IMG/VR virus record: IMGVR_UViG_3300036791_001907 | Location: 1 to 64,000 of that record | Strand: one strand, 5' to 3' | Length of the DNA stretch: 64,000 nucleotides | From: a virus | Part shown: positions 1 through 64,000 of the stretch, in pieces | Layout: each line of letters begins with the position of its first letter | Position numbering within the stretch: position 1 is the stretch's first letter | The notes under the pieces: model-generated | Told to the model about the DNA's origin: nothing | Database searches by the model: none | The model's input: only the letters and a program-made list of their open reading frames with translations | Made by a program: the position numbers and the translations under genes

Positions 1-549
1 TATTACCGCAACCAGAACCGCTACACCTGGAAGCTGATCAACGAATGGTGCCGGCGGGCCAACCTGCCGAAGTACGACCTGGGCGGGCGGATCGACTGCC
101 CCCCGGGCTACCAGTCGATCGACCTCCTCGATGCCGACATCATCTGCGACGTGACCCAGGGGCTGCCGTTCGAGGACGACTCGGTCGGCGTCTTCCGGGC
201 GGCCGACTTCCTGGAACACATTCCCCGGGAGCACGTCGTTGCCGTCATGAACGAGCTGTGGCGCTGCCTGGCGCCCGGCGGCTGGTTGATCAGCCGCACC
301 CCTTCGACGGGCGGCAAGGGGGCCTTCTGTGATCCGACCCATGCGTCCTTCTGGAACGACTTGAGTTTCCGGTATTATTGCGACCGCCGTTACGCAGCGT
401 ATGTCCCCGAGATCAAGTGCCGCTTCAAGGCGGTGCGGGTCTGGGAGTGCTATCCGAGCGACTGGCACAAGCGGAATGAGCTGAAGTACGTGTACGCTGA
501 CCTCGTGGCACTTAAAGGCCAACGGTATCCTGGACTTCAGCTTATATGA
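1..549 (+). CDS. Class I SAM-dependent methyltransferase-like protein, 5'-truncated by the window edge
   Basis: The reading frame is open from base 1, so the N-terminus lies outside the window; 182 residues are visible. The segment DFLEHIPREHVVAVMNELWR followed by LAPGGWLI has the form of the post-motif region of class I methyltransferases, where an acidic loop and EH are followed by a helix and the strand-turn LxPGG. The SAM-binding glycine loop would be upstream and cannot be checked. The C-terminal third (residues with YYCDRRYAAY and ECYPSDWHKRNE) is not one I recognise. The substrate is unknown: DNA, a small molecule or a glycan are all possible. The stop overlaps the start of the next gene by ATGA, so the two are translationally coupled. 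Confidence 0.65.
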   Translation, partial: YYRNQNRYTWKLINEWCRRANLPKYDLGGRIDCPPGYQSIDLLDADIICDVTQGLPFEDDSVGVFRAADFLEHIPREHVVAVMNELWRCLAPGGWLISRTPSTGGKGAFCDPTHASFWNDLSFRYYCDRRYAAYVPEIKCRFKAVRVWECYPSDWHKRNELKYVYADLVALKGQRYPGLQLI

Positions 550-1094
550 ATGATAAACGATGCAACCGGTGCAAGCAACGTTTGCCTTTGTCCGCGTTCA
601 ATAAGGATCGGGCAACCAAGGATGGTCTGAACTACGACTGTCGTGGATGCTCACAAGCACGGGCCAAGGCATACTATGCCGCCAATTGTGAGGAGAAGAG
701 AGCCAAGAACCGGGCACGGCGTGCGGCTGATCCAGAACGGCATAACGGCTACTGGAAGAGGTGGGCCGCCAAGTCAGGCTATACCGCGCGGTCAGGTCAT
801 CTCAAGCGAAAGTATGGTATCACCGAAGTCGAGTACGCCGCGATGGTTACCACCCAGGGCGGCCTCTGTGCCATCTGCCGCCAGCCGGAAACGATGATGC
901 GAAATGGCGTGCCGGTTCCGCTCTCGGTCGATCATGATCACGTGACAGGCGAGATCCGCCAGCTTCTCTGTTATCTCTGTAATACCGCCGTGGCCATGCT
1001 CCGCGAAGATCCCGAACTGGCGCGTCGCGTCGCAGCGTACCTGGAAGAGCATCATGGGCTTATCAGGCTTGCAGCTGATCTAGCCACGCCGTAG
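546..1094 (+). CDS. HNH endonuclease, recombination endonuclease VII family
   Basis: The 182-aa product has an N-terminal zinc-knuckle pair (C6-x2-C9 and C32-x2-C35), a basic linker, and a C-terminal nuclease core. The core has C108-x2-C111, the catalytic-type D129-H130-D131-H132, and C142-x2-C145, the layout of endonuclease VII-type HNH enzymes. In T4 the family resolves branched DNA. Standalone copies in other phages are often homing-type nucleases, and this one could be either. It is coupled by ATGA overlap to the methyltransferase-like gene upstream. The two could act together in DNA modification and cleavage, but that is inference. Confidence 0.8.
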   Translation: MNDKRCNRCKQRLPLSAFNKDRATKDGLNYDCRGCSQARAKAYYAANCEEKRAKNRARRAADPERHNGYWKRWAAKSGYTARSGHLKRKYGITEVEYAAMVTTQGGLCAICRQPETMMRNGVPVPLSVDHDHVTGEIRQLLCYLCNTAVAMLREDPELARRVAAYLEEHHGLIRLAADLATP

Positions 1095-1153
1095 AATCGG
1101 CGCCTGGTAGCCCATGGCCTGCACGGAGGTCATCTGAGGAAAGGGAGTTCCCC

Positions 1154-1699
1154 ATGGCAGCTTCGGTTGACATCCTGCGGTGGTGCGGTGCGGTCGGCAG
1201 CCCCACCAAGACCGTCATCACCGGCATTAACACCCGCGCCAACGCCATGGACGCGCACTCGACGGCCGACACGTCGAGCCCGGTCCAGATCCCGGCCACG
1301 GGCAGCAACTACAGCTACTGGGTGTGCACCCGGCTGACGGCCAACACGTCACCGGCCGGGACCATCAATAACCTGCGGTGGTATTCGTCAGGTACCAACA
1401 ACCTGGGGACCGGGATCACCTGCCAGGGGAACGAGGCCACGGCCTACACCCAGGCCAGCGGCACCGTCGGTCAGACCGGGATCCAGCTCACCACCGCCAA
1501 CTACGCCTCGGTCACGACACCCGCGGACGTCTTCGGCACGTTCACGGCGGCCGCGCCCAAGAGCCTGGCCGGCTCGATCGCGAACCCGACCACGGGCGAC
1601 TTCGGATCATGGTTCGTGTACCAGATCTCGGTCGCGAGTACCGCCTCGCCGGGAGCCACGGCCCAGACCACGTTTACTTATAAGTATGATGAGACTTGA
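1154..1699 (+). CDS. Probable minor virion structural protein
   Basis: This 181-aa protein is rich in Thr, Ser, Asn, Gly and Ala with many short alternating-hydrophobic stretches, as expected for an all-beta virion protein. It ends in TTFTYKYDET, an ending of the kind seen in phage decoration and tail proteins. A GGGAG ribosome site sits about 6 nt before the ATG. It is the first gene of the long co-oriented structural block, 59 nt after the HNH gene. I do not recognise a specific family. A capsid decoration role is possible, but there are no head genes nearby to support it. Confidence 0.6.
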   Translation: MAASVDILRWCGAVGSPTKTVITGINTRANAMDAHSTADTSSPVQIPATGSNYSYWVCTRLTANTSPAGTINNLRWYSSGTNNLGTGITCQGNEATAYTQASGTVGQTGIQLTTANYASVTTPADVFGTFTAAAPKSLAGSIANPTTGDFGSWFVYQISVASTASPGATAQTTFTYKYDET

Positions 1700-1728
1700 T
1701 GTTGGTCCGTTGATGTAAGGACAGTGCC

Positions 1729-2412
1729 ATGCCCGATCCCCGCCAACCCCAACGACCCGGCCAGCCGCCGCGACCCGGCCAGCCCCAGCGCCCGGTCCAG
1801 CCGCCGGCCCGGCAGGCAGCACCATTGCCACAGCGGGGTCAGCCCGTGGAGCGGCCCGTTCCTCACGATACTGCTGCCGACCATCTGGGCGCTCCCGACA
1901 TCCACGCCGGTGATCCGGAAGCCGCCGCCAAGCAGGCCAAGGCCCGGCCGGTGCGGCCGCTGGCGCCGGAAGACCAGGCGCCGCCCGTCGAGTTCGAGCG
2001 CAAGCTCAAGAAGGGCGAGAGCTACTGGGTCGTCGGCAACGAGGACATGCCCACGGTCCGCAAGGGGCGGATCATCCGTCTCTCGGACGAACCGGGCAAG
2101 GCCGTTGGTCTCGAGTTCGACGAGCCCATTGAGGGCGTCAACCACACCTGCGACGGCCGGGGCAAGCAGGGGCACTGCCTCTACGCGCGGCCCGACCAGG
2201 TCCTGGACGACAAGGCCATGGAGGCCTGGAAGGCCCACAAGAAGGAAGCGCAGGCGCCGTCGCCGTACGAGGACTTCGACGAGCTGACCGTCGGTCCCCA
2301 GCATTCCCAGCCGCTGACCCCGATGATCGAAGGTCGGGAGCAGATGACCCTCACCAGGGGCGACGTCGGCAAGCTCGATCTCAGCAGGAAGGGCGACGAG
2401 GACGAAGAGTAA
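1729..2412 (+). CDS. Proline-rich protein with an SH3/CAP-Gly-like barrel segment
   Basis: In this 227-aa product the first 80 residues are a low-complexity Pro/Arg/Gln tract (repeated PGQPxR units). Residues about 95-165 form a compact segment (SYWVVGNEDM, KGRIIRLSDE, VGLEFDEPI, HCLYARPDQVL). Its order, a glycine-led strand, xGLEFDEP and a closing hydrophobic strand, recalls small SH3-like or CAP-Gly-like barrels. The C-terminal 60 residues are charged and probably disordered. A GTAAGGA site precedes the ATG. The function is unknown. The fold suggestion rests on pattern only. Confidence 0.55.
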   Translation: MPDPRQPQRPGQPPRPGQPQRPVQPPARQAAPLPQRGQPVERPVPHDTAADHLGAPDIHAGDPEAAAKQAKARPVRPLAPEDQAPPVEFERKLKKGESYWVVGNEDMPTVRKGRIIRLSDEPGKAVGLEFDEPIEGVNHTCDGRGKQGHCLYARPDQVLDDKAMEAWKAHKKEAQAPSPYEDFDELTVGPQHSQPLTPMIEGREQMTLTRGDVGKLDLSRKGDEDEE

Positions 2413-2489
2413 CCCGTGCCAGGACCGGCCGCCGCCGAATACCATCGCCGGCGGCCACTTCGGGTCCAACCCAACAGGAGGGCAATACA

Positions 2490-3293
2490 ATGCCTTTCGC
2501 CTGGACCGCCTTCTATCACGATGGCGGGTTCGCGCAGCAGCGCCGCAACGACCCGCTTCACCTTGACACCAGGATGCTCCGGAGCATCCAGCTCGCCGAC
2601 CACGAGGGTCGGCCCTTTCTTGAGCAGCTCTTCGAGCCCCAGCAGCGGGCGATCTACCACGTCCTGCCCGAGACCCCGATCTCCGGAGCACCCTGCCACA
2701 TGCTGGGCTGGCAGGAGACGCTCATGCGCAATGGCCGCCAGATCTCGGTCCAGCACATCGCCTACGCCTCGGAGGACGGCCGGATCGTGATGGCCGGTCG
2801 TTATGACGAGGGCCTGCCCTGGTTCGCCGTGGCTCGTGATGTCGACGACCGGATCCCCGACCTGACCTGGGTCGCCCACTATGAAGACGGCAAGAGCGAC
2901 CCGATGGTCGAGCCGGTCACCCGTACCGAGATCTCGACCGAGCAGCTCGATCGCAGCCGCCTCCTGTCCGTGGTCCTCTACGGCAACGGCGGCCTGCCCT
3001 GGTTCGAGCAGTACTTCGACCGGGGCCAGCGGATGATCTTCCGGCGGCGCCGGTATGAGGCGCCCGGCGGCCTGGGGGTGGACCAGAAGCAGATCGTCAA
3101 CATGCTGGGCTGGCAGCTCACGGCACAGGCCCAAAGCGGCCATAGCTCCAACGTGCAGCACATCGCCTACGCGATCGAGGACGAGTCGATCATCATGGGC
3201 GGCGCCTTCCAGGAGAACCACCCCTGGTTCCACGCCCCGCAGTATGTTCCCGCTGACGGCTGGGAGATCGGCGGGGTCTTGCCCGAGACCTGA
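2490..3293 (+). CDS. Unknown protein made of an internal duplication
   Basis: This 267-aa protein contains two related halves. QHIAYASEDGRIVMAGRYDE with LPWF near residues 90-117 matches QHIAYAIEDESIIMGGAFQE with HPWF near 226-253. FLEQLFEPQQRAIYHV near 46 matches WFEQYFDRGQRMIF near 171. HMLGWQ and NMLGWQ also occur in both halves. A strong AGGAGGG site precedes the ATG. The protein lies directly upstream of the first giant fibre gene, with 28 nt between them, so it is probably a virion component. I recognise no family. Confidence 0.6.
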   Translation: MPFAWTAFYHDGGFAQQRRNDPLHLDTRMLRSIQLADHEGRPFLEQLFEPQQRAIYHVLPETPISGAPCHMLGWQETLMRNGRQISVQHIAYASEDGRIVMAGRYDEGLPWFAVARDVDDRIPDLTWVAHYEDGKSDPMVEPVTRTEISTEQLDRSRLLSVVLYGNGGLPWFEQYFDRGQRMIFRRRRYEAPGGLGVDQKQIVNMLGWQLTAQAQSGHSSNVQHIAYAIEDESIIMGGAFQENHPWFHAPQYVPADGWEIGGVLPET

Positions 3294-3321
3294 CTGGCCC
3301 CCCGGCCCACGGAGGGGCCCT

Positions 3322-6300
3322 GTGCCACCCGCCCAGCCAACCACGTCGCACGGTACCTCGACCGCCCTGGTCGCGGCGCCTGGCGTCGCGCCGCGCGCGT
3401 CGCTTCTCGAGTTCGTCCAGCGCGACAACTGGCGCAACGGCTTCTGGATCGGCCAGTACGGCGCCCAGGGTTATTCCGTGCTCCAGTTCGCCGGCACGCC
3501 CGACGTGCTGCCGCCCGGCTGCACGGTCACCTACGCCGGCGGCACCCTCAGCACCAACTGGGTCAGCGGCACCGACCCGCGAGGGCTTCAAGTCCCGGGT
3601 AGTCCTGGCCAGTTTGGCCTCGGGAACTACGACTCGAACGGCTGCACGGTCACGTTCCAGATCACTGATGGTCTCCCGCATGCGCTGTCGTTCTACTTCT
3701 GGGACGCCAGCCTGATCCACCGCCAGCAGACCATCGCGGTCTACGACGTTACCGGTACGACCGTACTGGAGGGGCCCAGGGACTGCGGCGACTATGACAC
3801 CACCGGCGTGTACATGACCTGGAACACGTCAGGTTCGGTCCAGTTCAAGTTTGCCGTTGGCTATTATTCGGCATTTTTCTGCGCCTGGTTCGTCGATCCG
3901 CCCAAGACAGTCCGTGGCCGGGCGCACGGTACTGACACGGCGCTACTGGCGCCGACGGCCGTGTTTGTGCAGCGCGACAACTGGCGCAATGGCTATTACT
4001 GGATCGGCACATACGGCGCGCAGGGCTATTCGCTCCTCCAGAACCAGGGGGTGGTCGACGTCCTGCCGCCGTCATCCAAGGTGACTCTGAGCAACCCCGC
4101 CAACCTCGCGGTCAACTGGGCCAACTGCGGCCCTCCGGGCGGCCTGGCGATCCCCGGCGGCGGCACCGCTGGGGTCTCGATCTACTACACGAGCGGCAGC
4201 GCGATCATCAGCATCACGTTCCAGATCGGCGACGATCTTCCTCACGCCGTGTCGCTCTATAGCTTTGACACCGGCTATGGCTGGCGGGGGACTCTTGCGG
4301 CCTACGACGGCAGCGGCGGCCAGCTGCTTGACGGGCCCCGCGACATAGGCGACTACAGTACGACCGGCGTCTACATGACCTGGAACATCCGGGGCGCGGT
4401 CCAGTTCCAGCTCGCCGCAACAAACGGGAACATCCTGATCGACGGCTGGTTCATCGACCGGCCGAAGTCAGTCGGCGGCGGCCAGGCGCACGGCACTGAC
4501 ACCCTGTTGCGCGCGCCGACGGCAAGCTTCGTGCAGCGCGACAACTGGCGCAATGGTTTCTGGGTCGGCCCGTACGGCAACCAGGGCTACTCACTCGCCG
4601 GGTACAACAGCATCCCTGATGTTCTGCCGCCGTCGTGCTCATGGACTGTGCCTACCGCTGGCATTGCGAACCCATGGTATACCGGCAGTGATCCCCGCTA
4701 TCCCCAGCACCCTGATGGCTCTGCGGCCACCGGCCTCGCGGCCTATTACGGCGGTGGCTGGACCATGACGTTCCAGCTGGGTGACGGCCATCCCCACGCG
4801 ATCTCGCTCTTCTGTCTCGATGCCGAGAAGATGCGTACGCAGACCATCACGATCTACGACATCACCGGCACCAACATCATCGACGGACCCAGGGACTGCG
4901 GCGACTTTGGTACCACCGGCATCTACATGACCTGGAACGTGAACGGTCCGGTCTACGTTTACGGCATATATACAGGGACAACGGGATATAACGCGGTGAT
5001 CTCGGCCTGGTTCGTCGACCGGCCGATCACCGTCGGCGGCCAGGCGCATAGCAGCGACAGTCTGATCGTGGCGCCCACGCCGGCCGCGCCGACCAGGGCG
5101 CACGCCAGCGACTCGCTCCTGCTCGGCAACCTGATCTCATGGTGGCGTCTGGACGAGACCGCGACGGGCGCGGTCGCGGTCGACTCGGCGCCTCCCGCGG
5201 CCAATGCCACCGACTCGGCCGGCACCACGACCGCGTCGACCCCGGCGCCGATCAACCCGGCGCCCAATGGCTTTCCCAACCCGGGCGGCCGCCACTTCCC
5301 CGGTACCACCGTCTGCCTCGACGCCGGGATCCAGCCCTATCACAACCTCACCAACAACTTCACCGTGGCCGCGTGGGTCCGGCTCGCGGCCGCGAGCACC
5401 TATGCGGTCGTGGGCCACTGCGACAACACGCCATCGACGCAGGGCTGGCTCCTGGGCACGCAGGGCGGCATACCCTACATGGGGGCGTCCAACAATGGCA
5501 TGGGCACGGCGGCCGCCGATGCGGCCCTGACGGCCGGGGTCTGGGCCCACATCACCGGGACCATTGTTGCCGGCAGGGAGCGCATCTACGTTGGTGGCCG
5601 GTTGCAGGCGGGCCAGAACGGTGTCGTACCGCTGCCCAGCCCGACCATGCACACGTACATCGGCCGCAGCGCCACGACGGGCACGGCCCAGTATTACAGC
5701 GGCGACATCGATGACGTCCGTATCTACCGCGTCGTTCTGACCAACGACCAGATCCAGAGCCTGGCCGGCGGCAATGAGCCGCTCTCCGTCACGCCCACAA
5801 CCCAGACGCACAGCACCAATACTTGGGTGATGACGCCGGCGGTCAAGATCTGCACCACCGACATCCGGGTGGTGCGCACGTCGGTCTGGCCGCATGGCAC
5901 CGATGCCATGCGGCATCTCCAGCTAAACGAAGCGCACGACACTGATACCGCGCTGCGCGCGACAACGCCCCGGGCCCACGGCACCAGTGTCACGCCGTGC
6001 GCGCCAGTGTTCCAGGCCCATGCGGCTGATACCTATCTGGAGCCCGAGACCGCGGTGTTCATCCAGCGCGACAACTGGCGCCAGGGCGCCTGGATCGGCC
6101 AGTATGGCGCGCAGGGCTATTCCCTGCTCGGCTACGGTGGGACGCCCGACGTGCTGCCGCCGCAGTGCACGGTTAGCCATGCGGGCGGCACCCTCGTGAA
6201 CCCGTGGGTCTCGGGCACTGATCCGCGCTATCTTCAGACTCCCAGTGCTGGCACCCCGGGGCTTGCCGCGTATCACACGCCGATCACGACCGTGGTCGAG

Positions 6301-6696
6301 CTTGGAGAGACCGGCCCGCACGCCCTGACGTTCTACTGCTTCGATGCCAACCAGATCGGCCGCGACCAGACGATCGCAGTCTATGCCGCCGACGGCGTTA
6401 CCCTGCTCGACGGGCCCCGGGACTGCGGTGACATCGGCACCACCGGCGTCTACATGACCTGGAACGTGCAGGGCACGATCCAGTTCATCTTTACCGCGGT
6501 CAACCAGGATGCGGTCTTTTCCGCCTGGTTCATCGACTCCTGGATCAAGGTCTACGGACCGTTCTACAGTACCGACACCATGTTGCTCGCGGTGCCGACC
6601 ATGACCCATTCGACCGGTTCGTTCCTCGTCAAGATCGTGGCGTCGCGCTCCCGCACCCAGCGGGTGGGCACGCGCCCCACCGCCTTCGGAGACTAA
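3322..6696 (+). CDS. Giant modular fibre/adhesin-like protein (four 180-aa modules plus LamG domain)
   Basis: The frame is open further upstream, but the start chosen is GTG 3322, because GGAGG ends 6 nt before it and it follows the previous stop; this gives 1124 aa. Four modules start with FVQRDNW or FIQRDNW at residues 31, 215, 403 and 913. Each runs through IGQYGAQGYS, DVLPP, DPR.LQ, LPHA, GPRDCGD, GVYMTWN and a closing AWFVD or AWFID. Between them lie short units of the form AHGTDTALLAPT. Residues about 604-817 form a LamG/concanavalin-type lectin domain (WWRLDE, FTVAAWVRL, WAHITGTI, YSGDIDDVRIYRVVL). The architecture suggests a receptor-binding fibre. The module order resembles a domain of unknown function seen at the ends of bacterial secreted proteins. 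Confidence 0.75.
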   Translation: MPPAQPTTSHGTSTALVAAPGVAPRASLLEFVQRDNWRNGFWIGQYGAQGYSVLQFAGTPDVLPPGCTVTYAGGTLSTNWVSGTDPRGLQVPGSPGQFGLGNYDSNGCTVTFQITDGLPHALSFYFWDASLIHRQQTIAVYDVTGTTVLEGPRDCGDYDTTGVYMTWNTSGSVQFKFAVGYYSAFFCAWFVDPPKTVRGRAHGTDTALLAPTAVFVQRDNWRNGYYWIGTYGAQGYSLLQNQGVVDVLPPSSKVTLSNPANLAVNWANCGPPGGLAIPGGGTAGVSIYYTSGSAIISITFQIGDDLPHAVSLYSFDTGYGWRGTLAAYDGSGGQLLDGPRDIGDYSTTGVYMTWNIRGAVQFQLAATNGNILIDGWFIDRPKSVGGGQAHGTDTLLRAPTASFVQRDNWRNGFWVGPYGNQGYSLAGYNSIPDVLPPSCSWTVPTAGIANPWYTGSDPRYPQHPDGSAATGLAAYYGGGWTMTFQLGDGHPHAISLFCLDAEKMRTQTITIYDITGTNIIDGPRDCGDFGTTGIYMTWNVNGPVYVYGIYTGTTGYNAVISAWFVDRPITVGGQAHSSDSLIVAPTPAAPTRAHASDSLLLGNLISWWRLDETATGAVAVDSAPPAANATDSAGTTTASTPAPINPAPNGFPNPGGRHFPGTTVCLDAGIQPYHNLTNNFTVAAWVRLAAASTYAVVGHCDNTPSTQGWLLGTQGGIPYMGASNNGMGTAAADAALTAGVWAHITGTIVAGRERIYVGGRLQAGQNGVVPLPSPTMHTYIGRSATTGTAQYYSGDIDDVRIYRVVLTNDQIQSLAGGNEPLSVTPTTQTHSTNTWVMTPAVKICTTDIRVVRTSVWPHGTDAMRHLQLNEAHDTDTALRATTPRAHGTSVTPCAPVFQAHAADTYLEPETAVFIQRDNWRQGAWIGQYGAQGYSLLGYGGTPDVLPPQCTVSHAGGTLVNPWVSGTDPRYLQTPSAGTPGLAAYHTPITTVVELGETGPHALTFYCFDANQIGRDQTIAVYAADGVTLLDGPRDCGDIGTTGVYMTWNVQGTIQFIFTAVNQDAVFSAWFIDSWIKVYGPFYSTDTMLLAVPTMTHSTGSFLVKIVASRSRTQRVGTRPTAFGD

Positions 6697-6700
6697 CGCC

Positions 6701-7252
6701 ATGAAGGAGCGGCAGCAGAACAGCACCATCTACCCGATCGGGTTCCTGCTGGTCCTGAGCACCGATCACATCACCGGCGCCACCGGCCGCGCCGCCACGC
6801 TCACCCTGACGATCTCCAAGAACGGCGGCGTGTTCGCCGCCCCCGTCGGCATCGTCACCGAGACCGGCTTCGGCTGGTACAGCTGGTCCCCCAGCTCGGG
6901 CGACCGTGACACCCTGGGCGAGCTGAAGCTGCACGTCGTCGATGCGCTCTCTGATCCTTACGACGAGAAGTACGACATCGTCGCCTACGATCCGTTCGCC
7001 GCCGTGGCGCTGCCGGCCGCCGAGCACACGGCCATCGCCGACGCGATCCTGACTCGCGACTGGACCCAGATCGCGAGCTGGCCGACCCGCTGTTTGCTCC
7101 AGGGCCTGCGGCTGCTGCGCAACAAGTGGTCGATCGCTCCGGCTACGGGCGTGCTCACCGTGACCACCGAGGACGACGCGACCCAGGCCTGGCAGATGCA
7201 GACCCAGAGCCAGGCGGGCGCCGCACCGATCGTGGGCCAGACCCCGATGTGA
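6701..7252 (+). CDS. Small tail-type domain protein, paralogous to the C-terminus of the next gene
   Basis: This 183-aa protein has the pattern GFLLVL..DHITG, LTISKNGG, ETGFGWYSW, DTLGELKLH and KYDIV in its first half. The second half reads AIADAILTRDW, then LRLLRNKWSI, LTVTTEDDATQAWQM and a Pro-Met ending. This beta-domain plus helical tail pattern is common in minor tail proteins of uncultured phages. The same sequence of motifs ends the 1889-aa protein directly downstream (from about residue 1718), so one domain exists here both alone and fused. It may form a shared attachment or trimerisation unit for the fibres. Confidence 0.7.
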   Translation: MKERQQNSTIYPIGFLLVLSTDHITGATGRAATLTLTISKNGGVFAAPVGIVTETGFGWYSWSPSSGDRDTLGELKLHVVDALSDPYDEKYDIVAYDPFAAVALPAAEHTAIADAILTRDWTQIASWPTRCLLQGLRLLRNKWSIAPATGVLTVTTEDDATQAWQMQTQSQAGAAPIVGQTPM

Positions 7253-7264
7253 CGGACCCTATTC

Positions 7265-10200
7265 ATGGCCTCGATCCCGTTGACTCCCGATGCTGGACCG
7301 ACGGCGGCCCACGGCGCTGACGCCTGGCTGCGGCCCGTTGCCGCGCGGAGTCACCGGACCGGCACGGTCAACGTGGGCCTGGGGCAGACCCGCGCGCAGG
7401 CCATGTCGGTCGTTACGCAGCGTATTGAGGACCGGGGACACGCGACGGCCACCACGATGATCCTCGTGGGGGCAGGCACGCACATCACCGGTGCGCGCGC
7501 CCGTGCCGAACTGACCCAGGTGCATGCGACCGCGACGATCGTGGCTGGTCTGGCGCGCGCCACGCCCCGCGCCGCCAGCCCGGGCTACACGAGCCCGCTC
7601 GGCATCTGGTTGGGTGGTGCCTCCCAGGCGAACTTCAGCGTGCCCACGAGCCACGGCACCAGCACGCTGACGGTCTTCCGCCGCGTGCTCACGTACAGCA
7701 CCGACACGATGGAGCAGGGCATCCCGGCGCGGGTTCAGATCAGCGATACGCTAACGTGGTTCGCCGCGACGCCCATTCACGGCACCAACACGGTGGCGTA
7801 TGCGCGGCTCGCCCAGGCACATCAGACCGATGTGCTGATCCGCACCGCGGCTGCGCGGGTCCACACCACCGGTAGCTTGATCGCATTGCTGCGCACCAGC
7901 GCCCGGGTTCAGCTCACGAACAGTCTTGCCAGAAGCACCTCGACCCGAAGCAGTGCGACCGACAGCCGGACCTACAGTACTGCGCTCCCGGTGAATATCA
8001 CTGATGGATTGCTCCGCGCCACGACCGTCCGGTCCCACGCGACCAGCACGCGCTGCCGCGCCACGGCCGTCCGGTCCCAGACGACCAGCACGCTCTGCCG
8101 TGCTACGCCCATCTGGTCCTTCATGACTGATGCGCTCCGGCGCGCGACCGGAAGCCATCCGCACGCGACCAGCATCCTGCGGTTCGCGTCCGTGAGCCGG
8201 GCGCATGCGACCGATATCCGGACCCGCAGCGCTATCGTCCATGTGCACACGACCGATGTTCGCGCCGCGGTGCGAGTCAGCGCCGCGGTGCTCCATACGA
8301 CTGATGTCGATCGCCACGGGATCGTGGTCCGGACCCACGCGGCCGACGGTCTGAAGCTTTCCCCTGGTGCCTGGGTCTACAACACCGACGCGGCAACCCG
8401 CATCGCGCGGCTCCAGACGCACGGTACCAGCACGCAGGTCGCGCAGCTGGCGGCGCGGCTGCGGGCCAACTTGACCGACACGCGCTCCCGCTGGATCTCG
8501 ATCCGGTCCCATGGCACCGATACCCTGGTCATGCCGGCGGTGGTCGGCCTGGAGGTTTACTCCACTGATATCGTCCTTATGCTGGTCGCGCAGCCTGCCC
8601 ACGGCGCTGACGCCCTGGTCGCGCAGCTCATGGCGACTCCGCAAACCCATGCGGCCGACGCCGATCTCATGGGTCACTGCCATCCGCCCCACGGGACCGC
8701 CACCCTATTCAGCGTATTGACGGCGGCGGTGCACACGACCGACACCAGGATCGCAACGCGCGCGACACAGCAGCGAGTCCATGTCAGCGATACTCTGCTG
8801 CGGCCGCTGGTGGCCTTTGTCCAGCGCGACAACTGGCGCAATGGCATCAACTGGATCGGCCAGTACGGCGCCCAGGGCTACTCGCTCTACAGCTACAACA
8901 ATGTGCCCGACGTGTTGCCGCCGTCCTGCAACTACACCGTCACGAACCTCGGCATCGTCCCCAACTGGGTCACCGGCACGGGGGACCCGCGCTACCTCCA
9001 GGTTCCCAACTCCAGCACCACAGGAGCCGCGGTCTACTACGTGACGACCGGCCCGCCCGGATTGATCACGTTCCAGCTCAATGACAAGCATCCCCACGCG
9101 GTGACGCTCTACAGCTTCGACAAGGAGAAGGCGGGTCGCAAGCAGACCTGGGCGGTCTACGACGTCACGGGCACCACGCTCCTGGATGGTCCCCGCGACT
9201 GCGGCGACTTCGGCACCACCGGCATCTACATGACCTGGAACGTGGACGGGCCGGTCCAGTTTCAGCTCACCGACATGGCGGGCCCCGGGGCCAACGCGGT
9301 GACCTCGGCCTGGTTCATCGACCGGCCGATCACGGTGGGCGCGCGGGCGCACGGCAGCGACGTCGACATGGCGCGGCCGTTCTCCGGCAGGGCCCACTCC
9401 AGCGACACCATGGTGCGGGCAGCGACCGCGGTCTTCGTGCAGCGCGACAACTGGCGGGCATGCTACTGGATCGGCCAGTACGGCGCGCAGGGCTACTCGC
9501 TCTTCCAGGCGGGCGGCGGTGCCGGCACGCCCGATGTTCTGCCGCCCTGGCTCACATACAGTCTGAGCGGTACTGCTGTCCGGAACTGGGATGACGGCTA
9601 TCCGCCCTACTTCCTTGAGATCCCCAACAGTCCCGACGGTATTACCTGGATCTCGATCTTTTACACGGGCACCACCGCGACCGTCACGTTCCAGCTCACT
9701 GACGGTCTTCCTCATGCCCTGACGCTCTTCAGCGAGGACGGTGGCCAGGGCTGGCTGGGGACCATCGCGGTCTACGACGTCACCGGCACCACCCTGCTGG
9801 ACGGGCCCCGGGATGTGGGTCCCATGAGTGCCAATGGCATCTACATGACCTGGAACGTGACGGGCTCGGTGCAGTTCCTGCTTACGGCGACGAATGGCAA
9901 CATGATGGTCGATGCCTGGTTCGTCGACCGGCCGATCACCGTGGGTGGGAAGGCGCACGGCAGCGATAGCCTGACCGCGCAGGTCACGACGGCCAGAGCC
10001 CATTCCAGCGACGCCTTACTGGTACCGGCGGGACCAGCAACCTTCGTACAGCGCGACAACTGGCGCAACGGTGGCCGGTGGATCGGCACCTACGGACTTC
10101 AGGGCTACAGCATCTTCCAGTTGTCCGGAACGCCCGATGTGTTGCCGCCGAACTGCACGGTGATCCCGGCGGGCGGCGGCCTGGTTCAGGACTGGTTTGC

Positions 10201-12934
10201 CTCGAACCCGGGCTACGCCAGCGACCTGCGCCTGATCGAGATCCCCAGCAAGCCTGGCGCCCCTGGGCTCTCGATCTACTATACCAACGGTACCTACACA
10301 TTCACATTCAACTGCGATGACGGTGCCGCACACGCGGTGGCGCTCTACTTCACCGATCCCACAGGCAATAACTGGACGGGAACGGTCACGGCCAAGGACG
10401 TCAACACCGGCGCCGTTCTCGATCCGGTGCGCAATGTGGGCGATGACTGGACGACCGGCGTCTATCTGGTCTGGAACATCATCGGCCATGTCCAGTTCGA
10501 GCTTAGCCCCACGGTGGCGGGCACGAACTTCCCGACTGCGGCCTGGTTCATCGATCGGCCAAGAGCGGTCGGCGGGCAGGTGCATGGCAACGACAGCCTG
10601 ACGGCACTACCCACGCCGGCCGCGCCTGCCGTGGCGTACGCCAGTGACAGCATGCTGCAAAAGCCAGCCGCGCTCTTTGTGCAGCGCGACAACTGGCGCA
10701 ACGGTTTCTGGCTTGACCAGTATGGCGCCCAGGGTTATTCGCTCTTCGACTATAGCGGGGTGCCTGATATTCTGCCTCCCGGATGCACATACAGTGTCGC
10801 CGGCTGCGCCTTCGCGAACCCCTGGCATTCGGGCAGTGATCCCCGCTATCTCCAGGTCCCCAGCGCCTATGGCACCACTCCCGGAGCCGCGGTCTACTAC
10901 ACGACCACGACCGGGACCGTGACGTTCCGGCTCAATGACAACCTTCCCCACGCTGTGACGCTCTTCAGCGTCGACATCGATCGGGTCGACCGCCGGCAAA
11001 CCTGGACGGTCTACGACAGTACCGGCACCAGGATTCTGGACGGACCGCGGGACTGCGGCGACTTCGGCACCACGGCCGTCTACATGACCTGGAACGTGCA
11101 GGGCTCGGTCCAGTTCGTCCTCACCTTTACGGTGAACGCCAATGCGGTACTTTCTGCCTGGTTCATCGATCGACCCTTGCTGGTCGGCGGGCAGGCGCAT
11201 GCCGCCGATAGTTTGGCCCAGACGTTCAGTATCTGCCTCTGGGCCCAGACCACCAGCACGGACTGTCGCGGCGCGGTCATTCGCGCGCATGCCACGAACA
11301 GTCGGATCTATCGTACCGTCGCGGCAGTCCATTCCACGGATCTGTGGACCCTCGCCACAGGTCTGCGCGCGCATGGTACTGACAGTCAGGTTGCGCGGCT
11401 CAGCACTTCGGCTCCAGCGCATACGACCGATAGCAGTCACATCCATACGGCCAGCTGCGGCCATGGCACCAGCAGCGCGGCCCAGTTCATCTTCGCGCAG
11501 GCTCATGGCACCGACGCCGGGACTCGGCTGGTTAGCAGATCCAGCCACGCCACCAGCAGCTGGCTGATGAAGCCCGGCGTCGGCCTCCTGATGCAGACGA
11601 CCGACGTCGACTGCGCCGGTACGCGGCTCCGGATCCACAACACCGGCAGCCTGCTCTCGCAGATCACGGTACGGAAGCATGCCGCGAATGCGCTGGCACG
11701 GCAGACGTTCGTCCGCGCCCAGACGGCGGATAGTTTGCTGGTGCGACCGGCCACGCTGATCCACGCCACGGACGTGCTCTGGCAGCAGCCGGCCATCCGG
11801 GCGCATGCCACGGATCTGCGGACCCACGGGACGTACGCGGCGAACCAGGCGACCGACAGCTGCGCCTTCGCGGCGCACACGGTCACGACCACGACCGATA
11901 CCGGCACCGCGTATCTCCAGGTCAGACGTCATGCAACGGATAGCCGGCCAATGCGGCTCACCACGCGTGCGCACACGGCCGACGCCATGCTCTCCGCGCA
12001 GCGGGCCACGAGCCACGGTACCGACACGGGCAAGCTGGGCTTGTCGTGGCGGCCCAGCTACATCGACGGCCTGAAGCGTGGCACCCTGGTCCGGACGCAC
12101 AACACGAACGCATACGCTGCCGTCGTCCGGACCACGGCGCACGGGACGAATGCCGCGACCTACGGGCTGCGGCTCCAGACGCACGCGACCAGTGCGCTCC
12201 TGGTGCAGTCGCGGTCGTACATCATCAGCACGGATGCGTCGCTCCTGCGGCTGCCGGCGGCCAGGCATCAGACCAACACGGCCGCGGCCGTGCTCAGGGC
12301 GCATGCGCATCAGACCTCGACCATGACCACCATCGCGCCGATCGTCGGCCGCTGGGCCGCGCAGCGGGTCATGACGCGGCAGCCGGCCCAGCTCGCTTCC
12401 CACGATCGCCAGGAGACCAACACGACCTACGGCGTCGGGTTCCTGCTGGTCGGGCCCGACCGGATCACCCCGGTGCTCGGCGCCACGCCCACGGTCCGGC
12501 TCCTGAAGTCGGGGACCACCAGCTGGGTACCCGCCATCGGCACCGTGCGCGAGATCGGCCAGGGCTGGTACGAGCTGATCGGCTCGATCTATGATCGCAA
12601 TGTGGCGGGCGAGACGATCCTGATGGCCACTGCGCCGGGGGCCGAGACCGCCTGGACCAAGTTCGATGTCGTGGTTTCTGCCCCGTATGCCTACATCAGC
12701 TTCGGCACGACGGAACTTGCGGCGATCGCCGACGCAACTCTTACCCGGAGCTTCGGTTCCGCGGCTCTCGTGGCCGCCCGTTCGGTACTCCAGGCGGCCC
12801 GGTCGCTGTTCCAGTGGAACGCGGCCCAGGGCATGCCGTTGAAGATCGTTGCCGAGAATACGACGACGGCGTGGCAGGCCAACACGACGACCGATCCCAC
12901 GATCAACCCGATCCGGGGGGTGGACCCGATGTAG
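7265..12934 (+). CDS. Giant repeat fibre protein with 14-residue shaft repeats and four 180-aa modules
   Basis: This is the largest gene in the window (1889 aa). Residues about 14-517 and 1303-1710 consist of a degenerate repeat, mostly 14 and sometimes 16 residues long, with the core H-x-T-D or H-x-T-S followed by a small hydrophobic run and Arg-Ala. Around 60 units can be counted by eye. Between these tracts sit four FVQRDNWR modules starting at residues 518, 724, 927 and 1138, the same family as in the first giant fibre. The C-terminal 170 residues repeat the domain of the 183-aa gene upstream. A fibrous shaft carrying globular side or tip modules is the natural reading. The target is unknown. 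Confidence 0.75.
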   Translation: MASIPLTPDAGPTAAHGADAWLRPVAARSHRTGTVNVGLGQTRAQAMSVVTQRIEDRGHATATTMILVGAGTHITGARARAELTQVHATATIVAGLARATPRAASPGYTSPLGIWLGGASQANFSVPTSHGTSTLTVFRRVLTYSTDTMEQGIPARVQISDTLTWFAATPIHGTNTVAYARLAQAHQTDVLIRTAAARVHTTGSLIALLRTSARVQLTNSLARSTSTRSSATDSRTYSTALPVNITDGLLRATTVRSHATSTRCRATAVRSQTTSTLCRATPIWSFMTDALRRATGSHPHATSILRFASVSRAHATDIRTRSAIVHVHTTDVRAAVRVSAAVLHTTDVDRHGIVVRTHAADGLKLSPGAWVYNTDAATRIARLQTHGTSTQVAQLAARLRANLTDTRSRWISIRSHGTDTLVMPAVVGLEVYSTDIVLMLVAQPAHGADALVAQLMATPQTHAADADLMGHCHPPHGTATLFSVLTAAVHTTDTRIATRATQQRVHVSDTLLRPLVAFVQRDNWRNGINWIGQYGAQGYSLYSYNNVPDVLPPSCNYTVTNLGIVPNWVTGTGDPRYLQVPNSSTTGAAVYYVTTGPPGLITFQLNDKHPHAVTLYSFDKEKAGRKQTWAVYDVTGTTLLDGPRDCGDFGTTGIYMTWNVDGPVQFQLTDMAGPGANAVTSAWFIDRPITVGARAHGSDVDMARPFSGRAHSSDTMVRAATAVFVQRDNWRACYWIGQYGAQGYSLFQAGGGAGTPDVLPPWLTYSLSGTAVRNWDDGYPPYFLEIPNSPDGITWISIFYTGTTATVTFQLTDGLPHALTLFSEDGGQGWLGTIAVYDVTGTTLLDGPRDVGPMSANGIYMTWNVTGSVQFLLTATNGNMMVDAWFVDRPITVGGKAHGSDSLTAQVTTARAHSSDALLVPAGPATFVQRDNWRNGGRWIGTYGLQGYSIFQLSGTPDVLPPNCTVIPAGGGLVQDWFASNPGYASDLRLIEIPSKPGAPGLSIYYTNGTYTFTFNCDDGAAHAVALYFTDPTGNNWTGTVTAKDVNTGAVLDPVRNVGDDWTTGVYLVWNIIGHVQFELSPTVAGTNFPTAAWFIDRPRAVGGQVHGNDSLTALPTPAAPAVAYASDSMLQKPAALFVQRDNWRNGFWLDQYGAQGYSLFDYSGVPDILPPGCTYSVAGCAFANPWHSGSDPRYLQVPSAYGTTPGAAVYYTTTTGTVTFRLNDNLPHAVTLFSVDIDRVDRRQTWTVYDSTGTRILDGPRDCGDFGTTAVYMTWNVQGSVQFVLTFTVNANAVLSAWFIDRPLLVGGQAHAADSLAQTFSICLWAQTTSTDCRGAVIRAHATNSRIYRTVAAVHSTDLWTLATGLRAHGTDSQVARLSTSAPAHTTDSSHIHTASCGHGTSSAAQFIFAQAHGTDAGTRLVSRSSHATSSWLMKPGVGLLMQTTDVDCAGTRLRIHNTGSLLSQITVRKHAANALARQTFVRAQTADSLLVRPATLIHATDVLWQQPAIRAHATDLRTHGTYAANQATDSCAFAAHTVTTTTDTGTAYLQVRRHATDSRPMRLTTRAHTADAMLSAQRATSHGTDTGKLGLSWRPSYIDGLKRGTLVRTHNTNAYAAVVRTTAHGTNAATYGLRLQTHATSALLVQSRSYIISTDASLLRLPAARHQTNTAAAVLRAHAHQTSTMTTIAPIVGRWAAQRVMTRQPAQLASHDRQETNTTYGVGFLLVGPDRITPVLGATPTVRLLKSGTTSWVPAIGTVREIGQGWYELIGSIYDRNVAGETILMATAPGAETAWTKFDVVVSAPYAYISFGTTELAAIADATLTRSFGSAALVAARSVLQAARSLFQWNAAQGMPLKIVAENTTTAWQANTTTDPTINPIRGVDPM

Positions 12935-12973
12935 CCGTGGGGATAGGATCGAACCGGCACGGAGGCTCCTTCC

Positions 12974-14203
12974 ATGGCCTTTGAACCGTACACCAGGGTT
13001 GACTTCGGACCCGCCCGGGCCGGCCTCAGAGCCGTCGGCTACACGCTGGTCAAGGCCGGGCGGCCGATCGGCCCGCGGATCACCCGGGGGATCGAGGACC
13101 TGGGGAGCGGCCATTACGGCGCCGCGGTGGACTACCCGAGCCACTTTCGTGGCCAGCTTGTCTGGGACACGGGCGGTCCCAGTCCGCAGACCGTCGCCTT
13201 CAACGTCACGCCCGAAGAAGGCGCCGTCGTGGTGGGCACGGCCGCCGCCGTGAAGCGGGCGGCCGGACCGGCACGCCGCGGTGCGCCTCGGCCGCGCATC
13301 GTGCCGCCGCAGGCCGCCCTGGGCTCTTACCTGGAGGGCTGTGAAGCGCCGCCGGCCGCGCCCGTCATCGGGACGATGGACTCGCTGCCGGTGTCGCCGC
13401 GGCTGCGGTCGGTCATCGTTCCCTCCTGTCCCTGTCCCACGATCTCCTGGACGATGGTCGACGCCGAGGGCTGCCCCATCGACCTGAGTGCCTGCGAGGT
13501 GGGCGCCCAGTTCCAGATCCTGGGCGCGCTCAGCATCGTGCCCGACTGCTTCAACTATCTGGTCACGTTCAACGCGTCGTCGCCAGATCCGCCGGCCGGC
13601 CTGATGGTGGCTGCTATTGATCCGGTGCAGCTCCAGGGCCCGGGCATCTACATCGCCGAGATGGCCGTCTTCGATGCCGACGGCGAGTGCGTGGCGGCGC
13701 AGAACCAGTTCTACCTGGTCGTGCAGCAGAGCCTCTTCGGCGCCAACTTCCAGTGGCGCGGGCCGCCCAGCATGGCCGAGATCCGGCTCGAGCTGCGCGA
13801 CAGCTCGCCCCTGGAGAACGACCTGCTCGACGACTCGGTGGCCTTCGACAACGCCGAGATCGCGGTGGCGCTGCGCAACGTCGTCGACTACTGGAACGAG
13901 TCGCTGCCGCCGATCGCGCCCTACACCACCCAGAACTTCCCGTTCCGGTATTGGTGGAAGCGGGGCGCCAAGGCGCAGCTCTTCTGGATGGCGGCCGAGT
14001 GGCATCGCAAGAACCAGGTCGCCTACTCGGCCGGCGGCGTCTCGTTCGATGAACACGGCCAGAAGGCGCAGCAGTACGATGAGGCCGCTGCGACGATCTG
14101 GCAGGAATACCGGCAGTGGGCCCAGCAGAAGAAGATGTCGATGAACATGGAGCAGGGCTGGGGCGAGGTCGTCTCCGACTATTCGAGGTATAACGCCTGG
14201 TGA
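12974..14203 (+). CDS. Virion structural protein, connector/neck-like C-terminus
   Basis: The start at ATG 12974 follows GGAGG by 10 nt and gives 409 aa. The N-terminal 80 residues (YTLVKAG, DLGSGHYGAAV, RGQLVWDTGG) resemble the small beta-domains of phage tail fibres. A central region is rich in Cys-Pro (VPSCPCPT). The C-terminal 150 residues (LRDSSPLENDLLDD, IAVALRNVVDYWNE, FPFRYWWKRGAKAQL, QEYRQWAQQKK) look helical. This pattern occurs in large myovirus genomes near the neck and tail genes. The next gene starts within its stop codon (TGATG). A head-to-tail connector role is possible but unproven. Confidence 0.6.
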   Translation: MAFEPYTRVDFGPARAGLRAVGYTLVKAGRPIGPRITRGIEDLGSGHYGAAVDYPSHFRGQLVWDTGGPSPQTVAFNVTPEEGAVVVGTAAAVKRAAGPARRGAPRPRIVPPQAALGSYLEGCEAPPAAPVIGTMDSLPVSPRLRSVIVPSCPCPTISWTMVDAEGCPIDLSACEVGAQFQILGALSIVPDCFNYLVTFNASSPDPPAGLMVAAIDPVQLQGPGIYIAEMAVFDADGECVAAQNQFYLVVQQSLFGANFQWRGPPSMAEIRLELRDSSPLENDLLDDSVAFDNAEIAVALRNVVDYWNESLPPIAPYTTQNFPFRYWWKRGAKAQLFWMAAEWHRKNQVAYSAGGVSFDEHGQKAQQYDEAAATIWQEYRQWAQQKKMSMNMEQGWGEVVSDYSRYNAW

Positions 14204-15153
14204 TGCGGGACCCGGTCTTCAAGCGGCTGCGGATCGACCACATGGTGCTGGGCCAGACCCGGCTGACCTGGGAGATCGCGCCCTGGTTCTGCGACCCGGA
14301 GCCCTGGGAATTCCTGCCCCAGATCTCGGACACGGGCGTCGAGACCTCGGAGTGGGACGACCTGACGGACTGGCTCCCCAACTGGTGGACCTTCATCGTC
14401 GATCCGTTCACGCTCGGCGGCCGCAACCTGACCGCGCACTTCCGGGTCCTGATGCGTACGCCTCACGGCCAGTACACCTCGCGGCCCCAGGGCGTCTTCG
14501 GCACCCTGGCCAGCAGGGAGTGGGTCAAGGCCCGCGTGATCGTCAAGAAGGAGTACCTGCGGTTCCGGATCGCCGGCGTCGTCAAGGGCTGGTTACTCAA
14601 GCGCAAGCGCCGCGGCGATATCCCTGATCCCACGGACCGCCGCAACTCGGTCACCGACTTCCTGACCGGCGAGATCACCAAGACCGTGGATCCCGACACG
14701 GTCGGCACCGAATATCTGGGCGGGTTTTATCTGCCGGTGCCCTATGACCTGGACGCCGAGCCGGGCGGGCTGTATGAACAGCGTGACGAGGTTCAGCAGC
14801 GCGGCACCGTCGATGATGATTCGCTGGTGCGGCAGGCGCGGATCATCCACGACCCACCGGTGGCCTACTGGGATGCCTTCGTCGCCGACCAGTCGGATCT
14901 GCGGTTCTACTTTCACCGGCTCAAGCATGTGGCCGAGATCGGCATGGTGCCGCTGGTCTCCCAGGCCGAGTTACGGCTGGCACCGTTCAGCGACGTGATC
15001 TACACTGTGGAGGTTCCGCTGACCCGTGAGCAAGCCCGAGGACACTGCATCATCGCCCCGCAGCCGATCCAAACCATGGCGGGGCGGCCCGTTGTTGCCG
15101 AAGCTGACGCCCAGGGACATGATGAGCTACGAGCCGGACCCGGAGCTACTTGA
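14203..15153 (+). CDS. Virion-associated protein of unknown function
   Basis: I chose ATG 14203, overlapping the previous stop as TGATG; a GTG at 14200 is an alternative. The 316-aa product has aromatic-rich segments (WEIAPWFCDPEPWEF, WLPNWWTFIVDP) and no family I recognise. Its last 42 codons, from about 15026, lose the strong third-position G/C preference seen before, while another frame gains it. The C-terminus therefore overlaps a second coding frame or ends in a frameshifted tail. It lies in the neck/tail module ahead of the sheath gene. Confidence 0.55.
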   Translation: MRDPVFKRLRIDHMVLGQTRLTWEIAPWFCDPEPWEFLPQISDTGVETSEWDDLTDWLPNWWTFIVDPFTLGGRNLTAHFRVLMRTPHGQYTSRPQGVFGTLASREWVKARVIVKKEYLRFRIAGVVKGWLLKRKRRGDIPDPTDRRNSVTDFLTGEITKTVDPDTVGTEYLGGFYLPVPYDLDAEPGGLYEQRDEVQQRGTVDDDSLVRQARIIHDPPVAYWDAFVADQSDLRFYFHRLKHVAEIGMVPLVSQAELRLAPFSDVIYTVEVPLTREQARGHCIIAPQPIQTMAGRPVVAEADAQGHDELRAGPGAT

Positions 15154-15220
15154 TCAGCTCCTGGGCCCGCCAGGAGGCAAGGAGGCCGAGCGTCGTGAAC
15201 GGAAGCCCTTCCAACGGTGA
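15026..15220 (+). CDS. Possible small overlapping gene
   Basis: A 64-aa frame opens at GTG 15026, about 13 nt after a TGGAGG sequence, and overlaps the preceding gene by 128 nt in a different frame. From about 15090 its codons end almost always in G or C, like real genes here, while the overlapped frame does not. The product contains YEPDPELLDQLLG and a charged C-terminus. The alternatives are that it is the true C-terminus of the upstream gene, reached by a +1 frameshift (natural or a sequencing error), or that it is chance. It also overlaps the next gene start by 26 nt. Confidence 0.4.
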   Translation: MSKPEDTASSPRSRSKPWRGGPLLPKLTPRDMMSYEPDPELLDQLLGPPGGKEAERRERKPFQR

Positions 15221-15884
15221 CCCGGAACTGCGGATCGAGCACTTCTCGAGTCCGTGCTCGTTCGGGCTCACGCCGCTCCTGATGACCGGCTTCCTGATCC
15301 AGTGGCTCGGGGACCACTTCTCCCAGCGCTCGAACCTCGAACATCCCGAGCTGCGTGACGTTCTCTGGAGTGCCAACACCAGAAATGGTATCCTGATCGC
15401 GAGCATCACGGACTGGGATCCCAGCGCTGTCGAGAAGCGACCGGGCATCATCGTCAAGCGAAATGCCTGGACGCCCGAGCGGATCGCCATCGACGATCGG
15501 CTGACGCCCACGGCCGATGGTTATGAGTACTACAGCGTGATCATGCGTGGTTCACATACCATCTTTTGCCTGGCGGGCGAGGGGGCCGAGGTCGAGATCC
15601 TGGGTGCCGAGGTGTTCCGGGAGTTGATCGGGTTCAGTTCGCTCATCCGCCGGACACTGGCTCTGAAACGGTTCAACGTCGGGGAGCTGGGTCCAGTCAA
15701 CGAGCTACAAGAGTCGACGGAGAACTACGCCGTTCCGATCACCGTCGCGTACGCTTCAGACCTGTCGTGGCGCCTCGAGCAGGATTCGCCCAAGCTGAAG
15801 CGGTTTGTGCTATCGGCGAACATTTTGTCGTCAACGGACAATGGCGGCCGGCTCTGCGGGGGTTGCAACCCTGCGGCCGGATAA
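15195..15884 (+). CDS. Conserved-looking tail-module protein of unknown function
   Basis: GTG 15195 is chosen because GGAGG lies 9 nt upstream; the frame itself is open from 15150. The 229-aa product has mixed alpha/beta character with PELRIEHFSSPCSFG, LIQWLGDHF, DWDPSAVEKRPGIIVKRNAW, and SYRGS-like HTIFCLAGEGAEVEILGAEV. The segment with an AW-x-PERIAIDDR turn and a following hydrophobic strand pair suggests a small enzyme-like or tail-completion fold, but I cannot name it. It sits immediately before the tail sheath, the usual place for neck or tail-terminator genes. Confidence 0.5.
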   Translation: MNGSPSNGDPELRIEHFSSPCSFGLTPLLMTGFLIQWLGDHFSQRSNLEHPELRDVLWSANTRNGILIASITDWDPSAVEKRPGIIVKRNAWTPERIAIDDRLTPTADGYEYYSVIMRGSHTIFCLAGEGAEVEILGAEVFRELIGFSSLIRRTLALKRFNVGELGPVNELQESTENYAVPITVAYASDLSWRLEQDSPKLKRFVLSANILSSTDNGGRLCGGCNPAAG

Positions 15885-15932
15885 CAACGGAGTGGATGCA
15901 ATCGTTCGACCTGCATGGAGGCTCCGATAGCG

Positions 15933-18680
15933 ATGGCCTACATTCTGCCCCAGGTGCTCGTCTTCCAGGAATTCGACATCACGCCGGCAGGGTTGACGGG
16001 CACCCTGAACGCGCACATCTCCGGACCGCACGCCTTTCTGCTCCGCTACGCGGACCCCACCGAGAAGGATCTGGCCTACCTGGGCGCGTACGATCCCCTG
16101 AACGGACTGGTCAGCAACTGGCCGCAGCGGCCGCCGGGCGGGCTTGTCGATACGACCTACACCAAGATCTACATCGACAACGCGCTGCTTCAGTACTTCC
16201 AGAACCTGATGGGCAGCGGTGATACCGTCGTGCCGGTTGCTGCCAACAAGGTTCAGCTCAACAGTCCGACTTACGGCTTCGTGGGCAATGGCACCGCCTA
16301 CCCCAGGCTCCCTGCGCTCTATGATCGTGACGTGCAGCCGGGTGACCGGGTCCATATCCGCGGCGCCGTGGCGAGTGTGAACTACGACCTCGATACTTAC
16401 GTCACGGCCATCGAATCCAACCCGGTCAGCGCAGTCGTCGGCGCCGCCTACGCGGACCAGAGCAACGGGCCCACGCAGGCCGCGACCTCGAGCGCCAGCC
16501 AGACCGCCGGCACCGACAACTCGATCACGCTGGCCGCCGACACCACCACCTACAGCGCTCTGACCGATGGGGCACTCTCCGACACCTACACGGTCACGGT
16601 GATCAACGGATCGGTCGGCGGCGACTTCACGACCGCGCAGCTGCGGATCACCACGGCCAGCGGCAATGACGACGTTCTGGCGATCGCCCCGGCGGCCGCC
16701 GGCACGGCCTTCCCGGTCGGCAACCGCGGCCTCTTGCTGACGTTCTCCCGCACCTTGGCGACCGATGATCTGATCGCCGGCCAGACCTTCGAGGTGCAGA
16801 TCCAGCAGGCATACACGGCCATCGTCGCCACCTCGGCCGGCACCTACCGCGGCTCACAGTCAACGACCTACGTGATCCAGTTCACCCAGGGCGGCATGTT
16901 CAATGCGGCCGACCCCGCGCTGCGGCCCCAGTTCAGCGCCATCACCGTGCATGGCACCGACAGCAGCCCGCCGCTGCCGGTCGACGCCCCGGCCACGGCC
17001 TACCCGGTGGGTACTCAGGGCGTGACGGTCCACTTCGGCGCCAGCCCGGACGGCGTCCGCAAGGGGGACCGTTTCTACGTCCCTGTCACCGGCGCGCAAG
17101 ATGGCCAGATGAATATCCTCGTGCTGGCCAACAACCTGCCGGCGCAGCTCTGGACGCCGACCCCGGCCACCGATCTCGATCTGACGCTCTCCGTCGAACG
17201 TGACATCATGGTCGACGAGATGGCCGGCGGCATCACCAACTGGACGCAGAGCGACATCCAGATCATTCTCAACGCGGGCATCGAGGCCTACGACGAGAGC
17301 TTCACCCAGGGGGGCGAGCCCTACGCCCTGCCGGTCATGTCCGGCCTGGTCTATGTGGAATACCGCGCCTGGGTTCCCGAGTTGTCCACCTCGGTCGGCG
17401 CGATCTACGACGTCGGCGATCTGGACGCCCTGATCAGCGGCCCCTTGACCCCCGACAACCCGCTCAAATGGGGCGTGTTCAAGGCGCTCTCGAACAGCAA
17501 CGGCACGAATGTCATGTTCACGTCCGTTGCCGATCCCGCCGACATCGACAGCTGGGACGCCGTGCTGGCGCTCCTGATCGGCCGCACCGATGTTTATAAC
17601 CTGGTGCCCCTGACGTTTGACCGCACGGTCCTCGACCTGTACGCGGCCCACGTCGATGACGAGTCGTCGCCGGAGCAGGCCCGCTGGCGGGCGCTCTTCG
17701 GCTCGATCCAGGCCACCACCCAGGCGGCGATCGTCTCCCAGGCCGACTCGACGGACGGCAACGTCGTCATGGCCACCATCGCGCAGGATCCCCAGGCTGT
17801 CGGCAATGACTTCATCATGCTGACCGTGCCTGCCCAGAACTCCGGCTTCCTGACCAACCAGGTGCAGCCCAGCGACATCGTCCGCACCAACTACGGCGTC
17901 GATCAGAACGGCAACGAGATCTACGACGAATATGTTGTTGACATTGTCCTGAATGAGGACTCGCTCCAGCTGATGTCCGGGCCCGCCGAGGCCGTGACGG
18001 TGGCCCAGAAGATCGAGATCTGGCGCTACCTGTCGAAGGACGAGATTGCCGCGGACCTTGCGACCCAGGCCGGCAGCTTCGGCGACCGGCGGGTGAAGAT
18101 GGTCTGGCCGGACACGGTCGGCTCAGGCGGCATCCTTCAGGAGGGCTACCACCTGGCCGCGGCGCTGGCGGGCCTGCGCTCGGGCGTCGTTCCCCAGCAG
18201 GGCCTGACCAATGTTCAGGTCATGGGCTTCGACGACCTGTCCCGCACCACCGACTTCCTCTCCGGAGCCCAGCTCAACACCATGGCCACGGCCGGCACGT
18301 GGATCGTGACCCAGGCCCCTGACGGGACAGTCTATAACAGGCACGCGCTGACCACGGATAACACGGATGTGAATTCTTCAGAGGAGATGGTCACGTCCAA
18401 CCTGGACTCGATCTCGTACACGTTCGCCAACCAGCTGGCGCCCTACATCGGCCGGATGAACGTCACGCCGTCAGCACTCCTGGTTCTGGGCACCGAGATC
18501 GACTCGGTGATCGACTACCTGAAGTCCAACGGGTATGTCCCCCGCCTCGGCGGTCAGCTGGTCGATGCCACGATCATCAGCCTCCAGCCGCATGCCATCC
18601 TCGCCGACCGGGTGGTCTGCGTCATCGATGTCACACTGCCCTACCCGATGAACAATCTCGAGCTCCATCTGGTCGTCTGA
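15933..18680 (+). CDS. Contractile tail sheath protein
   Basis: The sheath forms the contractile outer cylinder of a myovirus tail. Start ATG 15933 lies 11 nt after GGAGG; an upstream in-frame ATG at 15915 would contain that ribosome site, so I rejected it. The 915-aa protein ends with a typical sheath C-terminal region: GYHLAAALAGLRSGVVPQQG, NVQVMGFDDLSRTT, LNTMATAGTWIVTQ and SISYTFANQLAPYIG. The first ~400 residues contain long Thr/Ser/Ala-rich beta segments, which look like inserted surface domains. At 915 aa it is much longer than T4 gp18 (659 aa). The tube-like gene follows 56 nt downstream, as expected. Confidence 0.85.
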   Translation: MAYILPQVLVFQEFDITPAGLTGTLNAHISGPHAFLLRYADPTEKDLAYLGAYDPLNGLVSNWPQRPPGGLVDTTYTKIYIDNALLQYFQNLMGSGDTVVPVAANKVQLNSPTYGFVGNGTAYPRLPALYDRDVQPGDRVHIRGAVASVNYDLDTYVTAIESNPVSAVVGAAYADQSNGPTQAATSSASQTAGTDNSITLAADTTTYSALTDGALSDTYTVTVINGSVGGDFTTAQLRITTASGNDDVLAIAPAAAGTAFPVGNRGLLLTFSRTLATDDLIAGQTFEVQIQQAYTAIVATSAGTYRGSQSTTYVIQFTQGGMFNAADPALRPQFSAITVHGTDSSPPLPVDAPATAYPVGTQGVTVHFGASPDGVRKGDRFYVPVTGAQDGQMNILVLANNLPAQLWTPTPATDLDLTLSVERDIMVDEMAGGITNWTQSDIQIILNAGIEAYDESFTQGGEPYALPVMSGLVYVEYRAWVPELSTSVGAIYDVGDLDALISGPLTPDNPLKWGVFKALSNSNGTNVMFTSVADPADIDSWDAVLALLIGRTDVYNLVPLTFDRTVLDLYAAHVDDESSPEQARWRALFGSIQATTQAAIVSQADSTDGNVVMATIAQDPQAVGNDFIMLTVPAQNSGFLTNQVQPSDIVRTNYGVDQNGNEIYDEYVVDIVLNEDSLQLMSGPAEAVTVAQKIEIWRYLSKDEIAADLATQAGSFGDRRVKMVWPDTVGSGGILQEGYHLAAALAGLRSGVVPQQGLTNVQVMGFDDLSRTTDFLSGAQLNTMATAGTWIVTQAPDGTVYNRHALTTDNTDVNSSEEMVTSNLDSISYTFANQLAPYIGRMNVTPSALLVLGTEIDSVIDYLKSNGYVPRLGGQLVDATIISLQPHAILADRVVCVIDVTLPYPMNNLELHLVV

Positions 18681-18736
18681 CAGACCCATAACCCGCGGGT
18701 ATCCACCCGTTTCCCAGGCACGGAGGCACATCAGCA

Positions 18737-19261
18737 ATGCCCGACATCTTTGGCAAGAGCACTCACGGGCTAGGGGCGGCATGGTCCGCCGACGGCGCGG
18801 CGGTCTCGTTCTCGGGCCAGGCGGCCGGCCTGCTCGGCGCCGGCATGATCGTCCAGCAGGTCAACATCGGCTACCAGCAGCAGGTCACCCGGCTCTACGA
18901 GATCGGCTCGAGCCTGACCTACTTCGTCGCGGGCCGCGCTCAGGGTAACATGTCGGTCGGCCGGATCGTGGGCCCGGGCGTGATCATGTCGGCGTTCTAT
19001 TCACGGTTCGGCGACGTCTGCAACGCCAGCCAGAACACGATGAACCTCTACATCGGCACCGGCTGCCGGACCGTCGGCACGACCGCCACCGCCGGCCAGA
19101 CCGCGACGTTCACGAACGCCCGGTTCAAGATGAGCTACGTCGTCCTGATCAATGTCGGCATCTCGGTCGGTGCCATGGACATGGTGATCAACGAGCAGCT
19201 CCAGTGCATGTTTGTTACACTCGAAAACAACGACGCCGCAACCGCCGGGATTGCGGCCTAG
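18737..19261 (+). CDS. Tail tube protein
   Basis: This 174-aa product directly follows the sheath, where contractile-tail phages encode the inner tube. The central segment has the alternating pattern expected of a tube fold (VQQVNIGYQQQVTRLYEIGS, YFVAGRAQGNMSVGRIVGPG). It is followed by a hydrophobic C-terminal strand region (MSYVVLINVGISV, MVINEQLQCMFVTLE). The size fits tube proteins (about 160-200 aa). GGAGG precedes the ATG by 10 nt. The assignment combines position, length and pattern. Confidence 0.75.
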   Translation: MPDIFGKSTHGLGAAWSADGAAVSFSGQAAGLLGAGMIVQQVNIGYQQQVTRLYEIGSSLTYFVAGRAQGNMSVGRIVGPGVIMSAFYSRFGDVCNASQNTMNLYIGTGCRTVGTTATAGQTATFTNARFKMSYVVLINVGISVGAMDMVINEQLQCMFVTLENNDAATAGIAA

Positions 19262-19330
19262 CGGCGCAGCGGCCAGCGTGCCGTCTGCCGGGCCTCTTGT
19301 GCCCACAACCTCACCGTAAGGTGGTCTCCA

Positions 19331-22048
19331 ATGCCAGGCGAGAACAACCAGGGGCGTCGGCCGCTCTTCGGGCCGATGTCCCAGACAGCGTACGGGCTGG
19401 ACTGGCAGCGGAAGGCGCACCCCAGCTCGGTCTGGGCCCCGATCGACGATGCCCAGGGGGCCTCCCACGACGCGCGCAGGAACCTGAGCATCGGCCCCGG
19501 CATCTATCGCGGCCGGGTCGTGGATGTGGTCGCCTACGCCCAGTGCTACCGCGTGCTGCTCGAGCGCCAGGGGGGCGTGGTGCTCTGCATGGCCATGGCG
19601 GCTACCGGCTTCCTGCCCGTCGGTCCCATCTCGATCCAGTCGATCGGCCCCGGGTCCGAGGTCTACGTGCTGCGGCCCGTGGGCGGCGGCTACGGGATCA
19701 TCCTGGGGGGCATCCCCAGTGCGCAGACGGCCCCCGAGATGGCCCTCTCCGACTTTATCCACCAGACCAGCCGGTGTGGTCTGCGGATCGACAAGGTCCA
19801 CTCGGCGCCGTTCGGGTGCGCCGACCATGGCAGCATCGCCGACTGGTCCAACGGCCGGCCGTTCGACGGCCTGTCGCTGGGCGAGTGGGGCGCGATCACG
19901 GAAACCGGACTGCGGCAGTTCCTGGACCCGTTCATGGCCCAGTGCGCCGTCGACGAGGCGACCGGCGTCTTCGCGTTCTACCATGACCAGCTGCTGCGGC
20001 TGGCCGGATACAACACCCAGATGTTCTCGGGGGGCAACGAGCTCGAGATCTACGTCGATCAGCTCGAGACGCATCACTACGACGGCTTCACCCCCTACCC
20101 CTGGGAGCAGTGCGGCGCCATCGCGCCGGGCGTTGACCCCTATCGGGAGATCGATCCCCAGGACGTCCAGTTCAACAAGCCCTACTACGGCGCCTGGGAA
20201 CCACAAAATGACGACCAGATGCCCTTTCACCGCTCGCTCCTGTTCCGGGGCTACCTGGGGCAGGGGGGCAAGCGGATGGTCCAGGCGCCGCCGCCGAACG
20301 AAAGTGACGTGCCCGCCGCTGGCCGCGACGCCTCGAGCGGACTCAACACCTATGGCGACGACAACCAGTACGCGGCGCTCTTCGAGGAGAACCTCGGCCT
20401 CGACGGCCGCTACTCGCTGCGCTCGGCCAAGGCAATTCATATCGTGAAATGGCCAGCGATCCCGGCCGTGAAGCGGATGATGCGGATCGAGAACGCCGAG
20501 GGGGACAACGAGGACAACTACAAGTTCGCCGGCTACGAGGGGGGCGGTCAGGATCACAAGGTCACGGGCGAGATCGAGGCCGACTCCGATACGCCCCATC
20601 TCCAGCAAGCCGCCGGTCTGATGGATGTCCATGCCTGGGTCTTCAACTGGCTGGGCGCGCACCCGTTCTTCTATCACGAGAACGACTGGCGCATTCAGGA
20701 TGAGGCCGACACCTTCATCCAGAAGGTCGAGGAGCCGATCTCCTTCGGCGATCTGGCCGATGAGTTCTATCTGCCCCGCCCCGACGCCGTGGAGCAGCAG
20801 ATCGACCACCGCTACGAGAAGGTGAAGTACTTCCCGAACCTTTCATACATTGGCATGCATGATGACGGCGGCGTCGTGATCGGCGACGGCTACGGCGCCG
20901 AGATCCGGATGTGCGGCGGCCATATCTTTCTCACGGCACCAGGTGACATCTGGGCCAAGCCCGGCCGCAACTTCAACGTCCTGGCTGGTTATGACGTCTG
21001 CCTGCGGGCCAAGAACTCGATGGACCTGTCGACAACGGAGCATGATCTACGGCTGAAGGCCGAGCACAACCTGCACATGCTTGGCGGCAATAGCGGTGAG
21101 ATCGGCGGTGTGCTGATCGAATGCAAGGCTCCGGGCGCCTACGACTACCAGAACGTCGTCGGCGAGGACGTGACGATGGGGGGCTTTCAGGTGAAGGTGG
21201 ACAAGGGGGACGCCACCCTCTGGGCCTCGAACATCTATCTTCGCACCGGCGGCGGCGATGTGCAGCCAGGCAGCATCACCCTCGACGCCGACGCCGGCAA
21301 GCAGACGATCACGCTCCAGGCCAGCACGATCGCCAACTTCGTCACCAACACGATCCTGGACAACTTCGGTACCGTCGGCAACGTCACGGTCACCCACCTG
21401 TGGGGGGCCGAGTCCAACATCATCGGCTCGGGCTGCTTCATCAACGGCTTCGGCACCTTCACCAACAGTATCCTTGTCGAGGGATGGGTCGAGACCATCG
21501 GCGGCTACTTCGCCAGCGAGCTGGTCAGTCCACAGAACGAGGGTCGGGTTGACGCGATCATGGGTTATGGTCTGAGCGAAGCTTACCAGAACATCAAGAC
21601 GGACAAGGATGATGCGGCCAAGGCTGTGACTGATGCCCAGGCGTTCTGGCAGGATCTCTTCGCCAAATATCTCTATGCGGAGAACCAGGCCGGCAACGAC
21701 GACACCATCACGGCGGTTCACTTCACGTTCCGGAACCCAGCCCAGTACCGCACCGACAACTTCCAGCTCTTCGAGGACCGCTGGCAGCAGATGGCCCGCC
21801 TGAGCGGCCAGGAGCTGAACACGTGGGAGGAGAAAACGATCACCGGCGGCGCCGAGGAGACGATGCCCTATCCCGGCAAGGAGCCCTGGAATGACGATGA
21901 TACTTACATGCAGATGGACCTGAACCTCTATGATCCCGAGGAGGGGATCAGCAAGACCCGAGCGGATTCCCAGAGCGACTACGAGGAGCCCAAGTTCAAG
22001 GATCCGGAGCCCCAGCCGCCGTCCAAGGGCTATCTGGTCATCGTGTGA
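19331..22048 (+). CDS. Baseplate spike / central puncturing protein with OB-fold and beta-helix
   Basis: In this 905-aa product residues about 55-132 form an OB-fold-like barrel (GIYRGRVVDVVAYAQCYRVL, VYVLRPVGGGYGIILGG), as in gp5/VgrG/gpV spikes. Residues about 505-720 have short repeated strand motifs (GGVVIGDGYGAEIRMCGG, VLAGYDVCLRAKNSMDL, LRLKAEHNLHMLGG) typical of a triple-stranded beta-helix. The C-terminal 180 residues are charged and helical and end in YLVIV. I see no lysozyme motif. Such proteins tip the tail tube and pierce the cell envelope. The position between tube and chaperone/tape-measure genes is unusual but known in large phages. Confidence 0.7.
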   Translation: MPGENNQGRRPLFGPMSQTAYGLDWQRKAHPSSVWAPIDDAQGASHDARRNLSIGPGIYRGRVVDVVAYAQCYRVLLERQGGVVLCMAMAATGFLPVGPISIQSIGPGSEVYVLRPVGGGYGIILGGIPSAQTAPEMALSDFIHQTSRCGLRIDKVHSAPFGCADHGSIADWSNGRPFDGLSLGEWGAITETGLRQFLDPFMAQCAVDEATGVFAFYHDQLLRLAGYNTQMFSGGNELEIYVDQLETHHYDGFTPYPWEQCGAIAPGVDPYREIDPQDVQFNKPYYGAWEPQNDDQMPFHRSLLFRGYLGQGGKRMVQAPPPNESDVPAAGRDASSGLNTYGDDNQYAALFEENLGLDGRYSLRSAKAIHIVKWPAIPAVKRMMRIENAEGDNEDNYKFAGYEGGGQDHKVTGEIEADSDTPHLQQAAGLMDVHAWVFNWLGAHPFFYHENDWRIQDEADTFIQKVEEPISFGDLADEFYLPRPDAVEQQIDHRYEKVKYFPNLSYIGMHDDGGVVIGDGYGAEIRMCGGHIFLTAPGDIWAKPGRNFNVLAGYDVCLRAKNSMDLSTTEHDLRLKAEHNLHMLGGNSGEIGGVLIECKAPGAYDYQNVVGEDVTMGGFQVKVDKGDATLWASNIYLRTGGGDVQPGSITLDADAGKQTITLQASTIANFVTNTILDNFGTVGNVTVTHLWGAESNIIGSGCFINGFGTFTNSILVEGWVETIGGYFASELVSPQNEGRVDAIMGYGLSEAYQNIKTDKDDAAKAVTDAQAFWQDLFAKYLYAENQAGNDDTITAVHFTFRNPAQYRTDNFQLFEDRWQQMARLSGQELNTWEEKTITGGAEETMPYPGKEPWNDDDTYMQMDLNLYDPEEGISKTRADSQSDYEEPKFKDPEPQPPSKGYLVIV

Positions 22049-22055
22049 GGTTTTC

Positions 22056-23276
22056 ATGCCTGAAAAAAGAAAGCTTGATCTTCGCAGGCGGCCCCAGCCG
22101 CAGCCGCCGCCCGCCGCGCCGCCGCCCACGCTCCGGGAGACGCTGGGGCCCGCCCTGTTCCAGCCGGGCCGGCTCATCGATCCCAAGTTCATGACGACCT
22201 GGGAACGGAAGCAGCTGGAGGCCATCGGCTGGGAGCCCGGGACCCCGGTTCCGGGCAATGCCGCCGAGCTGATCGCGGCCGCCCAGAAAGAAGCCACAAG
22301 TGAACTGCTACCAGTGCCACCGGACACGCCGCCGCTCGAGATGCCGGAGCCGGTCGATATCAGCCGGCTGTCCGCCGCGAAGCAGCAGGAGCTGCGCGAG
22401 GCGCTCGCGGACGCGGCCCATTATCAGGAGCAGTTCCAGGCGCAGGAGGCGGCCGTCGCCGGCAAGCCCGCCGGCATCGCCGAGGCGATCCGTGTCGCCG
22501 ACCGGGTCACCCAGGAGGGACAGCCGAACCTGGGCATCTCCGTCGTCGACGATCGGCCGCCCCGGCCGGCGGCGGTACCAGCCGCGGCCCGGCCCACAGG
22601 CTGGCGGCAGCCTGATCCGCCGCCGGAGTCCAAGCCGACGGGCTGGCGGCAGCCGGCGCCGCCGCCCCAGCCGGCGCCGCCAGAACCGGCCGCCGATCCG
22701 CCGGTCGGCGACCTCTCCGATGCCGGCGGGATCGGGATCACCCATTGCCCGCATTGCAACTGGGACCTGAAGCGGCCTGATCCCAGCACGCCCACCGATG
22801 ACGACAAGCGGACCTACCTGATGGCGACCCTGGCCGGTCCCGGCCACCGGTTCACCCGCGAGATCGTGCTCCTGGGCGGGACCGTCAGGGTCGGCTACCG
22901 CGAGCTGACCGGGGGCGAGGCCGACGCGGCGCTGACGCAGATCGCCGAGGACGTGCGCAAGAGCCGGGTCGTGGGTGACGGCGAATGGTGGCAGCGGCTG
23001 ATGGACTACCGGATGACCCAGGCCATCGACTACATCGAGATCCGCAGCGTGGGCCGCGTCCACGAGGGCGTCGACCTGGCGGACATCGAGTCCGACGACG
23101 GCAATTCCACGCCGTACCCGGCGCTGATCGATCACCTGCTGGGCAGCGTGCTTCAGAGCGAGAGCCTGCGGCGGGCGATCGGTCAGGGCTTCATGCGGTT
23201 CCAGCGGCTCTGCGAGAAGCTCGAAGCCAATGCGGATGAGGAGTCTTTCTGGAACGGGATCGGCTCGCTGCGCTGA
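22056..23276 (+). CDS. Putative tail assembly chaperone-like protein with Cys motif
   Basis: I start at ATG 22056 (GAGG 5 nt upstream), just after the spike stop, giving 406 aa. The N-terminal ~230 residues are Pro/Ala/Gln-rich with repeats of PTGWRQP and are probably disordered. A THCPHCNWDL zinc-type motif follows near residue 230. Then a globular part reads HRFTREIVLLGGTVRVGYRE LTGGEADAAL and ends in helices. This Cys-motif plus GG-V-x-YRELT pattern, and its place just before the tape-measure gene, fit tail-tube assembly chaperones in large myoviruses. I see no convincing programmed-frameshift site. The next start overlaps its stop (TGATG). Confidence 0.55.
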   Translation: MPEKRKLDLRRRPQPQPPPAAPPPTLRETLGPALFQPGRLIDPKFMTTWERKQLEAIGWEPGTPVPGNAAELIAAAQKEATSELLPVPPDTPPLEMPEPVDISRLSAAKQQELREALADAAHYQEQFQAQEAAVAGKPAGIAEAIRVADRVTQEGQPNLGISVVDDRPPRPAAVPAAARPTGWRQPDPPPESKPTGWRQPAPPPQPAPPEPAADPPVGDLSDAGGIGITHCPHCNWDLKRPDPSTPTDDDKRTYLMATLAGPGHRFTREIVLLGGTVRVGYRELTGGEADAALTQIAEDVRKSRVVGDGEWWQRLMDYRMTQAIDYIEIRSVGRVHEGVDLADIESDDGNSTPYPALIDHLLGSVLQSESLRRAIGQGFMRFQRLCEKLEANADEESFWNGIGSLR

Positions 23277-23698
23277 TGGTGCAGGCCGCCACTGCCGGGG
23301 TTGTGGACTTCGGCAGGGCCGATCCCCGTGATCTCAAGTGGTGGCGGCACCTGCGGCTGATCGTCGATCAACTGGAGCGGAATAACCTCAGGGAATATTA
23401 TCGGCTGTACTATGATCGGACCGTGACTGTTCTGGGGCGCACCGACCTGTCGCACGAGTCGGCCACGCGGTTGCTGGACGAGTCGGATACGCGGATCGAC
23501 AGCATCGCCAAGCTGCTCTTCCCGTGGATCACCTGGGATCGGCAGAAGATCCGGGAACAGGAGGCCGTGCAATTGCGTGCGTCCTGGGAGGCCTGGTTCG
23601 GTAAGCTGGACGATCCAGATACCCAGCGACGGATCCGCGAGACGGCGGCGTGGCTGCGAAGTACCACCCGGAAGACCCCACGGATGGGAAGGCGCTAG
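23276..23698 (+). CDS. Small helical protein preceding the tape measure gene
   Basis: This 140-aa, mostly helical, basic protein (DLKWWRHLRLIVDQLERNNL, WITWDRQKIREQEAVQLRAS) is coupled by TGATG to the gene above. It ends 1 nt before the tape-measure start. In many phages the second of two small genes here is the partner tail assembly chaperone. That role is plausible from position alone. No family is recognised. Confidence 0.55.
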   Translation: MVQAATAGVVDFGRADPRDLKWWRHLRLIVDQLERNNLREYYRLYYDRTVTVLGRTDLSHESATRLLDESDTRIDSIAKLLFPWITWDRQKIREQEAVQLRASWEAWFGKLDDPDTQRRIRETAAWLRSTTRKTPRMGRR

Positions 23699-26600
23699 AT
23701 GGCAAGCGGCTACTCGAACCCACTGCTCGACGAGTTTGCCATGCACCGCGGCCTCTTCGGCGGTGCCCAGGAGTGGCCGCAGCGCATCGACTTCAACTTC
23801 GGCGACGCCGGCATGGGCGGGCCGTTCGCGAGCATCGCCCCGTTCATCATCCAGCCGGCGATCAACGCCATGTTCGGGCACGGCGGCTTCATGCCGGCCC
23901 AGTTCATGCCCACCCAGAGCTTCCGCGACCAGATGCTGTCCAAGCAGTACTGGCAGGCCCGCCAGGGGGCGATGGCGACCGCCGCGCAGGCCGATCGCGA
24001 GACCTACGTCCGGATGCTCCGCGGCATGGCCCAGATGCGCGGTACGCCGTGGGGCCTGGATCAGCAGCGTTCCGCCAACGTCATGGCGGGCGACCTGGCG
24101 TTCATGGCGCCCTTCCTGGCGCAGGCGATGCCCGAGACGTTCGACGCTCTGCACGGCGTCCGGGGGTCGGCGACGGTCATGGCCTCGTTCCTCCACCGCG
24201 CCGGCCGCTTCGGGGTGGATCCGGCGACCGGCCGGACCGGCCTGTCGGGCGACTCGGCCGGCATTCTCGCCGCCGAGATGCACCAGCGGTTCTTCGGCGC
24301 CGATGCCAACCTGGCCGACTGGCGGGGCCTCTCCGCCGGCCGGGCCGGCGCCCTCTACGATGAACTTCAGACCCGCGGCCTGATGGGCATGTCGATCGGC
24401 GCCATGACCCAGCCCGAGCAGCTGCGGGCATTGACCGGCTCGGCGACCAGCCGGCAGGACGTGCTGCGGCTGCTGCGCGAGCAGAACCCGGACCAGTTCG
24501 CCAGGCTCGGCGGCAGGACGGATGCCGCCGGGCTGACCAATGTACTCCAGGACCTCCAGACCGGTAATGCAACCCAGTTCGATGCGCTCCTGCGGCAGTT
24601 TGACGCCAACCAGGTCGGCAACCGCCTGAAGGGCATGTCCGGCGCCGTGGCGGCGATGCGCGAGATCTTCGGCGATCTCGGCCGGCCCAACGCGCCGATG
24701 ACGCAGCTGATCGAGGGCCTGAATGCATTGACCCAGGGGGGTCTGGCGACGATGAGCCCGGCCGACCTGGAACGGACGGTGCGCACGACCCAGGTCATCG
24801 CGCGCACCAGCGGCATGGGGATGACGGCGCTCCAGGGGATGACGGCGCAGGGCGCCGCCATGGCGCAGCAGATGGGTCTTGATCCCCGCTTTGGCATGAC
24901 GGCGGCCCAGGGTGCCGCCGAATTCGGCGCCGCCTATGGCCAGGTCGGCCGCGGCGATCTCGCCGCCTGGGGCCGCGTCAGCCGCGATCAGCTGACGCTC
25001 ATGGATCAGCAGCTCCGGCTCAACGCGGCCAGCTCGCCCATGGCCAACCGCCTGGGCGCCGCCATGCGGACGGTCGAGACCCAGGAGCAAGCCGGCGTCG
25101 CGGTCACGGGGCCGCTGGCAGCCCTGGCGCAGGCAGTCCGGACCGGCGCCACCGAATTCATGGGTCCGGGCGGACAGATGCAGTCGTTGAACATGAACGA
25201 GACGCAGTGGCGGCAGATGATGGCCGCGAGCAACATCGACGCGGGGACGGCGATGGCCATGCTGCGGTCGCCGGCCGCCAACCAGCCGCAGATCGACCGG
25301 TACCGGTTCCAGGACGTCGCACGGACATTCCAGGGAGGTGAACTCGTCAACATGATGAGTCAGAGCATGCGCGAGCCCGTCCTCTCGCGCCTGTCCGCGG
25401 CTGGCATGCGCGATCCGGGGCGGATGCGCGATATCGCCACGACCGCGGCGCGCGCCCAGGCGGAGGCGTTCATGAACATGCCGGTCGAGATCCGGACCGA
25501 CGATCAGGCCCGCAACCAGTTCATGATGGATGCGACCCGCTCGGCCATGATGGCCCAGGGCATGAGCGAGGCGGAGTTTGACCGTCTCTTTCCCCGCGAG
25601 CAGTTCGCCGCGATGGTGGCGGCCGGTCTGGGCCGGGCCGAGCAGCGCCGCGCCAGCGACCCGCGGCTCCGCGCCTACACCAGCTTGAACGCGATGGCCG
25701 ATCTCAATAACCGGGCCGTGCTCAAGCGCCAGGCCTTCCTCCGGCAGGAGACCGCGGCCGAGGTGGCCGTGGGTACGGCCCTGGGCGGGCTGGGCACGGC
25801 GGGCCCACTGGCGCGGCTGATGGAGGAGATCCAGGATCCATCGCCCAATATCGGCGACGCGATCAAGAAGTTCCTGGGCGGCGTCAGTCCGGAGACGGTT
25901 CGCGAGCGGCTGGGCGGTATCGACGTGACCCGCATCGAGGCCGAGGGGGGCGTCGGCGCCACGGAGCGGGTCGGCGTGATCATGGAGGAGCTGATGACCG
26001 CCACGGAGGCCTACCAGCGTGGTCAGGCTGGTCCGGGAACGGATGCGGAGAAGCTCCGCGCCAAGGAGGCATTCGCGACCCACGCCGCGGCGCTACGGCG
26101 TGGCGGCACGCTGGCCCGGGACCGGGCCCGGCAGGTCCTCCGTGATGCCGGACTCATTGGCGACAGCGCCACCCCGGCCGACGTGCAGGCCAAGATCAAG
26201 GAGGTGCTCAACGACAAGAATGCCAACCCGGCGCTGCGGAAGACGATCGGCGCCCTCGCCGCCGCCGGCGCCACGGCTGATAACGCGGCCATCTATCAGC
26301 AGCAGGTGACGTTCCTGAAACAGCACGGGGTCACCGATCCCGCGGCGATCCGGGCCGCCATGGCGGGCGACCTGGACAAGCTGCCGGATGAGGCGGCGCG
26401 CGATCGGTTCCGGCAGATCGGTGGGCTGCGGGGCGGCCTGGACGTCCATGCGGCCAATGCCGGCATGGCCACAGGGGCCGCGGTCGGGGCCAAGGATCTG
26501 GCCGACGTGACCGCACAGCAGGCGCTCCTGGACACCGATCTGGCACGGGCCCGGACCCTCGTGGGTCCCGAGGAGCGGGACGCGATCGCCGCGCGGATGC

Positions 26601-27439
26601 GGCACGCCGGTGCCGTTGTTGATCGCAGCCGCGACGTGGTCAGCGCGCTACTGGGGGACAGCGCCGCGATGCGCAACCTGGGCGAGGGCGGCTTCGACAA
26701 GGCCAAGGGAGTTCGGGACAAGCAGCAGGAGATCGACCGCCTCATCGGCGAGACGGGGTTGACGCTGACCGACATCGTGGCCGGCAACTATGACGAGAAC
26801 AAGCTGAACGCCGATCAGGTGACGGCCGTCAACCGGATCAAAGGGCTCCAGACCGATGTCGTGAAGGGGATCGGCGAGCTGGGCGGCATGATGCGCCGGC
26901 CGACCGGCAAGATGAAGCCCGAGGAGGTGGCAAGGCTCACCAAGTACCAGGCCGAGCAGCGGCGGTCGGATGATGACCGGAACCGGGAAGCGATCAACGC
27001 GGCCGCCAAGGCGCTGGGGATCACCGTCGATGATGACAAACGGGCCACGTTCATGAAGCAGCTGGGCGCGGGCCCGGAAGCCGCGGCGCGGCGCTACGCG
27101 CTGGGCCGGGGCGTAAGTGCCCAGCAAACGCTCGAGATGATCGCCGAGGAGGAGGGCGTCAGCTTTGCGCAACTCAAGAAGACGGGCGGAGCCACCGTCA
27201 AAAAACTGTTCAAGGAGGCCGGCGCCCTGGCGGAGGGTGAAACCAGCGCCGTCATCGGCGCGGCGCTGAACCAGATCAACGAGCGGCGCGGGCAAGCGGC
27301 CGAGGCCGGCAGCAAGGCGGCCGCCGCGGGTGACGGCAAGTTCCAGATGTCGGGCACGGTGAAGGTGTCGTTCAAGGACGGCACGATGGACATGGCGGGG
27401 GCGACTGGAACCATGGGATCGACACCGGTAGCAGGGTGA
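23699..27439 (+). CDS. Tape measure protein-like, tail length determinant
   Basis: This 1246-aa protein is almost entirely alpha-helical and Ala/Met/Gln/Arg-rich. It has glycine-rich hydrophobic patches near the N-terminus (FASIAPFIIQPAINAMFGHG, FMPAQFMP) and long charged helices in the second half. Length, helical composition and position after sheath, tube and chaperone-like genes fit a tape measure protein. At about 1.5 angstrom per residue it would set a tail of roughly 190 nm. I see no lysozyme or peptidase motif. The very high Met content of the first 900 residues (many MGM, AMM, MMSQ) is unusual. The gene starts 1 nt after the previous stop. Confidence 0.65.
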   Translation: MASGYSNPLLDEFAMHRGLFGGAQEWPQRIDFNFGDAGMGGPFASIAPFIIQPAINAMFGHGGFMPAQFMPTQSFRDQMLSKQYWQARQGAMATAAQADRETYVRMLRGMAQMRGTPWGLDQQRSANVMAGDLAFMAPFLAQAMPETFDALHGVRGSATVMASFLHRAGRFGVDPATGRTGLSGDSAGILAAEMHQRFFGADANLADWRGLSAGRAGALYDELQTRGLMGMSIGAMTQPEQLRALTGSATSRQDVLRLLREQNPDQFARLGGRTDAAGLTNVLQDLQTGNATQFDALLRQFDANQVGNRLKGMSGAVAAMREIFGDLGRPNAPMTQLIEGLNALTQGGLATMSPADLERTVRTTQVIARTSGMGMTALQGMTAQGAAMAQQMGLDPRFGMTAAQGAAEFGAAYGQVGRGDLAAWGRVSRDQLTLMDQQLRLNAASSPMANRLGAAMRTVETQEQAGVAVTGPLAALAQAVRTGATEFMGPGGQMQSLNMNETQWRQMMAASNIDAGTAMAMLRSPAANQPQIDRYRFQDVARTFQGGELVNMMSQSMREPVLSRLSAAGMRDPGRMRDIATTAARAQAEAFMNMPVEIRTDDQARNQFMMDATRSAMMAQGMSEAEFDRLFPREQFAAMVAAGLGRAEQRRASDPRLRAYTSLNAMADLNNRAVLKRQAFLRQETAAEVAVGTALGGLGTAGPLARLMEEIQDPSPNIGDAIKKFLGGVSPETVRERLGGIDVTRIEAEGGVGATERVGVIMEELMTATEAYQRGQAGPGTDAEKLRAKEAFATHAAALRRGGTLARDRARQVLRDAGLIGDSATPADVQAKIKEVLNDKNANPALRKTIGALAAAGATADNAAIYQQQVTFLKQHGVTDPAAIRAAMAGDLDKLPDEAARDRFRQIGGLRGGLDVHAANAGMATGAAVGAKDLADVTAQQALLDTDLARARTLVGPEERDAIAARMRHAGAVVDRSRDVVSALLGDSAAMRNLGEGGFDKAKGVRDKQQEIDRLIGETGLTLTDIVAGNYDENKLNADQVTAVNRIKGLQTDVVKGIGELGGMMRRPTGKMKPEEVARLTKYQAEQRRSDDDRNREAINAAAKALGITVDDDKRATFMKQLGAGPEAAARRYALGRGVSAQQTLEMIAEEEGVSFAQLKKTGGATVKKLFKEAGALAEGETSAVIGAALNQINERRGQAAEAGSKAAAAGDGKFQMSGTVKVSFKDGTMDMAGATGTMGSTPVAG

Positions 27440-27445
27440 TCAGCG

Positions 27446-28147
27446 ATGGCCGATATCTTCAGCAACAGGCCTGGTGTCGTCGCGGTGCTCAACACGGGCG
27501 GCATCGACGACAACCCGTTCCGGGTGACCCTTGACGGCTTCTCGCAGAACGGCGCGCAGAGCGGCGTCATCTTCACGGAGATGGCCATCCAGCGCGCCGG
27601 TAACTACCAGTTCCTGCACACGCTCAACGACCTGGTCTATGTCTATAGTTTTGGTGAGCGGATCGGCCAGATCCGCGCCAGCGGCATGCTCTTTGCGCAG
27701 CTGTGCAACGGCGTCGGCGGCCTGTCGACTCTCCTGGCGTATTACGAGGCCAACCGGCTCGAGGCCCGCCCGGACCCGGTCTCGATCATCATCGGTACCA
27801 GTGATGCTGGCCGGTTCCGCGGCTTTCTGGTCGAGCTGAACGTCGACGTCGCGCGGCCTGATGCCCGGCTGGCCCAGTTCGGCATGCAGTTCCAGGCGCT
27901 GCCCAGTTCCAGCGCCAGCGGCAGCGGTGGCGGGTTCTTTGGCGGCGGCGGTGGTAATGGCAGTGGCGGTGGTGGCGGTGGTGCTGGTCCGGGTGCGCTT
28001 GCAGCCGCAGGTGCCGCCGGACTCGCAGGTGCCGCCCTGGGTGCCATAGGTGCCCCCGCGAGTGCTGTGGGAGCAACGGAAGGCGACTTCGCCAGCGGCG
28101 GCATGGGCGGGATCCCTGGGGGCATGGGATCCCCGGGTGGGTTCTAA
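27446..28147 (+). CDS. Baseplate or tail-tip protein with glycine-rich tail
   Basis: In this 233-aa product residues 1-150 form a globular part (VIFTEMAIQRAGNYQFLHTL, VYVYSFGERIGQIRASGMLF, VSIIIGTSDAGRFRGFLVEL) whose strand pattern resembles tube-fold proteins of the distal tail. The last 80 residues are nearly pure Gly/Ala/Ser. It lies 6 nt after the tape-measure stop, where distal tail or tube-initiator proteins are usually encoded. The glycine-rich tail is unusual and could be a flexible tether. No exact family is named. Confidence 0.55.
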   Translation: MADIFSNRPGVVAVLNTGGIDDNPFRVTLDGFSQNGAQSGVIFTEMAIQRAGNYQFLHTLNDLVYVYSFGERIGQIRASGMLFAQLCNGVGGLSTLLAYYEANRLEARPDPVSIIIGTSDAGRFRGFLVELNVDVARPDARLAQFGMQFQALPSSSASGSGGGFFGGGGGNGSGGGGGGAGPGALAAAGAAGLAGAALGAIGAPASAVGATEGDFASGGMGGIPGGMGSPGGF

Positions 28148-28162
28148 ACTCGAGTATCAGCC

Positions 28163-28954
28163 ATGGTGAACCATGTACGCACACTTCTGCTGAACCGTCC
28201 GGCGTCGGCCGTGACGCCGATGGGCGAGTACGTGCCGCCGTCGTTCCGCACCGTGGCGCTGCCGTCCTATCTTCAGCAGGCGCGCGGGCTCCTGTTCGGC
28301 CCCCGGCCCGATGCCACGATGCTCGACTACCGGCTCCGGCAGTACATGGCGCTACTGCATTCGACCGAGCTGGTGGAGTTCGTCACCGCCCCCGATCCGC
28401 GGATCACCTACACGCCGGGCGACCGCACCATGGCGGACTTCAGCTTCGCGCCGGCGGTGCTGCCGGTCGGCCACGACAACCTGCTCTACATCGTCGGCGA
28501 TCCGCCGATCGCCACCGACGGCGGGATGGTCTACTCCTGGCAGGTCAAGGTCCTGCTTGCCGGCCGTCCGGCACCGGTCGCGGCCGTGACCCAGCGCAGT
28601 CCGGTCCAGGGTTACGTCGAGCACGCGATCAGTTACACCGAAACACTATCGAATGAGTTCCCCCTGGATGGCTCGCCGCTCCTGGCGCGCTTCGGCAGTA
28701 CCGGCATCGTCGACGGCACGACGTGGATCGTCACCTGCCTGGCGCCGCCGGCGGAGGACCCGGGCCAGGTCGCCGCCACCTTCCGGGCCGTCGGCGGCAC
28801 GATCCTGGGCCAGCTCTTCGGCGGTGCCATCGCGGAGCCTTATATCACCGGGTATTCACTCTGGGACTCCGTCCAGCCGCTGCCCTACCGGCTGGGGGCC
28901 GTGCTGCTGGCCGTCGCCACCCGGACCGATGAGATTCGCAGGGGGATCAGCTGA
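28163..28954 (+). CDS. Tail/baseplate protein of unknown function
   Basis: This 263-aa mixed-fold protein (YLQQARGLLFGPRPDATMLD, YRLRQYMALLHSTELVEFV, LPYRLGAVLLAVATRTDEIR) sits between the tube-fold protein and the hub candidate. Its end overlaps the next start by TGATG. Position suggests a baseplate or hub-assembly role. I do not recognise a family. Confidence 0.5.
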   Translation: MVNHVRTLLLNRPASAVTPMGEYVPPSFRTVALPSYLQQARGLLFGPRPDATMLDYRLRQYMALLHSTELVEFVTAPDPRITYTPGDRTMADFSFAPAVLPVGHDNLLYIVGDPPIATDGGMVYSWQVKVLLAGRPAPVAAVTQRSPVQGYVEHAISYTETLSNEFPLDGSPLLARFGSTGIVDGTTWIVTCLAPPAEDPGQVAATFRAVGGTILGQLFGGAIAEPYITGYSLWDSVQPLPYRLGAVLLAVATRTDEIRRGIS

Positions 28955-30639
28955 TGCCGTCGGACGCACCGTGGGCCCGTTATGATCCGCGGATCCGCCT
29001 GCTGGTTAGCGGCCAGGAGATGCCCTGTATTCGCTGCTCGGTGGACTACGAGCTGAACGCCATCCCGCAGGCGGCGGCAACCCTCGCCGTGGGCCGCGAC
29101 ACCTACAGCGGCGCGCCGTCGCCGGTACACGGGCTGGTCGAGAACTTCGTCGACCGGGCGCCGGCCGAGATCTGGATCAACCCCTACGCGCAGGGCCCAT
29201 CCGATAGCTCGGCGGCGCAGCCGGGCGACCTGGGCCTTCCCGGCGGCTGGGTGCGGATCTTCGACGGCTTCGTCACCGGGGCCGGTTTCAGCCGCTCCCG
29301 CGGGCATGCGCAGTTCACCATCCAGATGGAGAACTGGCTCTCGGAGCTGGGGTTCAGCTCGATCTTCTCCAAGATGAGCCACCCGGCCAATCCGGGAAAG
29401 TATTCCTTCGGGGCGCTGGGCCCGACGGGCAGCGCCGGCGCCGTCTGGGCCAACATGGCGCTCGGCGCCGATCTCATCGACGCCGGCAATCTCAGCGTCG
29501 ACTTCTGGGGCGAGGCGCTGAAGCCGTTCTTCCTGATGCTCTGTGACATGGATGCCTTCTGGGCCTGGGATCCGGCCCTCCACGGGGAGGGCGCCAACGA
29601 CGGCGCCAAGGCGGCCCTCCAGCGGTTCAACAGTCCCTGGCAGCAGCCGCTGGCCATGGACATGACGCCCGATGCGGATGTCGTCGCCAACATCGTGGCC
29701 CACATCAGTGAAACCACCGGCGATCCCTCGCAGCTGGCCAACCAGACGCTCTGGGATGTGCTGATCGGATCGTTCGCCTCCGAGTACCTGTTCGCGATCG
29801 TGCCCCGGGTCGAGGACGCGGTCGTGGCTGCGTTCCTTCCCGGCTACCGCCAGAACTTCACCACCATCTCCGCCAACACGGAGACCCAGATCGAATGGAT
29901 GCGCGGTCTCGGCCGGCCGCTCCGCGGCGTGGGCATCCTCTGCGGCACGGACTCCACCACCGGCGCCACGAAGCCCGGCGAGGGCGCTGATCCGGAACTC
30001 GGCATCGGCGGCTTCTACTCGCCCTATGCGGCCGAGGACGCCAGCGCCAAGGGCATGGTCATCATCACCCAGGGTCCGGCCTGGATGACCAAGCTTTACT
30101 GGCCCAGCCTGTACGGCGCGGAGTCCACCGGGGTCAGCGGCGGCAACGGCAACGGCGGCAACCCCGCGCAGCGGGCCGCGGGCGGCGGTAACGCCATCGG
30201 CAATGCCGTGCAGCCCGGGGGCAAGGCCGTGAACAACGTGCCGGATGACGTGAAGCAGCGCCTGAACGGCATCGTCCTGCCGTTCCTTTCCCGGTATGCG
30301 CAGGCGCGGTATGCCCTCGAGAAGCTCCGCACCCGCCAGGCCGTGTGCTCCTGCCCCTTCCGGCTCGATATTGCTCCCGGCTCGACGGTCATGGTCCAGA
30401 ACGCGGGCGAGCAGTTCATCGCGGGCGATCCGTTTGCCGCGCCGTTCTTTGCGCATGTCGCTCGCGTCTCGCTGGCCGTGGACGGCGAGCAGCCCATGAT
30501 CGGCACGTCGTTTCACCTGTCGCACATCCGCAGTGCCAAGGAGAATGGCCAGGACACGACGTCGGTCGCCTCGCATCCGCTTTACAAGCAGACCTTCGCG
30601 GGATGTCCCCTGGTCGGTAACCCCGCAAAGCAGAAGTAG
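28954..30639 (+). CDS. Putative baseplate hub protein (gpD/gp27-like position)
   Basis: The 561-aa product begins with DPRIRLLVSGQEMPCIRCSV and YELNAIPQAAATLAVGRD, resembling the first strands of gpD/gp27-type hub proteins, where a short domain with IP.A..TLA.G opens the hub fold. Other segments are an IFDGFVTGAGFSRSRGHAQF strand pair, a Gly/Asn-rich linker near residues 390-415, and a C-terminal barrel-like part (PFRLDIAPGSTVMVQ, FFAHVARVSLAVDG). It follows tape-measure and tail-tip genes, as hub genes normally do. The assignment is probable, not certain. Confidence 0.55.
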   Translation: MPSDAPWARYDPRIRLLVSGQEMPCIRCSVDYELNAIPQAAATLAVGRDTYSGAPSPVHGLVENFVDRAPAEIWINPYAQGPSDSSAAQPGDLGLPGGWVRIFDGFVTGAGFSRSRGHAQFTIQMENWLSELGFSSIFSKMSHPANPGKYSFGALGPTGSAGAVWANMALGADLIDAGNLSVDFWGEALKPFFLMLCDMDAFWAWDPALHGEGANDGAKAALQRFNSPWQQPLAMDMTPDADVVANIVAHISETTGDPSQLANQTLWDVLIGSFASEYLFAIVPRVEDAVVAAFLPGYRQNFTTISANTETQIEWMRGLGRPLRGVGILCGTDSTTGATKPGEGADPELGIGGFYSPYAAEDASAKGMVIITQGPAWMTKLYWPSLYGAESTGVSGGNGNGGNPAQRAAGGGNAIGNAVQPGGKAVNNVPDDVKQRLNGIVLPFLSRYAQARYALEKLRTRQAVCSCPFRLDIAPGSTVMVQNAGEQFIAGDPFAAPFFAHVARVSLAVDGEQPMIGTSFHLSHIRSAKENGQDTTSVASHPLYKQTFAGCPLVGNPAKQK

Positions 30640-30669
30640 CCGTTACGCCGCATAACGCGGGAGCCCGTG

Positions 30670-31461
30670 ATGCCCGGTTTCACCCCATTCAAACCCGATC
30701 CTGGCTTCGATACGCCAACCAACCGGCTCGAGCCCCGGTTCGCGCCCGCCTTCCATGCCTGGTCGGCTGATCCCAGCCCGGCGCGCGCCGGCGAGTTCCT
30801 GAAGACCATCGATCCGGTGATCCAGGAGGGACTCTCGGTTTACGGCGGCGCCAACGCCAACCCGATGATGCGGAGCCGCGCCCGCCAGATCGCGCTGGAC
30901 GCGGCCCGGAAGTATGATCCAGCCCGGGCCAGCCTGAAGACGCACCTGATGGCCCATTTCCAGGGCCTGCGCCGCTACGGCGCGCAGCAGACCCAGGTGA
31001 TCCATGTCCCCGAGGCGGTGGCGCTGGACCAGCAGCACCTGGTCACGGCCGAGACTGAGCTGCGCGACCGGTTCGGCCGCGACCCTTCCGACCTGGAGCT
31101 GGCCGACCATACCGGGCTGTCGCGCAAGCGCATTGCCCACATCCGGGGCTACCGGCCGGCGGTGTCCGAAGGGCAGCTGGCTGTCAGCGGCGATGAGGAC
31201 GAGGAAGGGGGCGCCGGCGGCGGGTTCGAGCCGGCCGTCGAAGGACCTGACCGATCCATGCTGCGCGCTCAGTTCCTCTATCACGACCTCGGCCCGCATG
31301 ACCAGGTGATCCTGGAATACGGCATGGGCCTAAACGGCAACCCCAGACTGCCGGCCGCGCAGATCGCGCGGCGGCTGCGGATCTCGCCGGGTGCCGTCAG
31401 CCAGCGGGCGGCGCGGATCCAGCAGCAGCTCGACGAGCTCGAGGACTCCGAGGTGCTCTGA
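30670..31461 (+). CDS. Sigma-70-like RNA polymerase sigma factor
   Basis: Start ATG 30670 is preferred over the adjacent GTG 30667, both after a GCGGGAG site; this gives 263 aa. The segment LKTHLMAHFQGLRRYGAQQT, then ELRDRFGRDPSDLELADHTG LSRKRIAHI, matches sigma region 3 helices. The C-terminus (HDLGPHDQVILEYGMG, LPAAQIARRLRISPGAVSQR AARIQQQL) matches region 4 with its helix-turn-helix for the -35 element. An acidic insertion (GDEDEEGGAGGG) lies between. The -10-binding region 2 is weak or reduced. It could direct phage late transcription. Its place inside the tail operon suggests late expression or packaging with the virion. Confidence 0.8.
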   Translation: MPGFTPFKPDPGFDTPTNRLEPRFAPAFHAWSADPSPARAGEFLKTIDPVIQEGLSVYGGANANPMMRSRARQIALDAARKYDPARASLKTHLMAHFQGLRRYGAQQTQVIHVPEAVALDQQHLVTAETELRDRFGRDPSDLELADHTGLSRKRIAHIRGYRPAVSEGQLAVSGDEDEEGGAGGGFEPAVEGPDRSMLRAQFLYHDLGPHDQVILEYGMGLNGNPRLPAAQIARRLRISPGAVSQRAARIQQQLDELEDSEVL

Positions 31462-31485
31462 TAGTCACCGACCAGGGGAGCCGCG

Positions 31486-32001
31486 ATGAGTAACGGGTCT
31501 AGCAGCGACCAGGGCGGCAGCCAGAGCAAGGGCAAGATCCATGATATCTTCCAGAAGAATATTGAAGGGCTGGCAACGCAGGGCGGCGAGCAGGGCGATG
31601 CCATTCGTGGTACAGGATTCCGTCCCTGGAACCGTCCGGATCAAACCACAAGTGACACCCGCGCAGCGCGCAGCATGGACCCGCGCGACGCCGCCGGCAT
31701 GGATCCGCTTGATATCGCCGGCATCACCGACGGCTACAACCGCGACGAGATCGATACCAACTACGGCGAGCTGATCCAGTCGGGCGAGGACGCGGGGACC
31801 TGCGGCGACGTGATCGCGGTCAAGACCCAGGCCGACTACGTCGCGATGCAGGAGCGCGGCTACCGGGCCCGCAACGCGACGCCGGTCCGGTGCATCGGCC
31901 ACGCGATGGCCCGCCGCAAGGGCCACTCCAATGACGCCGGCGTCTTCCTGGGCGGCGTACTCAAGCACGTGCAGAGCGCGATCAAGGCGGGACAGGGATG
32001 A
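31486..32001 (+). CDS. Unknown protein in the baseplate gene group
   Basis: This 171-aa product has a Ser/Gly/Gln-rich N-terminus and an acidic centre (MDPRDAAGMDPLDIAG, DGYNRDEIDTNYGELIQSGE). A small globular C-terminus (VRCIGHAMARRKGHSNDAGV FLGGVLKHV) follows. The start lies after GGGAG, and the stop overlaps the next start by ATGA. It is between the sigma-like gene and the gp25-like gene. The function is unknown. Confidence 0.5.
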   Translation: MSNGSSSDQGGSQSKGKIHDIFQKNIEGLATQGGEQGDAIRGTGFRPWNRPDQTTSDTRAARSMDPRDAAGMDPLDIAGITDGYNRDEIDTNYGELIQSGEDAGTCGDVIAVKTQADYVAMQERGYRARNATPVRCIGHAMARRKGHSNDAGVFLGGVLKHVQSAIKAGQG

Positions 32002-32474
32002 GCAACGGTACCCTGCGGGTCTACGATGTCCTGGCGCTGCAAGGGGCCAGGCCCACCGGCGAGGTCCAGCTCGAACAGATCCTGTTCGATGCGGATGCCG
32101 CCGGCATGCTCTGCACCGGGATCCAGAAGCTGGCCCAGCGGTTCGTCCTGGAGCTGCTCACCGAAAAGGGCTCCATGCGCTACCTGCCCAGCCGCGGCAC
32201 CACGTTCATGACCCAGCTCCGCCAGGGTTACCTCCGTACCGAGACTGATGTCTTCATCGCGTTTAACCTTGCCCTGAACGATCTCGAGCTGAACCTGACC
32301 GCGGAGGATGCGACCACGGACGCGCCCGACGAGCAGTACGCCAGCGCCACGCTCAATAGCGTGACGATCCTGGCCGGGACCGTGGTCCTGCACGTGACGC
32401 TCATGAGCATGGCCGGCATCGCGCGCCAGGTGGTCATGCCGGTCTCGACCACACCGGGCATCGTCCCGAGCTAA
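31998..32474 (+). CDS. Baseplate wedge protein, gp25/gpW-like
   Basis: In this 158-aa protein the segment GIQKLAQRFVLELLTEKGSM followed by YLPSRGTTFM matches the family signature (GxQKLxQxxxxxLLTxxGS, then a GT loop). A long helix and a strand pair (ITL..NDLELNL, VTILAGTVVLHVTL) close the fold. gp25/W proteins build the wedge that triggers sheath contraction. The next gene is a gpJ-like wedge, the same order as W-J in P2-like phages, which supports the call. Confidence 0.65.
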   Translation: MSNGTLRVYDVLALQGARPTGEVQLEQILFDADAAGMLCTGIQKLAQRFVLELLTEKGSMRYLPSRGTTFMTQLRQGYLRTETDVFIAFNLALNDLELNLTAEDATTDAPDEQYASATLNSVTILAGTVVLHVTLMSMAGIARQVVMPVSTTPGIVPS

Positions 32475-32485
32475 CGGAGACACCC

Positions 32486-34147
32486 ATGGCCGACATCCTC
32501 GATGTGCTCGACCTGTCGACGATCGACCCCACGCTCGTGGACCTGGTGCACCAGCAGATCTCCGAGCGGATGGCGGAACAGTTCCCCGAGCTGGAGATCA
32601 AACGGGGAGTTATTCATGATATCGTCCTGTATCTGATGTCGATCCTGGGTGCCGAGCAACGGACCCGGATGCAACTGATCTTGCAATCCAACAGCCTGCT
32701 GTCGATCTCCCAGAACCCGGCGCTGAGCGACGACACCACCGTCGATCTGCTGCTCTCGAACTTCCGGATCACCCGCGAGCCCGGCGCGCCCGCCGCCGGT
32801 ACGATCACCATCATTCTCAGCGCGCTGACACCGGTCGTGATCCCGGCGGCCGCCCTGTTCTCTTCCGGCACCATGACGTTCACGCCCGGCCAGGCCTACG
32901 CGGCGCGGATCAACGCCGCCACGGCCACCACCGATACGGACCGCGTGCTCTACCCGCTGGGCGACGGCACTTACGCATTTTCAATACCGGTGACGGCCAC
33001 GGCGGCGGGTTCGGCCGGCATGCTCCGCCGCGGCGCCGGCCTGACGCCCCTGGACCCCATCCCCTACTTCGACCGGGCGTTCGCCGAGAGCGACTTCACG
33101 GGTGGTTTCGACCCGGAAACCAACCAGGACATGCTCAACCAGCTCCAGAGCGGCATGGCGGCCCAGGCGTGGTCGAACCGGGTCACGATCGACGCCTCGA
33201 TCCGCGCCATGCCCGAGTTCTCCCGCATCCTTCAGACCTCGATCATCGGCGCCGGCGATCCCGAGATGCTCCGCGACAAGCATACGGTGATGCCGATCGC
33301 CAACTTCGGCCGGGTCGATCTCTATGTTCGCACCCAGGCGCTGCCGGCGTCGCGCACCCTGACCTACACGGCCACCTTCATCCAGGCCACTTCCGGCGGC
33401 GGGATCTGGCAGTTCTCGGTCGCCTCGGCCGACGCCCCCAGCTTCTACGTGGTCGACCGGGTCGGGCCGCCGCTGGGGCCACAGGATGATGCGGGTTACG
33501 AGATCACCAGCGACATTCGCGGCGTGGATCTGAACTACCCCGGTTTCGTGCCCGACATCATGAACCCGCTGGAGGCGACCTATAGCCGCTATCAGGCGGC
33601 GACCGTCCAGTTCCTGGACACGGACACGCCGGTTACCGGCCTGGTTCCGAACCAGTCCACCGCGCAGTACTCCGTCTCGCTCCTGCTGATGCCCCTGATC
33701 GACGCGATCCAGGATACCGTCTCCGGCCGCTCCTTCGGCGCCCCGGCCGGGGACTGCCTGGTCAAGGCCCCGGTCCCCTGCTTCCTGACGCTCAGCTTCA
33801 ACATCAACAAGCGGGCCACCGTGATCGTCGATCAGCCGACCATCGATGGCATCAGTACGTCCGTGGCCAGTCTGGTCAACTCGCTGGGCTTCATCGGCCA
33901 GCTCTACGCCAGCCTGCTGGCCGAGACGATCCAGCAACAGCTGCCCGATGGCGCCTACCTCGGCGCCATCGATATGTTCGGAACCATCCGGCTGCCGGAC
34001 GGCACGATCCGGCGGATCCGCAGCCCGGAGGTCCTTGAAGTCCCTGATATCCCTGCGCTGATGGTCACCGCGCGCACGGTGATCTTTCTGCTCGACCCGC
34101 TCGACATCGGTATCTCCGTGATCGATGTGGACATGCCCGACATCTAA
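32486..34147 (+). CDS. Baseplate wedge protein, gpJ/gp6-like
   Basis: In this 553-aa product the N-terminus (RGVIHDIVLYLMSILGAEQ, then LSISQNPALSDDTTVDLLLS NFRI) is the helical entry of J-like wedge proteins. A beta domain (GTITIILSALTPVVIPAAAL FSSG, VTATAAGSAGML) and a C-terminal part (LLAETIQQQLPDGAYLGAID, VIDVDMPDI) follow. Such proteins form the ring that joins baseplate wedges and contact fibres. It follows the gp25-like gene at 11 nt, the classic order. A strong AAGGAGG at its 3' end serves the next gene. Confidence 0.75.
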   Translation: MADILDVLDLSTIDPTLVDLVHQQISERMAEQFPELEIKRGVIHDIVLYLMSILGAEQRTRMQLILQSNSLLSISQNPALSDDTTVDLLLSNFRITREPGAPAAGTITIILSALTPVVIPAAALFSSGTMTFTPGQAYAARINAATATTDTDRVLYPLGDGTYAFSIPVTATAAGSAGMLRRGAGLTPLDPIPYFDRAFAESDFTGGFDPETNQDMLNQLQSGMAAQAWSNRVTIDASIRAMPEFSRILQTSIIGAGDPEMLRDKHTVMPIANFGRVDLYVRTQALPASRTLTYTATFIQATSGGGIWQFSVASADAPSFYVVDRVGPPLGPQDDAGYEITSDIRGVDLNYPGFVPDIMNPLEATYSRYQAATVQFLDTDTPVTGLVPNQSTAQYSVSLLLMPLIDAIQDTVSGRSFGAPAGDCLVKAPVPCFLTLSFNINKRATVIVDQPTIDGISTSVASLVNSLGFIGQLYASLLAETIQQQLPDGAYLGAIDMFGTIRLPDGTIRRIRSPEVLEVPDIPALMVTARTVIFLLDPLDIGISVIDVDMPDI

Positions 34148-34156
34148 GGAGGAGTC

Positions 34157-34642
34157 ATGACGACCGCCATTCTCCAGGGACATCGACAATGCGTTCGCGA
34201 CTTCATCGACACTGTGCTGGAGGCCCACTATAACCTGGGCGCAGCCCGGCCCACGCTGGCCGGCCTGGTCGCTTGTCTGACCGATGAGGAGATCACTGGC
34301 CCGTCGCGCGACGAGCCACTGGCTGTAGCGCCTGAGTTCCGTCAGCCCCATCCGACCGGCTGGCTCCGCCGCGACCACGGCAGCGCCGGCGTCTGGGCAC
34401 ATCTGCCGGACACGGGATGTTACCTGCACTTCCCGGATCGGTTCGCAGTCCGCTACAAGTTCGAGGTCAGCGGTGACTACGCGGCGCTGTCACTCCAGGC
34501 GGCGCCGCCGCTTCCGGGATTCGTGTTTTCGGAGAACTTCGTCGAGGTTCCGATCGGTCGGCTGATCATCGACGCGACGCTGATCACGATCCTCGTGCTC
34601 GATCATTCTCCGCATCAGGACGTTGAGATCCTCGTCTCATGA
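34157..34642 (+). CDS. Unknown baseplate-region protein
   Basis: This 161-aa product starts 4 nt after AAGGAGG, one of the best ribosome sites in the window. The N-terminal helical part (HRQCVRDFIDTVLEAHYNLG) is followed by a beta-rich half with Trp and Pro. The stop overlaps the next start (ATGA). It lies after the J-like gene, where P2-like phages encode gpI, but I see no gpI signature. Confidence 0.5.
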   Translation: MTTAILQGHRQCVRDFIDTVLEAHYNLGAARPTLAGLVACLTDEEITGPSRDEPLAVAPEFRQPHPTGWLRRDHGSAGVWAHLPDTGCYLHFPDRFAVRYKFEVSGDYAALSLQAAPPLPGFVFSENFVEVPIGRLIIDATLITILVLDHSPHQDVEILVS

Positions 34643-36159
34643 CCTACGCCTACGTCGACAGCGATCTGCACAATGCCCGCAAGCTGCTCTCCTTCCTGGG
34701 CAGCTTCTGGGGCGACACGTACCAGGGAGTCGACCAGATCGTCGCGTACTGCGCCGATCTGGGCGAGGCCGGCTACCAGGCCAGCATCGACCTGTCGGAG
34801 GTGATCAACGCGGTCGGCCGCCATACCGTGCCGGTGTACCACACGGAGCAGTGGCAGGTTTATTACCTGCTCGGGTCCCAGAAGGGCATCGCCCCGGTCA
34901 GCTACGGCGCTCCGGGGGCCGGCAGCTTCGGCGGCAGCCTGGTCTACGGCTCCAGCGGCGGCGCGCCGGCCTACTCCTGGACCTGTCCGGTCACCACGGT
35001 CGACCTGATCTTCAACCGCATCTACGAGCCGTCCGCCACCTTGACGCGCGGCGTGGACTTCGACATCACCGCCGGCCGGCTGGTCTTCCGCGCTGACCCG
35101 TTCGCCGATCCGCGGTTCATCGCGCAGCCGGTCATCGACGATACCGGCCAGGAGGTCGACAGCCAGCTGGCGCTGTGGCTGTTCCGGCCGGCCATCGATC
35201 AGGAGTTCATCTGGACCCAGTTCGGCTACGTCATGGGTATCCGCCTGGCGTCGTCCCAGGACTACAAGGACCTGGTCAACGCGCTCCTGGATGCGATCGT
35301 CGGCTGCACGGCGGCCGATCAGCTGCTCGCCGCGCTGGCCGCCGTGACGGACTGTCCGCTGGCCCGCGGCAATGAAGTCGTCGAGGACATCGCCATCGTT
35401 GCCGATGAACTTCTGGTGATCACCGATGGCTGGGTTTACCGGTACTCGACGGCATGTACGGCCGTCGTTGCCATCGGTGATCAGCTCACCGCCGGCGACG
35501 CGCTCGTCGACACGGTCGAGACCCATTACCTGAACCACGGCACGGTGCCGGACTGGCTGGATGCGCTGTCGGTCGGGCACAACCTGCTGCTGGCCAGCTA
35601 CCTGTCGGACATCATCTTCAGCAACACCGAGACGCCCCTTGTTGTCGAGCTGAATGTTGACGGCTACACCAGGGTCAGCTGGGCCCTGGGCGGGTTCCCG
35701 GCCGACGTGACCGAGTTCTGGGACCAGGTCCACAGCCGCGGGGTGTCCAGCGGCACGACCCTGGCCCACCTGCTCGATGTCCGGACCAGTCCGGTCGGCG
35801 AGCCGACGGCGGCCAGTCTGCCGGCGACGATCAATCCGCTCGAGTTCCTGGCGGCCAACTACTTGCGGCACAACGCCCTGCTAGTCAGGATCAGGACCGG
35901 CGGCTTCGGCCCGGGAGCGCTGGGCCTGGAACAGCTCCGCCATCTGCGGCGGATCATACCACCCCATGAGCTGGTCCTGATCGTGATCGAGATGCCGGTC
36001 GTGTCGGACTCTGTTACAGTGGACCAGGTCGCTGAGGCCCTGCTATCCTACAGCGCCGCAGAGCCGCTCTATGAGGTCGCTGATCCGAGCCTCATCGGCG
36101 ACGGGCCAGCCACCGGGAGCGTGGTCCTGGGCACCTGTTACGCGAGGGCTGGTTCATGA
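34639..36159 (+). CDS. Large baseplate/virion structural protein of unknown family
   Basis: The 506-aa product starts with helices (LHNARKLLSFLGSFWGDTYQ). Mixed beta segments with a Gly/Ser-rich loop (SYGAPGAGSFGGSLVYGSSG) come next, then VDLIFNRIYEPSATLTRGVD, DFDITAGRLVFRADPF, and a long C-terminal alternation of helix and strand. The layout, a helical start, strands such as TRGVDFDIT..RLVF, and a position after gp25- and J-like wedges, suggests a wedge or fibre-attachment protein. Both ends overlap neighbours by ATGA. Confidence 0.55.
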   Translation: MTYAYVDSDLHNARKLLSFLGSFWGDTYQGVDQIVAYCADLGEAGYQASIDLSEVINAVGRHTVPVYHTEQWQVYYLLGSQKGIAPVSYGAPGAGSFGGSLVYGSSGGAPAYSWTCPVTTVDLIFNRIYEPSATLTRGVDFDITAGRLVFRADPFADPRFIAQPVIDDTGQEVDSQLALWLFRPAIDQEFIWTQFGYVMGIRLASSQDYKDLVNALLDAIVGCTAADQLLAALAAVTDCPLARGNEVVEDIAIVADELLVITDGWVYRYSTACTAVVAIGDQLTAGDALVDTVETHYLNHGTVPDWLDALSVGHNLLLASYLSDIIFSNTETPLVVELNVDGYTRVSWALGGFPADVTEFWDQVHSRGVSSGTTLAHLLDVRTSPVGEPTAASLPATINPLEFLAANYLRHNALLVRIRTGGFGPGALGLEQLRHLRRIIPPHELVLIVIEMPVVSDSVTVDQVAEALLSYSAAEPLYEVADPSLIGDGPATGSVVLGTCYARAGS

Positions 36160-36413
36160 TGACGACAACCGGCGCAGCCGGACCCGAGCGGCTCTTTCGC
36201 GAGACCAGGCCCGGCGATACCTTCCAGGCCATCTGGAAAGGGAAGCGCGGCGACTACATGACCCTGGACCTGGCCCGGGCCGCACCGGACAGCAACAAGC
36301 CATGGGACTACCGGGCGGCGGCTCATCTTGAGACTGGCGAGGTGGTCTGGTTCGCGGACACTCAGATGGTCGCCATGACCCAGATGAAGGCGGTTCCCCT
36401 GACGAACACCTAG
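36156..36413 (+). CDS. Small unknown protein
   Basis: This 85-aa product overlaps the upstream stop by ATGA. It forms a compact beta-like sequence (RETRPGDTFQAIWKGKRGDY, AAAHLETGEVVWFADTQMVA) that could be one small barrel. It lies between two virion genes and is probably a minor structural or assembly factor. Confidence 0.5.
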   Translation: MMTTTGAAGPERLFRETRPGDTFQAIWKGKRGDYMTLDLARAAPDSNKPWDYRAAAHLETGEVVWFADTQMVAMTQMKAVPLTNT

Positions 36414-36429
36414 CAAGGACGCAACTTCC

Positions 36430-37020
36430 ATGGACGGACCCAGGGCTGGCGGCAAGCACATCGCCTTCCATGTCGACGACCGGACCAGGATCTGGACTCC
36501 GATCCAGCGCCTGCACACTCCGAACACGCTGCTCTACACCTGGGGCTACATCGTCGCGCGCTCGGTCGGGATGGGCGATCCGAACTACCGGGTCGCCTGG
36601 GCCTACCTCGAGTTCGAGAACAACTCCGGCACCATTTCCGTCCCATCGTTCAGCCGCGCCGATGGGCTCCAGTACTACATGGATCTGTCATCCAGCTCGG
36701 TCCGGGACTACCTCCGGGTGCCGATCCGGCCCTACCCCGAGATCGTCGTCGCCCCCGGCTTCGAGCAGTACCTGGACCCGAGTCAGGGCAACCAGTGCAT
36801 CTTCTACGCGCAGAGCGCAGGTGGTACCGGGGTGCATGGCCGGCCATTCTCGGATGGGGTGCAGTCCAAGGTCTTCGGGATCGCCCTGGCGGCCGGCCCG
36901 GCTCCCAATGATCCGTCGCAGGACGTGCTCTTCGCCCGCAGCTACTACGACCCGGCGAACCAGGTCCCCAAGGTGCCCTCGGGACAGATCGGCGTCCAGT
37001 ATCCAATGACCTTCGAGTGA
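36430..37020 (+). CDS. Probable virion structural protein
   Basis: This 196-aa, beta-rich product has many aromatic residues (TLLYTWGYIVARSVGMGDPN, VAWAYLEFENNSGTISVPSF, DYLRVPIRPYPEIVVAPGFE). The ending SGQIGVQYPMTFE is typical of a final strand that closes a beta-sandwich. It begins 16 nt after the previous gene and is followed by the fibre-type genes. I do not recognise a family. Confidence 0.55.
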   Translation: MDGPRAGGKHIAFHVDDRTRIWTPIQRLHTPNTLLYTWGYIVARSVGMGDPNYRVAWAYLEFENNSGTISVPSFSRADGLQYYMDLSSSSVRDYLRVPIRPYPEIVVAPGFEQYLDPSQGNQCIFYAQSAGGTGVHGRPFSDGVQSKVFGIALAAGPAPNDPSQDVLFARSYYDPANQVPKVPSGQIGVQYPMTFE

Positions 37021-37038
37021 GCGCTCAGGGAGGAGCTG

Positions 37039-38853
37039 ATGCCCGGGACATGGATCAACCGCATCCAGCACGTCAACGACGGCGAGCCCGTCAGCGGCGC
37101 CGTCGACAGCCGGCCGACCCGCGGCCTCGAAGGCAACACCCAGTACCTCAAGGACCGGCTTGACTCCGCCGAGCTGGGCGAAGGGGTCTGCGCCTACGGT
37201 GAGACGGTCGAGGCCGCGGCGGCCGTCGGCATGCCCGTCTACCGCAACAGCGTCACGGCGCAGTACGAGCGGGCCTTCGCCGCCGTCGTGCCGGACCCGG
37301 CGACCGGTGTGCTCGTGCCGGCCCCGTCCTGCGACTGCGTGGGCATCATCATCTTCAAGTACAACGCCACCCTGGCCGACATCCTCCTGGGCGGCCAGCG
37401 GCAGGTCGATCTTTCGGCGGCCGTCGATCCCACGCTGCTCGTCGATGGCGTGGCGCTCCCGGGCCGGTATTACCTGTCCAGCGCCACGCCCGGCATGCTC
37501 GTCCAGCAGCGTCCCCCCGTCTCGGTCTCGGTGCTGGTCTACACCGATGACGGCCTGGCGATCGTCCAGCCGGTGCAGCGCGACTTCCTCGAAGACCACA
37601 TTCATTACAAGGTCCAGCTCTATGCGCAGCCGGCCGGAACCAATGTCATCAGCGCGGGCCGCCACTCGGTGGGTTCACCGGACCCGACCCTGCCGGGCTG
37701 GCTGCCGGCCGGCCACCCCAGCTTCAACGGCCGGGCGCCGACCGGCGCCGCGTTCGGTTACAACCTGGCGGCGCACCCGCAGCTCTCGCGGATCTTCCCG
37801 CCGATCCCCCCGTCGGGAGCGGTCGTCTACCTCGATCGCGGCGAGGACAGTACCGGCGGCAAGCTGGTCCCCATGGGTCCCGGCGGCCTGTGCTCAGTCG
37901 ACTCGTTCGGCATCTGGTGGATGAGCGACTGTCAGGATGATGCCCCCTGGCCTGTGAACTGGTCCGCCCCCATCAACGACCAGACCGGTAACGCATCCAG
38001 CGGCCCCGAATGCCCGCGGATCGTGGACTTCGTGATCACGCTGTCCTACACCATGATGGTCTTCACCACCGAGCGCACCTGTGTGACCAGCTTGCAGCCA
38101 GCCGAGGGCAGCCCGCTGGTGTTCACCGACTGCGACGGCGATCCCGCGACGACCGGCGATCTGCTGGCCGACATGGATCTCAGGTTCCTGGTCGGCCCCG
38201 GCCCGGTCACCGGCAGCCTGGTCTTCAAGGAGCTGGACGGCGCCACCTTCTATCAGGGCCTCGTGGTCGAGGGGCTGACGGCCGGCCCCGGCTGCGCGCT
38301 CTCCTCCACGAACCCGACGCCCCAACCCGGCGGCGGCACCCTCCATCAGGGGATCGTCCAGGTCGCGATCGACACGGCGCCCGCGGAGCAGGAATTGCCG
38401 GTCGACCTGATCCGGCTGGCGCAGACCGAGGAGCGGTTCTATCTCGAGATCCCCTACATCGGGTTTGACCCCGGGGTCTCGACCAGCCTGCGAATGCGTT
38501 TCTACGTCCCTCCCGACGGCCTGCCCGCCAGCCCCATGGTGGCGCTGCGGATGCAGCTCCTGGGCCGGTCCGCCGGCACGCTGCCGCAGCTCACCGTGAC
38601 CTACCGGATCCTGCCGCGGCCGCAGGTGGCGACCAACCTGCCGGACATGACCGCCGAGCAGGCCATGCAGATCGTCACCAACGTGCCGGTCGGGGCCAAC
38701 CAGTACATCGAGGTCCAGGGTACGGCGTTCTCCGTCAGCGCTGGCGACACGATCCTGGTCAACCTGGTGCGGAGCAACAACGACGGCTACACCGATGAGG
38801 TCGGGTTGCTCCGCCCGGTCGGCATCCTGACGGGCACGGGCCCGGGGAGCTGA
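37039..38853 (+). CDS. Fibre-type structural protein
   Basis: The 604-aa product opens with WINRIQHVNDGEPVSGAV then SRPTRGLEGNTQYLKDRLDS. This pattern (a short beta start, a stretch with RPT..LEGNT.YLK, then a helix) is common at the N-termini of phage fibre and tail-appendage proteins. The rest is beta-rich with several Cys residues (CDCVGIII, GPGCALSS). The ribosome site GGAGGAG lies about 6 nt upstream. Together with the five following genes it likely forms the distal baseplate appendages. Confidence 0.6.
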   Translation: MPGTWINRIQHVNDGEPVSGAVDSRPTRGLEGNTQYLKDRLDSAELGEGVCAYGETVEAAAAVGMPVYRNSVTAQYERAFAAVVPDPATGVLVPAPSCDCVGIIIFKYNATLADILLGGQRQVDLSAAVDPTLLVDGVALPGRYYLSSATPGMLVQQRPPVSVSVLVYTDDGLAIVQPVQRDFLEDHIHYKVQLYAQPAGTNVISAGRHSVGSPDPTLPGWLPAGHPSFNGRAPTGAAFGYNLAAHPQLSRIFPPIPPSGAVVYLDRGEDSTGGKLVPMGPGGLCSVDSFGIWWMSDCQDDAPWPVNWSAPINDQTGNASSGPECPRIVDFVITLSYTMMVFTTERTCVTSLQPAEGSPLVFTDCDGDPATTGDLLADMDLRFLVGPGPVTGSLVFKELDGATFYQGLVVEGLTAGPGCALSSTNPTPQPGGGTLHQGIVQVAIDTAPAEQELPVDLIRLAQTEERFYLEIPYIGFDPGVSTSLRMRFYVPPDGLPASPMVALRMQLLGRSAGTLPQLTVTYRILPRPQVATNLPDMTAEQAMQIVTNVPVGANQYIEVQGTAFSVSAGDTILVNLVRSNNDGYTDEVGLLRPVGILTGTGPGS

Positions 38854-38854
38854 C

Positions 38855-39802
38855 ATGCCGACCGGGATCTGGAACTTAGAGTTTTTGAACCACAACTCGC
38901 AGCGGTCCTACCCGCTGGCCGAGGATGCCACCAAGACGGACCTGACGGGCACGTTCACGCTGCCTGACGACTTCATCGTCGAGCTTTACTTCCCCATCAA
39001 CGCCGGCAACGACGTCGACGCCGACCTGTTCTTCATCGCCTCGATCGCGGTCTTCGCAACCGGTTTCAATATCTCTATTGGTTACAATGACGGTTCCGCA
39101 AACCCGCCCATCGTTGCCTCGGCGATCATCAGCCAGACCACCTTCACGCCCAACCTGTCCTACGCGCTGCCCGGCGTCGAGCCGTTCGACGACTCGGTGG
39201 GCAAGATCGTCATCGGCCGGCTCGACTCGATCAACCTCCAGCCCTCCGGCCAGTTCTTCTTCAGCTACGAGGGGGGCAAGCTTGATAGCGACGCCATCCG
39301 GCCCCAGATCCGCGGCATCCAGTCGATCCGCGTCCTCAACAATGGCGAACTCAGCGACCGCCTGACGGGGCATGTGATCCTCTCGGCGGGCACCAACTTC
39401 CAGATCTCGGTCACCCAGGTAGCCGGCCAGCCTGCCCAGATCCGCTTCGATGCCGTCGACGGCGCCGGCCTGACCGAGAGCTGCGACTGCGAAGGTACGA
39501 TCAGCGGGCCGATCATGACGATCAACGGCCTGGCACCTGATATCAATGGTAACTTCGCCCTGGTCGGCAACCAGTGCCTCGATATCGAGCCGATCTCGAA
39601 CGGTCTTCAGCTCACCGACACCTGCTCGACGCCCTGTTGCGGCTGCACCGAGCTGGAGCAGATCACCCAGGAACTCCAGATCATCGGCAGCGGCGCGGCG
39701 ACCGTCGACAACTTCGTCCAGCAGCTTGCCGTCCAGATGAATACTTTTAGTCAAGTGATATTGGGTTCGCGCTTGAACGATCAGGGGTGCATGCAGTCCT
39801 AG
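38855..39802 (+). CDS. Fibre-type paralog 1 (N-terminal aromatic-Pro motif family)
   Basis: This 315-aa product contains an N-terminal motif NSQRSYPLAEDAT, shared in form with the next four genes. A later INGLAPDINGNFAL motif of the kind seen in tail fibres follows. The C-terminus has clustered Cys (STPCCGCTELEQ) and a short helix that could trimerise. Long beta segments lie between. It starts 1 nt after the previous stop (TGACATG). The function is inferred as a baseplate or fibre appendage. Confidence 0.6.
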   Translation: MPTGIWNLEFLNHNSQRSYPLAEDATKTDLTGTFTLPDDFIVELYFPINAGNDVDADLFFIASIAVFATGFNISIGYNDGSANPPIVASAIISQTTFTPNLSYALPGVEPFDDSVGKIVIGRLDSINLQPSGQFFFSYEGGKLDSDAIRPQIRGIQSIRVLNNGELSDRLTGHVILSAGTNFQISVTQVAGQPAQIRFDAVDGAGLTESCDCEGTISGPIMTINGLAPDINGNFALVGNQCLDIEPISNGLQLTDTCSTPCCGCTELEQITQELQIIGSGAATVDNFVQQLAVQMNTFSQVILGSRLNDQGCMQS

Positions 39803-39814
39803 AGGGCGACGCTG

Positions 39815-41152
39815 ATGTTGGTTCTCCCGACCGGCGGCATGGGTATCGGCGTCGAGGCCGAAGGGTCCAACTTTCCCTTCGTGGCTCCGAGCAGCGATAT
39901 CCAGGGTCTGCTTGCCGACCTCTGGGTGACGACCGATATCCCGTTCGCGCCGCCGCTGACCGTGACCCGGCTGGCGGGCTTCCAGGAAGCCTTCGATGGT
40001 TTGCCGTCGGCGGCCGGCATCACGATCACTGACGCCCAGAGCGCGACCGTCTTCGACTCGACCGGCGCGACCTACTGGTGGAAGGACTGGGGCGCCCGGC
40101 TGCGGATCCACGAGTGGCTCTTCGCGGGCTCGGTCTGCCGGGTCGTGCAGCACCGGGCCGTCCCCGCGGTCCGGGCGCCGTGGCCCGAGGAGATCGTGCC
40201 CGCCAGCGGCGTGCTCGACGAACGCACCTCGGAGCTGATGTCCCAGCGGCTGCTGGTCCTGAGCGAGGCGTCCAGCGGCGCGGCGGTCACGGGCGAGATC
40301 ACGCTGGCCGCCGGCTATAACATCGTGATCAGTGAAGCGCCCTATGCCGAGCCGCTGCGGAACACGACCATGCTGACCTTTAGCGCCATTCCCGGTAACG
40401 GTCTGGGCCGTGCCCCTGGTTGCCTGGCCCCCAGCAGCGCCATCCGCGCGATCAATGGCGTCAAGCCCGACGCACAGGGCAACTTCGCGCTCGCCGCCGG
40501 CCAGTGCTACTTTGTCCGGCAGCCGGTCAATGTCGTCGGCGCGCAGGGCGTGCCGATCGCGGCCACCCTGGACCTGGGCAACGACTGCGGGCCGTGCTGC
40601 GAATGCGACGACTTCGTCAATGTCCAGCAGGCCATCCTCAACATCGAAACACAGGTGCGGGGCACAGGGGCGCTGGCCGAGGCCACGCGTGATGAGATGA
40701 ACACGGGCATCGAACGATGGAACCAGCAGAAGGAATGTCGCGAAAGCCATGCGGTGTCGACGACGGCGGGCACCACGGCGCGGCTCTACGCCGACATCAA
40801 CATCCTGATCGGCAACCCGACGAACCAGTGCATGACCGAGCTCATGGTGAGCTTCACGGTCGTGACCCAGCCGGCGGGGCACTGGAGCGTGGTCCCGGGC
40901 ACGACCTACATCTCGGAGGCCAACTCGGCGGCGATGATCCCCTACCAGCTGGTCGGGCCCACTCCGAGCGGCGCCGCGGCCGCCCATCTCGACGCGATCA
41001 ATCCCGGATCCTCCGGCCGGGTGCGCACCCGGCTCGTCTGGGACTACCCGATGCCGCCGGGAACGATGCTCACCGTCACGGTGAAGGTCGACGGCCGGTC
41101 TGCCGGCAACCTGTTCCCGCAGTACGCCGCGTACACGACCATCATGACCTGA
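39815..41152 (+). CDS. Fibre-type paralog 2
   Basis: The 445-aa product begins MLVLPTGGMGIGVEAEGSNF followed by PFV, matching the aromatic-Pro motif of its neighbours. A central INGVKPDAQGNFAL and a Cys cluster (CGPCCECDDFVNVQQ) parallel paralog 1. A C-terminal beta domain of about 130 residues (YADINILIGNP, LMVSFTVVTQPAGHWSV) appears only here. The shared motif order suggests duplication from a common ancestor followed by gain of different tips. Confidence 0.6.
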   Translation: MLVLPTGGMGIGVEAEGSNFPFVAPSSDIQGLLADLWVTTDIPFAPPLTVTRLAGFQEAFDGLPSAAGITITDAQSATVFDSTGATYWWKDWGARLRIHEWLFAGSVCRVVQHRAVPAVRAPWPEEIVPASGVLDERTSELMSQRLLVLSEASSGAAVTGEITLAAGYNIVISEAPYAEPLRNTTMLTFSAIPGNGLGRAPGCLAPSSAIRAINGVKPDAQGNFALAAGQCYFVRQPVNVVGAQGVPIAATLDLGNDCGPCCECDDFVNVQQAILNIETQVRGTGALAEATRDEMNTGIERWNQQKECRESHAVSTTAGTTARLYADINILIGNPTNQCMTELMVSFTVVTQPAGHWSVVPGTTYISEANSAAMIPYQLVGPTPSGAAAAHLDAINPGSSGRVRTRLVWDYPMPPGTMLTVTVKVDGRSAGNLFPQYAAYTTIMT

Positions 41153-41164
41153 GCGAGGAATTCC

Positions 41165-42895
41165 GTGGGTGCCATCAGCCAGGACTGGTACGCCGGTAAC
41201 GCGACCCGCGCCTACCCGCTCGACGACGCCGCGACGGCGCGCGACGACGCTGGTCTGGAGCTGCCGCCACAGATCCTGGTCGACTGTCGCGTTCGCTTCC
41301 CGCTCGACCTGGGGCAATTCGCCTACCTGGGGGGCGTGACCGTCGGGCCTGCCATTGTGACCGCCATCTTGATGGCCGCCCCGGACTCAGTCCGGCCACC
41401 GGCGGACGTGCCCCCCTACGGCACGCCCCTCCAGCCCCTGGGGGCCGTCTCGCTGCCGCGGCCGGTCGTACCCAACCGCCATTACCCGATCCAGCCGCTG
41501 GCCGACGGCGTCGGCGGCTGGATCGTGTTCGGCCGCGGGATCGATGAGTTCTACTCGGGCCGGTTCTCGACGCCGGCCCAGTCGCTGCTCCTGCCCCGGG
41601 TCGCCTCGGCCTATCATCCCCTGCCCATTCCCACCCTGGGCAAGCTGGGGCTGGCCGATGCGCTGACCGGCGTGGTCCAGCTTCTGGGCGGCACCGATCT
41701 GGAGGTCGTGCAGGACCTGCGCACCATCAATGGCGCCGAGGTTAGCGCCGTCATCATGCGGTTGACCGACAGCCTGAACCGCAACGTCTACCAGTTCTAC
41801 ACGGGTCCCTGCGACGGCCGCCCCGAGAGCCAGAGCTGCGGCACGCCGGTGCTTGAGTCGATCAACTCGGTTTCCCCCGACTGCAATGGGAACCTGACCA
41901 TTGACTTCAGAGGTGTGGATATCTATCCGTTCGAGGGGGGCGGCGGCCTCGCCCTGGATCTGGCGCTGGGCCTGGCCGATGTCTGTACCGGGCAAGACTA
42001 CTTGCCCGATGACACCGGCAAGCTCCCCAGCGACTACACGGGCGACTGCGCGCCGCCCGAACCACCCGTATCACCCACACCCACACCCACACCAACGCCG
42101 CCATTGCCGAGCGGCTGCACGGCGCTGCCCTTCTACGACAGCTTCGATGAGCCGGTCCTGTCCAATGCCTGGGTCATCTCCAACGGCGCCTTCGGCTTCG
42201 AGGCCGATGACTCGCCGGGCGAGCCCTTCGGTCTGATGGCACCGGGCACGGGCGCGCCGCTGCCCGGCCATCCTCCTGGTATTCCGGGGCTGCCCCCCTT
42301 GCACCGGGCGCAGGCGATCGCAGCCCTGGGCGGCACCCCGATCAACCAGTGCTATTCCGCGACCAGCCAGTCGCAGCGCAACGTGGTGGCATGGGACTGC
42401 GACTATGACTACCGGACGACGGACCTGACCTGCCTGACCCATCTCAAGCTGATGCCCGGGCCCCAGATCAATGGCGGCATCGTGTTCAACTACAACGGGA
42501 GCGACTCTCGCTCGGGCGGCCGGCCGACCTACAACATCGCCTCGGTCAACCCGGTCAGCGGCTACCTGGAGATCGACGCCTACACCGGTTACTCCATGCT
42601 GCCGCTGGTCATCGGGTGGTCATTCGCCGCCTACAATATCCCGCTTCCCCGCGCCGGCGACTGGTACGCGCTCCAGATCCGCACCCGGCCCGCTCCGATC
42701 GCCGGCTGGGCCTCGCGGATGCTGATCGACCTGACGCTCAGCGGGGTCTCGGACCCGCATTTCCCGGTGATGAGCATCCCCAACCAGCCCATCGGCGGTA
42801 ACACCGCGTCCCCCGCGCCCAGCAAGTTTGGCCTCGGTGCATACAACGCCTACACCCGGTTCAGCTTCTTCTCCCTGGAGGTGACCCCGCCATGA
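41165..42895 (+). CDS. Fibre-type paralog 3 with C-terminal lectin-like domain
   Basis: Start GTG 41165 follows GAGGAATT. The 576-aa product carries the motif NATRAYPLDDAAT near its N-terminus and INSVSPDCNGNLTI in the middle. A Pro/Thr linker (SPTPTPTPTPPLPS) separates these from residues about 320-576, a concanavalin/LamG-like sandwich. That domain includes FYDSFDEPVLSNAWVIS, LTHLKLMPGPQINGGIVFNY and DWYALQIRT. Such domains bind glycans, so this could be a receptor-binding tip. The stop overlaps the next start by ATGA. Confidence 0.65.
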   Translation: MGAISQDWYAGNATRAYPLDDAATARDDAGLELPPQILVDCRVRFPLDLGQFAYLGGVTVGPAIVTAILMAAPDSVRPPADVPPYGTPLQPLGAVSLPRPVVPNRHYPIQPLADGVGGWIVFGRGIDEFYSGRFSTPAQSLLLPRVASAYHPLPIPTLGKLGLADALTGVVQLLGGTDLEVVQDLRTINGAEVSAVIMRLTDSLNRNVYQFYTGPCDGRPESQSCGTPVLESINSVSPDCNGNLTIDFRGVDIYPFEGGGGLALDLALGLADVCTGQDYLPDDTGKLPSDYTGDCAPPEPPVSPTPTPTPTPPLPSGCTALPFYDSFDEPVLSNAWVISNGAFGFEADDSPGEPFGLMAPGTGAPLPGHPPGIPGLPPLHRAQAIAALGGTPINQCYSATSQSQRNVVAWDCDYDYRTTDLTCLTHLKLMPGPQINGGIVFNYNGSDSRSGGRPTYNIASVNPVSGYLEIDAYTGYSMLPLVIGWSFAAYNIPLPRAGDWYALQIRTRPAPIAGWASRMLIDLTLSGVSDPHFPVMSIPNQPIGGNTASPAPSKFGLGAYNAYTRFSFFSLEVTPP

Positions 42896-43653
42896 GGATC
42901 ACCTATCCGGAATTCCGCAGCGAGAACCTGGACTCGCGCTACCCGTTCGCCGACACGGCCACGCTCCTCTCCCGCGACAAGCTCGCCATCGATCCGGCGA
43001 TGCTCATCGACGCCGTGGTTTACCCCATTGGCGCCGCGGCGCGGCTCTACATTTCGACGATCGAGGTCTCGAACCGCCTGGTCACGATCTGGATCGGCGA
43101 CTCCACCCAGCCCCAGCTCGCGTCAGGGTCCTTTGACCCGCTGGCGCCGCTGGCCACGATCGTCCTGACGGATCCCTACGGCCGGCCGGCCGGCATGTTT
43201 GTCACTGATCCCATTCTTCTGGCCTCGGCCCAGGCGTGGCCGTCCGGCGCGCATACCTTCGATATCGGCAGCACCGAGTTCGCCGCCAGCTGCACGATCG
43301 CCACGCCGGAAGCCGGTGTCCGGGGTCTGATCACGGCGCAGGGCCCGCTGGCGGCCGGCGACGTCTGGCTGGTCGGCGAGGGGGGGATCATGATCAGCCT
43401 GGACGAGGATGGCTCGATCCGGGTCGACGTGGTGGGCGACCCGCTCTTCGCGCGCCGGCTCTGCACCCCGGTGAACCTGTTCGCCGCGCCCCGGTTCGTG
43501 CAGACGATCAATGGCGTGCCCCCCGGTCCCGACGGCGACTTCCAGATCGCCGTGGCGACCGCGAGCGCCGCCGATACGGTCCTGCGGATCATTCCCCAGC
43601 CCCCCGATACGCTGCGTATTGGCCTGGTGGGCCGGTCGGTCCAGGGAGGTTAG
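42892..43653 (+). CDS. Fibre-type paralog 4
   Basis: This 253-aa product carries the motif NLDSRYPFADTATLLSRD at residues 12-29. A later FVQTINGVPPGPDGDFQI matches the INGV-P element of the other paralogs. It is the shortest of the group and lacks the Cys cluster. Beta-rich throughout. It is coupled by ATGA to the previous gene. Confidence 0.6.
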   Translation: MRITYPEFRSENLDSRYPFADTATLLSRDKLAIDPAMLIDAVVYPIGAAARLYISTIEVSNRLVTIWIGDSTQPQLASGSFDPLAPLATIVLTDPYGRPAGMFVTDPILLASAQAWPSGAHTFDIGSTEFAASCTIATPEAGVRGLITAQGPLAAGDVWLVGEGGIMISLDEDGSIRVDVVGDPLFARRLCTPVNLFAAPRFVQTINGVPPGPDGDFQIAVATASAADTVLRIIPQPPDTLRIGLVGRSVQGG

Positions 43654-43655
43654 CC

Positions 43656-44630
43656 ATGGCGCTGCCGGGGTTCTACAACGAGAACGAGGGACGGGCCTAC
43701 CCGCTGGTGCCCTTCTCCAGCGTGACGCTGGGCCCGGATGATCCCAGCCCGCCGGTCCGGATCTCACTCCCCCTGGATACCCTGATCGACTTCGGCTGCC
43801 TGGTCGGCCTCGACGCCGAGTTCGACGATGCCCGGCACGTCATCTACCTGCACGAGGTCAGGCGTACAGGCAGCCAGTTCGCATTCGACTTCCGCTCAAA
43901 TGCCCCAGGTCTCCTGGACTACGCACTCATATTCACCCGGGACGTGGCCGACGGCGAGTATGCGACCGGCTACGCCGAGGCCACACCGCTAACCGGCCCC
44001 ACGGACGCCCAGGGGCCGCTCTGGGAGGGTTTCCTGGTCACCGGGACCATGGACAGCCTCGATGTCGTGCTGCCCTGGGACGGGGCCTTGACGGCCTCCA
44101 CCGGTGCGCAGGTCGAACCGGCCCTCGTCCAGAACCTGGGTCTCAGCTACCTCCGGACGATCAACCTGGCCAACCAGGACCGCACGCATGCATTGCCACC
44201 CCCCGGCTGTCCCGGCGACACGACCACCGACGACTACGCCTACATCGTCAACGCCACCGGCCTGGCGGGCGACCTCCGGTTCAAGGAAGGCTACAACCTG
44301 TCGATCCGGCAGACGGCCCGGACCAACTCCCTGGCCTTCTCGGCGATCCAGGGCGCCGGCGCCGGCGCGCAGTGCGGGGAAGTGCCGCTCTATGCCGGCG
44401 AGCAGCCCCCCGCGGGCAGCACCCTGCTGACGGGCGGCCCATCCTGCGACGAGGTCGTGACCAGCGTCAACGGCCTGACAGCCAGTACGATCCAGCTGGT
44501 CCCCGATCTGGGCACGCAGATCATCCCGTCGCCCGATGACCCGAACACGTTGATCGTCGACTTCGACCGCAACAACATGACGGTCTGCGGTCCCATCGTG
44601 ACGATCGTCGAGGACCTGGGCGATGGCTGA
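43656..44630 (+). CDS. Fibre-type paralog 5
   Basis: I start at ATG 43656, 6 nt after GGGAGG; the open frame continues far upstream inside paralog 4 but in another frame from it. The 324-aa product begins [20 protein letters not shown], again with the aromatic-Pro motif. It has a C-terminal [20 protein letters not shown] resembling the INGV element. The last codons overlap the collagen-like gene by 8 nt. Confidence 0.6.
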
Positions 44631-45690
44631 TCTACCAGATCCCATCTTCGATCCCGCGAAGTGCCCGGTACCGCCCCTGGCGCCGGTCAGCACCGAGCCG
44701 TTCATCAACGACTGCACGGTGCCCGACGCGCCGGATCCGATCTTCGACTTCCCGCCGGTGATCGATATCCCGATCATCGGCCCCAGCGGTCTCCAGGGGA
44801 TGCTCGGCATTCAGGGTCCGTCCGGCCTGCAAGGTCCACAGGGACCACAGGGTCCGCAGGGACCACAGGGACCACAGGGCATCCAGGGGCCGCAGGGACT
44901 GCAAAGTCCCGAGGGACCCGCCGGTCCCATGGGACCGCAGGGTTTCCCCGGTCCCGAGGGACCAGAAGGGCCGGAGGGGCCAGAGGGTCCTGAAGGGCCA
45001 GAGGGTCCTGAAGGGCCAGAAGGGGCGGCGGGACCGGACGGATCGCCGGGACCGTCGGGACCACCAGGGGCGCAGGGGCAGCAGGGGCAGCAGGGCGCCA
45101 AGGGAGCGTCTGGGCCCCAGGGAACCCAGGGAAACAGTGGTAACCGAGGCCCGCAAGGGTTGCAGGGGAATACCGGCAACTCGGGCCCGCAGGGAACGCA
45201 GGGGAACCAGGGAAATACCGGGTCGACGGGGAACCAGGGCCCGCAGGGGAACAAGGGCCCGGACGGCTCCCAGGGGGACAAGTACGCCATCGTGCCCCTG
45301 CACGGCGGCAAGGATGACTACGTTGGCCTGTTCTGCGCCGAGATGCCCGAGTCGCGGTTCTTCGATCTCTACGACGTCAGCAACATCGATGAGGGAAGCC
45401 ACCTGGTCTGCCGGCTTGATCACCGGTTCATCGACGTCTGCGTGCCGGGCTCGATCGTGCCGGTCTCGGTGGCGCCCAACCGGCCCTGCCAGGTCGGCGT
45501 CGCGGTCAAGGACGGCGGCATCTGGATGGACATCGTCGCCAGTACGCACGGCGTGCCGACCCGCCTGACCGTGACCGTCTCGGGCATCCGCCGCGGCAAG
45601 AAGGGAGACCGGTTCCCGGCCTTCAAGGCCGATACGGCGCAGCGGAACCGGGCATTCTGGTCCCAGGCTTACGAGCCCGGAACGGACTAA
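44623..45690 (+). CDS. Collagen-like fibre protein
   Basis: In this 355-aa product residues about 53-220 are some 55 Gly-X-Y triplets with one break (SPE). They include a run of eight GPE and runs of GPQ, and should form a collagen-like triple helix roughly 45-50 nm long. The N-terminus ([26 protein letters not shown]) is a Pro-rich anchor with two Cys. Residues 221-355 form a globular tip ([38 protein letters not shown]). Collagen-like stalks are common in phage tail fibres. It is the last large gene of the fibre group. Confidence 0.8.
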
Positions 45691-45779
45691 ACATCCGCCT
45701 GAAAACCTGTCATCTATGGTGAGGCCGTCCCTGGTGTGGGGCCGACCCGGTTCGCCGCCCCGATAAGGACTCTGATCCG

Positions 45780-46106
45780 ATGAAGAAGCCATCCAAGATG
45801 ATCGACCCCAAGGTGCTCAAGGTCGACATGCTGGAACTGCTCGCCAAGGCCAAGAAGAAGGGGCTGACGGTCGATGAGGCCGCCGCCCTGCTGCTCGGCC
45901 AGGAGACGTACGCGCACTACATCAAGGACAAGAAGTACGTCCATGAATGGGCCCAGTCGATGCTCCAGAAGCTCGCCAAGGAGCAGCTGGCCATCCTCAA
46001 GGACGACCGTTACGTCCTGGTGCCGACGCCGATCTTGCAGGACACGCCGCCGGCGCCGGAAGAGTATCTGCCGTCCGAGGTCGTCAAGCGCGGCAAGCAA
46101 AAGTGA
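45780..46106 (+). CDS. Small helical protein of unknown function
   Basis: This 108-aa, Lys-rich, helical protein (VDMLELLAKAKKKGLTVDEA, QSMLQKLAKEQLAILKDDRY) has a C-terminal Pro-rich tail. The helix-strand order near LAILKDDRYVLVPTP recalls a winged-helix wing but is too weak to call. An 89-nt gap after the collagen-like gene contains no clear terminator, so it may be co-transcribed. Confidence 0.5.
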   Translation: MKKPSKMIDPKVLKVDMLELLAKAKKKGLTVDEAAALLLGQETYAHYIKDKKYVHEWAQSMLQKLAKEQLAILKDDRYVLVPTPILQDTPPAPEEYLPSEVVKRGKQK

Positions 46107-46176
46107 TCGAAGGGTCGCCCCGCGTGGGGACGTCCGCTATGCTAGGCGGAACGCACTGGGGTCAGGAGGACACGCG

Positions 46177-46662
46177 ATGGCCACGACGTCTACGGTCCAG
46201 CAGTTCGGGGACGCCATGGTCGTCGCGGTCGGCGGCCTGTCGATCACGGTGTTGCCCACATTCCAGCAGGGGTATGTGCCCAACGTGGTCGACGGCTTCC
46301 GGTTTACCATCCAGATCACCGGCGCGACCCAGATGCCGACCAAGATCTTCCGCTACCGGCTGGTGCCAACCAAGATCCAGCCTGCGGTCAACCAGCCGCC
46401 TACTGCCATTGAGTACCTGGGCACGCTCGACGGCGTGTGCAGCCCAGCTGACCTGGAAGACTTCCCCGAGGACTGGCCAGTCCAGAATGCGAGACCACCA
46501 TGGTACCGGCTCGACTACGTCGACCTGATCGTCCGCAGCCGCTCGATCGCCGACCAGGCGTACCAGGCCATCCTGTTCGAGGTGCAATCGCTGGTCGATA
46601 CCCTCTACCTCATGAACCAGCAGGTCGCGGCGCCGCCGGTCACCATCACGCCGGGGGGTTGA
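46177..46662 (+). CDS. Virion-type protein of unknown function
   Basis: Start ATG 46177 lies 7 nt after AGGAGG. The 161-aa product has beta strands (MPTKIFRYRLVPTKIQP) then DGVCSPADLEDFPEDWPV and PPWYRLDYVDLIVRSRS with a C-terminal helix. The C-S-P-x-D-L-x-x-F-P pattern looks conserved, and I believe related proteins occur near tail genes of large phages. No function is known to me. Confidence 0.55.
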   Translation: MATTSTVQQFGDAMVVAVGGLSITVLPTFQQGYVPNVVDGFRFTIQITGATQMPTKIFRYRLVPTKIQPAVNQPPTAIEYLGTLDGVCSPADLEDFPEDWPVQNARPPWYRLDYVDLIVRSRSIADQAYQAILFEVQSLVDTLYLMNQQVAAPPVTITPGG

Positions 46663-46664
46663 AC

Positions 46665-46985
46665 ATGCTGCCGGATCAGCCCCGCGGCCCCGCGCACAAC
46701 CTGGTCGTGATCGAGAACCATCTGATCGACTCGCTGGCGGCCAACGACATGTTCCGCCGCGAGTTCCCCTACCTGGCCGCGCTGGTGCGGCCCAAGACGG
46801 GCCAGGGCTGCCGCCGCTGCCCCAAGAAGCAGCGGGCCACCCTGGCCGAGTACCGCACGTTCAAGGATAACCTGGCGGCGCTCCAGCCCGAGGAGAAGAT
46901 CCGCTTCAAGCAGTTCCTGAACGCGAAGCAGGTCCGGGTCGTGCACGTCAACGCGGCCAACCGGATCACCAACCGGATCTTCTGA
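46665..46985 (+). CDS. Small Cys-pair protein, conserved phage type
   Basis: This 106-aa product starts 2 nt after the previous stop. It contains GQGCRRCPKKQR followed by a helix (YRTFKDNLAAL) and FKQFLNAKQVRVVHVN. This arrangement (CxxC, helix, a K-x-x-LN-x-KQVRV strand) recurs in small proteins of T4-like and other large phages whose role is unknown. It is the last gene before the strong terminator at 47013. Confidence 0.55.
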   Translation: MLPDQPRGPAHNLVVIENHLIDSLAANDMFRREFPYLAALVRPKTGQGCRRCPKKQRATLAEYRTFKDNLAALQPEEKIRFKQFLNAKQVRVVHVNAANRITNRIF

Positions 46986-47012
46986 TCCGGGATCATTGAT
47001 AGCAACCGATGA

Positions 47013-47058
47013 ATGCGGCCTGAGGTGGGAAAACCCGCCCCAGGCCGCATGCGTTTTT
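47013..47058 (+). terminator. Strong intrinsic terminator closing the virion gene block
   Basis: A perfect 10-bp outer stem (ATGCGGCCTG with CAGGCCGCAT) continues into GGTGGG pairing with CCCGCC around an AAAA loop. GCG and five T follow. It lies 27 nt after the last gene of the block. This is the clearest rho-independent terminator in the window. Confidence 0.88.
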
Positions 47059-47060
47059 CA

Positions 47061-47162
47061 CCTAAACTTTGATCACTTTCCGGTCATATATCAGTGGACC
47101 AGCCTAGTGGCTGGATCTGCTGGCTTCATGTGAAGCCGGTGACGACAACAGGAGATCCGGCA
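47061..47162 (+). promoter_or_regulatory. Leader with candidate promoter and two small hairpins
   Basis: After the terminator comes AT-rich sequence with TCATATATCA (47085-47094 region), a possible -10 element; no good -35 is present. Two perfect 6-bp hairpins follow: CCAGCC/GGCTGG with loop TAGT (47099-47114) and GGCTTC/GAAGCC with loop ATGT (47122-47137). GGAG then precedes the next ATG. A promoter is expected here because transcription has just ended, but its sequence is not proven. Confidence 0.35.
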
Positions 47163-47462
47163 ATGAAGGGACGTTTTCCGGATGTCAACCTGGCGGCCCA
47201 CTTCCTCGGCCTGGTGCCGCGGAACTCCCGTCGCCTCTGTGTTCACTGCGATGAGCTGGATGGGGAATGCCGCGTCTTGCTACCAAGAAGGCGCCGGCGT
47301 GACCTCGTCAAGCGGCTCTGCGCGCCGTGCGCGCGCCAGGTCCTGGGCTACGACCCGCTCGCGGTGACGGACAGCCAGGATGAGCTGGTGCTATGCGAAT
47401 ACATCGCGGTCTGCCTTCTCGACCGGCTCCCTGACCGGCGGACCGTGGCGTACCGCGCCTGA
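47163..47462 (+). CDS. Small zinc-finger protein
   Basis: Start ATG 47163, after GGAG. The 99-aa product has C26-x2-C29 and C53-x2-C56 with a basic stretch between them (PRRRRRDLVKR), which suggests one zinc site and nucleic-acid contact. The C-terminal half is acidic and helical. It is a monocistronic unit between the terminator at 47013 and a long inverted repeat at 47473. It may be a regulator. Confidence 0.55.
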   Translation: MKGRFPDVNLAAHFLGLVPRNSRRLCVHCDELDGECRVLLPRRRRRDLVKRLCAPCARQVLGYDPLAVTDSQDELVLCEYIAVCLLDRLPDRRTVAYRA

Positions 47463-47472
47463 GCGGCGCAGT

Positions 47473-47537
47473 GGGCCGGCCAATGATCCTCCATCTTCCG
47501 CCGCATGACGGGGAGGATCATCGACTATGGCCGGCCC
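47473..47537. repeat. Long imperfect inverted repeat (20-bp stem with a 6-nt bulge)
   Basis: Arm 1 (47473-47492) reads GGGCCGGCCA then ATGATCCTCC. Arm 2 has GGAGGATCAT at 47512-47521 and TGGCCGGCCC at 47528-47537, separated by six unpaired bases. The loop is 19 nt. There is no T-tract, so it is not a normal terminator. The second arm holds a GGAGG that would be sequestered. The remaining gap to 47714 shows nothing else I can support. Confidence 0.7.
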
Positions 47538-47714
47538 ATCCCAGTCACCTCGACCATCTGAGTCAGTCCCGTCCACGGGGGCTGCCGCTGGCTCCTTCTT
47601 CTTCCCTTTTGGTCGAGGTGGGGGAGAAGGCAGTCGCAGTAGGCGGCGGCCCCGTGTGTTTCTGACCTCGACCAACCTCGACCGTTTCGTTCTTTCACCT
47701 GGAGAATTCCTACC

Positions 47715-49193
47715 GTGGCTAAACGCCAACCCGCCTCGAAGTCCGTCAAGTCCACCAAGTCCACCAAGTCCACCAAGTCCATCAAGGCCAGCAGCAAGGC
47801 CTCCCGTAAACCCGCCCCGATATCGGCTCCGGAGCCGACCGTGGAGCAAACCCAGGCAGCCGCCCCGGCGCCTGGTGCAGAACCGATCGTGACGCCGGCA
47901 CCGGAACAGGCCACGGCGACGGAACAGGCCGTGGTGCCGGCCGTCACGTCGGTTGAGGAGCCGCCCGCGGATCCCGGCGACAGGCGCAATCTGCCGCGGC
48001 CGCGGTGGGCGCCCAGGCCACCGCTCAAGCGGCGGCCGCGGCCTGCCATGCGTGTGGCGCCAGCGCCCGCTCCGGCGCCGGCAGCGGCGCCGGCAGCGGC
48101 GCCGGCCGCCACGGCCGCCCCGATGTCGGCGGAGGCGGCCGGTGATAAGCTCGCGGAGGTGCTGGCTTCGGCCATGCCCGCCGAAGGCATCGCCTACGAG
48201 CCGGACAACGTGATCGAGGCCCCGTTCCAGGTGATCTCCGTCACGGACAATCCGGCTCCGTCCGCCCCGGGTCCGTTTGCCCGGGCTGGCATGGCCGGCA
48301 GGGCTGCGGCGGCGACGGCTCGGGTCGCGGCACAGCCGCAGGCGGCTCCGACAGCACAGCCGCAGGCAGCCGCGACGGCGCAGCCGCAGGCAGCTCCGAC
48401 AGCCCAGCCGCAGGCAGCCGCGACGGCGCAGCCGCAGGCGGCCCCGACCACGCCGCCGCCTGGCTTCTTCCAGTTCCGCGAGTCGCCCCTGGTCAAGGAC
48501 TTCGGGCCGATCTTCCGGTGGCTCTGGAGCGTCATCACGTGGATCGGAAAGGGCATCGCGAAGCTGGTGATCTGGCTCCGGGACAAGATCGCCACCAAGC
48601 TCCGAGCCACGGAGACGGGCCGGGCGATCGCCAGGCACCGGTACAGCATCGGGATCGCGGCGGCCGCCGTGGTCACGATGATCGCCGGGATCTGGGTGTA
48701 CCCGTGGCTCCAGATCAGCACACCCACGCTGGGCGTGCTGGCTCCCCGCGGCACGGTGGTCACGACGACCCCGTCCGGCCAGGTGGTCGTCACGAAGACC
48801 GCCGGGTCGGCCCGTCTGCCCTGGGCCGAGGTGCCTGGCCCTGGGTTCCGGCCGGACAGCCTGATCCAGGAACTGGTCGTGCGCCTCAATGGCGAGCGCG
48901 CGCCGGTGGCTCAGGTCGTCAGCGAGCTGGCCGCACAGGTCGGCAGCAACGGCTACATCGCCATGTGGGCCGAGGAGTGGCCCTGTGGCGCGGTCGACGT
49001 CCACCTGGAGGTCGAGCGCGACACAGCCCTGACGATGTTCCCCGGCATGGCGCAGATGCGTGACCAGGTCACGACCTGCTGCCGCGACGGAAGCGTCGCC
49101 GTGAAGGTCATCCATGACGGCCCCAAGCCGGCCGCCCCGTTGTCCTCGCCCGTAGTACCGGCCGCCCCCAGGGCGTTCCTGGTCAGCCAGTGA
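47715..49193 (+). CDS. Low-complexity single-pass membrane protein
   Basis: GTG start 10 nt after GGAG; 492 aa. The N-terminus has a Lys-Ser-Thr repeat (KSTKSTKSTKSIK), encoded by a tandem 9-nt DNA repeat, then long Ala/Pro tracts. Residues about 205-250 repeat AQPQAAPT and AQPQAAAT in turn. A basic amphipathic region (WLWSVITWIGKGIAKLVIWL) precedes a transmembrane segment at about 309-331 (YSIGIAAAAVVTMIAGIWVY). A globular C-terminal domain of about 150 residues with Cys follows and is probably extracytoplasmic. I do not recognise a family. Confidence 0.6.
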   Translation: MAKRQPASKSVKSTKSTKSTKSIKASSKASRKPAPISAPEPTVEQTQAAAPAPGAEPIVTPAPEQATATEQAVVPAVTSVEEPPADPGDRRNLPRPRWAPRPPLKRRPRPAMRVAPAPAPAPAAAPAAAPAATAAPMSAEAAGDKLAEVLASAMPAEGIAYEPDNVIEAPFQVISVTDNPAPSAPGPFARAGMAGRAAAATARVAAQPQAAPTAQPQAAATAQPQAAPTAQPQAAATAQPQAAPTTPPPGFFQFRESPLVKDFGPIFRWLWSVITWIGKGIAKLVIWLRDKIATKLRATETGRAIARHRYSIGIAAAAVVTMIAGIWVYPWLQISTPTLGVLAPRGTVVTTTPSGQVVVTKTAGSARLPWAEVPGPGFRPDSLIQELVVRLNGERAPVAQVVSELAAQVGSNGYIAMWAEEWPCGAVDVHLEVERDTALTMFPGMAQMRDQVTTCCRDGSVAVKVIHDGPKPAAPLSSPVVPAAPRAFLVSQ

Positions 49194-49200
49194 TCCCAGT

Positions 49201-49236
49201 GACGGCGGCCGCACAGTGCGGCCGCCGTCTTGCTCT
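49201..49236 (+). terminator. Terminator-like perfect 13-bp hairpin
   Basis: GACGGCGGCCGCA pairs perfectly with TGCGGCCGCCGTC around a CAG loop, followed by TTGCTCTT. It starts 8 nt after the stop of the membrane-protein gene. The T-tract is weak, but position and stem strength support termination. Confidence 0.7.
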
Positions 49237-49262
49237 TCCCACCCTGACCAGGAGAGATCACC

Positions 49263-49616
49263 ATGATCCGCCGGTTCTTAACCAAGGCCGCCCTGATGGC
49301 GGGCTTTTGCGTCGTTTACTTGCTCGTTTACTCCGTTGCGATCAATGTATGGCCCGAGACTTACTGGTCTAACCCAGTCAAGCCTAAACCCACCTCGGTG
49401 TACATTGCCGGCTGTATCTTGTTTACCACTGTCTGGATCGCCTACACCAGCATCGTGAACACGATGATCCCGGGCATCGTGTTCCGGCATTTCCCCGAGG
49501 CGCGCTGGCTGGCCCCGGAAAAGATCGAAACCCGAACCGTGGCGCGGAGGACCATGCGATGGTCACCACGCCACGAGCCGGAACCAACGGATCTACCTGG
49601 TTCATCCCAGGTGTAG
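49263..49616 (+). CDS. Small membrane protein with two transmembrane segments
   Basis: The 117-aa product has hydrophobic segments at about 8-30 (AALMAGFCVVYLLVYSVAIN) and 46-68 (YIAGCILFTTVWIAYTSIVN). A basic, Pro-rich cytoplasmic-type tail follows. A good AGGAGAG ribosome site precedes the ATG. It lies between two terminator-like structures. A holin role could be considered for a small two-TM phage protein. There is no endolysin nearby, so I leave it unassigned. Confidence 0.6.
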   Translation: MIRRFLTKAALMAGFCVVYLLVYSVAINVWPETYWSNPVKPKPTSVYIAGCILFTTVWIAYTSIVNTMIPGIVFRHFPEARWLAPEKIETRTVARRTMRWSPRHEPEPTDLPGSSQV

Positions 49617-49650
49617 TCCACGCCAGGGATCGGCAAACCATTGTCGCTAC

Positions 49651-49686
49651 AACCGCTGCGGCGGTTCAAACCTCGATGCGTCGAGG
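49651..49686 (+). repeat. Two tandem hairpins with identical TGCG loops
   Basis: AACCGC/GCGGTT and CCTCGA/TCGAGG are each perfect 6-bp stems around TGCG, separated by CAAA. They lie in the intergenic region just before the large stem-loop at 49697. No coding frame of quality covers them. Confidence 0.6.
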
Positions 49687-49696
49687 TGCGGGGGAC

Positions 49697-49763
49697 GAGT
49701 CCCCCAGGGGTACGATCGCAGACAGCTTCCCCAGCTGTCAACGATCGTATTCCCTGGGGACTC
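49697..49763 (+). ncRNA. Candidate structured RNA: 67-nt long stem-loop
   Basis: The arms pair in four blocks: GAGTCCCC-AGGG with CCCTGGGGACTC, ACGATCG with CGATCGT, and GACAGCT with AGCTGTC around a TCCCC loop, with small bulges (GT/ATT, CA/AA, one extra C). About 26 base pairs result. The 5' arm can instead pair with GGGGGAC just upstream, giving a switch-like alternative. A short GC palindrome followed by TTTT (49768-49788) could terminate the transcript. No known RNA family is recognised. Confidence 0.45.
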
Positions 49764-49767
49764 ATTG

Positions 49768-49788
49768 CGCGCCGGCGCGCCGGCCTTT
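49768..49788 (+). terminator. Possible weak terminator
   Basis: GCCGG and CCGGC flank a CGCG loop within a longer GC palindrome, followed by TTTT. It lies directly after the 67-nt stem-loop and before the next gene group. The stem is only 5 bp, so confidence is low. Confidence 0.35.
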
Positions 49789-49910
49789 TGGTTTAGCTTT
49801 TGGCTTTAGCTATTGCCGCTCCGGCACATGCAATTGATCGCCGTGCGCCCGCCCTGTACGATGGCCGCGAGGTACCAGACAAGCTCGCAGGCCAGCGCAG
49901 GAGCAGCAAC

Positions 49911-50195
49911 ATGGGCGTCACGCTCGTCGATCAGCCGGAAGGGGGCAAGATCACCGTCAACGGGCCGAAGGCCATGGTGACCGTCGAGGCGGACACCTCG
50001 CGCGAGGTGAGCGACTCGGTCGCCCGGACCGCGGCGCTGAACGCAGCCCGTGGTTTTCTCACCCGGCCTGGCATCGCGGGTCAGAGTGGACCCTATCCCG
50101 TGGACGCGGACGGCAACCAGCTCGAGGACCTGACCAAGGGGCTCCCCGAGGGCTTCCGTTACCGTCAGGACTACACGATCCAGGAGGGCATGTGA
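49911..50195 (+). CDS. Small unknown protein
   Basis: Start ATG 49911 is chosen over the frame opening at 49800 because AGGAG lies 8 nt upstream; this gives 94 aa. The product has a beta start (VTLVDQPEGGKITVNGPKAM) and an acidic helical part, then DADGNQLEDLTKGLPEGFRY. The stop region overlaps the next GTG start (ATGTGA). The function is unknown. Confidence 0.5.
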   Translation: MGVTLVDQPEGGKITVNGPKAMVTVEADTSREVSDSVARTAALNAARGFLTRPGIAGQSGPYPVDADGNQLEDLTKGLPEGFRYRQDYTIQEGM

Positions 50196-50752
50196 CTGGA
50201 AACCAGATCGAGATCCCGGCAATCCAGGCACCCAGCCTCACCGAGGCTGAGGTCCAGGCGCTCTTCCGGCTCATCATCCGGCGGCCGGCGCCGCGTCGGA
50301 ACGACGACAAGCTCACCACGGCCGAGGTGGTCCTCATCACCGCGACCAACCTCCTCAGAGGCAGTTACGGCTTCGACCTGGCATCCACGCTGGCGATCGT
50401 GAGCCGGCTCTGGCCCTGGCTCGAGGCCGACGACCAGCAGATCTTGATGTTCAATATTGTCGACCGCCGCTATGTCGGCTGGACCTGCCGGGAACACAGC
50501 ATCCTGATCGACGCGGTCACTGGCGACGAGGTGGCGCCGTCCCAGATACTATCCCGCGTACTGGAGTCGACCGCGTACAATCTCTACGAGATGCTCGACC
50601 GGCAGATGGCGCTGGTCCGCGGCGCGCGGACGTCGTTCTGGGAGGGAAAGGATGCCCCTTCGCAAACCCCATGTGGTACGGCGGCAGCAGACGGCGACGG
50701 CCTGGGAGAACCCCAAGTCGTTCGCGACGACCCTGGTGCACCTGTTCCATGA
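50192..50752 (+). CDS. Unknown helical protein
   Basis: GTG 50192 overlaps the previous stop; 186 aa. The first 150 residues are helical (LTEAEVQALFRLIIRRPAPR, YGFDLASTLAIVSRLWPWLE, TAYNLYEMLDRQMALVRGAR). The last 34 codons overlap the next gene by 101 nt and lose the third-position G/C preference, so this tail is probably forced by the overlap. No family is recognised. Confidence 0.5.
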   Translation: MTGNQIEIPAIQAPSLTEAEVQALFRLIIRRPAPRRNDDKLTTAEVVLITATNLLRGSYGFDLASTLAIVSRLWPWLEADDQQILMFNIVDRRYVGWTCREHSILIDAVTGDEVAPSQILSRVLESTAYNLYEMLDRQMALVRGARTSFWEGKDAPSQTPCGTAAADGDGLGEPQVVRDDPGAPVP

Positions 50753-51419
50753 TGAGTATTTCGATCCCAGGGATCCGCCGGGAGAGAACTGCTACACCTG
50801 GCATCCCGGCACGATCCTGCTCGAGATCCGCGACGACTTCGGCGTCGAGCTGCCGCGCGCCAGCTTCGACCGGCTGATGGCGGGGATCCAGCTGGTCACG
50901 TCGGACGCCTTCTATAAGAACGCGCCGACGTTTGTCGACCTGTGCAACGTCCTGGCCGGGGGGCTGTATGACCCGGCGACATGGGACCCGGCCGACGCGA
51001 CGGAATGCGCCTGGGGGATCACCGAGGCCATGCTCCTGGCACCACCCGACGATGACGATGAGGAGCCATTCTCTGCGGAGATCCGCGGCTACTTGGGCGC
51101 AGTCCTGGACGAGGAGGGTATACTGGACCCACCCGACGTGCTCCGGATCGCGCTGCGGGACGGCGGGCTGAACCAGACCGCGCGGGTTCATTCCCAGTTC
51201 GACGATCCCGGGATCCGTGCGGCCATCACTGGAACCGAGGCTGCGAAGGTCAAGGAGATCAATGACCACGTCCGCTCAAACCTACGAATGCTGATCGGCC
51301 AGCTTGAAGCGCTTCACCTGGCGCACGGTGACGCCAGCGCGCTGGCAGGCAAACTCGCCCAGGCCATGGGCACGGAGGGATCGCAATGGTTCTCGTCGCC
51401 AAGCAGGAAAAGTACGTGA
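50652..51419 (+). CDS. Unknown acidic protein
   Basis: The 255-aa product starts at ATG 50652 after GGGAGG, inside the end of the previous gene. It reads FATTLVHLFHDEYFDPRDPP, TWHPGTILLEIRDDFGVELP, and later a helical C-terminus. Codon third positions are strongly G/C from the first codon, which supports the start. It overlaps the next gene by 34 nt. The function is unknown. Confidence 0.55.
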   Translation: MPLRKPHVVRRQQTATAWENPKSFATTLVHLFHDEYFDPRDPPGENCYTWHPGTILLEIRDDFGVELPRASFDRLMAGIQLVTSDAFYKNAPTFVDLCNVLAGGLYDPATWDPADATECAWGITEAMLLAPPDDDDEEPFSAEIRGYLGAVLDEEGILDPPDVLRIALRDGGLNQTARVHSQFDDPGIRAAITGTEAAKVKEINDHVRSNLRMLIGQLEALHLAHGDASALAGKLAQAMGTEGSQWFSSPSRKST

Positions 51420-51874
51420 TCATGAAGGGTGGCCTGTACGCCAACGTGGACCGCAAGTTCGGCGGCAAGCCCAAGGTATACACCACCCTGCGCGAGGCCC
51501 AGTACGACAACACCCACTATGCCGCGCTGCGAGCCGGCGTCATCGCGCCCTACACGGGCACGGAAGTGGCCCGGACCCCGGGCGTCGCCGCGACCACCAA
51601 GCCCCGATCGGGACCGGTGCCGCCGCCCCGGCCGGCGCGCGCCGCCGCCGGTATGGCCACCAGTGCGAAGACCGTCAAGCCCAGGGTTTCCGGTCCACCG
51701 CCTGGCACCACCAGACTCGCGCCGCCGTTGCCGTCGGGCAGACTGGTCCCACTGGGGCGCGCCGCTGCCGCCGCTCCTGTGGCCAAACCGGCGGACAAAC
51801 CGGCGGACAAGGGCAAGACCAGGAAAACGAAGACGGTCAAGGTCACGGCAACGAAGCGAACCACCAGCAAGTGA
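51386..51874 (+). CDS. Small basic protein with Pro/Lys-rich tail
   Basis: This 162-aa product has a short globular start (KYVIMKGGLYANVDRKFGGK, VYTTLREAQYDNTHYAALRA). A Pro/Arg-rich middle and a basic end (KPADKPADKGKTRKTKTVKV) follow. The tail could bind DNA, but this is only composition. A terminator-like hairpin follows 20 nt after the stop. Confidence 0.5.
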   Translation: MVLVAKQEKYVIMKGGLYANVDRKFGGKPKVYTTLREAQYDNTHYAALRAGVIAPYTGTEVARTPGVAATTKPRSGPVPPPRPARAAAGMATSAKTVKPRVSGPPPGTTRLAPPLPSGRLVPLGRAAAAAPVAKPADKPADKGKTRKTKTVKVTATKRTTSK

Positions 51875-51894
51875 CGGTGCAAGCGCTGGTCACT

Positions 51895-51932
51895 ACGCCC
51901 GCTGCAACGGCACGCTCCGTAGCGGGCGTTTC
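51895..51932 (+). terminator. Terminator-like hairpin before the AAA+ ATPase gene
   Basis: ACGCCCGCT pairs perfectly with AGCGGGCGT, and an inner ACGG/CCGT pair extends the stem around CACGCT. TTTCCC follows. It separates the small-gene group from the ATPase gene at 51974. Confidence 0.65.
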
Positions 51933-51973
51933 CCTGCGCAGCTATTCTGTGGTAGGCCAAGCGAGGACCATCC

Positions 51974-53689
51974 ATGTCGATGATCAATCCGAACGTCAAG
52001 AAGCGAGTGCAGATCCTCTGGGGATCGAGTCAGACCATTGTCTCGGTGCGGACCGCCGAGGACGGCCGGTTCGTGCGCGACATCGAAACGATCATGAGCG
52101 AGACCGAACCCGAGTGCGTGCTCGTGGTCTGGGATCGGGCCCGCGGGTTCAACTGGAACCGCGTCGACAAGCACGGCTACATGCTGGAGTTCCCCTTTGG
52201 CAAGGGGGGTACCAACATCAAGGGCACCGACTTCACCAGCATGCTGGTGGCCCTGGAAACGATCGCCGTGCTGGACTCGACGAAGCTGAAGAGGGCGGTG
52301 TTCATCTTCCTGGACCCGCATGATGTCTTCGACGATCCGGTCGAGGGCCCCGCCTGCCGGCGGGTCGTCAAGACCATGGTCAATGAGCTTCAGCTCTCCC
52401 GGGCCAAGGACAAGGAGACCGGGGCTCCGGGCCATCGCCGCCAGGTGATCTTCGTCTCGCCGGGGCCGGTCCACCATGAGCTGCACGACTACGCCGTGCC
52501 CCTGGACTATCCCCGTCCCACCGAGCAGGAGCACGTGGACACGGTCGGCGTGGTCGAGAGCGGCACCGACGGCAAGAAGTGCCCGGAGGAGATCCGCCAG
52601 GCCCTGGCCGCCATCGGCGTCGGTCTGACCATGGTCCAGTTCGAGAACGCCGTGGCCGCGGCCACGCACGAGCACAAGGGCTTCTCGCCCGCGGTCCTGG
52701 ACTCGGTCGAGCGCAAGAAGGCCGATCTGATCGCCCAGCAGGGGTTCCTCACCTACGTGCCGTTCAGTGAGCTGCCCCATGAGGGTGACATCCGGGGGTT
52801 CGATGAGGTCCATGACTTCCTGGGCATGCAGGCCCAGTCCTACAAGAAGGCCGACCGGGGTCTTGATCGGCCCAAGGGCATTCTCCTGATGGGCGTGGCC
52901 GGGACCGGCAAGAGCCAGATGGGCAAGCTGGCGGCCCGGATCTTCTACACCCAGACCGGCAAGCGGTTCCCGGTCTACCTGCTCAACGTGCCGGCGCTCT
53001 TCGGCGGCATCGTCGGCCAGACCGAGGCCAACGTCCGCTGGGTCACCGAGACCCTGAGCGCGCAGGGCCACTACATGCTTGTCATCGACGAGCTGGAGAA
53101 GATGCTCGCGACCGGCGGCTACAACGGCGACAGCGGTGTCTCGCTCCGCGCCGTCGGGCAGATCCTCAACTGGCTGTCGGAGCGGGTCAGCAATCCGCTC
53201 GACCGGGGCTACATCATCGGCACCCTGAACACGATCGAGGGGATCCGCCCCGAGTTCTTCCGCCGCTTTGGCGCTGTCTTTGCCACCGATCTGCCCACGC
53301 CGGACGTCCGCCGGGAGATCATCGCCAGCCACTTCCAGCGCCGCGGGGTGGATCCCGGCAAGATCGTCGGCCTGAACGGCGCGCCCTTGACGGCGGCAGA
53401 CTGGGACGCCCTGATCACCGGCACCGAGAACTTCATCGGTTCCGAGCTGGAGGACGTGGTCGTCCAGTCCCGGGAGCTGGCCTCCTACAGCCGAGACACG
53501 GCGATCCCGGTCTTCGAGGAGATCGAGGAGACCGTGCGCAACCGGGCCCAGAACATCGTGGCCAAGACCCACAGCGACGAGGTCCAGGCCGTCCGCGAGT
53601 ACTGCCGGACGTCGGCCCGCCCGGTCCATGTGCAAAAGGCCCCGGTCCGGGGTGTGAAACGTTCACGGCAAGTTAATACAGGTGACTGA
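51974..53689 (+). CDS. Ycf46-like AAA+ ATPase
   Basis: The 571-aa product has the full Ycf46-type layout. The N-terminal domain reads ALETIAVLDSTKLKRAVFIF LDPHDVFDDP, then RRQVIFVSPGPVHHELHDYA and LDYPRPT. The linker reads IGVGLTMVQFENAVAAA, then KKADLIAQQGFLTYVP. The AAA+ core has Walker A GVAGTGKS at 308-315, Walker B LVIDELEK with D372/E373, and a sensor/arginine-finger region GTLNTIEGIRPEFFRRFG near 420-432. Such proteins likely remodel protein complexes in an ATP-dependent way. The next gene is DUF2997-like, a partner seen with Ycf46 in bacteria. It probably starts a new transcription unit. Confidence 0.8.
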   Translation: MSMINPNVKKRVQILWGSSQTIVSVRTAEDGRFVRDIETIMSETEPECVLVVWDRARGFNWNRVDKHGYMLEFPFGKGGTNIKGTDFTSMLVALETIAVLDSTKLKRAVFIFLDPHDVFDDPVEGPACRRVVKTMVNELQLSRAKDKETGAPGHRRQVIFVSPGPVHHELHDYAVPLDYPRPTEQEHVDTVGVVESGTDGKKCPEEIRQALAAIGVGLTMVQFENAVAAATHEHKGFSPAVLDSVERKKADLIAQQGFLTYVPFSELPHEGDIRGFDEVHDFLGMQAQSYKKADRGLDRPKGILLMGVAGTGKSQMGKLAARIFYTQTGKRFPVYLLNVPALFGGIVGQTEANVRWVTETLSAQGHYMLVIDELEKMLATGGYNGDSGVSLRAVGQILNWLSERVSNPLDRGYIIGTLNTIEGIRPEFFRRFGAVFATDLPTPDVRREIIASHFQRRGVDPGKIVGLNGAPLTAADWDALITGTENFIGSELEDVVVQSRELASYSRDTAIPVFEEIEETVRNRAQNIVAKTHSDEVQAVREYCRTSARPVHVQKAPVRGVKRSRQVNTGD

Positions 53690-53690
53690 C

Positions 53691-53885
53691 ATGGCCAAGC
53701 AGATCGTCTTCACGATCGACCAGAACACCGGCGGCGTCACGATCGAGGCCTCGGGCTACAAGGGCCCCGAGTGCAAGGTCGCCACCGCCCCCTACGAGAA
53801 GCTCTTCGGCACCCCGGCGTCGGATACGCCCACCAAGGAGATGGGGATCAAGGCCACCGAGCAGGTGCGCCAGAGACAGGGGTGA
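53691..53885 (+). CDS. DUF2997-like small protein
   Basis: Start ATG 53691, 1 nt after the ATPase stop; 64 aa. The sequence QIVFTIDQNTGGVTIEASGY then KGPECKVATAPYEKLFG follows the DUF2997 pattern: two strands with a Gly-x-Val-x-x-Glu core, GF/GY-x-G-x-x-C, and a helix ending in LG. The function is unknown. Tight coupling to a Ycf46-like ATPase suggests that the two proteins work together. Confidence 0.65.
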   Translation: MAKQIVFTIDQNTGGVTIEASGYKGPECKVATAPYEKLFGTPASDTPTKEMGIKATEQVRQRQG

Positions 53886-53888
53886 GCC

Positions 53889-54236
53889 GTGGCTCAGGAA
53901 CTGGTTTTTAACATTGGCCCGGACGGGGTCGTGCGCTACATCCACAGCGACGAGGCAGTCCGCCTGGCGGCGGGCGCCCTCGGCCGTCCCGTCATCAACC
54001 GGGCCAGCCATGTCGAGTACGACAACGAACGAGGCGGCTGGACAGCCGACATGTCCCCCCTCGGAGCGCCCGTGATCCTCGGGCCGTACACCACCAGGGA
54101 AGAAGCCCTCGAGCGCGAGCATACATGGCTCGCCGCGTACATGCCGATGCTGCCCTGTGCGCAGTATCGCGCGGTCGACTACGGTACGCTGCCGGCCGGC
54201 AGACCGGGCGAACTTCCACCACGAGACTCGACATGA
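53889..54236 (+). CDS. Small conserved phage-type protein
   Basis: GTG 53889 start, 3 nt after the previous stop; 115 aa. The core RASHVEYDNERGGWTADMSP followed by GPYTTREEALEREHTWL is a pattern I have seen in small phage and bacterial proteins next to similar genes. An N-terminal strand (ELVFNIGPDGVVRYI) resembles the start of the DUF2997-like neighbour. No function is known. The stop overlaps the next start by ATGA. Confidence 0.55.
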   Translation: MAQELVFNIGPDGVVRYIHSDEAVRLAAGALGRPVINRASHVEYDNERGGWTADMSPLGAPVILGPYTTREEALEREHTWLAAYMPMLPCAQYRAVDYGTLPAGRPGELPPRDST

Positions 54237-55258
54237 GCACGGTCATGGAACCCCAGAAGGAAGCCGTCCTGGCGGACGGCGTCAGCGTCCAGGACGTCAA
54301 GCTGGATACCGACATCTATTTGCTGGATATCGTCAAGCACCGCTGGTCCGGCGAGCACGTTCTCGACCCCAAGGCCCACGCCAAGGTCGAGGTCAAGGGG
54401 CAGGAGGTCAAGGACAAACTGGTCAAGAAAACCGTCTGTCTGATCCCCAAGTCCTTGAGCAGCGTGCTGACGCCCGGCTACGCGCAGGTGGACCACGTGC
54501 TCGCCCGGTTCACCACCAACTTCTCCGGCGCCCGGGCGCTCTCGGGGCCGGCGAAGGAGCAGTTCTTCACCGAGCTGAAGGCGGCCCGCGCCTTTCTGGC
54601 CGAATGCGTCGCCGAGTTCGTCGGCCGCTACCAGGCGGAGGTCATCGACTACAACCAGGCAGAGTGGGAACCCACGCTGGGTGCTGACTACGGCGTGGTC
54701 ATCGGCAAGCTGCTCACGGCCGTTGAGTATGTTGGCGAACGGTTTCGCTACAGCGTGCGCAACATCCGCCGGCTGGAGGCGCCCAGCGAGGAGTACAAGA
54801 AGATCGCGCGGCTGGACAAGGAGCTGCTCGCCGAGGTCCGCGCCAACAAGCGCGATGACTACGAGGCGGCCATGGACGAGCTGGTGGCCGGCCCCCGCAA
54901 GGTTCTGGCCGAGTCCCTGGACGGTCTGATCCAGCAGCTTCAGGACGGCAAGATCATCCAGCGGGCCTCGTTCAACGCCGTCCTGGACGCGATCGCGCTG
55001 AACCGCGCGTTCGCGGGCACCATCACCGACGCCAAGCTCCTGGCTACATCCCAGGCGCTGGAGCAGGCGATCGACAAGGCGATCGTCACCGCCGAGAACA
55101 ACAAGACCAGTTCCACGAGCTGGTCCGATCTGCTTTCGGCCCACAAGGGCGACCTGGAAAAGGCCATCGCACCGGTGGCCGAGGCCGCCAAGGACTCCGC
55201 CGCGGTGGAGCAGGTCCGTCGACGCCTGAATGCACGGGTCCGCCCGGTCGATGCGTAA
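54233..55258 (+). CDS. Helical protein, possibly DUF3150-like
   Basis: ATG 54233 overlaps the previous stop; 341 aa. The segment KKTVCLIPKSLSSVLTPGYA, then FTTNFSGARALSGPAKEQFF and ECVAEFVGRYQAEVIDYNQA, has the order of DUF3150 proteins, which are often encoded beside AAA+ ATPases in large phages. The remainder is long helices. I infer a partner role for the ATPase three genes upstream. The family assignment is tentative. Confidence 0.5.
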   Translation: MSTVMEPQKEAVLADGVSVQDVKLDTDIYLLDIVKHRWSGEHVLDPKAHAKVEVKGQEVKDKLVKKTVCLIPKSLSSVLTPGYAQVDHVLARFTTNFSGARALSGPAKEQFFTELKAARAFLAECVAEFVGRYQAEVIDYNQAEWEPTLGADYGVVIGKLLTAVEYVGERFRYSVRNIRRLEAPSEEYKKIARLDKELLAEVRANKRDDYEAAMDELVAGPRKVLAESLDGLIQQLQDGKIIQRASFNAVLDAIALNRAFAGTITDAKLLATSQALEQAIDKAIVTAENNKTSSTSWSDLLSAHKGDLEKAIAPVAEAAKDSAAVEQVRRRLNARVRPVDA

Positions 55259-55278
55259 GCTGATGACGGAGCCGCGCC

Positions 55279-55920
55279 GTGGGCATCACGGTCAGCTACC
55301 TGGCGCCGGCCGCGGCCGGCGCCACCTTCGCCTACTCGGTTGAACGGCAAGCAGATGGCAAGTTCTTTGACTTTACCCTGAACACGTTCCGGCATTCCGC
55401 GCTGGTCCTGACAGCCGCACGCACCCGGCCACTGGTCCCGCGCGACGAATTCATGGACATGGCCGCCGAGTTCGCTCATGTCGAGGACGGCGCGACCTAC
55501 ATCATCCGCATCCATCGCACCGACAGGGTCACCCGGATCGTCGCTGCGCTGCCAGTGACCGTCTGGTTCGCCGGGGACCGGGTTACGACCGTCGAGGAGG
55601 GACAGCTCGTGGAGCCCAGCTACCGGGCGGGCAAGAAGTTCTTCGAGGGCCGGACGATCGAGGCCAAGTGGCGGCTCACGTTCTATGGCGATGATGGGTT
55701 CACCATCCATACCGCGACGCTCTGGGAAGATGCCACCAGTTCCTGCAACTGCCCGCGCTGGTGCCGGAAGATGCAGGGCCAGCGGCGCAGCTGTCCGCAC
55801 GCGGAGCGGGCGCTGACGCTCACCGCCAACGTCGACGAGACCGGCGCGCAGCCGGCGGTCCCCAGTGCGCCGCCGCCGCCCGTTCCACCCCGCCAGCGGT
55901 CCCGGCCCGTCGATACCTGA
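55279..55920 (+). CDS. SWIM-type zinc-finger protein (longer copy)
   Basis: GTG 55279; 213 aa. The N-terminal half (FAYSVERQADGKFFDFTLNT, IRIHRTDRVTRIVAALPVTV) is beta-rich and not recognised. Residues 130-190 hold a SWIM finger: WRLTFYGDDG, HTATLWEDATSSCNCP with C156-x-C158, then C172-P-H174. SWIM fingers bind DNA or proteins. The C-terminal part is nearly the same as the next gene, which marks a tandem duplication. The tail (PPRQRSRPVDT) is shared too. Confidence 0.65.
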   Translation: MGITVSYLAPAAAGATFAYSVERQADGKFFDFTLNTFRHSALVLTAARTRPLVPRDEFMDMAAEFAHVEDGATYIIRIHRTDRVTRIVAALPVTVWFAGDRVTTVEEGQLVEPSYRAGKKFFEGRTIEAKWRLTFYGDDGFTIHTATLWEDATSSCNCPRWCRKMQGQRRSCPHAERALTLTANVDETGAQPAVPSAPPPPVPPRQRSRPVDT

Positions 55921-55943
55921 TGGCGGCCCGCAAGGAGAATCCA

Positions 55944-56261
55944 ATGACATTCCATGGCGGCCAAAAGTTCATCGGCAGCCTGGCGATCTCGGCCAGATAC
56001 CGCCTCACCTGCTTCGGCAGCGATGGGGTCACCATCTACACCGCGACCCTCTGGGCCGATGGTACCAGCTCCTGCAACTGCCCGGCGTGGCGGTTCGAGC
56101 GCAACGGCGTACGCAAATGTAAGCACGCCACCCGGGCTCTGAGTCTCACTGCCGACGTCGATGAGACCGGCGGACAGGCTCGTCCTACACCAGCCGCCGC
56201 GGAGGAACCGGTACAGGGAACCAACCCATTCCGGCGGCGCTCCCGACAGGTGGATACCTGA
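55944..56261 (+). CDS. SWIM-type zinc-finger protein (short duplicate)
   Basis: Start ATG 55944 after AAGGAG; 105 aa. It consists almost only of the SWIM module: YRLTCFGSDG, YTATLWADGTSSCNCPAW with C44-x-C46, then C59-K-H61 and RALSLTADVDETGG. It ends in FRRRSRQVDT, as its upstream paralog does. It is likely a DNA- or protein-binding adaptor. The paralog differs in the spacing between the two metal-ligand pairs. Confidence 0.65.
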   Translation: MTFHGGQKFIGSLAISARYRLTCFGSDGVTIYTATLWADGTSSCNCPAWRFERNGVRKCKHATRALSLTADVDETGGQARPTPAAAEEPVQGTNPFRRRSRQVDT

Positions 56262-56262
56262 G

Positions 56263-56526
56263 ATGTACCACGTCAAGTACCGCGACTTCTTCGGCAAGCT
56301 CGTCCTCTGTGCGGGCCGGTCCACATTCGAGGACGCGCAGTCCGAGGCCGAAGACCATGCCCACGCGGGCCAGCGCGAGGTGGCGATCCTCATCGACCTG
56401 GACACGGCCGACGTCAGCATGGAGGTGGCCGCGGCCCTCTCCCGTCGCCATTCCCTTCCGGGGACAGCCCGACCGGGCTGCCGCGACGATGGCCGCACGC
56501 AGACGCAGGCCGCGACTCTTCGGTGA
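56263..56526 (+). CDS. Small unknown protein
   Basis: ATG 56263 lies 1 nt after the previous stop; 87 aa. The sequence MYHVKYRDFFGKLVLCAGRS, FEDAQSEAEDHAHAG, VAILIDLDTADV forms strand-helix-strand. The last part overlaps the Gp88-like gene by 38 nt and is of lower quality. The function is unknown. Confidence 0.45.
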   Translation: MYHVKYRDFFGKLVLCAGRSTFEDAQSEAEDHAHAGQREVAILIDLDTADVSMEVAAALSRRHSLPGTARPGCRDDGRTQTQAATLR

Positions 56527-57274
56527 CCCCCACATCGCCAAGCTGGGCGGGCTGATCTACCCGTTCTCGATCCCGGCCATCCGCACCTGCCCCGGCCGGA
56601 GCGGCTTCTGCGAGTCGATCTGCTATGCCGACGATGGGTTCTTCCTGATGGAGAGCGTGCGGCAGAAGCACATCGCCAACCTGAAGCGGACTCGCGAGCC
56701 CGAGTTCGTCGCTGACGCCGTGGCCGAGATCAAGTCCCGGTGCATGGGCGTCGTCCGCGTGCACATGGCCGGCGACTACTACACGGCCAAGTACGCCGGG
56801 AAGTGGGTGTCGATCGTCCGCCAGTGCCACCGGACCACCTTCCTCTGCTACACGCGAAGCTGGAAGGTCGATGCGATCCTGCCGGTCCTGGCCACGCTGG
56901 CGACCCTGAAGAACATGAACCTGTGGTTCTCCACGGACCACGAGATGCCCGATGCGCCTGCTATTCCTGGTGTGCGAATTGCCTACCTGCTGGCTGACGA
57001 CGAGGACCCGTCCCGGGTTCCCGCTGGGCAACATCTCGTCTTCCGTGACAATGAGCGCGTGCCCCTGAAACGAGCCAACGGCGTGCTCGTGTGTCCTTAC
57101 GAGCAGGGCATCAAGCGCCAGGTCAAGATCACGTGTTCCAATTGTCGGATCTGCTGGACCCCTGAGAGGAAGAAGCATCATGGCCAAGCAGCCACCGAAG
57201 AAGAAAACCGCCGCCCGCCGCGCGCCGCGCGCCGCCAAGCCCGTCCCGGCAACTCCGGCCGCTCCGGCCGCTGA
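56489..57274 (+). CDS. Gp88-family protein
   Basis: I start at ATG 56489, inside the previous gene's end, because conserved sequence begins there; this gives 261 aa. FSIPAIRTCPGRSGFCESIC places Cys at 34, 41 and 45. VVRVHMAGDYYTAKYAGKW, LCYTRSWKVDAI and NLWFSTDHEMPD follow in the order of the mycobacteriophage gene-88 family. A C-terminal Cys group (C202, C216, C219, C222) suggests a bound metal. The biochemical role is not known. The end overlaps the next gene by 95 nt. Confidence 0.65.
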   Translation: MAARRRRPRLFGDPHIAKLGGLIYPFSIPAIRTCPGRSGFCESICYADDGFFLMESVRQKHIANLKRTREPEFVADAVAEIKSRCMGVVRVHMAGDYYTAKYAGKWVSIVRQCHRTTFLCYTRSWKVDAILPVLATLATLKNMNLWFSTDHEMPDAPAIPGVRIAYLLADDEDPSRVPAGQHLVFRDNERVPLKRANGVLVCPYEQGIKRQVKITCSNCRICWTPERKKHHGQAATEEENRRPPRAARRQARPGNSGRSGR

Positions 57275-57926
57275 GCCCGTCGTGGTCGACACCGGCACGG
57301 ACATCGTCGTTGCCGGGACCGAGCGCCCCAACACCCGGATCGTGCTCGATCTGGGGATCGACAACTTCGTCGCCGTCGGCGTGGTCCGCGCCGAGACCCG
57401 GCTGACCGCGCGGCTCGAGCAGCACGTCAGCGAGGCCCACCGCCTGGGCGTCGCGATCAGCGACCGGCTGGCCCAGCTCCACACGATCTACAAGGAGGTC
57501 AAACCGGATCCCCAGTTCGTGCGGGATTGCGAGGCTCTGGTCGAGGTGGCGGCGAAGGTTGGCATCAGGCTGTCGTTCGAGACGATCACGGGGGACTTCA
57601 ACCCGGACACCCTGAGGTATAACGTCGCCGTCCGGTTCCGCGGCGAGCTCACGACAAACCGGATCTACACCGTGGATGATAGGAATGCCGAGGCGCTCCG
57701 CGACGAGATCGCCGTGCTGCGAGTGCAGCAGAATGGGCAGACCCGGGAAGCCAAGGGCACCAAGGAGCGGCTCAACCCGGGACGGCTCGAGAAGCTGATG
57801 CGCGCCGGCATCGCCGAGAACGCGATGCGCGGCACCGAGGAAGGCGCCCAGACGCTCGAGGCCTGGCTCGCCTACATCGACGCGGCCGTCGACGGCCCCC
57901 TGCCTCGCCAGATCGGTGTCGACTGA
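57180..57926 (+). CDS. Unknown protein with basic N-terminus and helical body
   Basis: ATG 57180 after GAGAGG; 248 aa. The N-terminus is Lys/Pro/Ala-rich (PPKKKTAARRAPRAAKPVPA). A folded part follows: DLGIDNFVAVGVVRAETRLT, a coiled-coil-like helix (LEQHVSEAHRLGVAISDRLA), a beta segment (YNVAVRFRGEL) and a C-terminal helical domain. No family is recognised. Confidence 0.5.
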   Translation: MAKQPPKKKTAARRAPRAAKPVPATPAAPAAEPVVVDTGTDIVVAGTERPNTRIVLDLGIDNFVAVGVVRAETRLTARLEQHVSEAHRLGVAISDRLAQLHTIYKEVKPDPQFVRDCEALVEVAAKVGIRLSFETITGDFNPDTLRYNVAVRFRGELTTNRIYTVDDRNAEALRDEIAVLRVQQNGQTREAKGTKERLNPGRLEKLMRAGIAENAMRGTEEGAQTLEAWLAYIDAAVDGPLPRQIGVD

Positions 57927-57927
57927 C

Positions 57928-58158
57928 ATGGGCGATATCGTCTACTTCCTGGTCCGATCCGGGCGGGGAACATGGATTGACCCGGATGGCTTTACCGATG
58001 TGATCAGCGGCGGCTGGCGCGTTCCCCGCCGGCACCAGGGAGACTGGCAGTCGGTCACCTGGAAGCGCCGCCGCTATCAGCTCTTCGGCGGTATCCGCAC
58101 GGGCTACTTCATCTGCACCAACAACCCACTTCGGAGGCGTACATGCCCAAAAAAGTGA
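57928..58158 (+). CDS. Small unknown protein
   Basis: ATG 57928 lies 1 nt after the previous stop; 76 aa. A small beta-like protein (IVYFLVRSGRGTWIDPDGFT, WKRRRYQLFGGIRTGYFICT) with a basic end. It overlaps the next gene by 16 nt. The function is unknown. Confidence 0.5.
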   Translation: MGDIVYFLVRSGRGTWIDPDGFTDVISGGWRVPRRHQGDWQSVTWKRRRYQLFGGIRTGYFICTNNPLRRRTCPKK

Positions 58159-58991
58159 AGGCGGCCGTTACGCCGCGTAACGCCGGACCAGTCGACATGG
58201 AGGCCATCCCATCGTTCCCACTGACCAGCAACCAGTCGCTGGACTACGTCCGGGCGGTCCACCGCCATGTCTTCGGTAACGACTCGTTCCTGGTCGTGCT
58301 CTACGGCGCCCTCAATGTGGGGGGTCTTATTGGCACGGAGCACAACGGGATCGCCGTGCTCTGGGAGAACCGTGGCAAGGTCGTGCTTCTGGGTCACTAC
58401 CGGGACAGGTCATACATGCAGCCGAGCAATTCCCAGCGCCAGGAATATGCGCGGATCTGCGTCCTGAAGGCGACCCAGTTCCGGTCGTTCATCAACAGCC
58501 ATCCGTTTGCGCAGTGCCAGGTCATGGTCGCCCGGCCTCAGCCGATCGTCCGGCCGAAGCTCCGGTTCAGAGCTGCCGACTTCACGGCGACCCCGTTTCA
58601 TTCGGCCCGGAGCAAGGTCGCATTCCTCAAGGCCCTGATCCAGTTCCTCTGCGACCACTGCGACCAGGATCAGTTCAGTCGGCAGCTCTACGATGGACTA
58701 TCCCAGCATCTGGGGCACATCGCCCATTACAACCGCGATGGGTTCTACGCCGAATGGTTCGTGGACCCGGCCGCACGGATCCGGTTCCTTGAGTACCATA
58801 CTCGTGTGCAGCTCTGGGGCGACTGGAGCGATGTTCGCAAGGCGCTCCAGCAGTGGATCGAAGGACCGGAGGGGCAGGCCGTGTCCGGGCACTGGCGGAA
58901 CGTGCTGGCGGCGGCGCGCGAGCAGGCCGAGCGGCGGGAGCTTGCCCGGCTCAAGGCCGTGTACGAACCCGCCAATGGGGAGGCACCATGA
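58143..58991 (+). CDS. Unknown protein
   Basis: The 282-aa product has a mixed fold with SFLVVLYGALNVGGLIGTEH, VVLLGHYRDRSYM, and a helical second half (LKALIQFLCDHCDQDQFSRQ, QQWIEGPEGQAVSGHWRNVL). No catalytic motif is seen. The stop overlaps the next start by ATGA. It belongs to the run of non-structural genes after the ATPase. Confidence 0.5.
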   Translation: MPKKVKAAVTPRNAGPVDMEAIPSFPLTSNQSLDYVRAVHRHVFGNDSFLVVLYGALNVGGLIGTEHNGIAVLWENRGKVVLLGHYRDRSYMQPSNSQRQEYARICVLKATQFRSFINSHPFAQCQVMVARPQPIVRPKLRFRAADFTATPFHSARSKVAFLKALIQFLCDHCDQDQFSRQLYDGLSQHLGHIAHYNRDGFYAEWFVDPAARIRFLEYHTRVQLWGDWSDVRKALQQWIEGPEGQAVSGHWRNVLAAAREQAERRELARLKAVYEPANGEAP

Positions 58992-60208
58992 GACGGAAGA
59001 GGCGGAGACGATACGACTACAGCCGCGACGAGAAAGCGTTGCCCAAGGCGGAGCCACTCACGGGCGAGATCATCGGGGCGAGGCGACTGGGCGTGCGGTT
59101 CCTGGAGGAGGGGATCATCGCGCTTGGGCACGTCGCCGAGCGGTGGCGGCTCACTGATGACATCGACGCCTTGCTGGCCCCCGATGACGAGTTCGTTGCC
59201 GGCAGCTCGTATCGCGAGATCAGGAAGGCCCTGGAAGCACGGCATCCCTCGCCGGTCCCTGGCGTGAGCCGGGTCGAGATCTGCAACGGCAGCGACATGA
59301 AGCTGCACGTCATGCCGTTCGCCGACTCGGTGATCGTCCAGGTCAGGAGGAACCCGCAGCACGTCCAGTACCGTTGGGGTGATAGTTACATCAAGACCTG
59401 GATCATCAATGCGATCGAGACCCTCACACGGCTCACCGCCGGGGGCGAGGACCTGCTGATCTCGCACGAGGCCGAGGAGATCATTCGTACCCGGGAGGAC
59501 TTCGAGGGATCGGACCTGGTCATCGCCCGCCGCGACAACTGGTACTCGATCGTCAAGTACCGGCCCAGCAAGGCCGCAGCACGGCGGCATACCAGGACCA
59601 CGATCAAGAAGAAGGATGAACACGCCAATGAACTGGTCGTGGCGGCCCGCGAGCTGCGCGGCGCCGCGATCGAAGCTTATGCTGCGCTCCGCGAGGAGCT
59701 GGACCGGTTCGGCGCCTGCGCCGTTCTGACCGAGATCAAGCCCCAGAGACACTATCACAGCGATGACGACACGAATTCGCTGGTCGGGGTCCGGTACATC
59801 CACGCGCTGCTGCCGATCCATGCGGCCCTCCTGGGCAAGCATGCCTATCGTTACAATCTCCTCTGGCAGGGGTTTCTCGACAAGGTCCGGGCCCGCCTCC
59901 AGGACCTCGACGATGTCACCTGGGGCAACTACGGGGACGTCAAGCCGTGGCTCGAGGCTGAGTGCCGACTCCGGAAGCTGCCGCCGACGGCGAAGATGCT
60001 CGCCGCGAAGGCTGCGGCCGAAGCCGAGGAACTGCGGAAGCTGACCTGCGCCCGCTGCGGCGACCCCGTGCCCAACATTCATCACCTGAGCTGGCCACCG
60101 ACCGGATGCCGGACCCGGTATCCACGGGAAGCCAGGCTCTGCGGCGCCTGCTGGCAGTTCGAGTACGAGACCATCGGTGTGGCGGAACCCGTGGCCGCGG
60201 ACGGCTGA
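58988..60208 (+). CDS. Unknown protein with C-terminal zinc-ribbon-like motif
   Basis: ATG 58988, coupled to the previous gene; 406 aa. The N-terminus is strongly basic (MRRKRRRRYDYSRDEKALPK). The body is helical with DSYIKTWIINAIETLTRLTA and KKDEHANELVVAARELRGAA. Residues about 355-395 carry CARCGD and CGACW, a probable zinc ribbon. It may contact nucleic acid. No family is recognised. Confidence 0.5.
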   Translation: MRRKRRRRYDYSRDEKALPKAEPLTGEIIGARRLGVRFLEEGIIALGHVAERWRLTDDIDALLAPDDEFVAGSSYREIRKALEARHPSPVPGVSRVEICNGSDMKLHVMPFADSVIVQVRRNPQHVQYRWGDSYIKTWIINAIETLTRLTAGGEDLLISHEAEEIIRTREDFEGSDLVIARRDNWYSIVKYRPSKAAARRHTRTTIKKKDEHANELVVAARELRGAAIEAYAALREELDRFGACAVLTEIKPQRHYHSDDDTNSLVGVRYIHALLPIHAALLGKHAYRYNLLWQGFLDKVRARLQDLDDVTWGNYGDVKPWLEAECRLRKLPPTAKMLAAKAAAEAEELRKLTCARCGDPVPNIHHLSWPPTGCRTRYPREARLCGACWQFEYETIGVAEPVAADG

Positions 60209-60236
60209 TCCGTCTGGGAACTCCGGGAGGAACATC

Positions 60237-60785
60237 ATGGTCGGGAAAGCCTACGGACCACGGGGCATGATGAAGTCCCGCGAGGATGTGACCCAGGGAT
60301 GGGCCCAGGCCATCAAGGCCAACGTCCGGCCGCCTGAAGGCGGCGTGCTCACGGACGCGGCGGCCAGCGACTACGCCGATCAGTTCTGGAGGTCGCTGGA
60401 GCAGCGCCATGTGCCGATCAAGGAGATCATGGCGGTACCCGGCAGGGACGCTGTGGCATGGGTGCTGCTCGCCGCAGCTCCGGCTACAACCATTGAGATC
60501 GACGCGATGGCGATCGACGAACCCCCGGAATTCGAGGAGGACCATGTGAAGACGGCGCAGGGCAAACCCATCGATCTGGGGACGCGCGATGTGACGGTAT
60601 CGGTATACGCGCTCCTCAATGCCACGATCCGCGTCAAGGGCGATGACGGCGAGTATCATCCCGTGCCTGTCCAGGCCGAGCTCGAGATCCATCACGGGAG
60701 TCTGCGCCAGCTGGTCCAGAAGGCCAACACGAACATGTCGAAGAAGAGCAGCGACGGCGCGGTGACCGTTCGCATCCGCGGGTAA
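60237..60785 (+). CDS. Unknown protein
   Basis: Start ATG 60237 with GGGAGG 6 nt upstream; 182 aa. Helical first half (DYADQFWRSLEQRHVPIKEI, AVAWVLLAAAPATTIEIDAM), beta second half (TVSVYALLNATIRVKGD). The function is unknown. Confidence 0.5.
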   Translation: MVGKAYGPRGMMKSREDVTQGWAQAIKANVRPPEGGVLTDAAASDYADQFWRSLEQRHVPIKEIMAVPGRDAVAWVLLAAAPATTIEIDAMAIDEPPEFEEDHVKTAQGKPIDLGTRDVTVSVYALLNATIRVKGDDGEYHPVPVQAELEIHHGSLRQLVQKANTNMSKKSSDGAVTVRIRG

Positions 60786-60808
60786 CCCAATGAAGGAGGA
60801 TGATGGGC

Positions 60809-61057
60809 ATGTGGACGTCTTATCTTCAGCTCCGCGGCGCCGAGGCCCGTGCGGCCGGACGGTCCCGCGACGATCACCAGCTCGACAGCCAGGACGCGGC
60901 GCTGTGGCTGGAGGGCTACGATGCCATGAACCAGAGGATCACGTCGCTCCTCGGCGAGATCCGCAGGGGTTGGCTGGTCCCGCACGTCGTCTTCGTCCAG
61001 CGAGAGCGACCCAGCGTTCCCGTGGTGATCACTCCGATCCGAGGATTGTCCGAATGA
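60809..61057 (+). CDS. Small unknown protein
   Basis: Three in-frame ATGs follow AGGAGG; the third (60809) has a usable 9-nt spacing and is chosen, giving 82 aa. The product is helical (LRGAEARAAGRSRDDHQLDS, YDAMNQRITSLLGEIRRGWL) with a short strand end. It overlaps the next start (ATGA). Confidence 0.5.
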   Translation: MWTSYLQLRGAEARAAGRSRDDHQLDSQDAALWLEGYDAMNQRITSLLGEIRRGWLVPHVVFVQRERPSVPVVITPIRGLSE

Positions 61058-61278
61058 ACAAGCCCAAGTATCACCGCGGCCAGAAGTTCCGGATGGGCAG
61101 CGACGGCTCGCGGTTCGAGATCGAAAACGTGCGCGTGCTGGCACCCGATGATCGGATCGGCTACGAGCTGCGCGGCCTGGAGGAACCATTCCAGGGAATG
61201 GTTCTTCACCGCTTCGAGGCCGAGCTGGAACGCGACTTCGAGCTGGAGCCAGAACCACCAAAGGAGGACCCAGCGTAA
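61054..61278 (+). CDS. Small unknown protein, barrel-like
   Basis: ATG 61054; 74 aa. The sequence YHRGQKFRMGSDGSRFEIEN, IGYELRGLEEPFQGMVLHRF looks like a small beta barrel with an acidic end. It is the last gene before the first repeat-rich non-coding tract. Confidence 0.5.
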   Translation: MNKPKYHRGQKFRMGSDGSRFEIENVRVLAPDDRIGYELRGLEEPFQGMVLHRFEAELERDFELEPEPPKEDPA

Positions 61279-61694
61279 CGATGCAGCGAACCGACGGCCA
61301 GCGGTATATCTGGCGGTGATGGCAGCGATGGGTATGTTGCGGCGGGCCGAGCTACGTCGTGGTAGGTCCGGCAGCTGCGGTTGGGTTCGTCATGGCGAGC
61401 CGAGCATGGGTATGCTCCGTCATGGCAGCCGAGGCATGGTTTGTTGGACCATGGCGAGATGAGCTTAGCCGAGCTTCGGCGAGGCAGCCGGGGTGTGGTT
61501 CGGCGGGCTGTGCGGCGCCACGCCAGGGTTGGGCAGCTCAGATCAGGTGTGGACAGCTCTGGCCGGCAGCGCCAGGTCATGGCAGCCGAGGATAGACCTG
61601 GCCAGCCACGCGGAGCCGTCGTGAGCCGGGGCAGCATTGGCTGGTCACGTCATGACACGGCCAGTCGAGCACGGCCATGTTATGTCAGCATTGA
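61279..61694. repeat. Non-coding tract A with degenerate direct repeats
   Basis: These 416 nt hold no convincing gene. The clearest repeats are CGTCATGGCGAGCCGAGC plus ATGG (61388-61409), CGTCATGGCAGCCGAGGC plus ATGG (61418-61439) and GGTCATGGCAGCCGAGG (61575-61591). Weaker variants of ATGGC-(G)AG-CCGAG lie between them. A 6-bp hairpin GAGCAT/ATGCTC sits at 61402. The first copy of the CGGTATAT hairpin element lies at its left end. Confidence 0.6.
61288..61322. repeat. CGGTATAT hairpin element, copy 1
   Basis: GCCAG (61297-61301), loop CGGTATAT, CTGGC (61310-61314). It is flanked by GAACCGACG on the left and GGTGATGG on the right, where ACC and GGT can pair further. Copies 2 and 3 are at 62218 and 62527. 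Confidence 0.7.
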
Positions 61695-61706
61695 AAGGAG
61701 GTGAAT

Positions 61707-61928
61707 GTGTCAAAGATAGTTCATTTGATCTATCATCGCGTCCCCAACGATCGGATCTCAGACATGAGCGAGGTCGTGGGGGTCGTGACCACGGGCTGGC
61801 AGGATGCCGATGCGATCGTGGATCAGCTCAACGCGCGGGACCCATCCGGATTCGGCTGGCAGCGCGACTACTGGAAAAAGGAGGTTGATGTCATCACCAA
61901 GGATGATGTTCCGCGTCGCACTCCATGA
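61707..61928 (+). CDS. Small unknown protein with a near-perfect ribosome site
   Basis: AAAGGAGGTGA lies just upstream; this decides for GTG 61707 (5 nt spacing) over GTG 61701, which is inside the site. The 73-aa product (KIVHLIYHRVPNDRISDMSE, VVTTGWQDADAIVDQLNARD) is helical with a strand start. The strong site predicts high expression. It is framed by the two non-coding tracts. Confidence 0.6.
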   Translation: MSKIVHLIYHRVPNDRISDMSEVVGVVTTGWQDADAIVDQLNARDPSGFGWQRDYWKKEVDVITKDDVPRRTP

Positions 61929-61940
61929 CAGGAGACAGCG

Positions 61941-62207
61941 ATGATCTGTCCGGAATGCGGGCATTCCAACCCGGTGATCGCCGCCGAGTGTCTCAAGTGC
62001 CGGTGCCGGTTCCTGGAACACGGTTGTTTTTCCGAGCAGTATCAGCACCCGCTCGTCGGCAAGCGAATCCAGGTCAATACCAGGACCGGCTGCATGGCCG
62101 AAGGGGTCGTGGAGCGGGTGGTGTCTTCACGTTTCGGCCTGCTCGCCTGCCTGGAAGGCGAAAACGGCAGGGCCTGGGCCGTGAACCAATGCACGCCGGT
62201 CACCTGA
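61941..62207 (+). CDS. Small zinc-ribbon protein
   Basis: The 88-aa product has C3-x2-C6 and C17-x2-C20-x-C22, a rubredoxin/zinc-ribbon-like knuckle pair. A beta-rich second half follows (HPLVGKRIQVNTRTGCMAEG, VVERVVSSRFGLLACLEGEN) that could be a small barrel. It may bind nucleic acid or protein. AGGAGA precedes the ATG. The second non-coding tract begins right after it. Confidence 0.6.
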   Translation: MICPECGHSNPVIAAECLKCRCRFLEHGCFSEQYQHPLVGKRIQVNTRTGCMAEGVVERVVSSRFGLLACLEGENGRAWAVNQCTPVT

Positions 62208-62217
62208 CCGGCGTCAT

Positions 62218-62252
62218 GGACCGATGGCCGGCGGTATATCCGGCGGTGGTGG
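62218..62252. repeat. CGGTATAT hairpin element, copy 2 (compensatory stem change)
   Basis: GCCGG (62227-62231), loop CGGTATAT, CCGGC (62240-62244). Compared with copies 1 and 3, both sides of one stem pair have changed (A-T to G-C), so pairing is kept while the loop is identical. Confidence 0.7.
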
Positions 62253-62526
62253 CTAGCCCTGGCGACATCAGCAATGGTCGCGCGAGCACTGCCGTGGCGC
62301 GTTCAGGCAGTACAGGCGGGGTGATGCGGGCAACGGCAGGGCCGGGTCCGTCCGGCGATGTCATGCCACGGTATGGCAGCTCAGGTGAGTTCAGATCGGC
62401 CATGCGCGGGCTGGCTGCGGTGACCAGAGGTGGGTCGAGCCGTGGCGAGGCAGCGTAGCCATGGAAGGGTCGGGTCGGTTGAGCTGCGGCGAGCCCAGCT
62501 GACGCAGGGCTGGCCGCGGCAGCAAA

Positions 62527-62561
62527 GAACCGATGGCCAGCGGTATATCTGGCGGTGACGG
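62527..62561. repeat. CGGTATAT hairpin element, copy 3
   Basis: GCCAG (62536-62540), loop CGGTATAT, CTGGC (62549-62553), flanked by GAACCGATG and GGTGACGG. It is nearly identical to copy 1 across 27 nt, while the sequence on either side diverges. Confidence 0.7.
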
Positions 62562-62706
62562 GAAGCATCGGCAGCGACGGAATGGCAGGGCAAGTTGCGT
62601 CTTGTTCCGGCCAGCCAAGTCATGGCTGCGTCGTATTGCCGATCACTACGAGGACGATCCGCCTGCGCGGTGGATCGGAACACGTACTGAACACCCTACA
62701 GTTGCA

Positions 62707-62727
62707 GGGCCGCGGGACGCGCGGCCC
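62707..62727 (+). promoter_or_regulatory. GC hairpin in the leader of the 303-aa gene
   Basis: GGGCCGCG pairs with CGCGGCCC around GGACG, ending 27 nt before the ATG. No T-tract follows, so attenuation or mRNA protection is more likely than simple termination. Confidence 0.4.
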
Positions 62728-62754
62728 GTCTCACTGGCGACAAAGGATGATCCA

Positions 62755-63666
62755 ATGCCAGCCAAGAAAGGTCCGGCCAAGGGGACAGTCCCGGTCAACA
62801 TCCCCCAGCCACAGATCCTCGACTTCGGGATCGGACTCATCGGCGTGACGCCGACGATCTCGAACGCATTCCCGCAGAAGATCCGTGAGAAGCTCGTGGC
62901 TGATCACATGCACATGCCTGAGGCCCTCATCCCCCACGAGGCCAAGGACCCGTGCGCCAACTTCAGCGCGTGCATCCACTACGTCAAGTCCAAGGACGGT
63001 GGGGTCAACTTCGCCATGCCCGGCTCCTCGTTCAAGGGGGCCATGGTCGCGGCGTGCCGGATGACCAACAAGAAGTTGGACATGGCCAGTGCCAAGCAGT
63101 TCTTCCAGGTGATCCCGTTCCGGGTCCAGATGTACGGCGACGAGCCGATCATGTGCGAGCACCGGGTCCGCAACGACAACGGCGGCGTCGACATCCGGCA
63201 CCGGGCCATGTACTGCCGTTGGTCGGTGATCCTGCCGATCCGCTACCACGCGGGGTCGATCTCCAAGGAGTCCCTGATCTACCTGGCGGAGCTGGCCGGC
63301 TTCGGCTGTGGCATCGGTGACTGGCGGATCGCGGCGCCCAAGAGCCCCAACGGGCAGATGGGCGCCTTCCGCGTGGCCCGCGAGGGCGAGATCGTCGGCC
63401 CGGCGTACTCCAAGTGGTGCGCCAAGAACCCGTTCGACTGGGACGAGTTCGAGCAGTACGGCATCGTCCCGCCCGCGCGGGTCGAGTACTACCGCAAGGC
63501 CGCCGAGATGGTTCGCGGCCTGCCGCCCGAGCAGCGGGGCACGCCCAAGAAGGGCAAGAGCCGGAAGGCTGTGCCCACCGCTGCGGCCGCCGCGGCGATC
63601 ATCAACGGCGTCCAGCCCGTCGACGGCCTTGAGCCGCCCGATGACGGCTACGTGCCGCAGCAGTAA
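62755..63666 (+). CDS. Conserved phage protein of unknown function (303 aa)
   Basis: Start ATG 62755 after AAGGATG; 303 aa. The first 60 residues end in NIPQPQILDFGIGLIGVTPT, ISNAFPQKIREKL. The core reads NFAMPGSSFKGAMVAACRM, FRVQMYGDEPIMCEHRVRND, DIRHRAMYCRWSVILPIRYH, AELAGFGCGIGDWRIA. I have seen this order (F/P-x-SFK-A-V-A-R, then R-x-R-x-x-F-x-W and GIG-W-R) in many phages without known role. PGSSFKG and the later GIG turn also recall RAMP/Cas7 folds, but this is weak. The Lys/Ala-rich tail is probably disordered. Confidence 0.55.
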   Translation: MPAKKGPAKGTVPVNIPQPQILDFGIGLIGVTPTISNAFPQKIREKLVADHMHMPEALIPHEAKDPCANFSACIHYVKSKDGGVNFAMPGSSFKGAMVAACRMTNKKLDMASAKQFFQVIPFRVQMYGDEPIMCEHRVRNDNGGVDIRHRAMYCRWSVILPIRYHAGSISKESLIYLAELAGFGCGIGDWRIAAPKSPNGQMGAFRVAREGEIVGPAYSKWCAKNPFDWDEFEQYGIVPPARVEYYRKAAEMVRGLPPEQRGTPKKGKSRKAVPTAAAAAAIINGVQPVDGLEPPDDGYVPQQ

Positions 63667-63741
63667 CCACTTCGTGCAGGAGGACGACCGGGGGCCAGGA
63701 TGGCCCCATCTTTCCCGCAACCCTAGCAGCAAGGATCGAAC

Positions 63742-64000
63742 ATGCCATCGGGTGTCAAGAAGAAGTCATCAGCGCCGGCGCCGGCGCTCAAGTACGAGTT
63801 CCGGGCCTGCTTCCGGAGCCCGCTCGATCCCAACGTCGTCGCGGCGCGGCTCGAATGGCTCAGAACCAGACTGAGCCGGGACCCGGAGGGTCAGGACGTC
63901 CTGGAAGACGCCCGGCCCGTCGGCTCGCCGTTGCATGATCACTTCGACTGGAATGACTACGAGGCCGGCGAGAAGCATCGGCTCGGCCAGGCCACGGATC
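63742..64000 (+). CDS. Unknown phage protein, truncated at the window end
   Basis: ATG 63742 opens a frame that runs off the window; 86 residues are visible. YEFRACFRSPLDPNVVAARL is followed by GSPLHDHFDWNDYEAGEKHR LGQA. The SPLH-x-x-F-x-W-(N/D)-D-x-x-A-x-x-xR-x-x-QA pattern is one I associate with small phage proteins encoded beside the preceding 303-aa type. The 75-nt gap before it shows only a weak ribosome site (AAGGA). Confidence 0.55.
   Translation, partial: MPSGVKKKSSAPAPALKYEFRACFRSPLDPNVVAARLEWLRTRLSRDPEGQDVLEDARPVGSPLHDHFDWNDYEAGEKHRLGQATD

Follow-up and report, generated by a model that had tools for sequence, protein, structure and literature searches.

The question raised by this locus is why two neighbouring proteins of a virus carry the same module in eight copies, and what the module does there. 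The locus lies in a window of 64,000 nucleotides, that is, the first 64 kb of an IMG/VR virus record of 161,481 nt (IMGVR_UViG_3300036791_001907). The two genes, the domains within them, the small ORF between them and the tail genes downstream are all on the plus strand. Our preferred answer, which we consider probable, is that the modules are interchangeable glycan-binding beads on long virion fibres and provide multivalent adhesion to the host.

Fibre protein 1 (3322..6696) has 1,124 residues when it is read from the GTG at 3322, the probable start within the longer ORF 3055-6696. This assignment is based on the ORF and its start region, the repeats and a LamG match. The protein contains 14-residue repeats, four modules and one LamG_3 domain (PF13385; 5341..5757, residues 763-901 of ORF 3055-6696, E 6e-22). 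Fibre protein 2 (7265..12934) has 1,889 residues and also contains four modules. Repeats make up its N-terminal shaft (7310..8815) and its C-terminal shaft (11198..12350), the limits of both being approximate, and a C-terminal domain follows at 12398..12931. Between the two fibre genes lies a separate ORF of 183 residues (6701..7252), which is a paralogue of this C-terminal domain (36% identity, E 2e-24). The paralogy suggests a duplication as the origin of the two fibre genes; in one of the two, the shared domain would have been either detached or fused. Just upstream of the fibre genes, a protein of 267 residues (2490-3293) shows an apparent internal duplication, with MLGWQ...VQHIAYA motifs in both halves; a confident family match for it was not found among the Pfam and PHROG profiles.

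Much of the non-module part of both fibre proteins is a 14-residue repeat with the consensus xRTHxTDxxLRxTx, spaced at 14 and sometimes at 16 residues. About 60 copies were scored in total, ~50 in protein 2 and 12 in protein 1, and such a repeat follows every module (8/8). Both this shaft and the LamG domain of protein 1 had been overlooked in the first-pass annotation. The shaft repeat had no match in INPHARED (50,697 phage records), a search in which low-complexity filtering may hide matches, and an AlphaFold2 monomer of ten repeats gave a pLDDT of 29.5 and no usable model.

The fibre genes sit in a tail region. Downstream of them, on the same strand and in an order that is kept in relatives, we found matches to a tail sheath (15915..18680, C-terminal part; phrog_279, E 1.1e-9) and to a baseplate wedge subunit (32486..34147; phrog_6, E 5.8e-12). 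The two proteins are most naturally read as fibres of a large, uncultured phage with a contractile tail; the gene neighbourhood and the repeat architecture point to such a location on the virion.

Protein 1 carries modules 1 (3412..3897), 2 (3964..4458), 3 (4528..5019) and 4 (6058..6537), and protein 2 carries modules 5 (8816..9322), 6 (9434..9928), 7 (10043..10555) and 8 (10676..11170). All eight were recovered by the sequence pattern, by the record-wide search and by the leave-one-out profiles. Modules 2 and 6 are variants that pair with each other in the tree described below, and module 7 is the most divergent. Pairwise identity among the eight is 43-65%. When profiles were built from seven modules, the eighth scored 184-267 bits, while none of 5,000 shuffled modules exceeded 16.5 bits. 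These values bear out the earlier proposal of eight homologous modules, four in each of two neighbouring proteins. The record-wide search returned exactly eight, with no ninth copy in the whole 161,481-nt record.

The earlier description of the module has to be corrected in part. Its length had been given as 180 residues, which is nearer to a module plus its linker; the measured length is 160-171 residues (~165). The proposed boundaries, FVQRDNWR at the start and AWFID or AWFVD at the end, hold in their general form, but the eight modules run from F[VI]QRDNWR to [AG]WF[IV]D, and module 2 ends in GWFID. The landmark motifs are likewise present but not universal, being looser than claimed in modules 2, 3, 6 and 7. 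DPR.LQ is missing in modules 2, 6 and 7 and altered to DPRYPQ in module 3; GPRDCGD is altered in modules 2, 6 and 7, and module 2 is without PRDC; MTWN is replaced by LVWN in module 7. Comparison of module pairs by the NG86 method gave dN values of 0.26-0.59 and dS values of 0.52-1.01, and in this weak test, made at high divergence, the ratios would be consistent with constraint. The cysteines at PPxC and PRDC co-occur in modules 1, 3, 4, 5 and 8, whereas modules 2 and 6 are without both and module 7 has the first only. This pair may form a putative disulfide.

The module did not fall into a named family. No model in Pfam, NCBIfam or PHROG covered it, module 5 had no match among the INPHARED phages, and neither CBM35 nor any other CBM family appeared among the Pfam matches of the eight modules up to E 10. 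The LamG_3 profile did not match the modules either, its sole match in protein 1 being the domain outside them. Several other matches were rejected as chance on account of a partial span, a single matching member or a poor E-value: the flagellar hook protein FlgE (PDB sequence match, E 0.04), FlgF (NCBIfam, E 0.089), and PF21930 and eIF_4EBP (Pfam). We also rejected the idea that the modules are targets of a diversity-generating retroelement; the 161-kb record, which is possibly a fragment, contained no reverse transcriptase (PF00078).

Relatives of the module were found in bacteria of soil and gut, on secreted enzymes among others. Pattern scans seeded by the phage modules alone retrieved no viral or genome contig: the peptides used, QRDNWR and YGxQGY, are specific to the phage clade. 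Reseeding the scans with the bacterial form of the domain retrieved relatives, and such peptide-seeded scans undercount them. As a lead only, we used the consensus of a domain carried by enzymes that bacteria secrete (TQGNWKGVYGADGYN ... GVYLVWN.SGHV ... GLFF). It scored 89 bits with the phage-only HMM and led to relatives carried by plasmids, in Planctomyces sp. SH-PL62 and in Embleya. A genome-contig scan seeded with the Planctomyces domain and two further sequences then yielded 25 loci, distributed over Planctomycetota, Acidobacteriota, Verrucomicrobiota, Omnitrophota, Bacteroidota and Armatimonadota.

The HMM built from the eight phage modules only gave 23-81 bits on bacterial ORFs and on two other viral contigs, and its matches also included domains of Actinomycetota. 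Thus the bacterial link is independent of the consensus used as a lead. The profile-profile probability to the bacterial form was 99.6% over 150 columns, and the homology between the phage module and the bacterial TQGNW/YGADGY domain extends over the full length. The likeness to a C-terminal domain of bacterial secreted enzymes, which had been noticed from the order of the landmarks, is therefore a real homology. The two forms differ in that the bacterial domain opens with TTQGNW and has GLFF where the phage clade has QRDNWR and WFID, and in that its linkers are Ig/FN3-like or short, whereas those of the phage are the 14-residue repeats.

The bacterial copies number one to four per retrieved ORF, are often in tandem and are commonly C-terminal. 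The domain is C-terminal on alpha-L-rhamnosidases, on a GH2 enzyme and on a ThuA/GSDH/PKD/CBM6 protein, and further carriers include subtilases, a beta-propeller, a cohesin/LamG protein, Ig/FN3 proteins and proteins with GH2 catalytic domains. Subtilases account for two of these carriers, and several others are Ig/FN3 proteins with no evident enzyme, so that carbohydrate binding need not be the role of the module everywhere. The distribution is patchy: with the seed genome counted each time, the domain occurred in 12 of 149 genomes of Planctomycetota, 1 of 149 of Acidobacteriota and 2 of 148 of Bacteroidota. The 50 domain matches in one Planctomycetales MAG (locus L026 in genome G008) are a striking lineage-specific expansion.

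The structure of module 5 was predicted by AlphaFold2 from an input alignment of 59 members. The model was all-beta with 12 beta strands (pLDDT 94.1, pTM 0.91). In the Foldseek search against the PDB, the best match was the CBM35 structure 2w1w (E 4.5e-5), and another CBM35 structure, 2w47, was also among the best; CBM22, CBM61, CBM36 and malectin stood below the CBM35 matches. The TM values to the best CBM matches were 0.36-0.43 by query length and up to 0.54 by target length. Since these values are only about 0.4-0.5, we call the module CBM-like and do not file it under CBM35. These families are among the best fold matches of the predicted module, and its bacterial homologues share with them an accessory position beside catalytic domains, but the module lacks a Pfam sequence match to them and exceeds the CBM35 chains that it matched by ~40 residues. 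Against viral structures, the fold search matched scattered proteins, from phage tails or annotated as CBMs, the best of them at E 3e-4, and none was a clear relative of the module.

The second fold match in the PDB was the peptidoglycan O-acetylesterase Ape1, and this raises the thought that the modules have an enzymatic activity of their own, trimming the host polysaccharide as, for example, a depolymerase or an esterase would. A few polar residues, namely D and R, plus H within the phage clade, are strongly conserved in the family, as might be expected of such an enzyme. However, in the alignment of 59 sequences only W14, G19, G22 and F168 are invariant, with D, Y, P, W, R and W near-invariant, so that no invariant catalytic set exists. 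The domain is moreover accessory to separate catalytic domains in bacteria, and the top fold matches other than Ape1 are mostly binding modules. We regard an enzymatic role as highly improbable.

The first-pass annotation had suggested a repeated binding unit, possibly for glycans. Two results named in advance as speaking against it, a lack of bacterial matches together with a fold unrelated to binding, did not appear: homologues occur on bacterial secreted enzymes, often at the C-terminus, and the closest folds, at moderate TM, are mostly carbohydrate-binding modules. Taken together, the homologues and the predicted fold support the suggestion, and binding itself would be a likely property of such a module.

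Further evidence came from close relatives of the virus. We used the protein of a structural-type gene just downstream of the fibres (12974..14203), which weakly matches a Salmonella phage Arash structural protein, and found three close relatives in which its identity is 69-79% (L039, L040 and L043). All three have the same shaft repeat, in proteins at 2-9967 of L039, 936-9968 of L040 and 3999-9941 of L043, with 30-79 scored THxTDxxLRxT copies per large fibre protein. What varies is the beads. This virus has eight modules and one LamG, and the three relatives have nine and four (G014), none and four (G015), and none and one (G018), where the absence of modules refers to the recorded sequence, since IMG/VR records may be fragments. 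In G014, four modules and four LamG signatures are in the main fibre and five modules are in two further ORFs. The LamG counts of the relatives were obtained with a short signature motif, and Pfam confirms LamG in all three.

This variation on one shaft indicates that module and LamG behave as interchangeable beads. The module is outside the LamG_3 profile and is thus a second bead type, whereas LamG itself, known from phage structural proteins, is carried by protein 1 and by the shafts of the relatives. No other comparison, we think, argues as strongly for a lectin-like role as the exchange with LamG, as read from these sequences.

The same observations have to be weighed against a structural role, in which the modules would be ligand-free spacers or stiffeners that set the length or thickness of the fibre, or would make contacts between fibres or between fibre and capsid. 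Phage structural proteins can bear decorations of that kind, Ig-like or other beta-sandwich domains. The position of the modules between shaft repeats, the change of copy number among relatives that retain the shaft, and the presence of the bacterial domain in proteins that have multiple Ig units or FN3 but no evident enzyme would all suit such a role. On the other hand, the domains exchanged with the modules are lectin-like, glycosidases carry the domain at their C-terminus, and the nearest folds are mostly CBMs. A purely structural role thus seems unlikely to us, and we prefer glycan binding.

The tree of the domain shows how the modules multiplied. The modules of the window and of G014 form one clade (100/100), and seven of the eight window modules group together (100/99). 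Modules from the two proteins are intermixed, module 2 pairing with module 6, which means that duplication crossed between both genes. We infer that an ancestor of this lineage probably took the domain from a bacterium and then multiplied it by duplication. Among close relatives, beads are gained, lost and swapped with LamG. The modules of two other viral contigs, L036 and L037, are placed among the bacterial ones on weakly supported forks, which suggests separate acquisitions.

Glycan binding could then work on the virion as follows. The two proteins would form long fibres whose shafts are built of the 14-residue repeat, and between the repeats the modules of ~165 residues and the one LamG would be set in as beads independent of each other. 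Each module would be a carbohydrate-binding-like beta-sandwich, with a polysaccharide as its most likely ligand. Avidity would come from the large number of weak glycan-binding beads on each fibre, multiplied by several fibres per virion; the phage could thereby hold and scan the polysaccharide coat of the host, and a separate step would then commit it to infection. The same evidence might also be read to mean that the modules bind extracellular matrix, a mucus-like polymer or the surfaces of environmental particles and not a host receptor, and so keep virions near hosts. The bacterial versions sit on secreted enzymes that possibly act on environmental polysaccharide, which would agree with this, and yet we judge it quite improbable as compared with adhesion to the host.

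The general strategy is known. The CBMs inserted in siphophage Dit proteins have been shown to bind host cells, and CBM-decorated tail proteins are an established means of saccharide adhesion (PMC7291167); domain shuffling is also widespread in receptor-binding proteins (PMC10684548). Like the evolved Dit and BppA, the present proteins would be structural proteins of the tail with inserted CBM-like domains that serve adhesion to saccharides, but those have one or two insertions in the tail-hub protein of a siphophage (PMC7291167), whereas here eight copies of a different domain family are carried on repeat shafts in a phage with a contractile tail. The domain family is new, and the resources that we searched, which for the literature were open-access PMC, cover neither the domain nor the shaft nor such a scale. 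We tentatively propose, with somewhat less confidence than the adhesion reading itself, that the module defines a carbohydrate-binding family not described before, common to bacterial glycosidases and phages, and that the hitherto unknown shaft of 14-residue repeats is a combinatorial adhesion rod bearing unrelated lectin-like beads in variable number and order.

These findings give a concrete identity, open to testing, to a domain that is met again and again on enzymes secreted by bacteria but has no Pfam or NCBIfam model, and they connect the attachment of a phage to its host with the polysaccharide-degrading machinery of bacteria. The swapping of module and LamG on one shaft also offers a natural system in which avidity and specificity can be dissected by counting and exchanging beads.

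Two further viral copies show the module in other settings. In L065, a different phage contig with ORFs that by eye resemble terminase, portal and capsid genes, a single module (9911-10657) is preceded by a signal-peptide-like start and followed by a Pro-Thr repeat tail, as if it were secreted and not part of a fibre; this copy was a later find and was left out of the tree. In L036, one module is fused to another short repeat (LTGVxATGSVGTL..., 5761-7158), a parallel to the bead-on-repeat design.

Follow-up and report, generated by a model that had tools for sequence, protein, structure and literature searches.

A probable VIPR system with a large putative vrRNA guide array and repeated, covarying pseudoknots in a viral contig

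The end of the window, the 64,000-nt stretch of DNA analysed here (bases 1-64,000 of a virus record contig of 161,481 bases), very probably carries a VIPR system, in which a Vipr homologue is accompanied by an extensive array of vrRNA guides; we put the probability of this reading at about 0.93. VIPR was described in April 2026 (PMC13142463; bioRxiv 2026.04.26.720920). According to the main text of that paper, a phage encodes the RAMP protein Vipr together with vrRNAs, in each of which 9-16 YNNGG repeats are followed by a 3' tail; DNA is read by the NN pairs, one base being skipped. The targets are rival phages and satellites, with some vrRNAs aimed at other VIPR systems. Seven VIPR types with differing arrays are distinguished, staggered arrays (of overlapping vrRNAs), hammerhead-interspersed and single-guide arrays being named, and VIPR is proposed there as a forerunner of CRISPR. 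A search of the literature since 2025 for VIPR and vrRNA gave no other paper among the matches listed. The region analysed here holds a Vipr homologue with a predicted RAMP fold, guide tracts that, with one exception, have 8-15 pentamers with variable NN (here YNNGS), and a putative accessory gene beside vipr. The initial annotation had described a repeated hairpin that it could match to nothing known. Since the array and the adjoining gene match VIPR as the main text of PMC13142463 presents it, the region is of a kind already known. The features of the window end are collected in Table 1.

Table 1. Predicted features at the end of the window (window coordinates)
Feature	Position	Strand	Remark
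Pseudoknot copy 1	61290..61318	+	S1 ACCG/CGGT, S2 GCCAG/CTGGC, then GGTG; 5' of guide block A; 11 nt past gene stop
Putative vrRNA block A, period-5 tract	61319..61690	+	7 guides of at least 8 pentamers, 4-nt resets
Small ORF between blocks	61701..61928	+	No family in Pfam/PHROG search
Small ORF	61941..62207	+	Weak zinc-ribbon match, below cut-off
Pseudoknot copy 2	62220..62248	+	S2 GCCGG/CCGGC; past gene stop
Putative vrRNA block B	62249..62528	+	4 guides
Pseudoknot copy 3	62529..62557	+	Sequence match, covariation
Putative vrRNA block C	62558..62640	+	1 guide: guide 14, 62577-62623
vipr homologue, 303 aa	62755..63666	+	phrog_4652; predicted Cas7/Csm3-like RAMP fold, residues 17-211
Near-target of guide 14 in own vipr	62854..62883	+	Codon register, 18/20 bases
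Candidate vap accessory gene	63742..64000	+	phrog_15946; continues to contig 64275, outside the window

Results

The repeated element as a predicted pseudoknot

The motif GCCRGCGGTATATCYGGC was present exactly at 61297, 62227 and 62536, which bore out the three copies of the initial annotation, and all three lay outside likely genes, as had been proposed. With up to three mismatches, four matches were obtained in the window against 0.38 expected, and at least four were reached in 0 of 100 shuffles; the fourth match, with 3 mismatches, was at 16494. A narrow pattern of the element found four exact copies across the whole contig. Altogether, 12 forward copies were recognized in the contig, eleven at 61.3-67.5 kb and one at 85.3 kb, starting at 61290, 62220, 62529, 64284, 64679, 65051, 65635, 66233, 66737, 67133, 67485 and 85319. 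The element is thus real, and the count of three holds for a part of it. The sole reverse-strand match (57608, 3 mismatches) was not counted as a copy.

In a gap-free alignment of the 12 copies, eleven read ACCN-AYG-GYCRS-NGGT-ATAW-SYGRY-GGTG, the exception being the copy at 85319 with TCCG and CGGA in S1. The pairing is crossed, ACCN with NGGT and GYCRS with SYGRY, and gives S1 of 4 bp, L1 of 3 nt, S2 of 5 bp, no junction and L3 of 4 nt. The element is therefore predicted to be an H-type pseudoknot with covarying stems. Pairing was kept in all 108 pair cells (12 copies, 9 pairs), and both sides had changed in five of the nine pairs, over 17 cells. The S1 changes included G-C, C-G and U-A as well as A-U to U-A. 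Over all pair cells, GU occurred 3 times and UG once. The exchange of GCCAG/CTGGC for GCCGG/CCGGC, noted before as compensatory, was present in S2. The covariation score was equalled by none of 500 shuffles, and pairing dropped to 28-48% when the partner was shifted by 1-3 columns. The bare geometry gave 70 matches in 140 kb on both strands, 12 of them the copies themselves; because it is so frequent by chance, the evidence lies in the shared sequence and the compensated changes.

A plain hairpin was ruled out, since the NGGT or NGGA half of the supposed loop pairs and covaries with the upstream ACCN or TCCN. The 8-nt loop CGGTATAT, formerly taken as invariant, varies over the 12 copies, and its first half is paired upstream, so that it is no loop. 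A known RNA family was also rejected, as Rfam gave no match in the window at the gathering score or in 61.2-68.0 kb up to E 0.5. No relative of the pseudoknot sequence was detected by a narrow and a wide exact scan of viral_contigs. Blastn with 61200-62760 against phages and plasmids and megablast with window 1-25000 against phages returned no match. Furthermore, no excess of a generic H-type pseudoknot was seen at the array flanks of vipr-bearing loci; a score of at least 13 was reached in 8 of 100 5' flanks and 10 of 95 3' flanks, compared to 4 of 103 random stretches and 11 of 95 reverse complements of the 3' flanks. The earlier proposal of a functional RNA with conserved, compensated structure and additional copies thus agrees with the 12 copies and their covariation, at the level of sequence.

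A five-nucleotide register between the pseudoknots

The DNA around the copies had been regarded as diverged. It was not merely diverged, as it held a strong 5-nt period. Lag-5 identity in the tracts between copies was 0.397 compared to a background of 0.262, and identity stayed high at lags 10, 15, 20 and 25. When bases 1-100,000 were scanned in 300-nt windows, the period-5 signal exceeded the threshold only at 61,251-67,851 and 85,251-85,601, and none did so in 100,001-140,000. A five-phase model described the tracts better than composition alone (log-likelihood -4411 vs -5191). The pentamer consensus was Y-N-N-G-S. Phase 4 was occupied by G in 753 of 804 pentamers, and phase 5 by G in 46% and by C in 33%, so that the consensus is YNNGS and no strict GG. 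Protein-coding tracts were ruled out by the period of 5, not 3, and a TRAP-like ring by the varying lengths of the tracts.

The register was interrupted by 73 reset units of 4 nt, mostly CAGC (40), followed by CAGT (10), CCGT (6), CCGC (5) and CAGG (5). Intervals between resets equalled 4 mod 5 in 60 of 61 cases, the commonest length being 59 nt. Among the 84 pieces between resets, 63 had at least 8 pentamers, 62 of these holding 8-15; the 21 pieces with fewer than 8 were left out of the guide count. The array therefore likely contains about 63 readable guides, as judged from the register. The tract at about 66169-66218 was omitted from the segment list behind the pentamer, reset and guide counts and was read by eye. 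Individual guides had no 3' tail; each ended in a 4-nt reset and the next guide followed. Within the array, pseudoknot copies were separated by period-5 tracts at a spacing of about 310-600 nt, or by genes at a larger spacing.

A small ORF (MIGPKCECRK...) lies within a guide block at contig 65937-66152 (5937-6152 of the stretch L005); tract flanks it on either side, as though it had entered the array by insertion.

The Vipr homologue and its neighbour

The gene downstream of block C matched phrog_4652 with an E of 4.6e-12, and the gene of Escherichia phage SUSP1 that is flanked by four vrRNA tracts likewise belonged to phrog_4652. A profile was built from the window protein and 90 homologues (90 of 95 dereplicated ones were used, with 19-34% identity to the window Vipr), SUSP1 being left out. 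This profile matched the PDB entry 36pp, 'SUSP1 Vipr protein', with an E of 1.4e-13. The AF2 model of residues 1-235 had a pLDDT of 87.9, compared to 33 for a single-sequence fold, and its top fold matches were Csm3/Cas7 (Foldseek E 7.9e-06; VIA Z 11.6, 153 aligned). 36pp was absent from the best 50 rows of either fold table, the fold library ending on 2026-04-08; the identity as Vipr relies on the profile match. PADLOC assigned no family to the window Vipr, the SUSP1 Vipr or the vap candidate, and a search for related loci with the window Vipr confirmed none.

In 82 of 112 vipr loci, the gene after vipr had a homologue on the vipr strand whose start fell within a range from 1.2 kb upstream to 1.5 kb downstream of the vipr ORF end. 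Since this neighbour is so often kept, the gene 3' of vipr is a good candidate for a vap accessory gene.

Arrays occurring together with vipr

The array pattern, defined as a G every five bases around GGCAG, was found in at least 120 viral_contigs loci. Among the 120 listed, 119 had a tract of at least 20 pentamers, L010 being the one without, and 97 encoded a Vipr homologue within the fetched stretch, the loci having been picked by the array pattern alone. The array and the Vipr gene were on the same strand in 92 of these 97. The initial annotation had held that an element limited to the three places, with no relatives in other phages, would speak against a function; the array proved to be widespread, and the pseudoknot sequence itself had no relative in the two exact scans of viral_contigs. 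In genome_contigs, at least 119 stretches matched, and 15 of the 119 listed encoded Vipr. With 97 of the 120 listed viral_contigs loci encoding a Vipr homologue, the array pattern finds such arrays from DNA alone and offers a way to catalogue them.

The 15 genome_contigs loci with a Vipr homologue near the pattern match (L133, L137, L158, L160, L184, L187, L188, L189, L205 and six more) are on contigs titled Aureimonas, Atopobiaceae, Planctomycetaceae, Eubacterium, Lachnospiraceae and others, and are perhaps prophages. In arrays of other phages (L112, L077, L079, L056, L100), GTY, GCA or GGA was seen by eye in place of GGY, with the G every five bases kept.

Guide 14 and the search for DNA targets

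Guide 14, situated between pseudoknot copy 3 and vipr, has the NN pairs AC AT AG AA GC TT CC CA AA AT. When it was read with a 1-nt skip, its near-target was ACG ATC TCG AAC GCA TTC CCG CAG AAG ATC, that is, TISNAFPQKI, and all 10 residues fitted. The one mismatched dinucleotide was AG against TC, both possible in serine codons. With the NN order permuted in 1000 trials over 100 kb, 18 matching bases were never reached and 17 once; moreover, among 126,000 permuted guides none fitted Vipr with one mismatch or fewer. In the simplest reading, guide 14 is aimed at a rival's vipr, the own gene being partly immune by its codon choice; guide 14 may also be a self-regulating guide. Exact skip-rule scans of viral_contigs with guides 14, 27 and 40 gave no match for any of them, a rival vipr gene fitting guide 14 included. 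The match of guide 14 lies in the gene family of its own VIPR system, and the codon choice there is plausibly self-sparing.

For 463 guides against 2.14 Mb of DNA, matches of at least 85% numbered 26 with a skip of 1 and 15, 16 and 19 with skips of 0, 2 and 3, a slight excess. For 385 sense guides (n of at least 10), 3 matches with at most one mismatch were obtained compared to 0-2 with permuted guides, and 25 compared to 15-23 with at most two, which is barely above the null. NN usage in this phage was best described by codon positions 1-2 among six codon frames (-2022.7, against -2032.3 for a uniform model). In 83 other loci the same model was the best of six in 29, and in the pooled data the uniform model was superior to every codon model.

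Guide 0 of the locus L095, from another phage, decodes to VGVGEWRPEK, nine of ten residues of a conserved Vipr G-loop in L017, L036, L051, L055, L057 and L066. It is possibly a case of VIPR against VIPR; as matches with at most one mismatch also occur in the null at that depth, it is to be taken as suggestive only.

Comparison with described systems

As a control, a model of the same kind, with the threshold lowered to 8 pentamers, was applied to SUSP1 (KT454805, first 45 of 90.7 kb). It returned exactly four tracts, one upstream and three downstream of vipr, as given in the main text of PMC13142463. That text names no accession for the protein, and we take the gene at 28474-29061 to be Vipr because of its size, its position among the tracts and the PDB match described above. 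SUSP1, of type II, resembles the present contig in its phrog_4652 Vipr, its YNNGG-like tracts and its tract ends (GGCAG, GGTAG or GGGTAG). In contrast, the contig likely holds about 63 guides instead of 4, joined head to tail through 4-nt resets, whereas those of the SUSP1 clade are each capped by an invariable 3' tail, a feature not seen here. The pseudoknot stands 5' of the blocks, in SUSP1 in the 3' tail, and the Vipr is 303 aa long compared to 195 aa. The gene downstream of vipr is of phrog_15946 and not of phrog_5926, the family of the SUSP1 gene that we read as vap1, so that a vap1 of the SUSP1 kind does not adjoin vipr here. Against the four guides of SUSP1, the contig accordingly shows many more, together with a structured punctuation that covaries strongly. 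Unlike hammerhead-interspersed VIPR arrays, it showed no hammerheads between guides (Rfam, window and 61.2-68.0 kb).

Mycobacterium phage Donkeykong (NC_051648) encodes a Vipr homologue, gp49, with 29.6% identity over 60% of the window Vipr. A tract of 71 pentamers, with the G in all of them, is located just upstream of gp49 and under gp48, which is annotated as a hypothetical protein. Since gp48 (3459-3805 of L249, about 36885-37231 of the record) overlies this vrRNA-like tract, the gene call is probably spurious. Donkeykong thus presents a VIPR-like system in a laboratory host.

The Csm3/Cas7 RAMPs of class 1 CRISPR systems share the predicted fold over residues 19-210 (VIA Z 11.6, rmsd 3.8, 153 aligned) and, following the main text of PMC13142463, the logic of an RNA-guided filament. 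They differ from the window Vipr in their identity of about 12%, in the CRISPR repeats, which are lacking here, and in the register, every sixth position in CRISPR RAMPs (same source) compared to 5 nt here. A CRISPR array was rejected, because the pseudoknot copies are spaced by period-5 tracts or genes and the RAMP matches Vipr.

Position and possible role of the pseudoknot

A tract followed the pseudoknot in all 12 copies. Four copies (61290, 62220, 64284 and 85319) came 5-12 nt past a gene stop with no tract between, and four blocks, namely A, C and those of copies 67485 and 85319, had no pseudoknot at their end. By these positions, the pseudoknot belongs to the 5' side of blocks that hold 1-9 guides each. 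Such a layout, with a pseudoknot 5' of multi-guide blocks, is absent from the main text of PMC13142463.

In the reading as a VIPR system, transcription would cover the array at 61.3-67.8 kb as well as the short block at 85.3 kb, each Vipr subunit would bind about one YNNGS pentamer by reading its G, and the free NN pairs would base-pair with the rival's DNA under the published NNx rule of a 1-nt skip and repress it. The pseudoknot would then be a structured 5' handle or cap, which may protect or nucleate the Vipr-RNA complex, or it may mark the processing of blocks. The role as 5' handle is tentatively favoured, at somewhat less than even odds. It is possible, and hardly to be called probable, that the region represents an undescribed class of VIPR array. 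This class would have many guides per transcript, CAGY punctuation, one 5' pseudoknot handle and up to about nine targets per Vipr-RNA complex or precursor. The phage would spare its own vipr from the anti-vipr guide by drawing on the alternative set of serine codons (TCG, against AGN as read by the guide), because wobble changes cannot escape the code.

The pseudoknot might instead be the 3' tail of the preceding guide, comparable to the capping tail of SUSP1 type II vrRNAs. Eight of the 12 copies indeed come after a tract, via CAGC or CAGT and an A-rich linker (the tract before 66233 was read by eye), and a tail pseudoknot is reported for the SUSP1 clade in the main text of PMC13142463. The tails of SUSP1 vrRNA2 and vrRNA3 allow, among other pairings, a pseudoknot of like topology (S1 4, L1 2, S2 7, J 1, L3 7), and none was found in the tested tail strings of vrRNA1 and vrRNA4. 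However, the four copies behind a gene stop, the four blocks with bare ends and the tract after every copy make a 3' tail unlikely. A self-cleaving ribozyme or an RNase site, either of which would divide the array into its blocks, would suit the placement at block borders and the conserved unpaired AYG, ATAT and GGTG that flank the stems, and ribozyme-interspersed arrays of other VIPR types are mentioned in the main text of PMC13142463. Nevertheless, no Rfam family, hammerhead included, was detected in the window (gathering score) or in 61.2-68.0 kb (up to E 0.5), and we regard such a cutting site as somewhat unlikely.

A DNA element, such as origin iterons or a partition or packaging site, could also account for regularly periodic DNA in which structured sites are repeated close to genes. 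The G-U pairs suit RNA, however, and the period of 5 with its 4-nt resets, the presence of vipr with the array in so many listed loci, mostly on the same strand, and the decoding of guide 14 to Vipr all argue for RNA guides, so that a DNA element is highly improbable. The DNA hairpin site for replication, recombination or packaging, offered earlier as an option, likewise found no support. A decayed pentanucleotide satellite devoid of function, which slippage is able to produce, has hardly any credibility: conservation is confined to the G together with Y and S, NN being close to random, the pseudoknots are compensated, and arrays of this design are found again in diverse viral loci, the aligned Vipr homologues being as diverged from the window Vipr as stated above.

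Two further observations were made in the neighbourhood of the array. A GP88-family protein (Pfam PF17338, E 2.2e-33) is encoded upstream of it, at window 56309-57274. A GC-rich hairpin followed by CTCCTT, noticed by eye immediately behind the final guide block of the main array (7842-7875 of L005), is perhaps a terminator.
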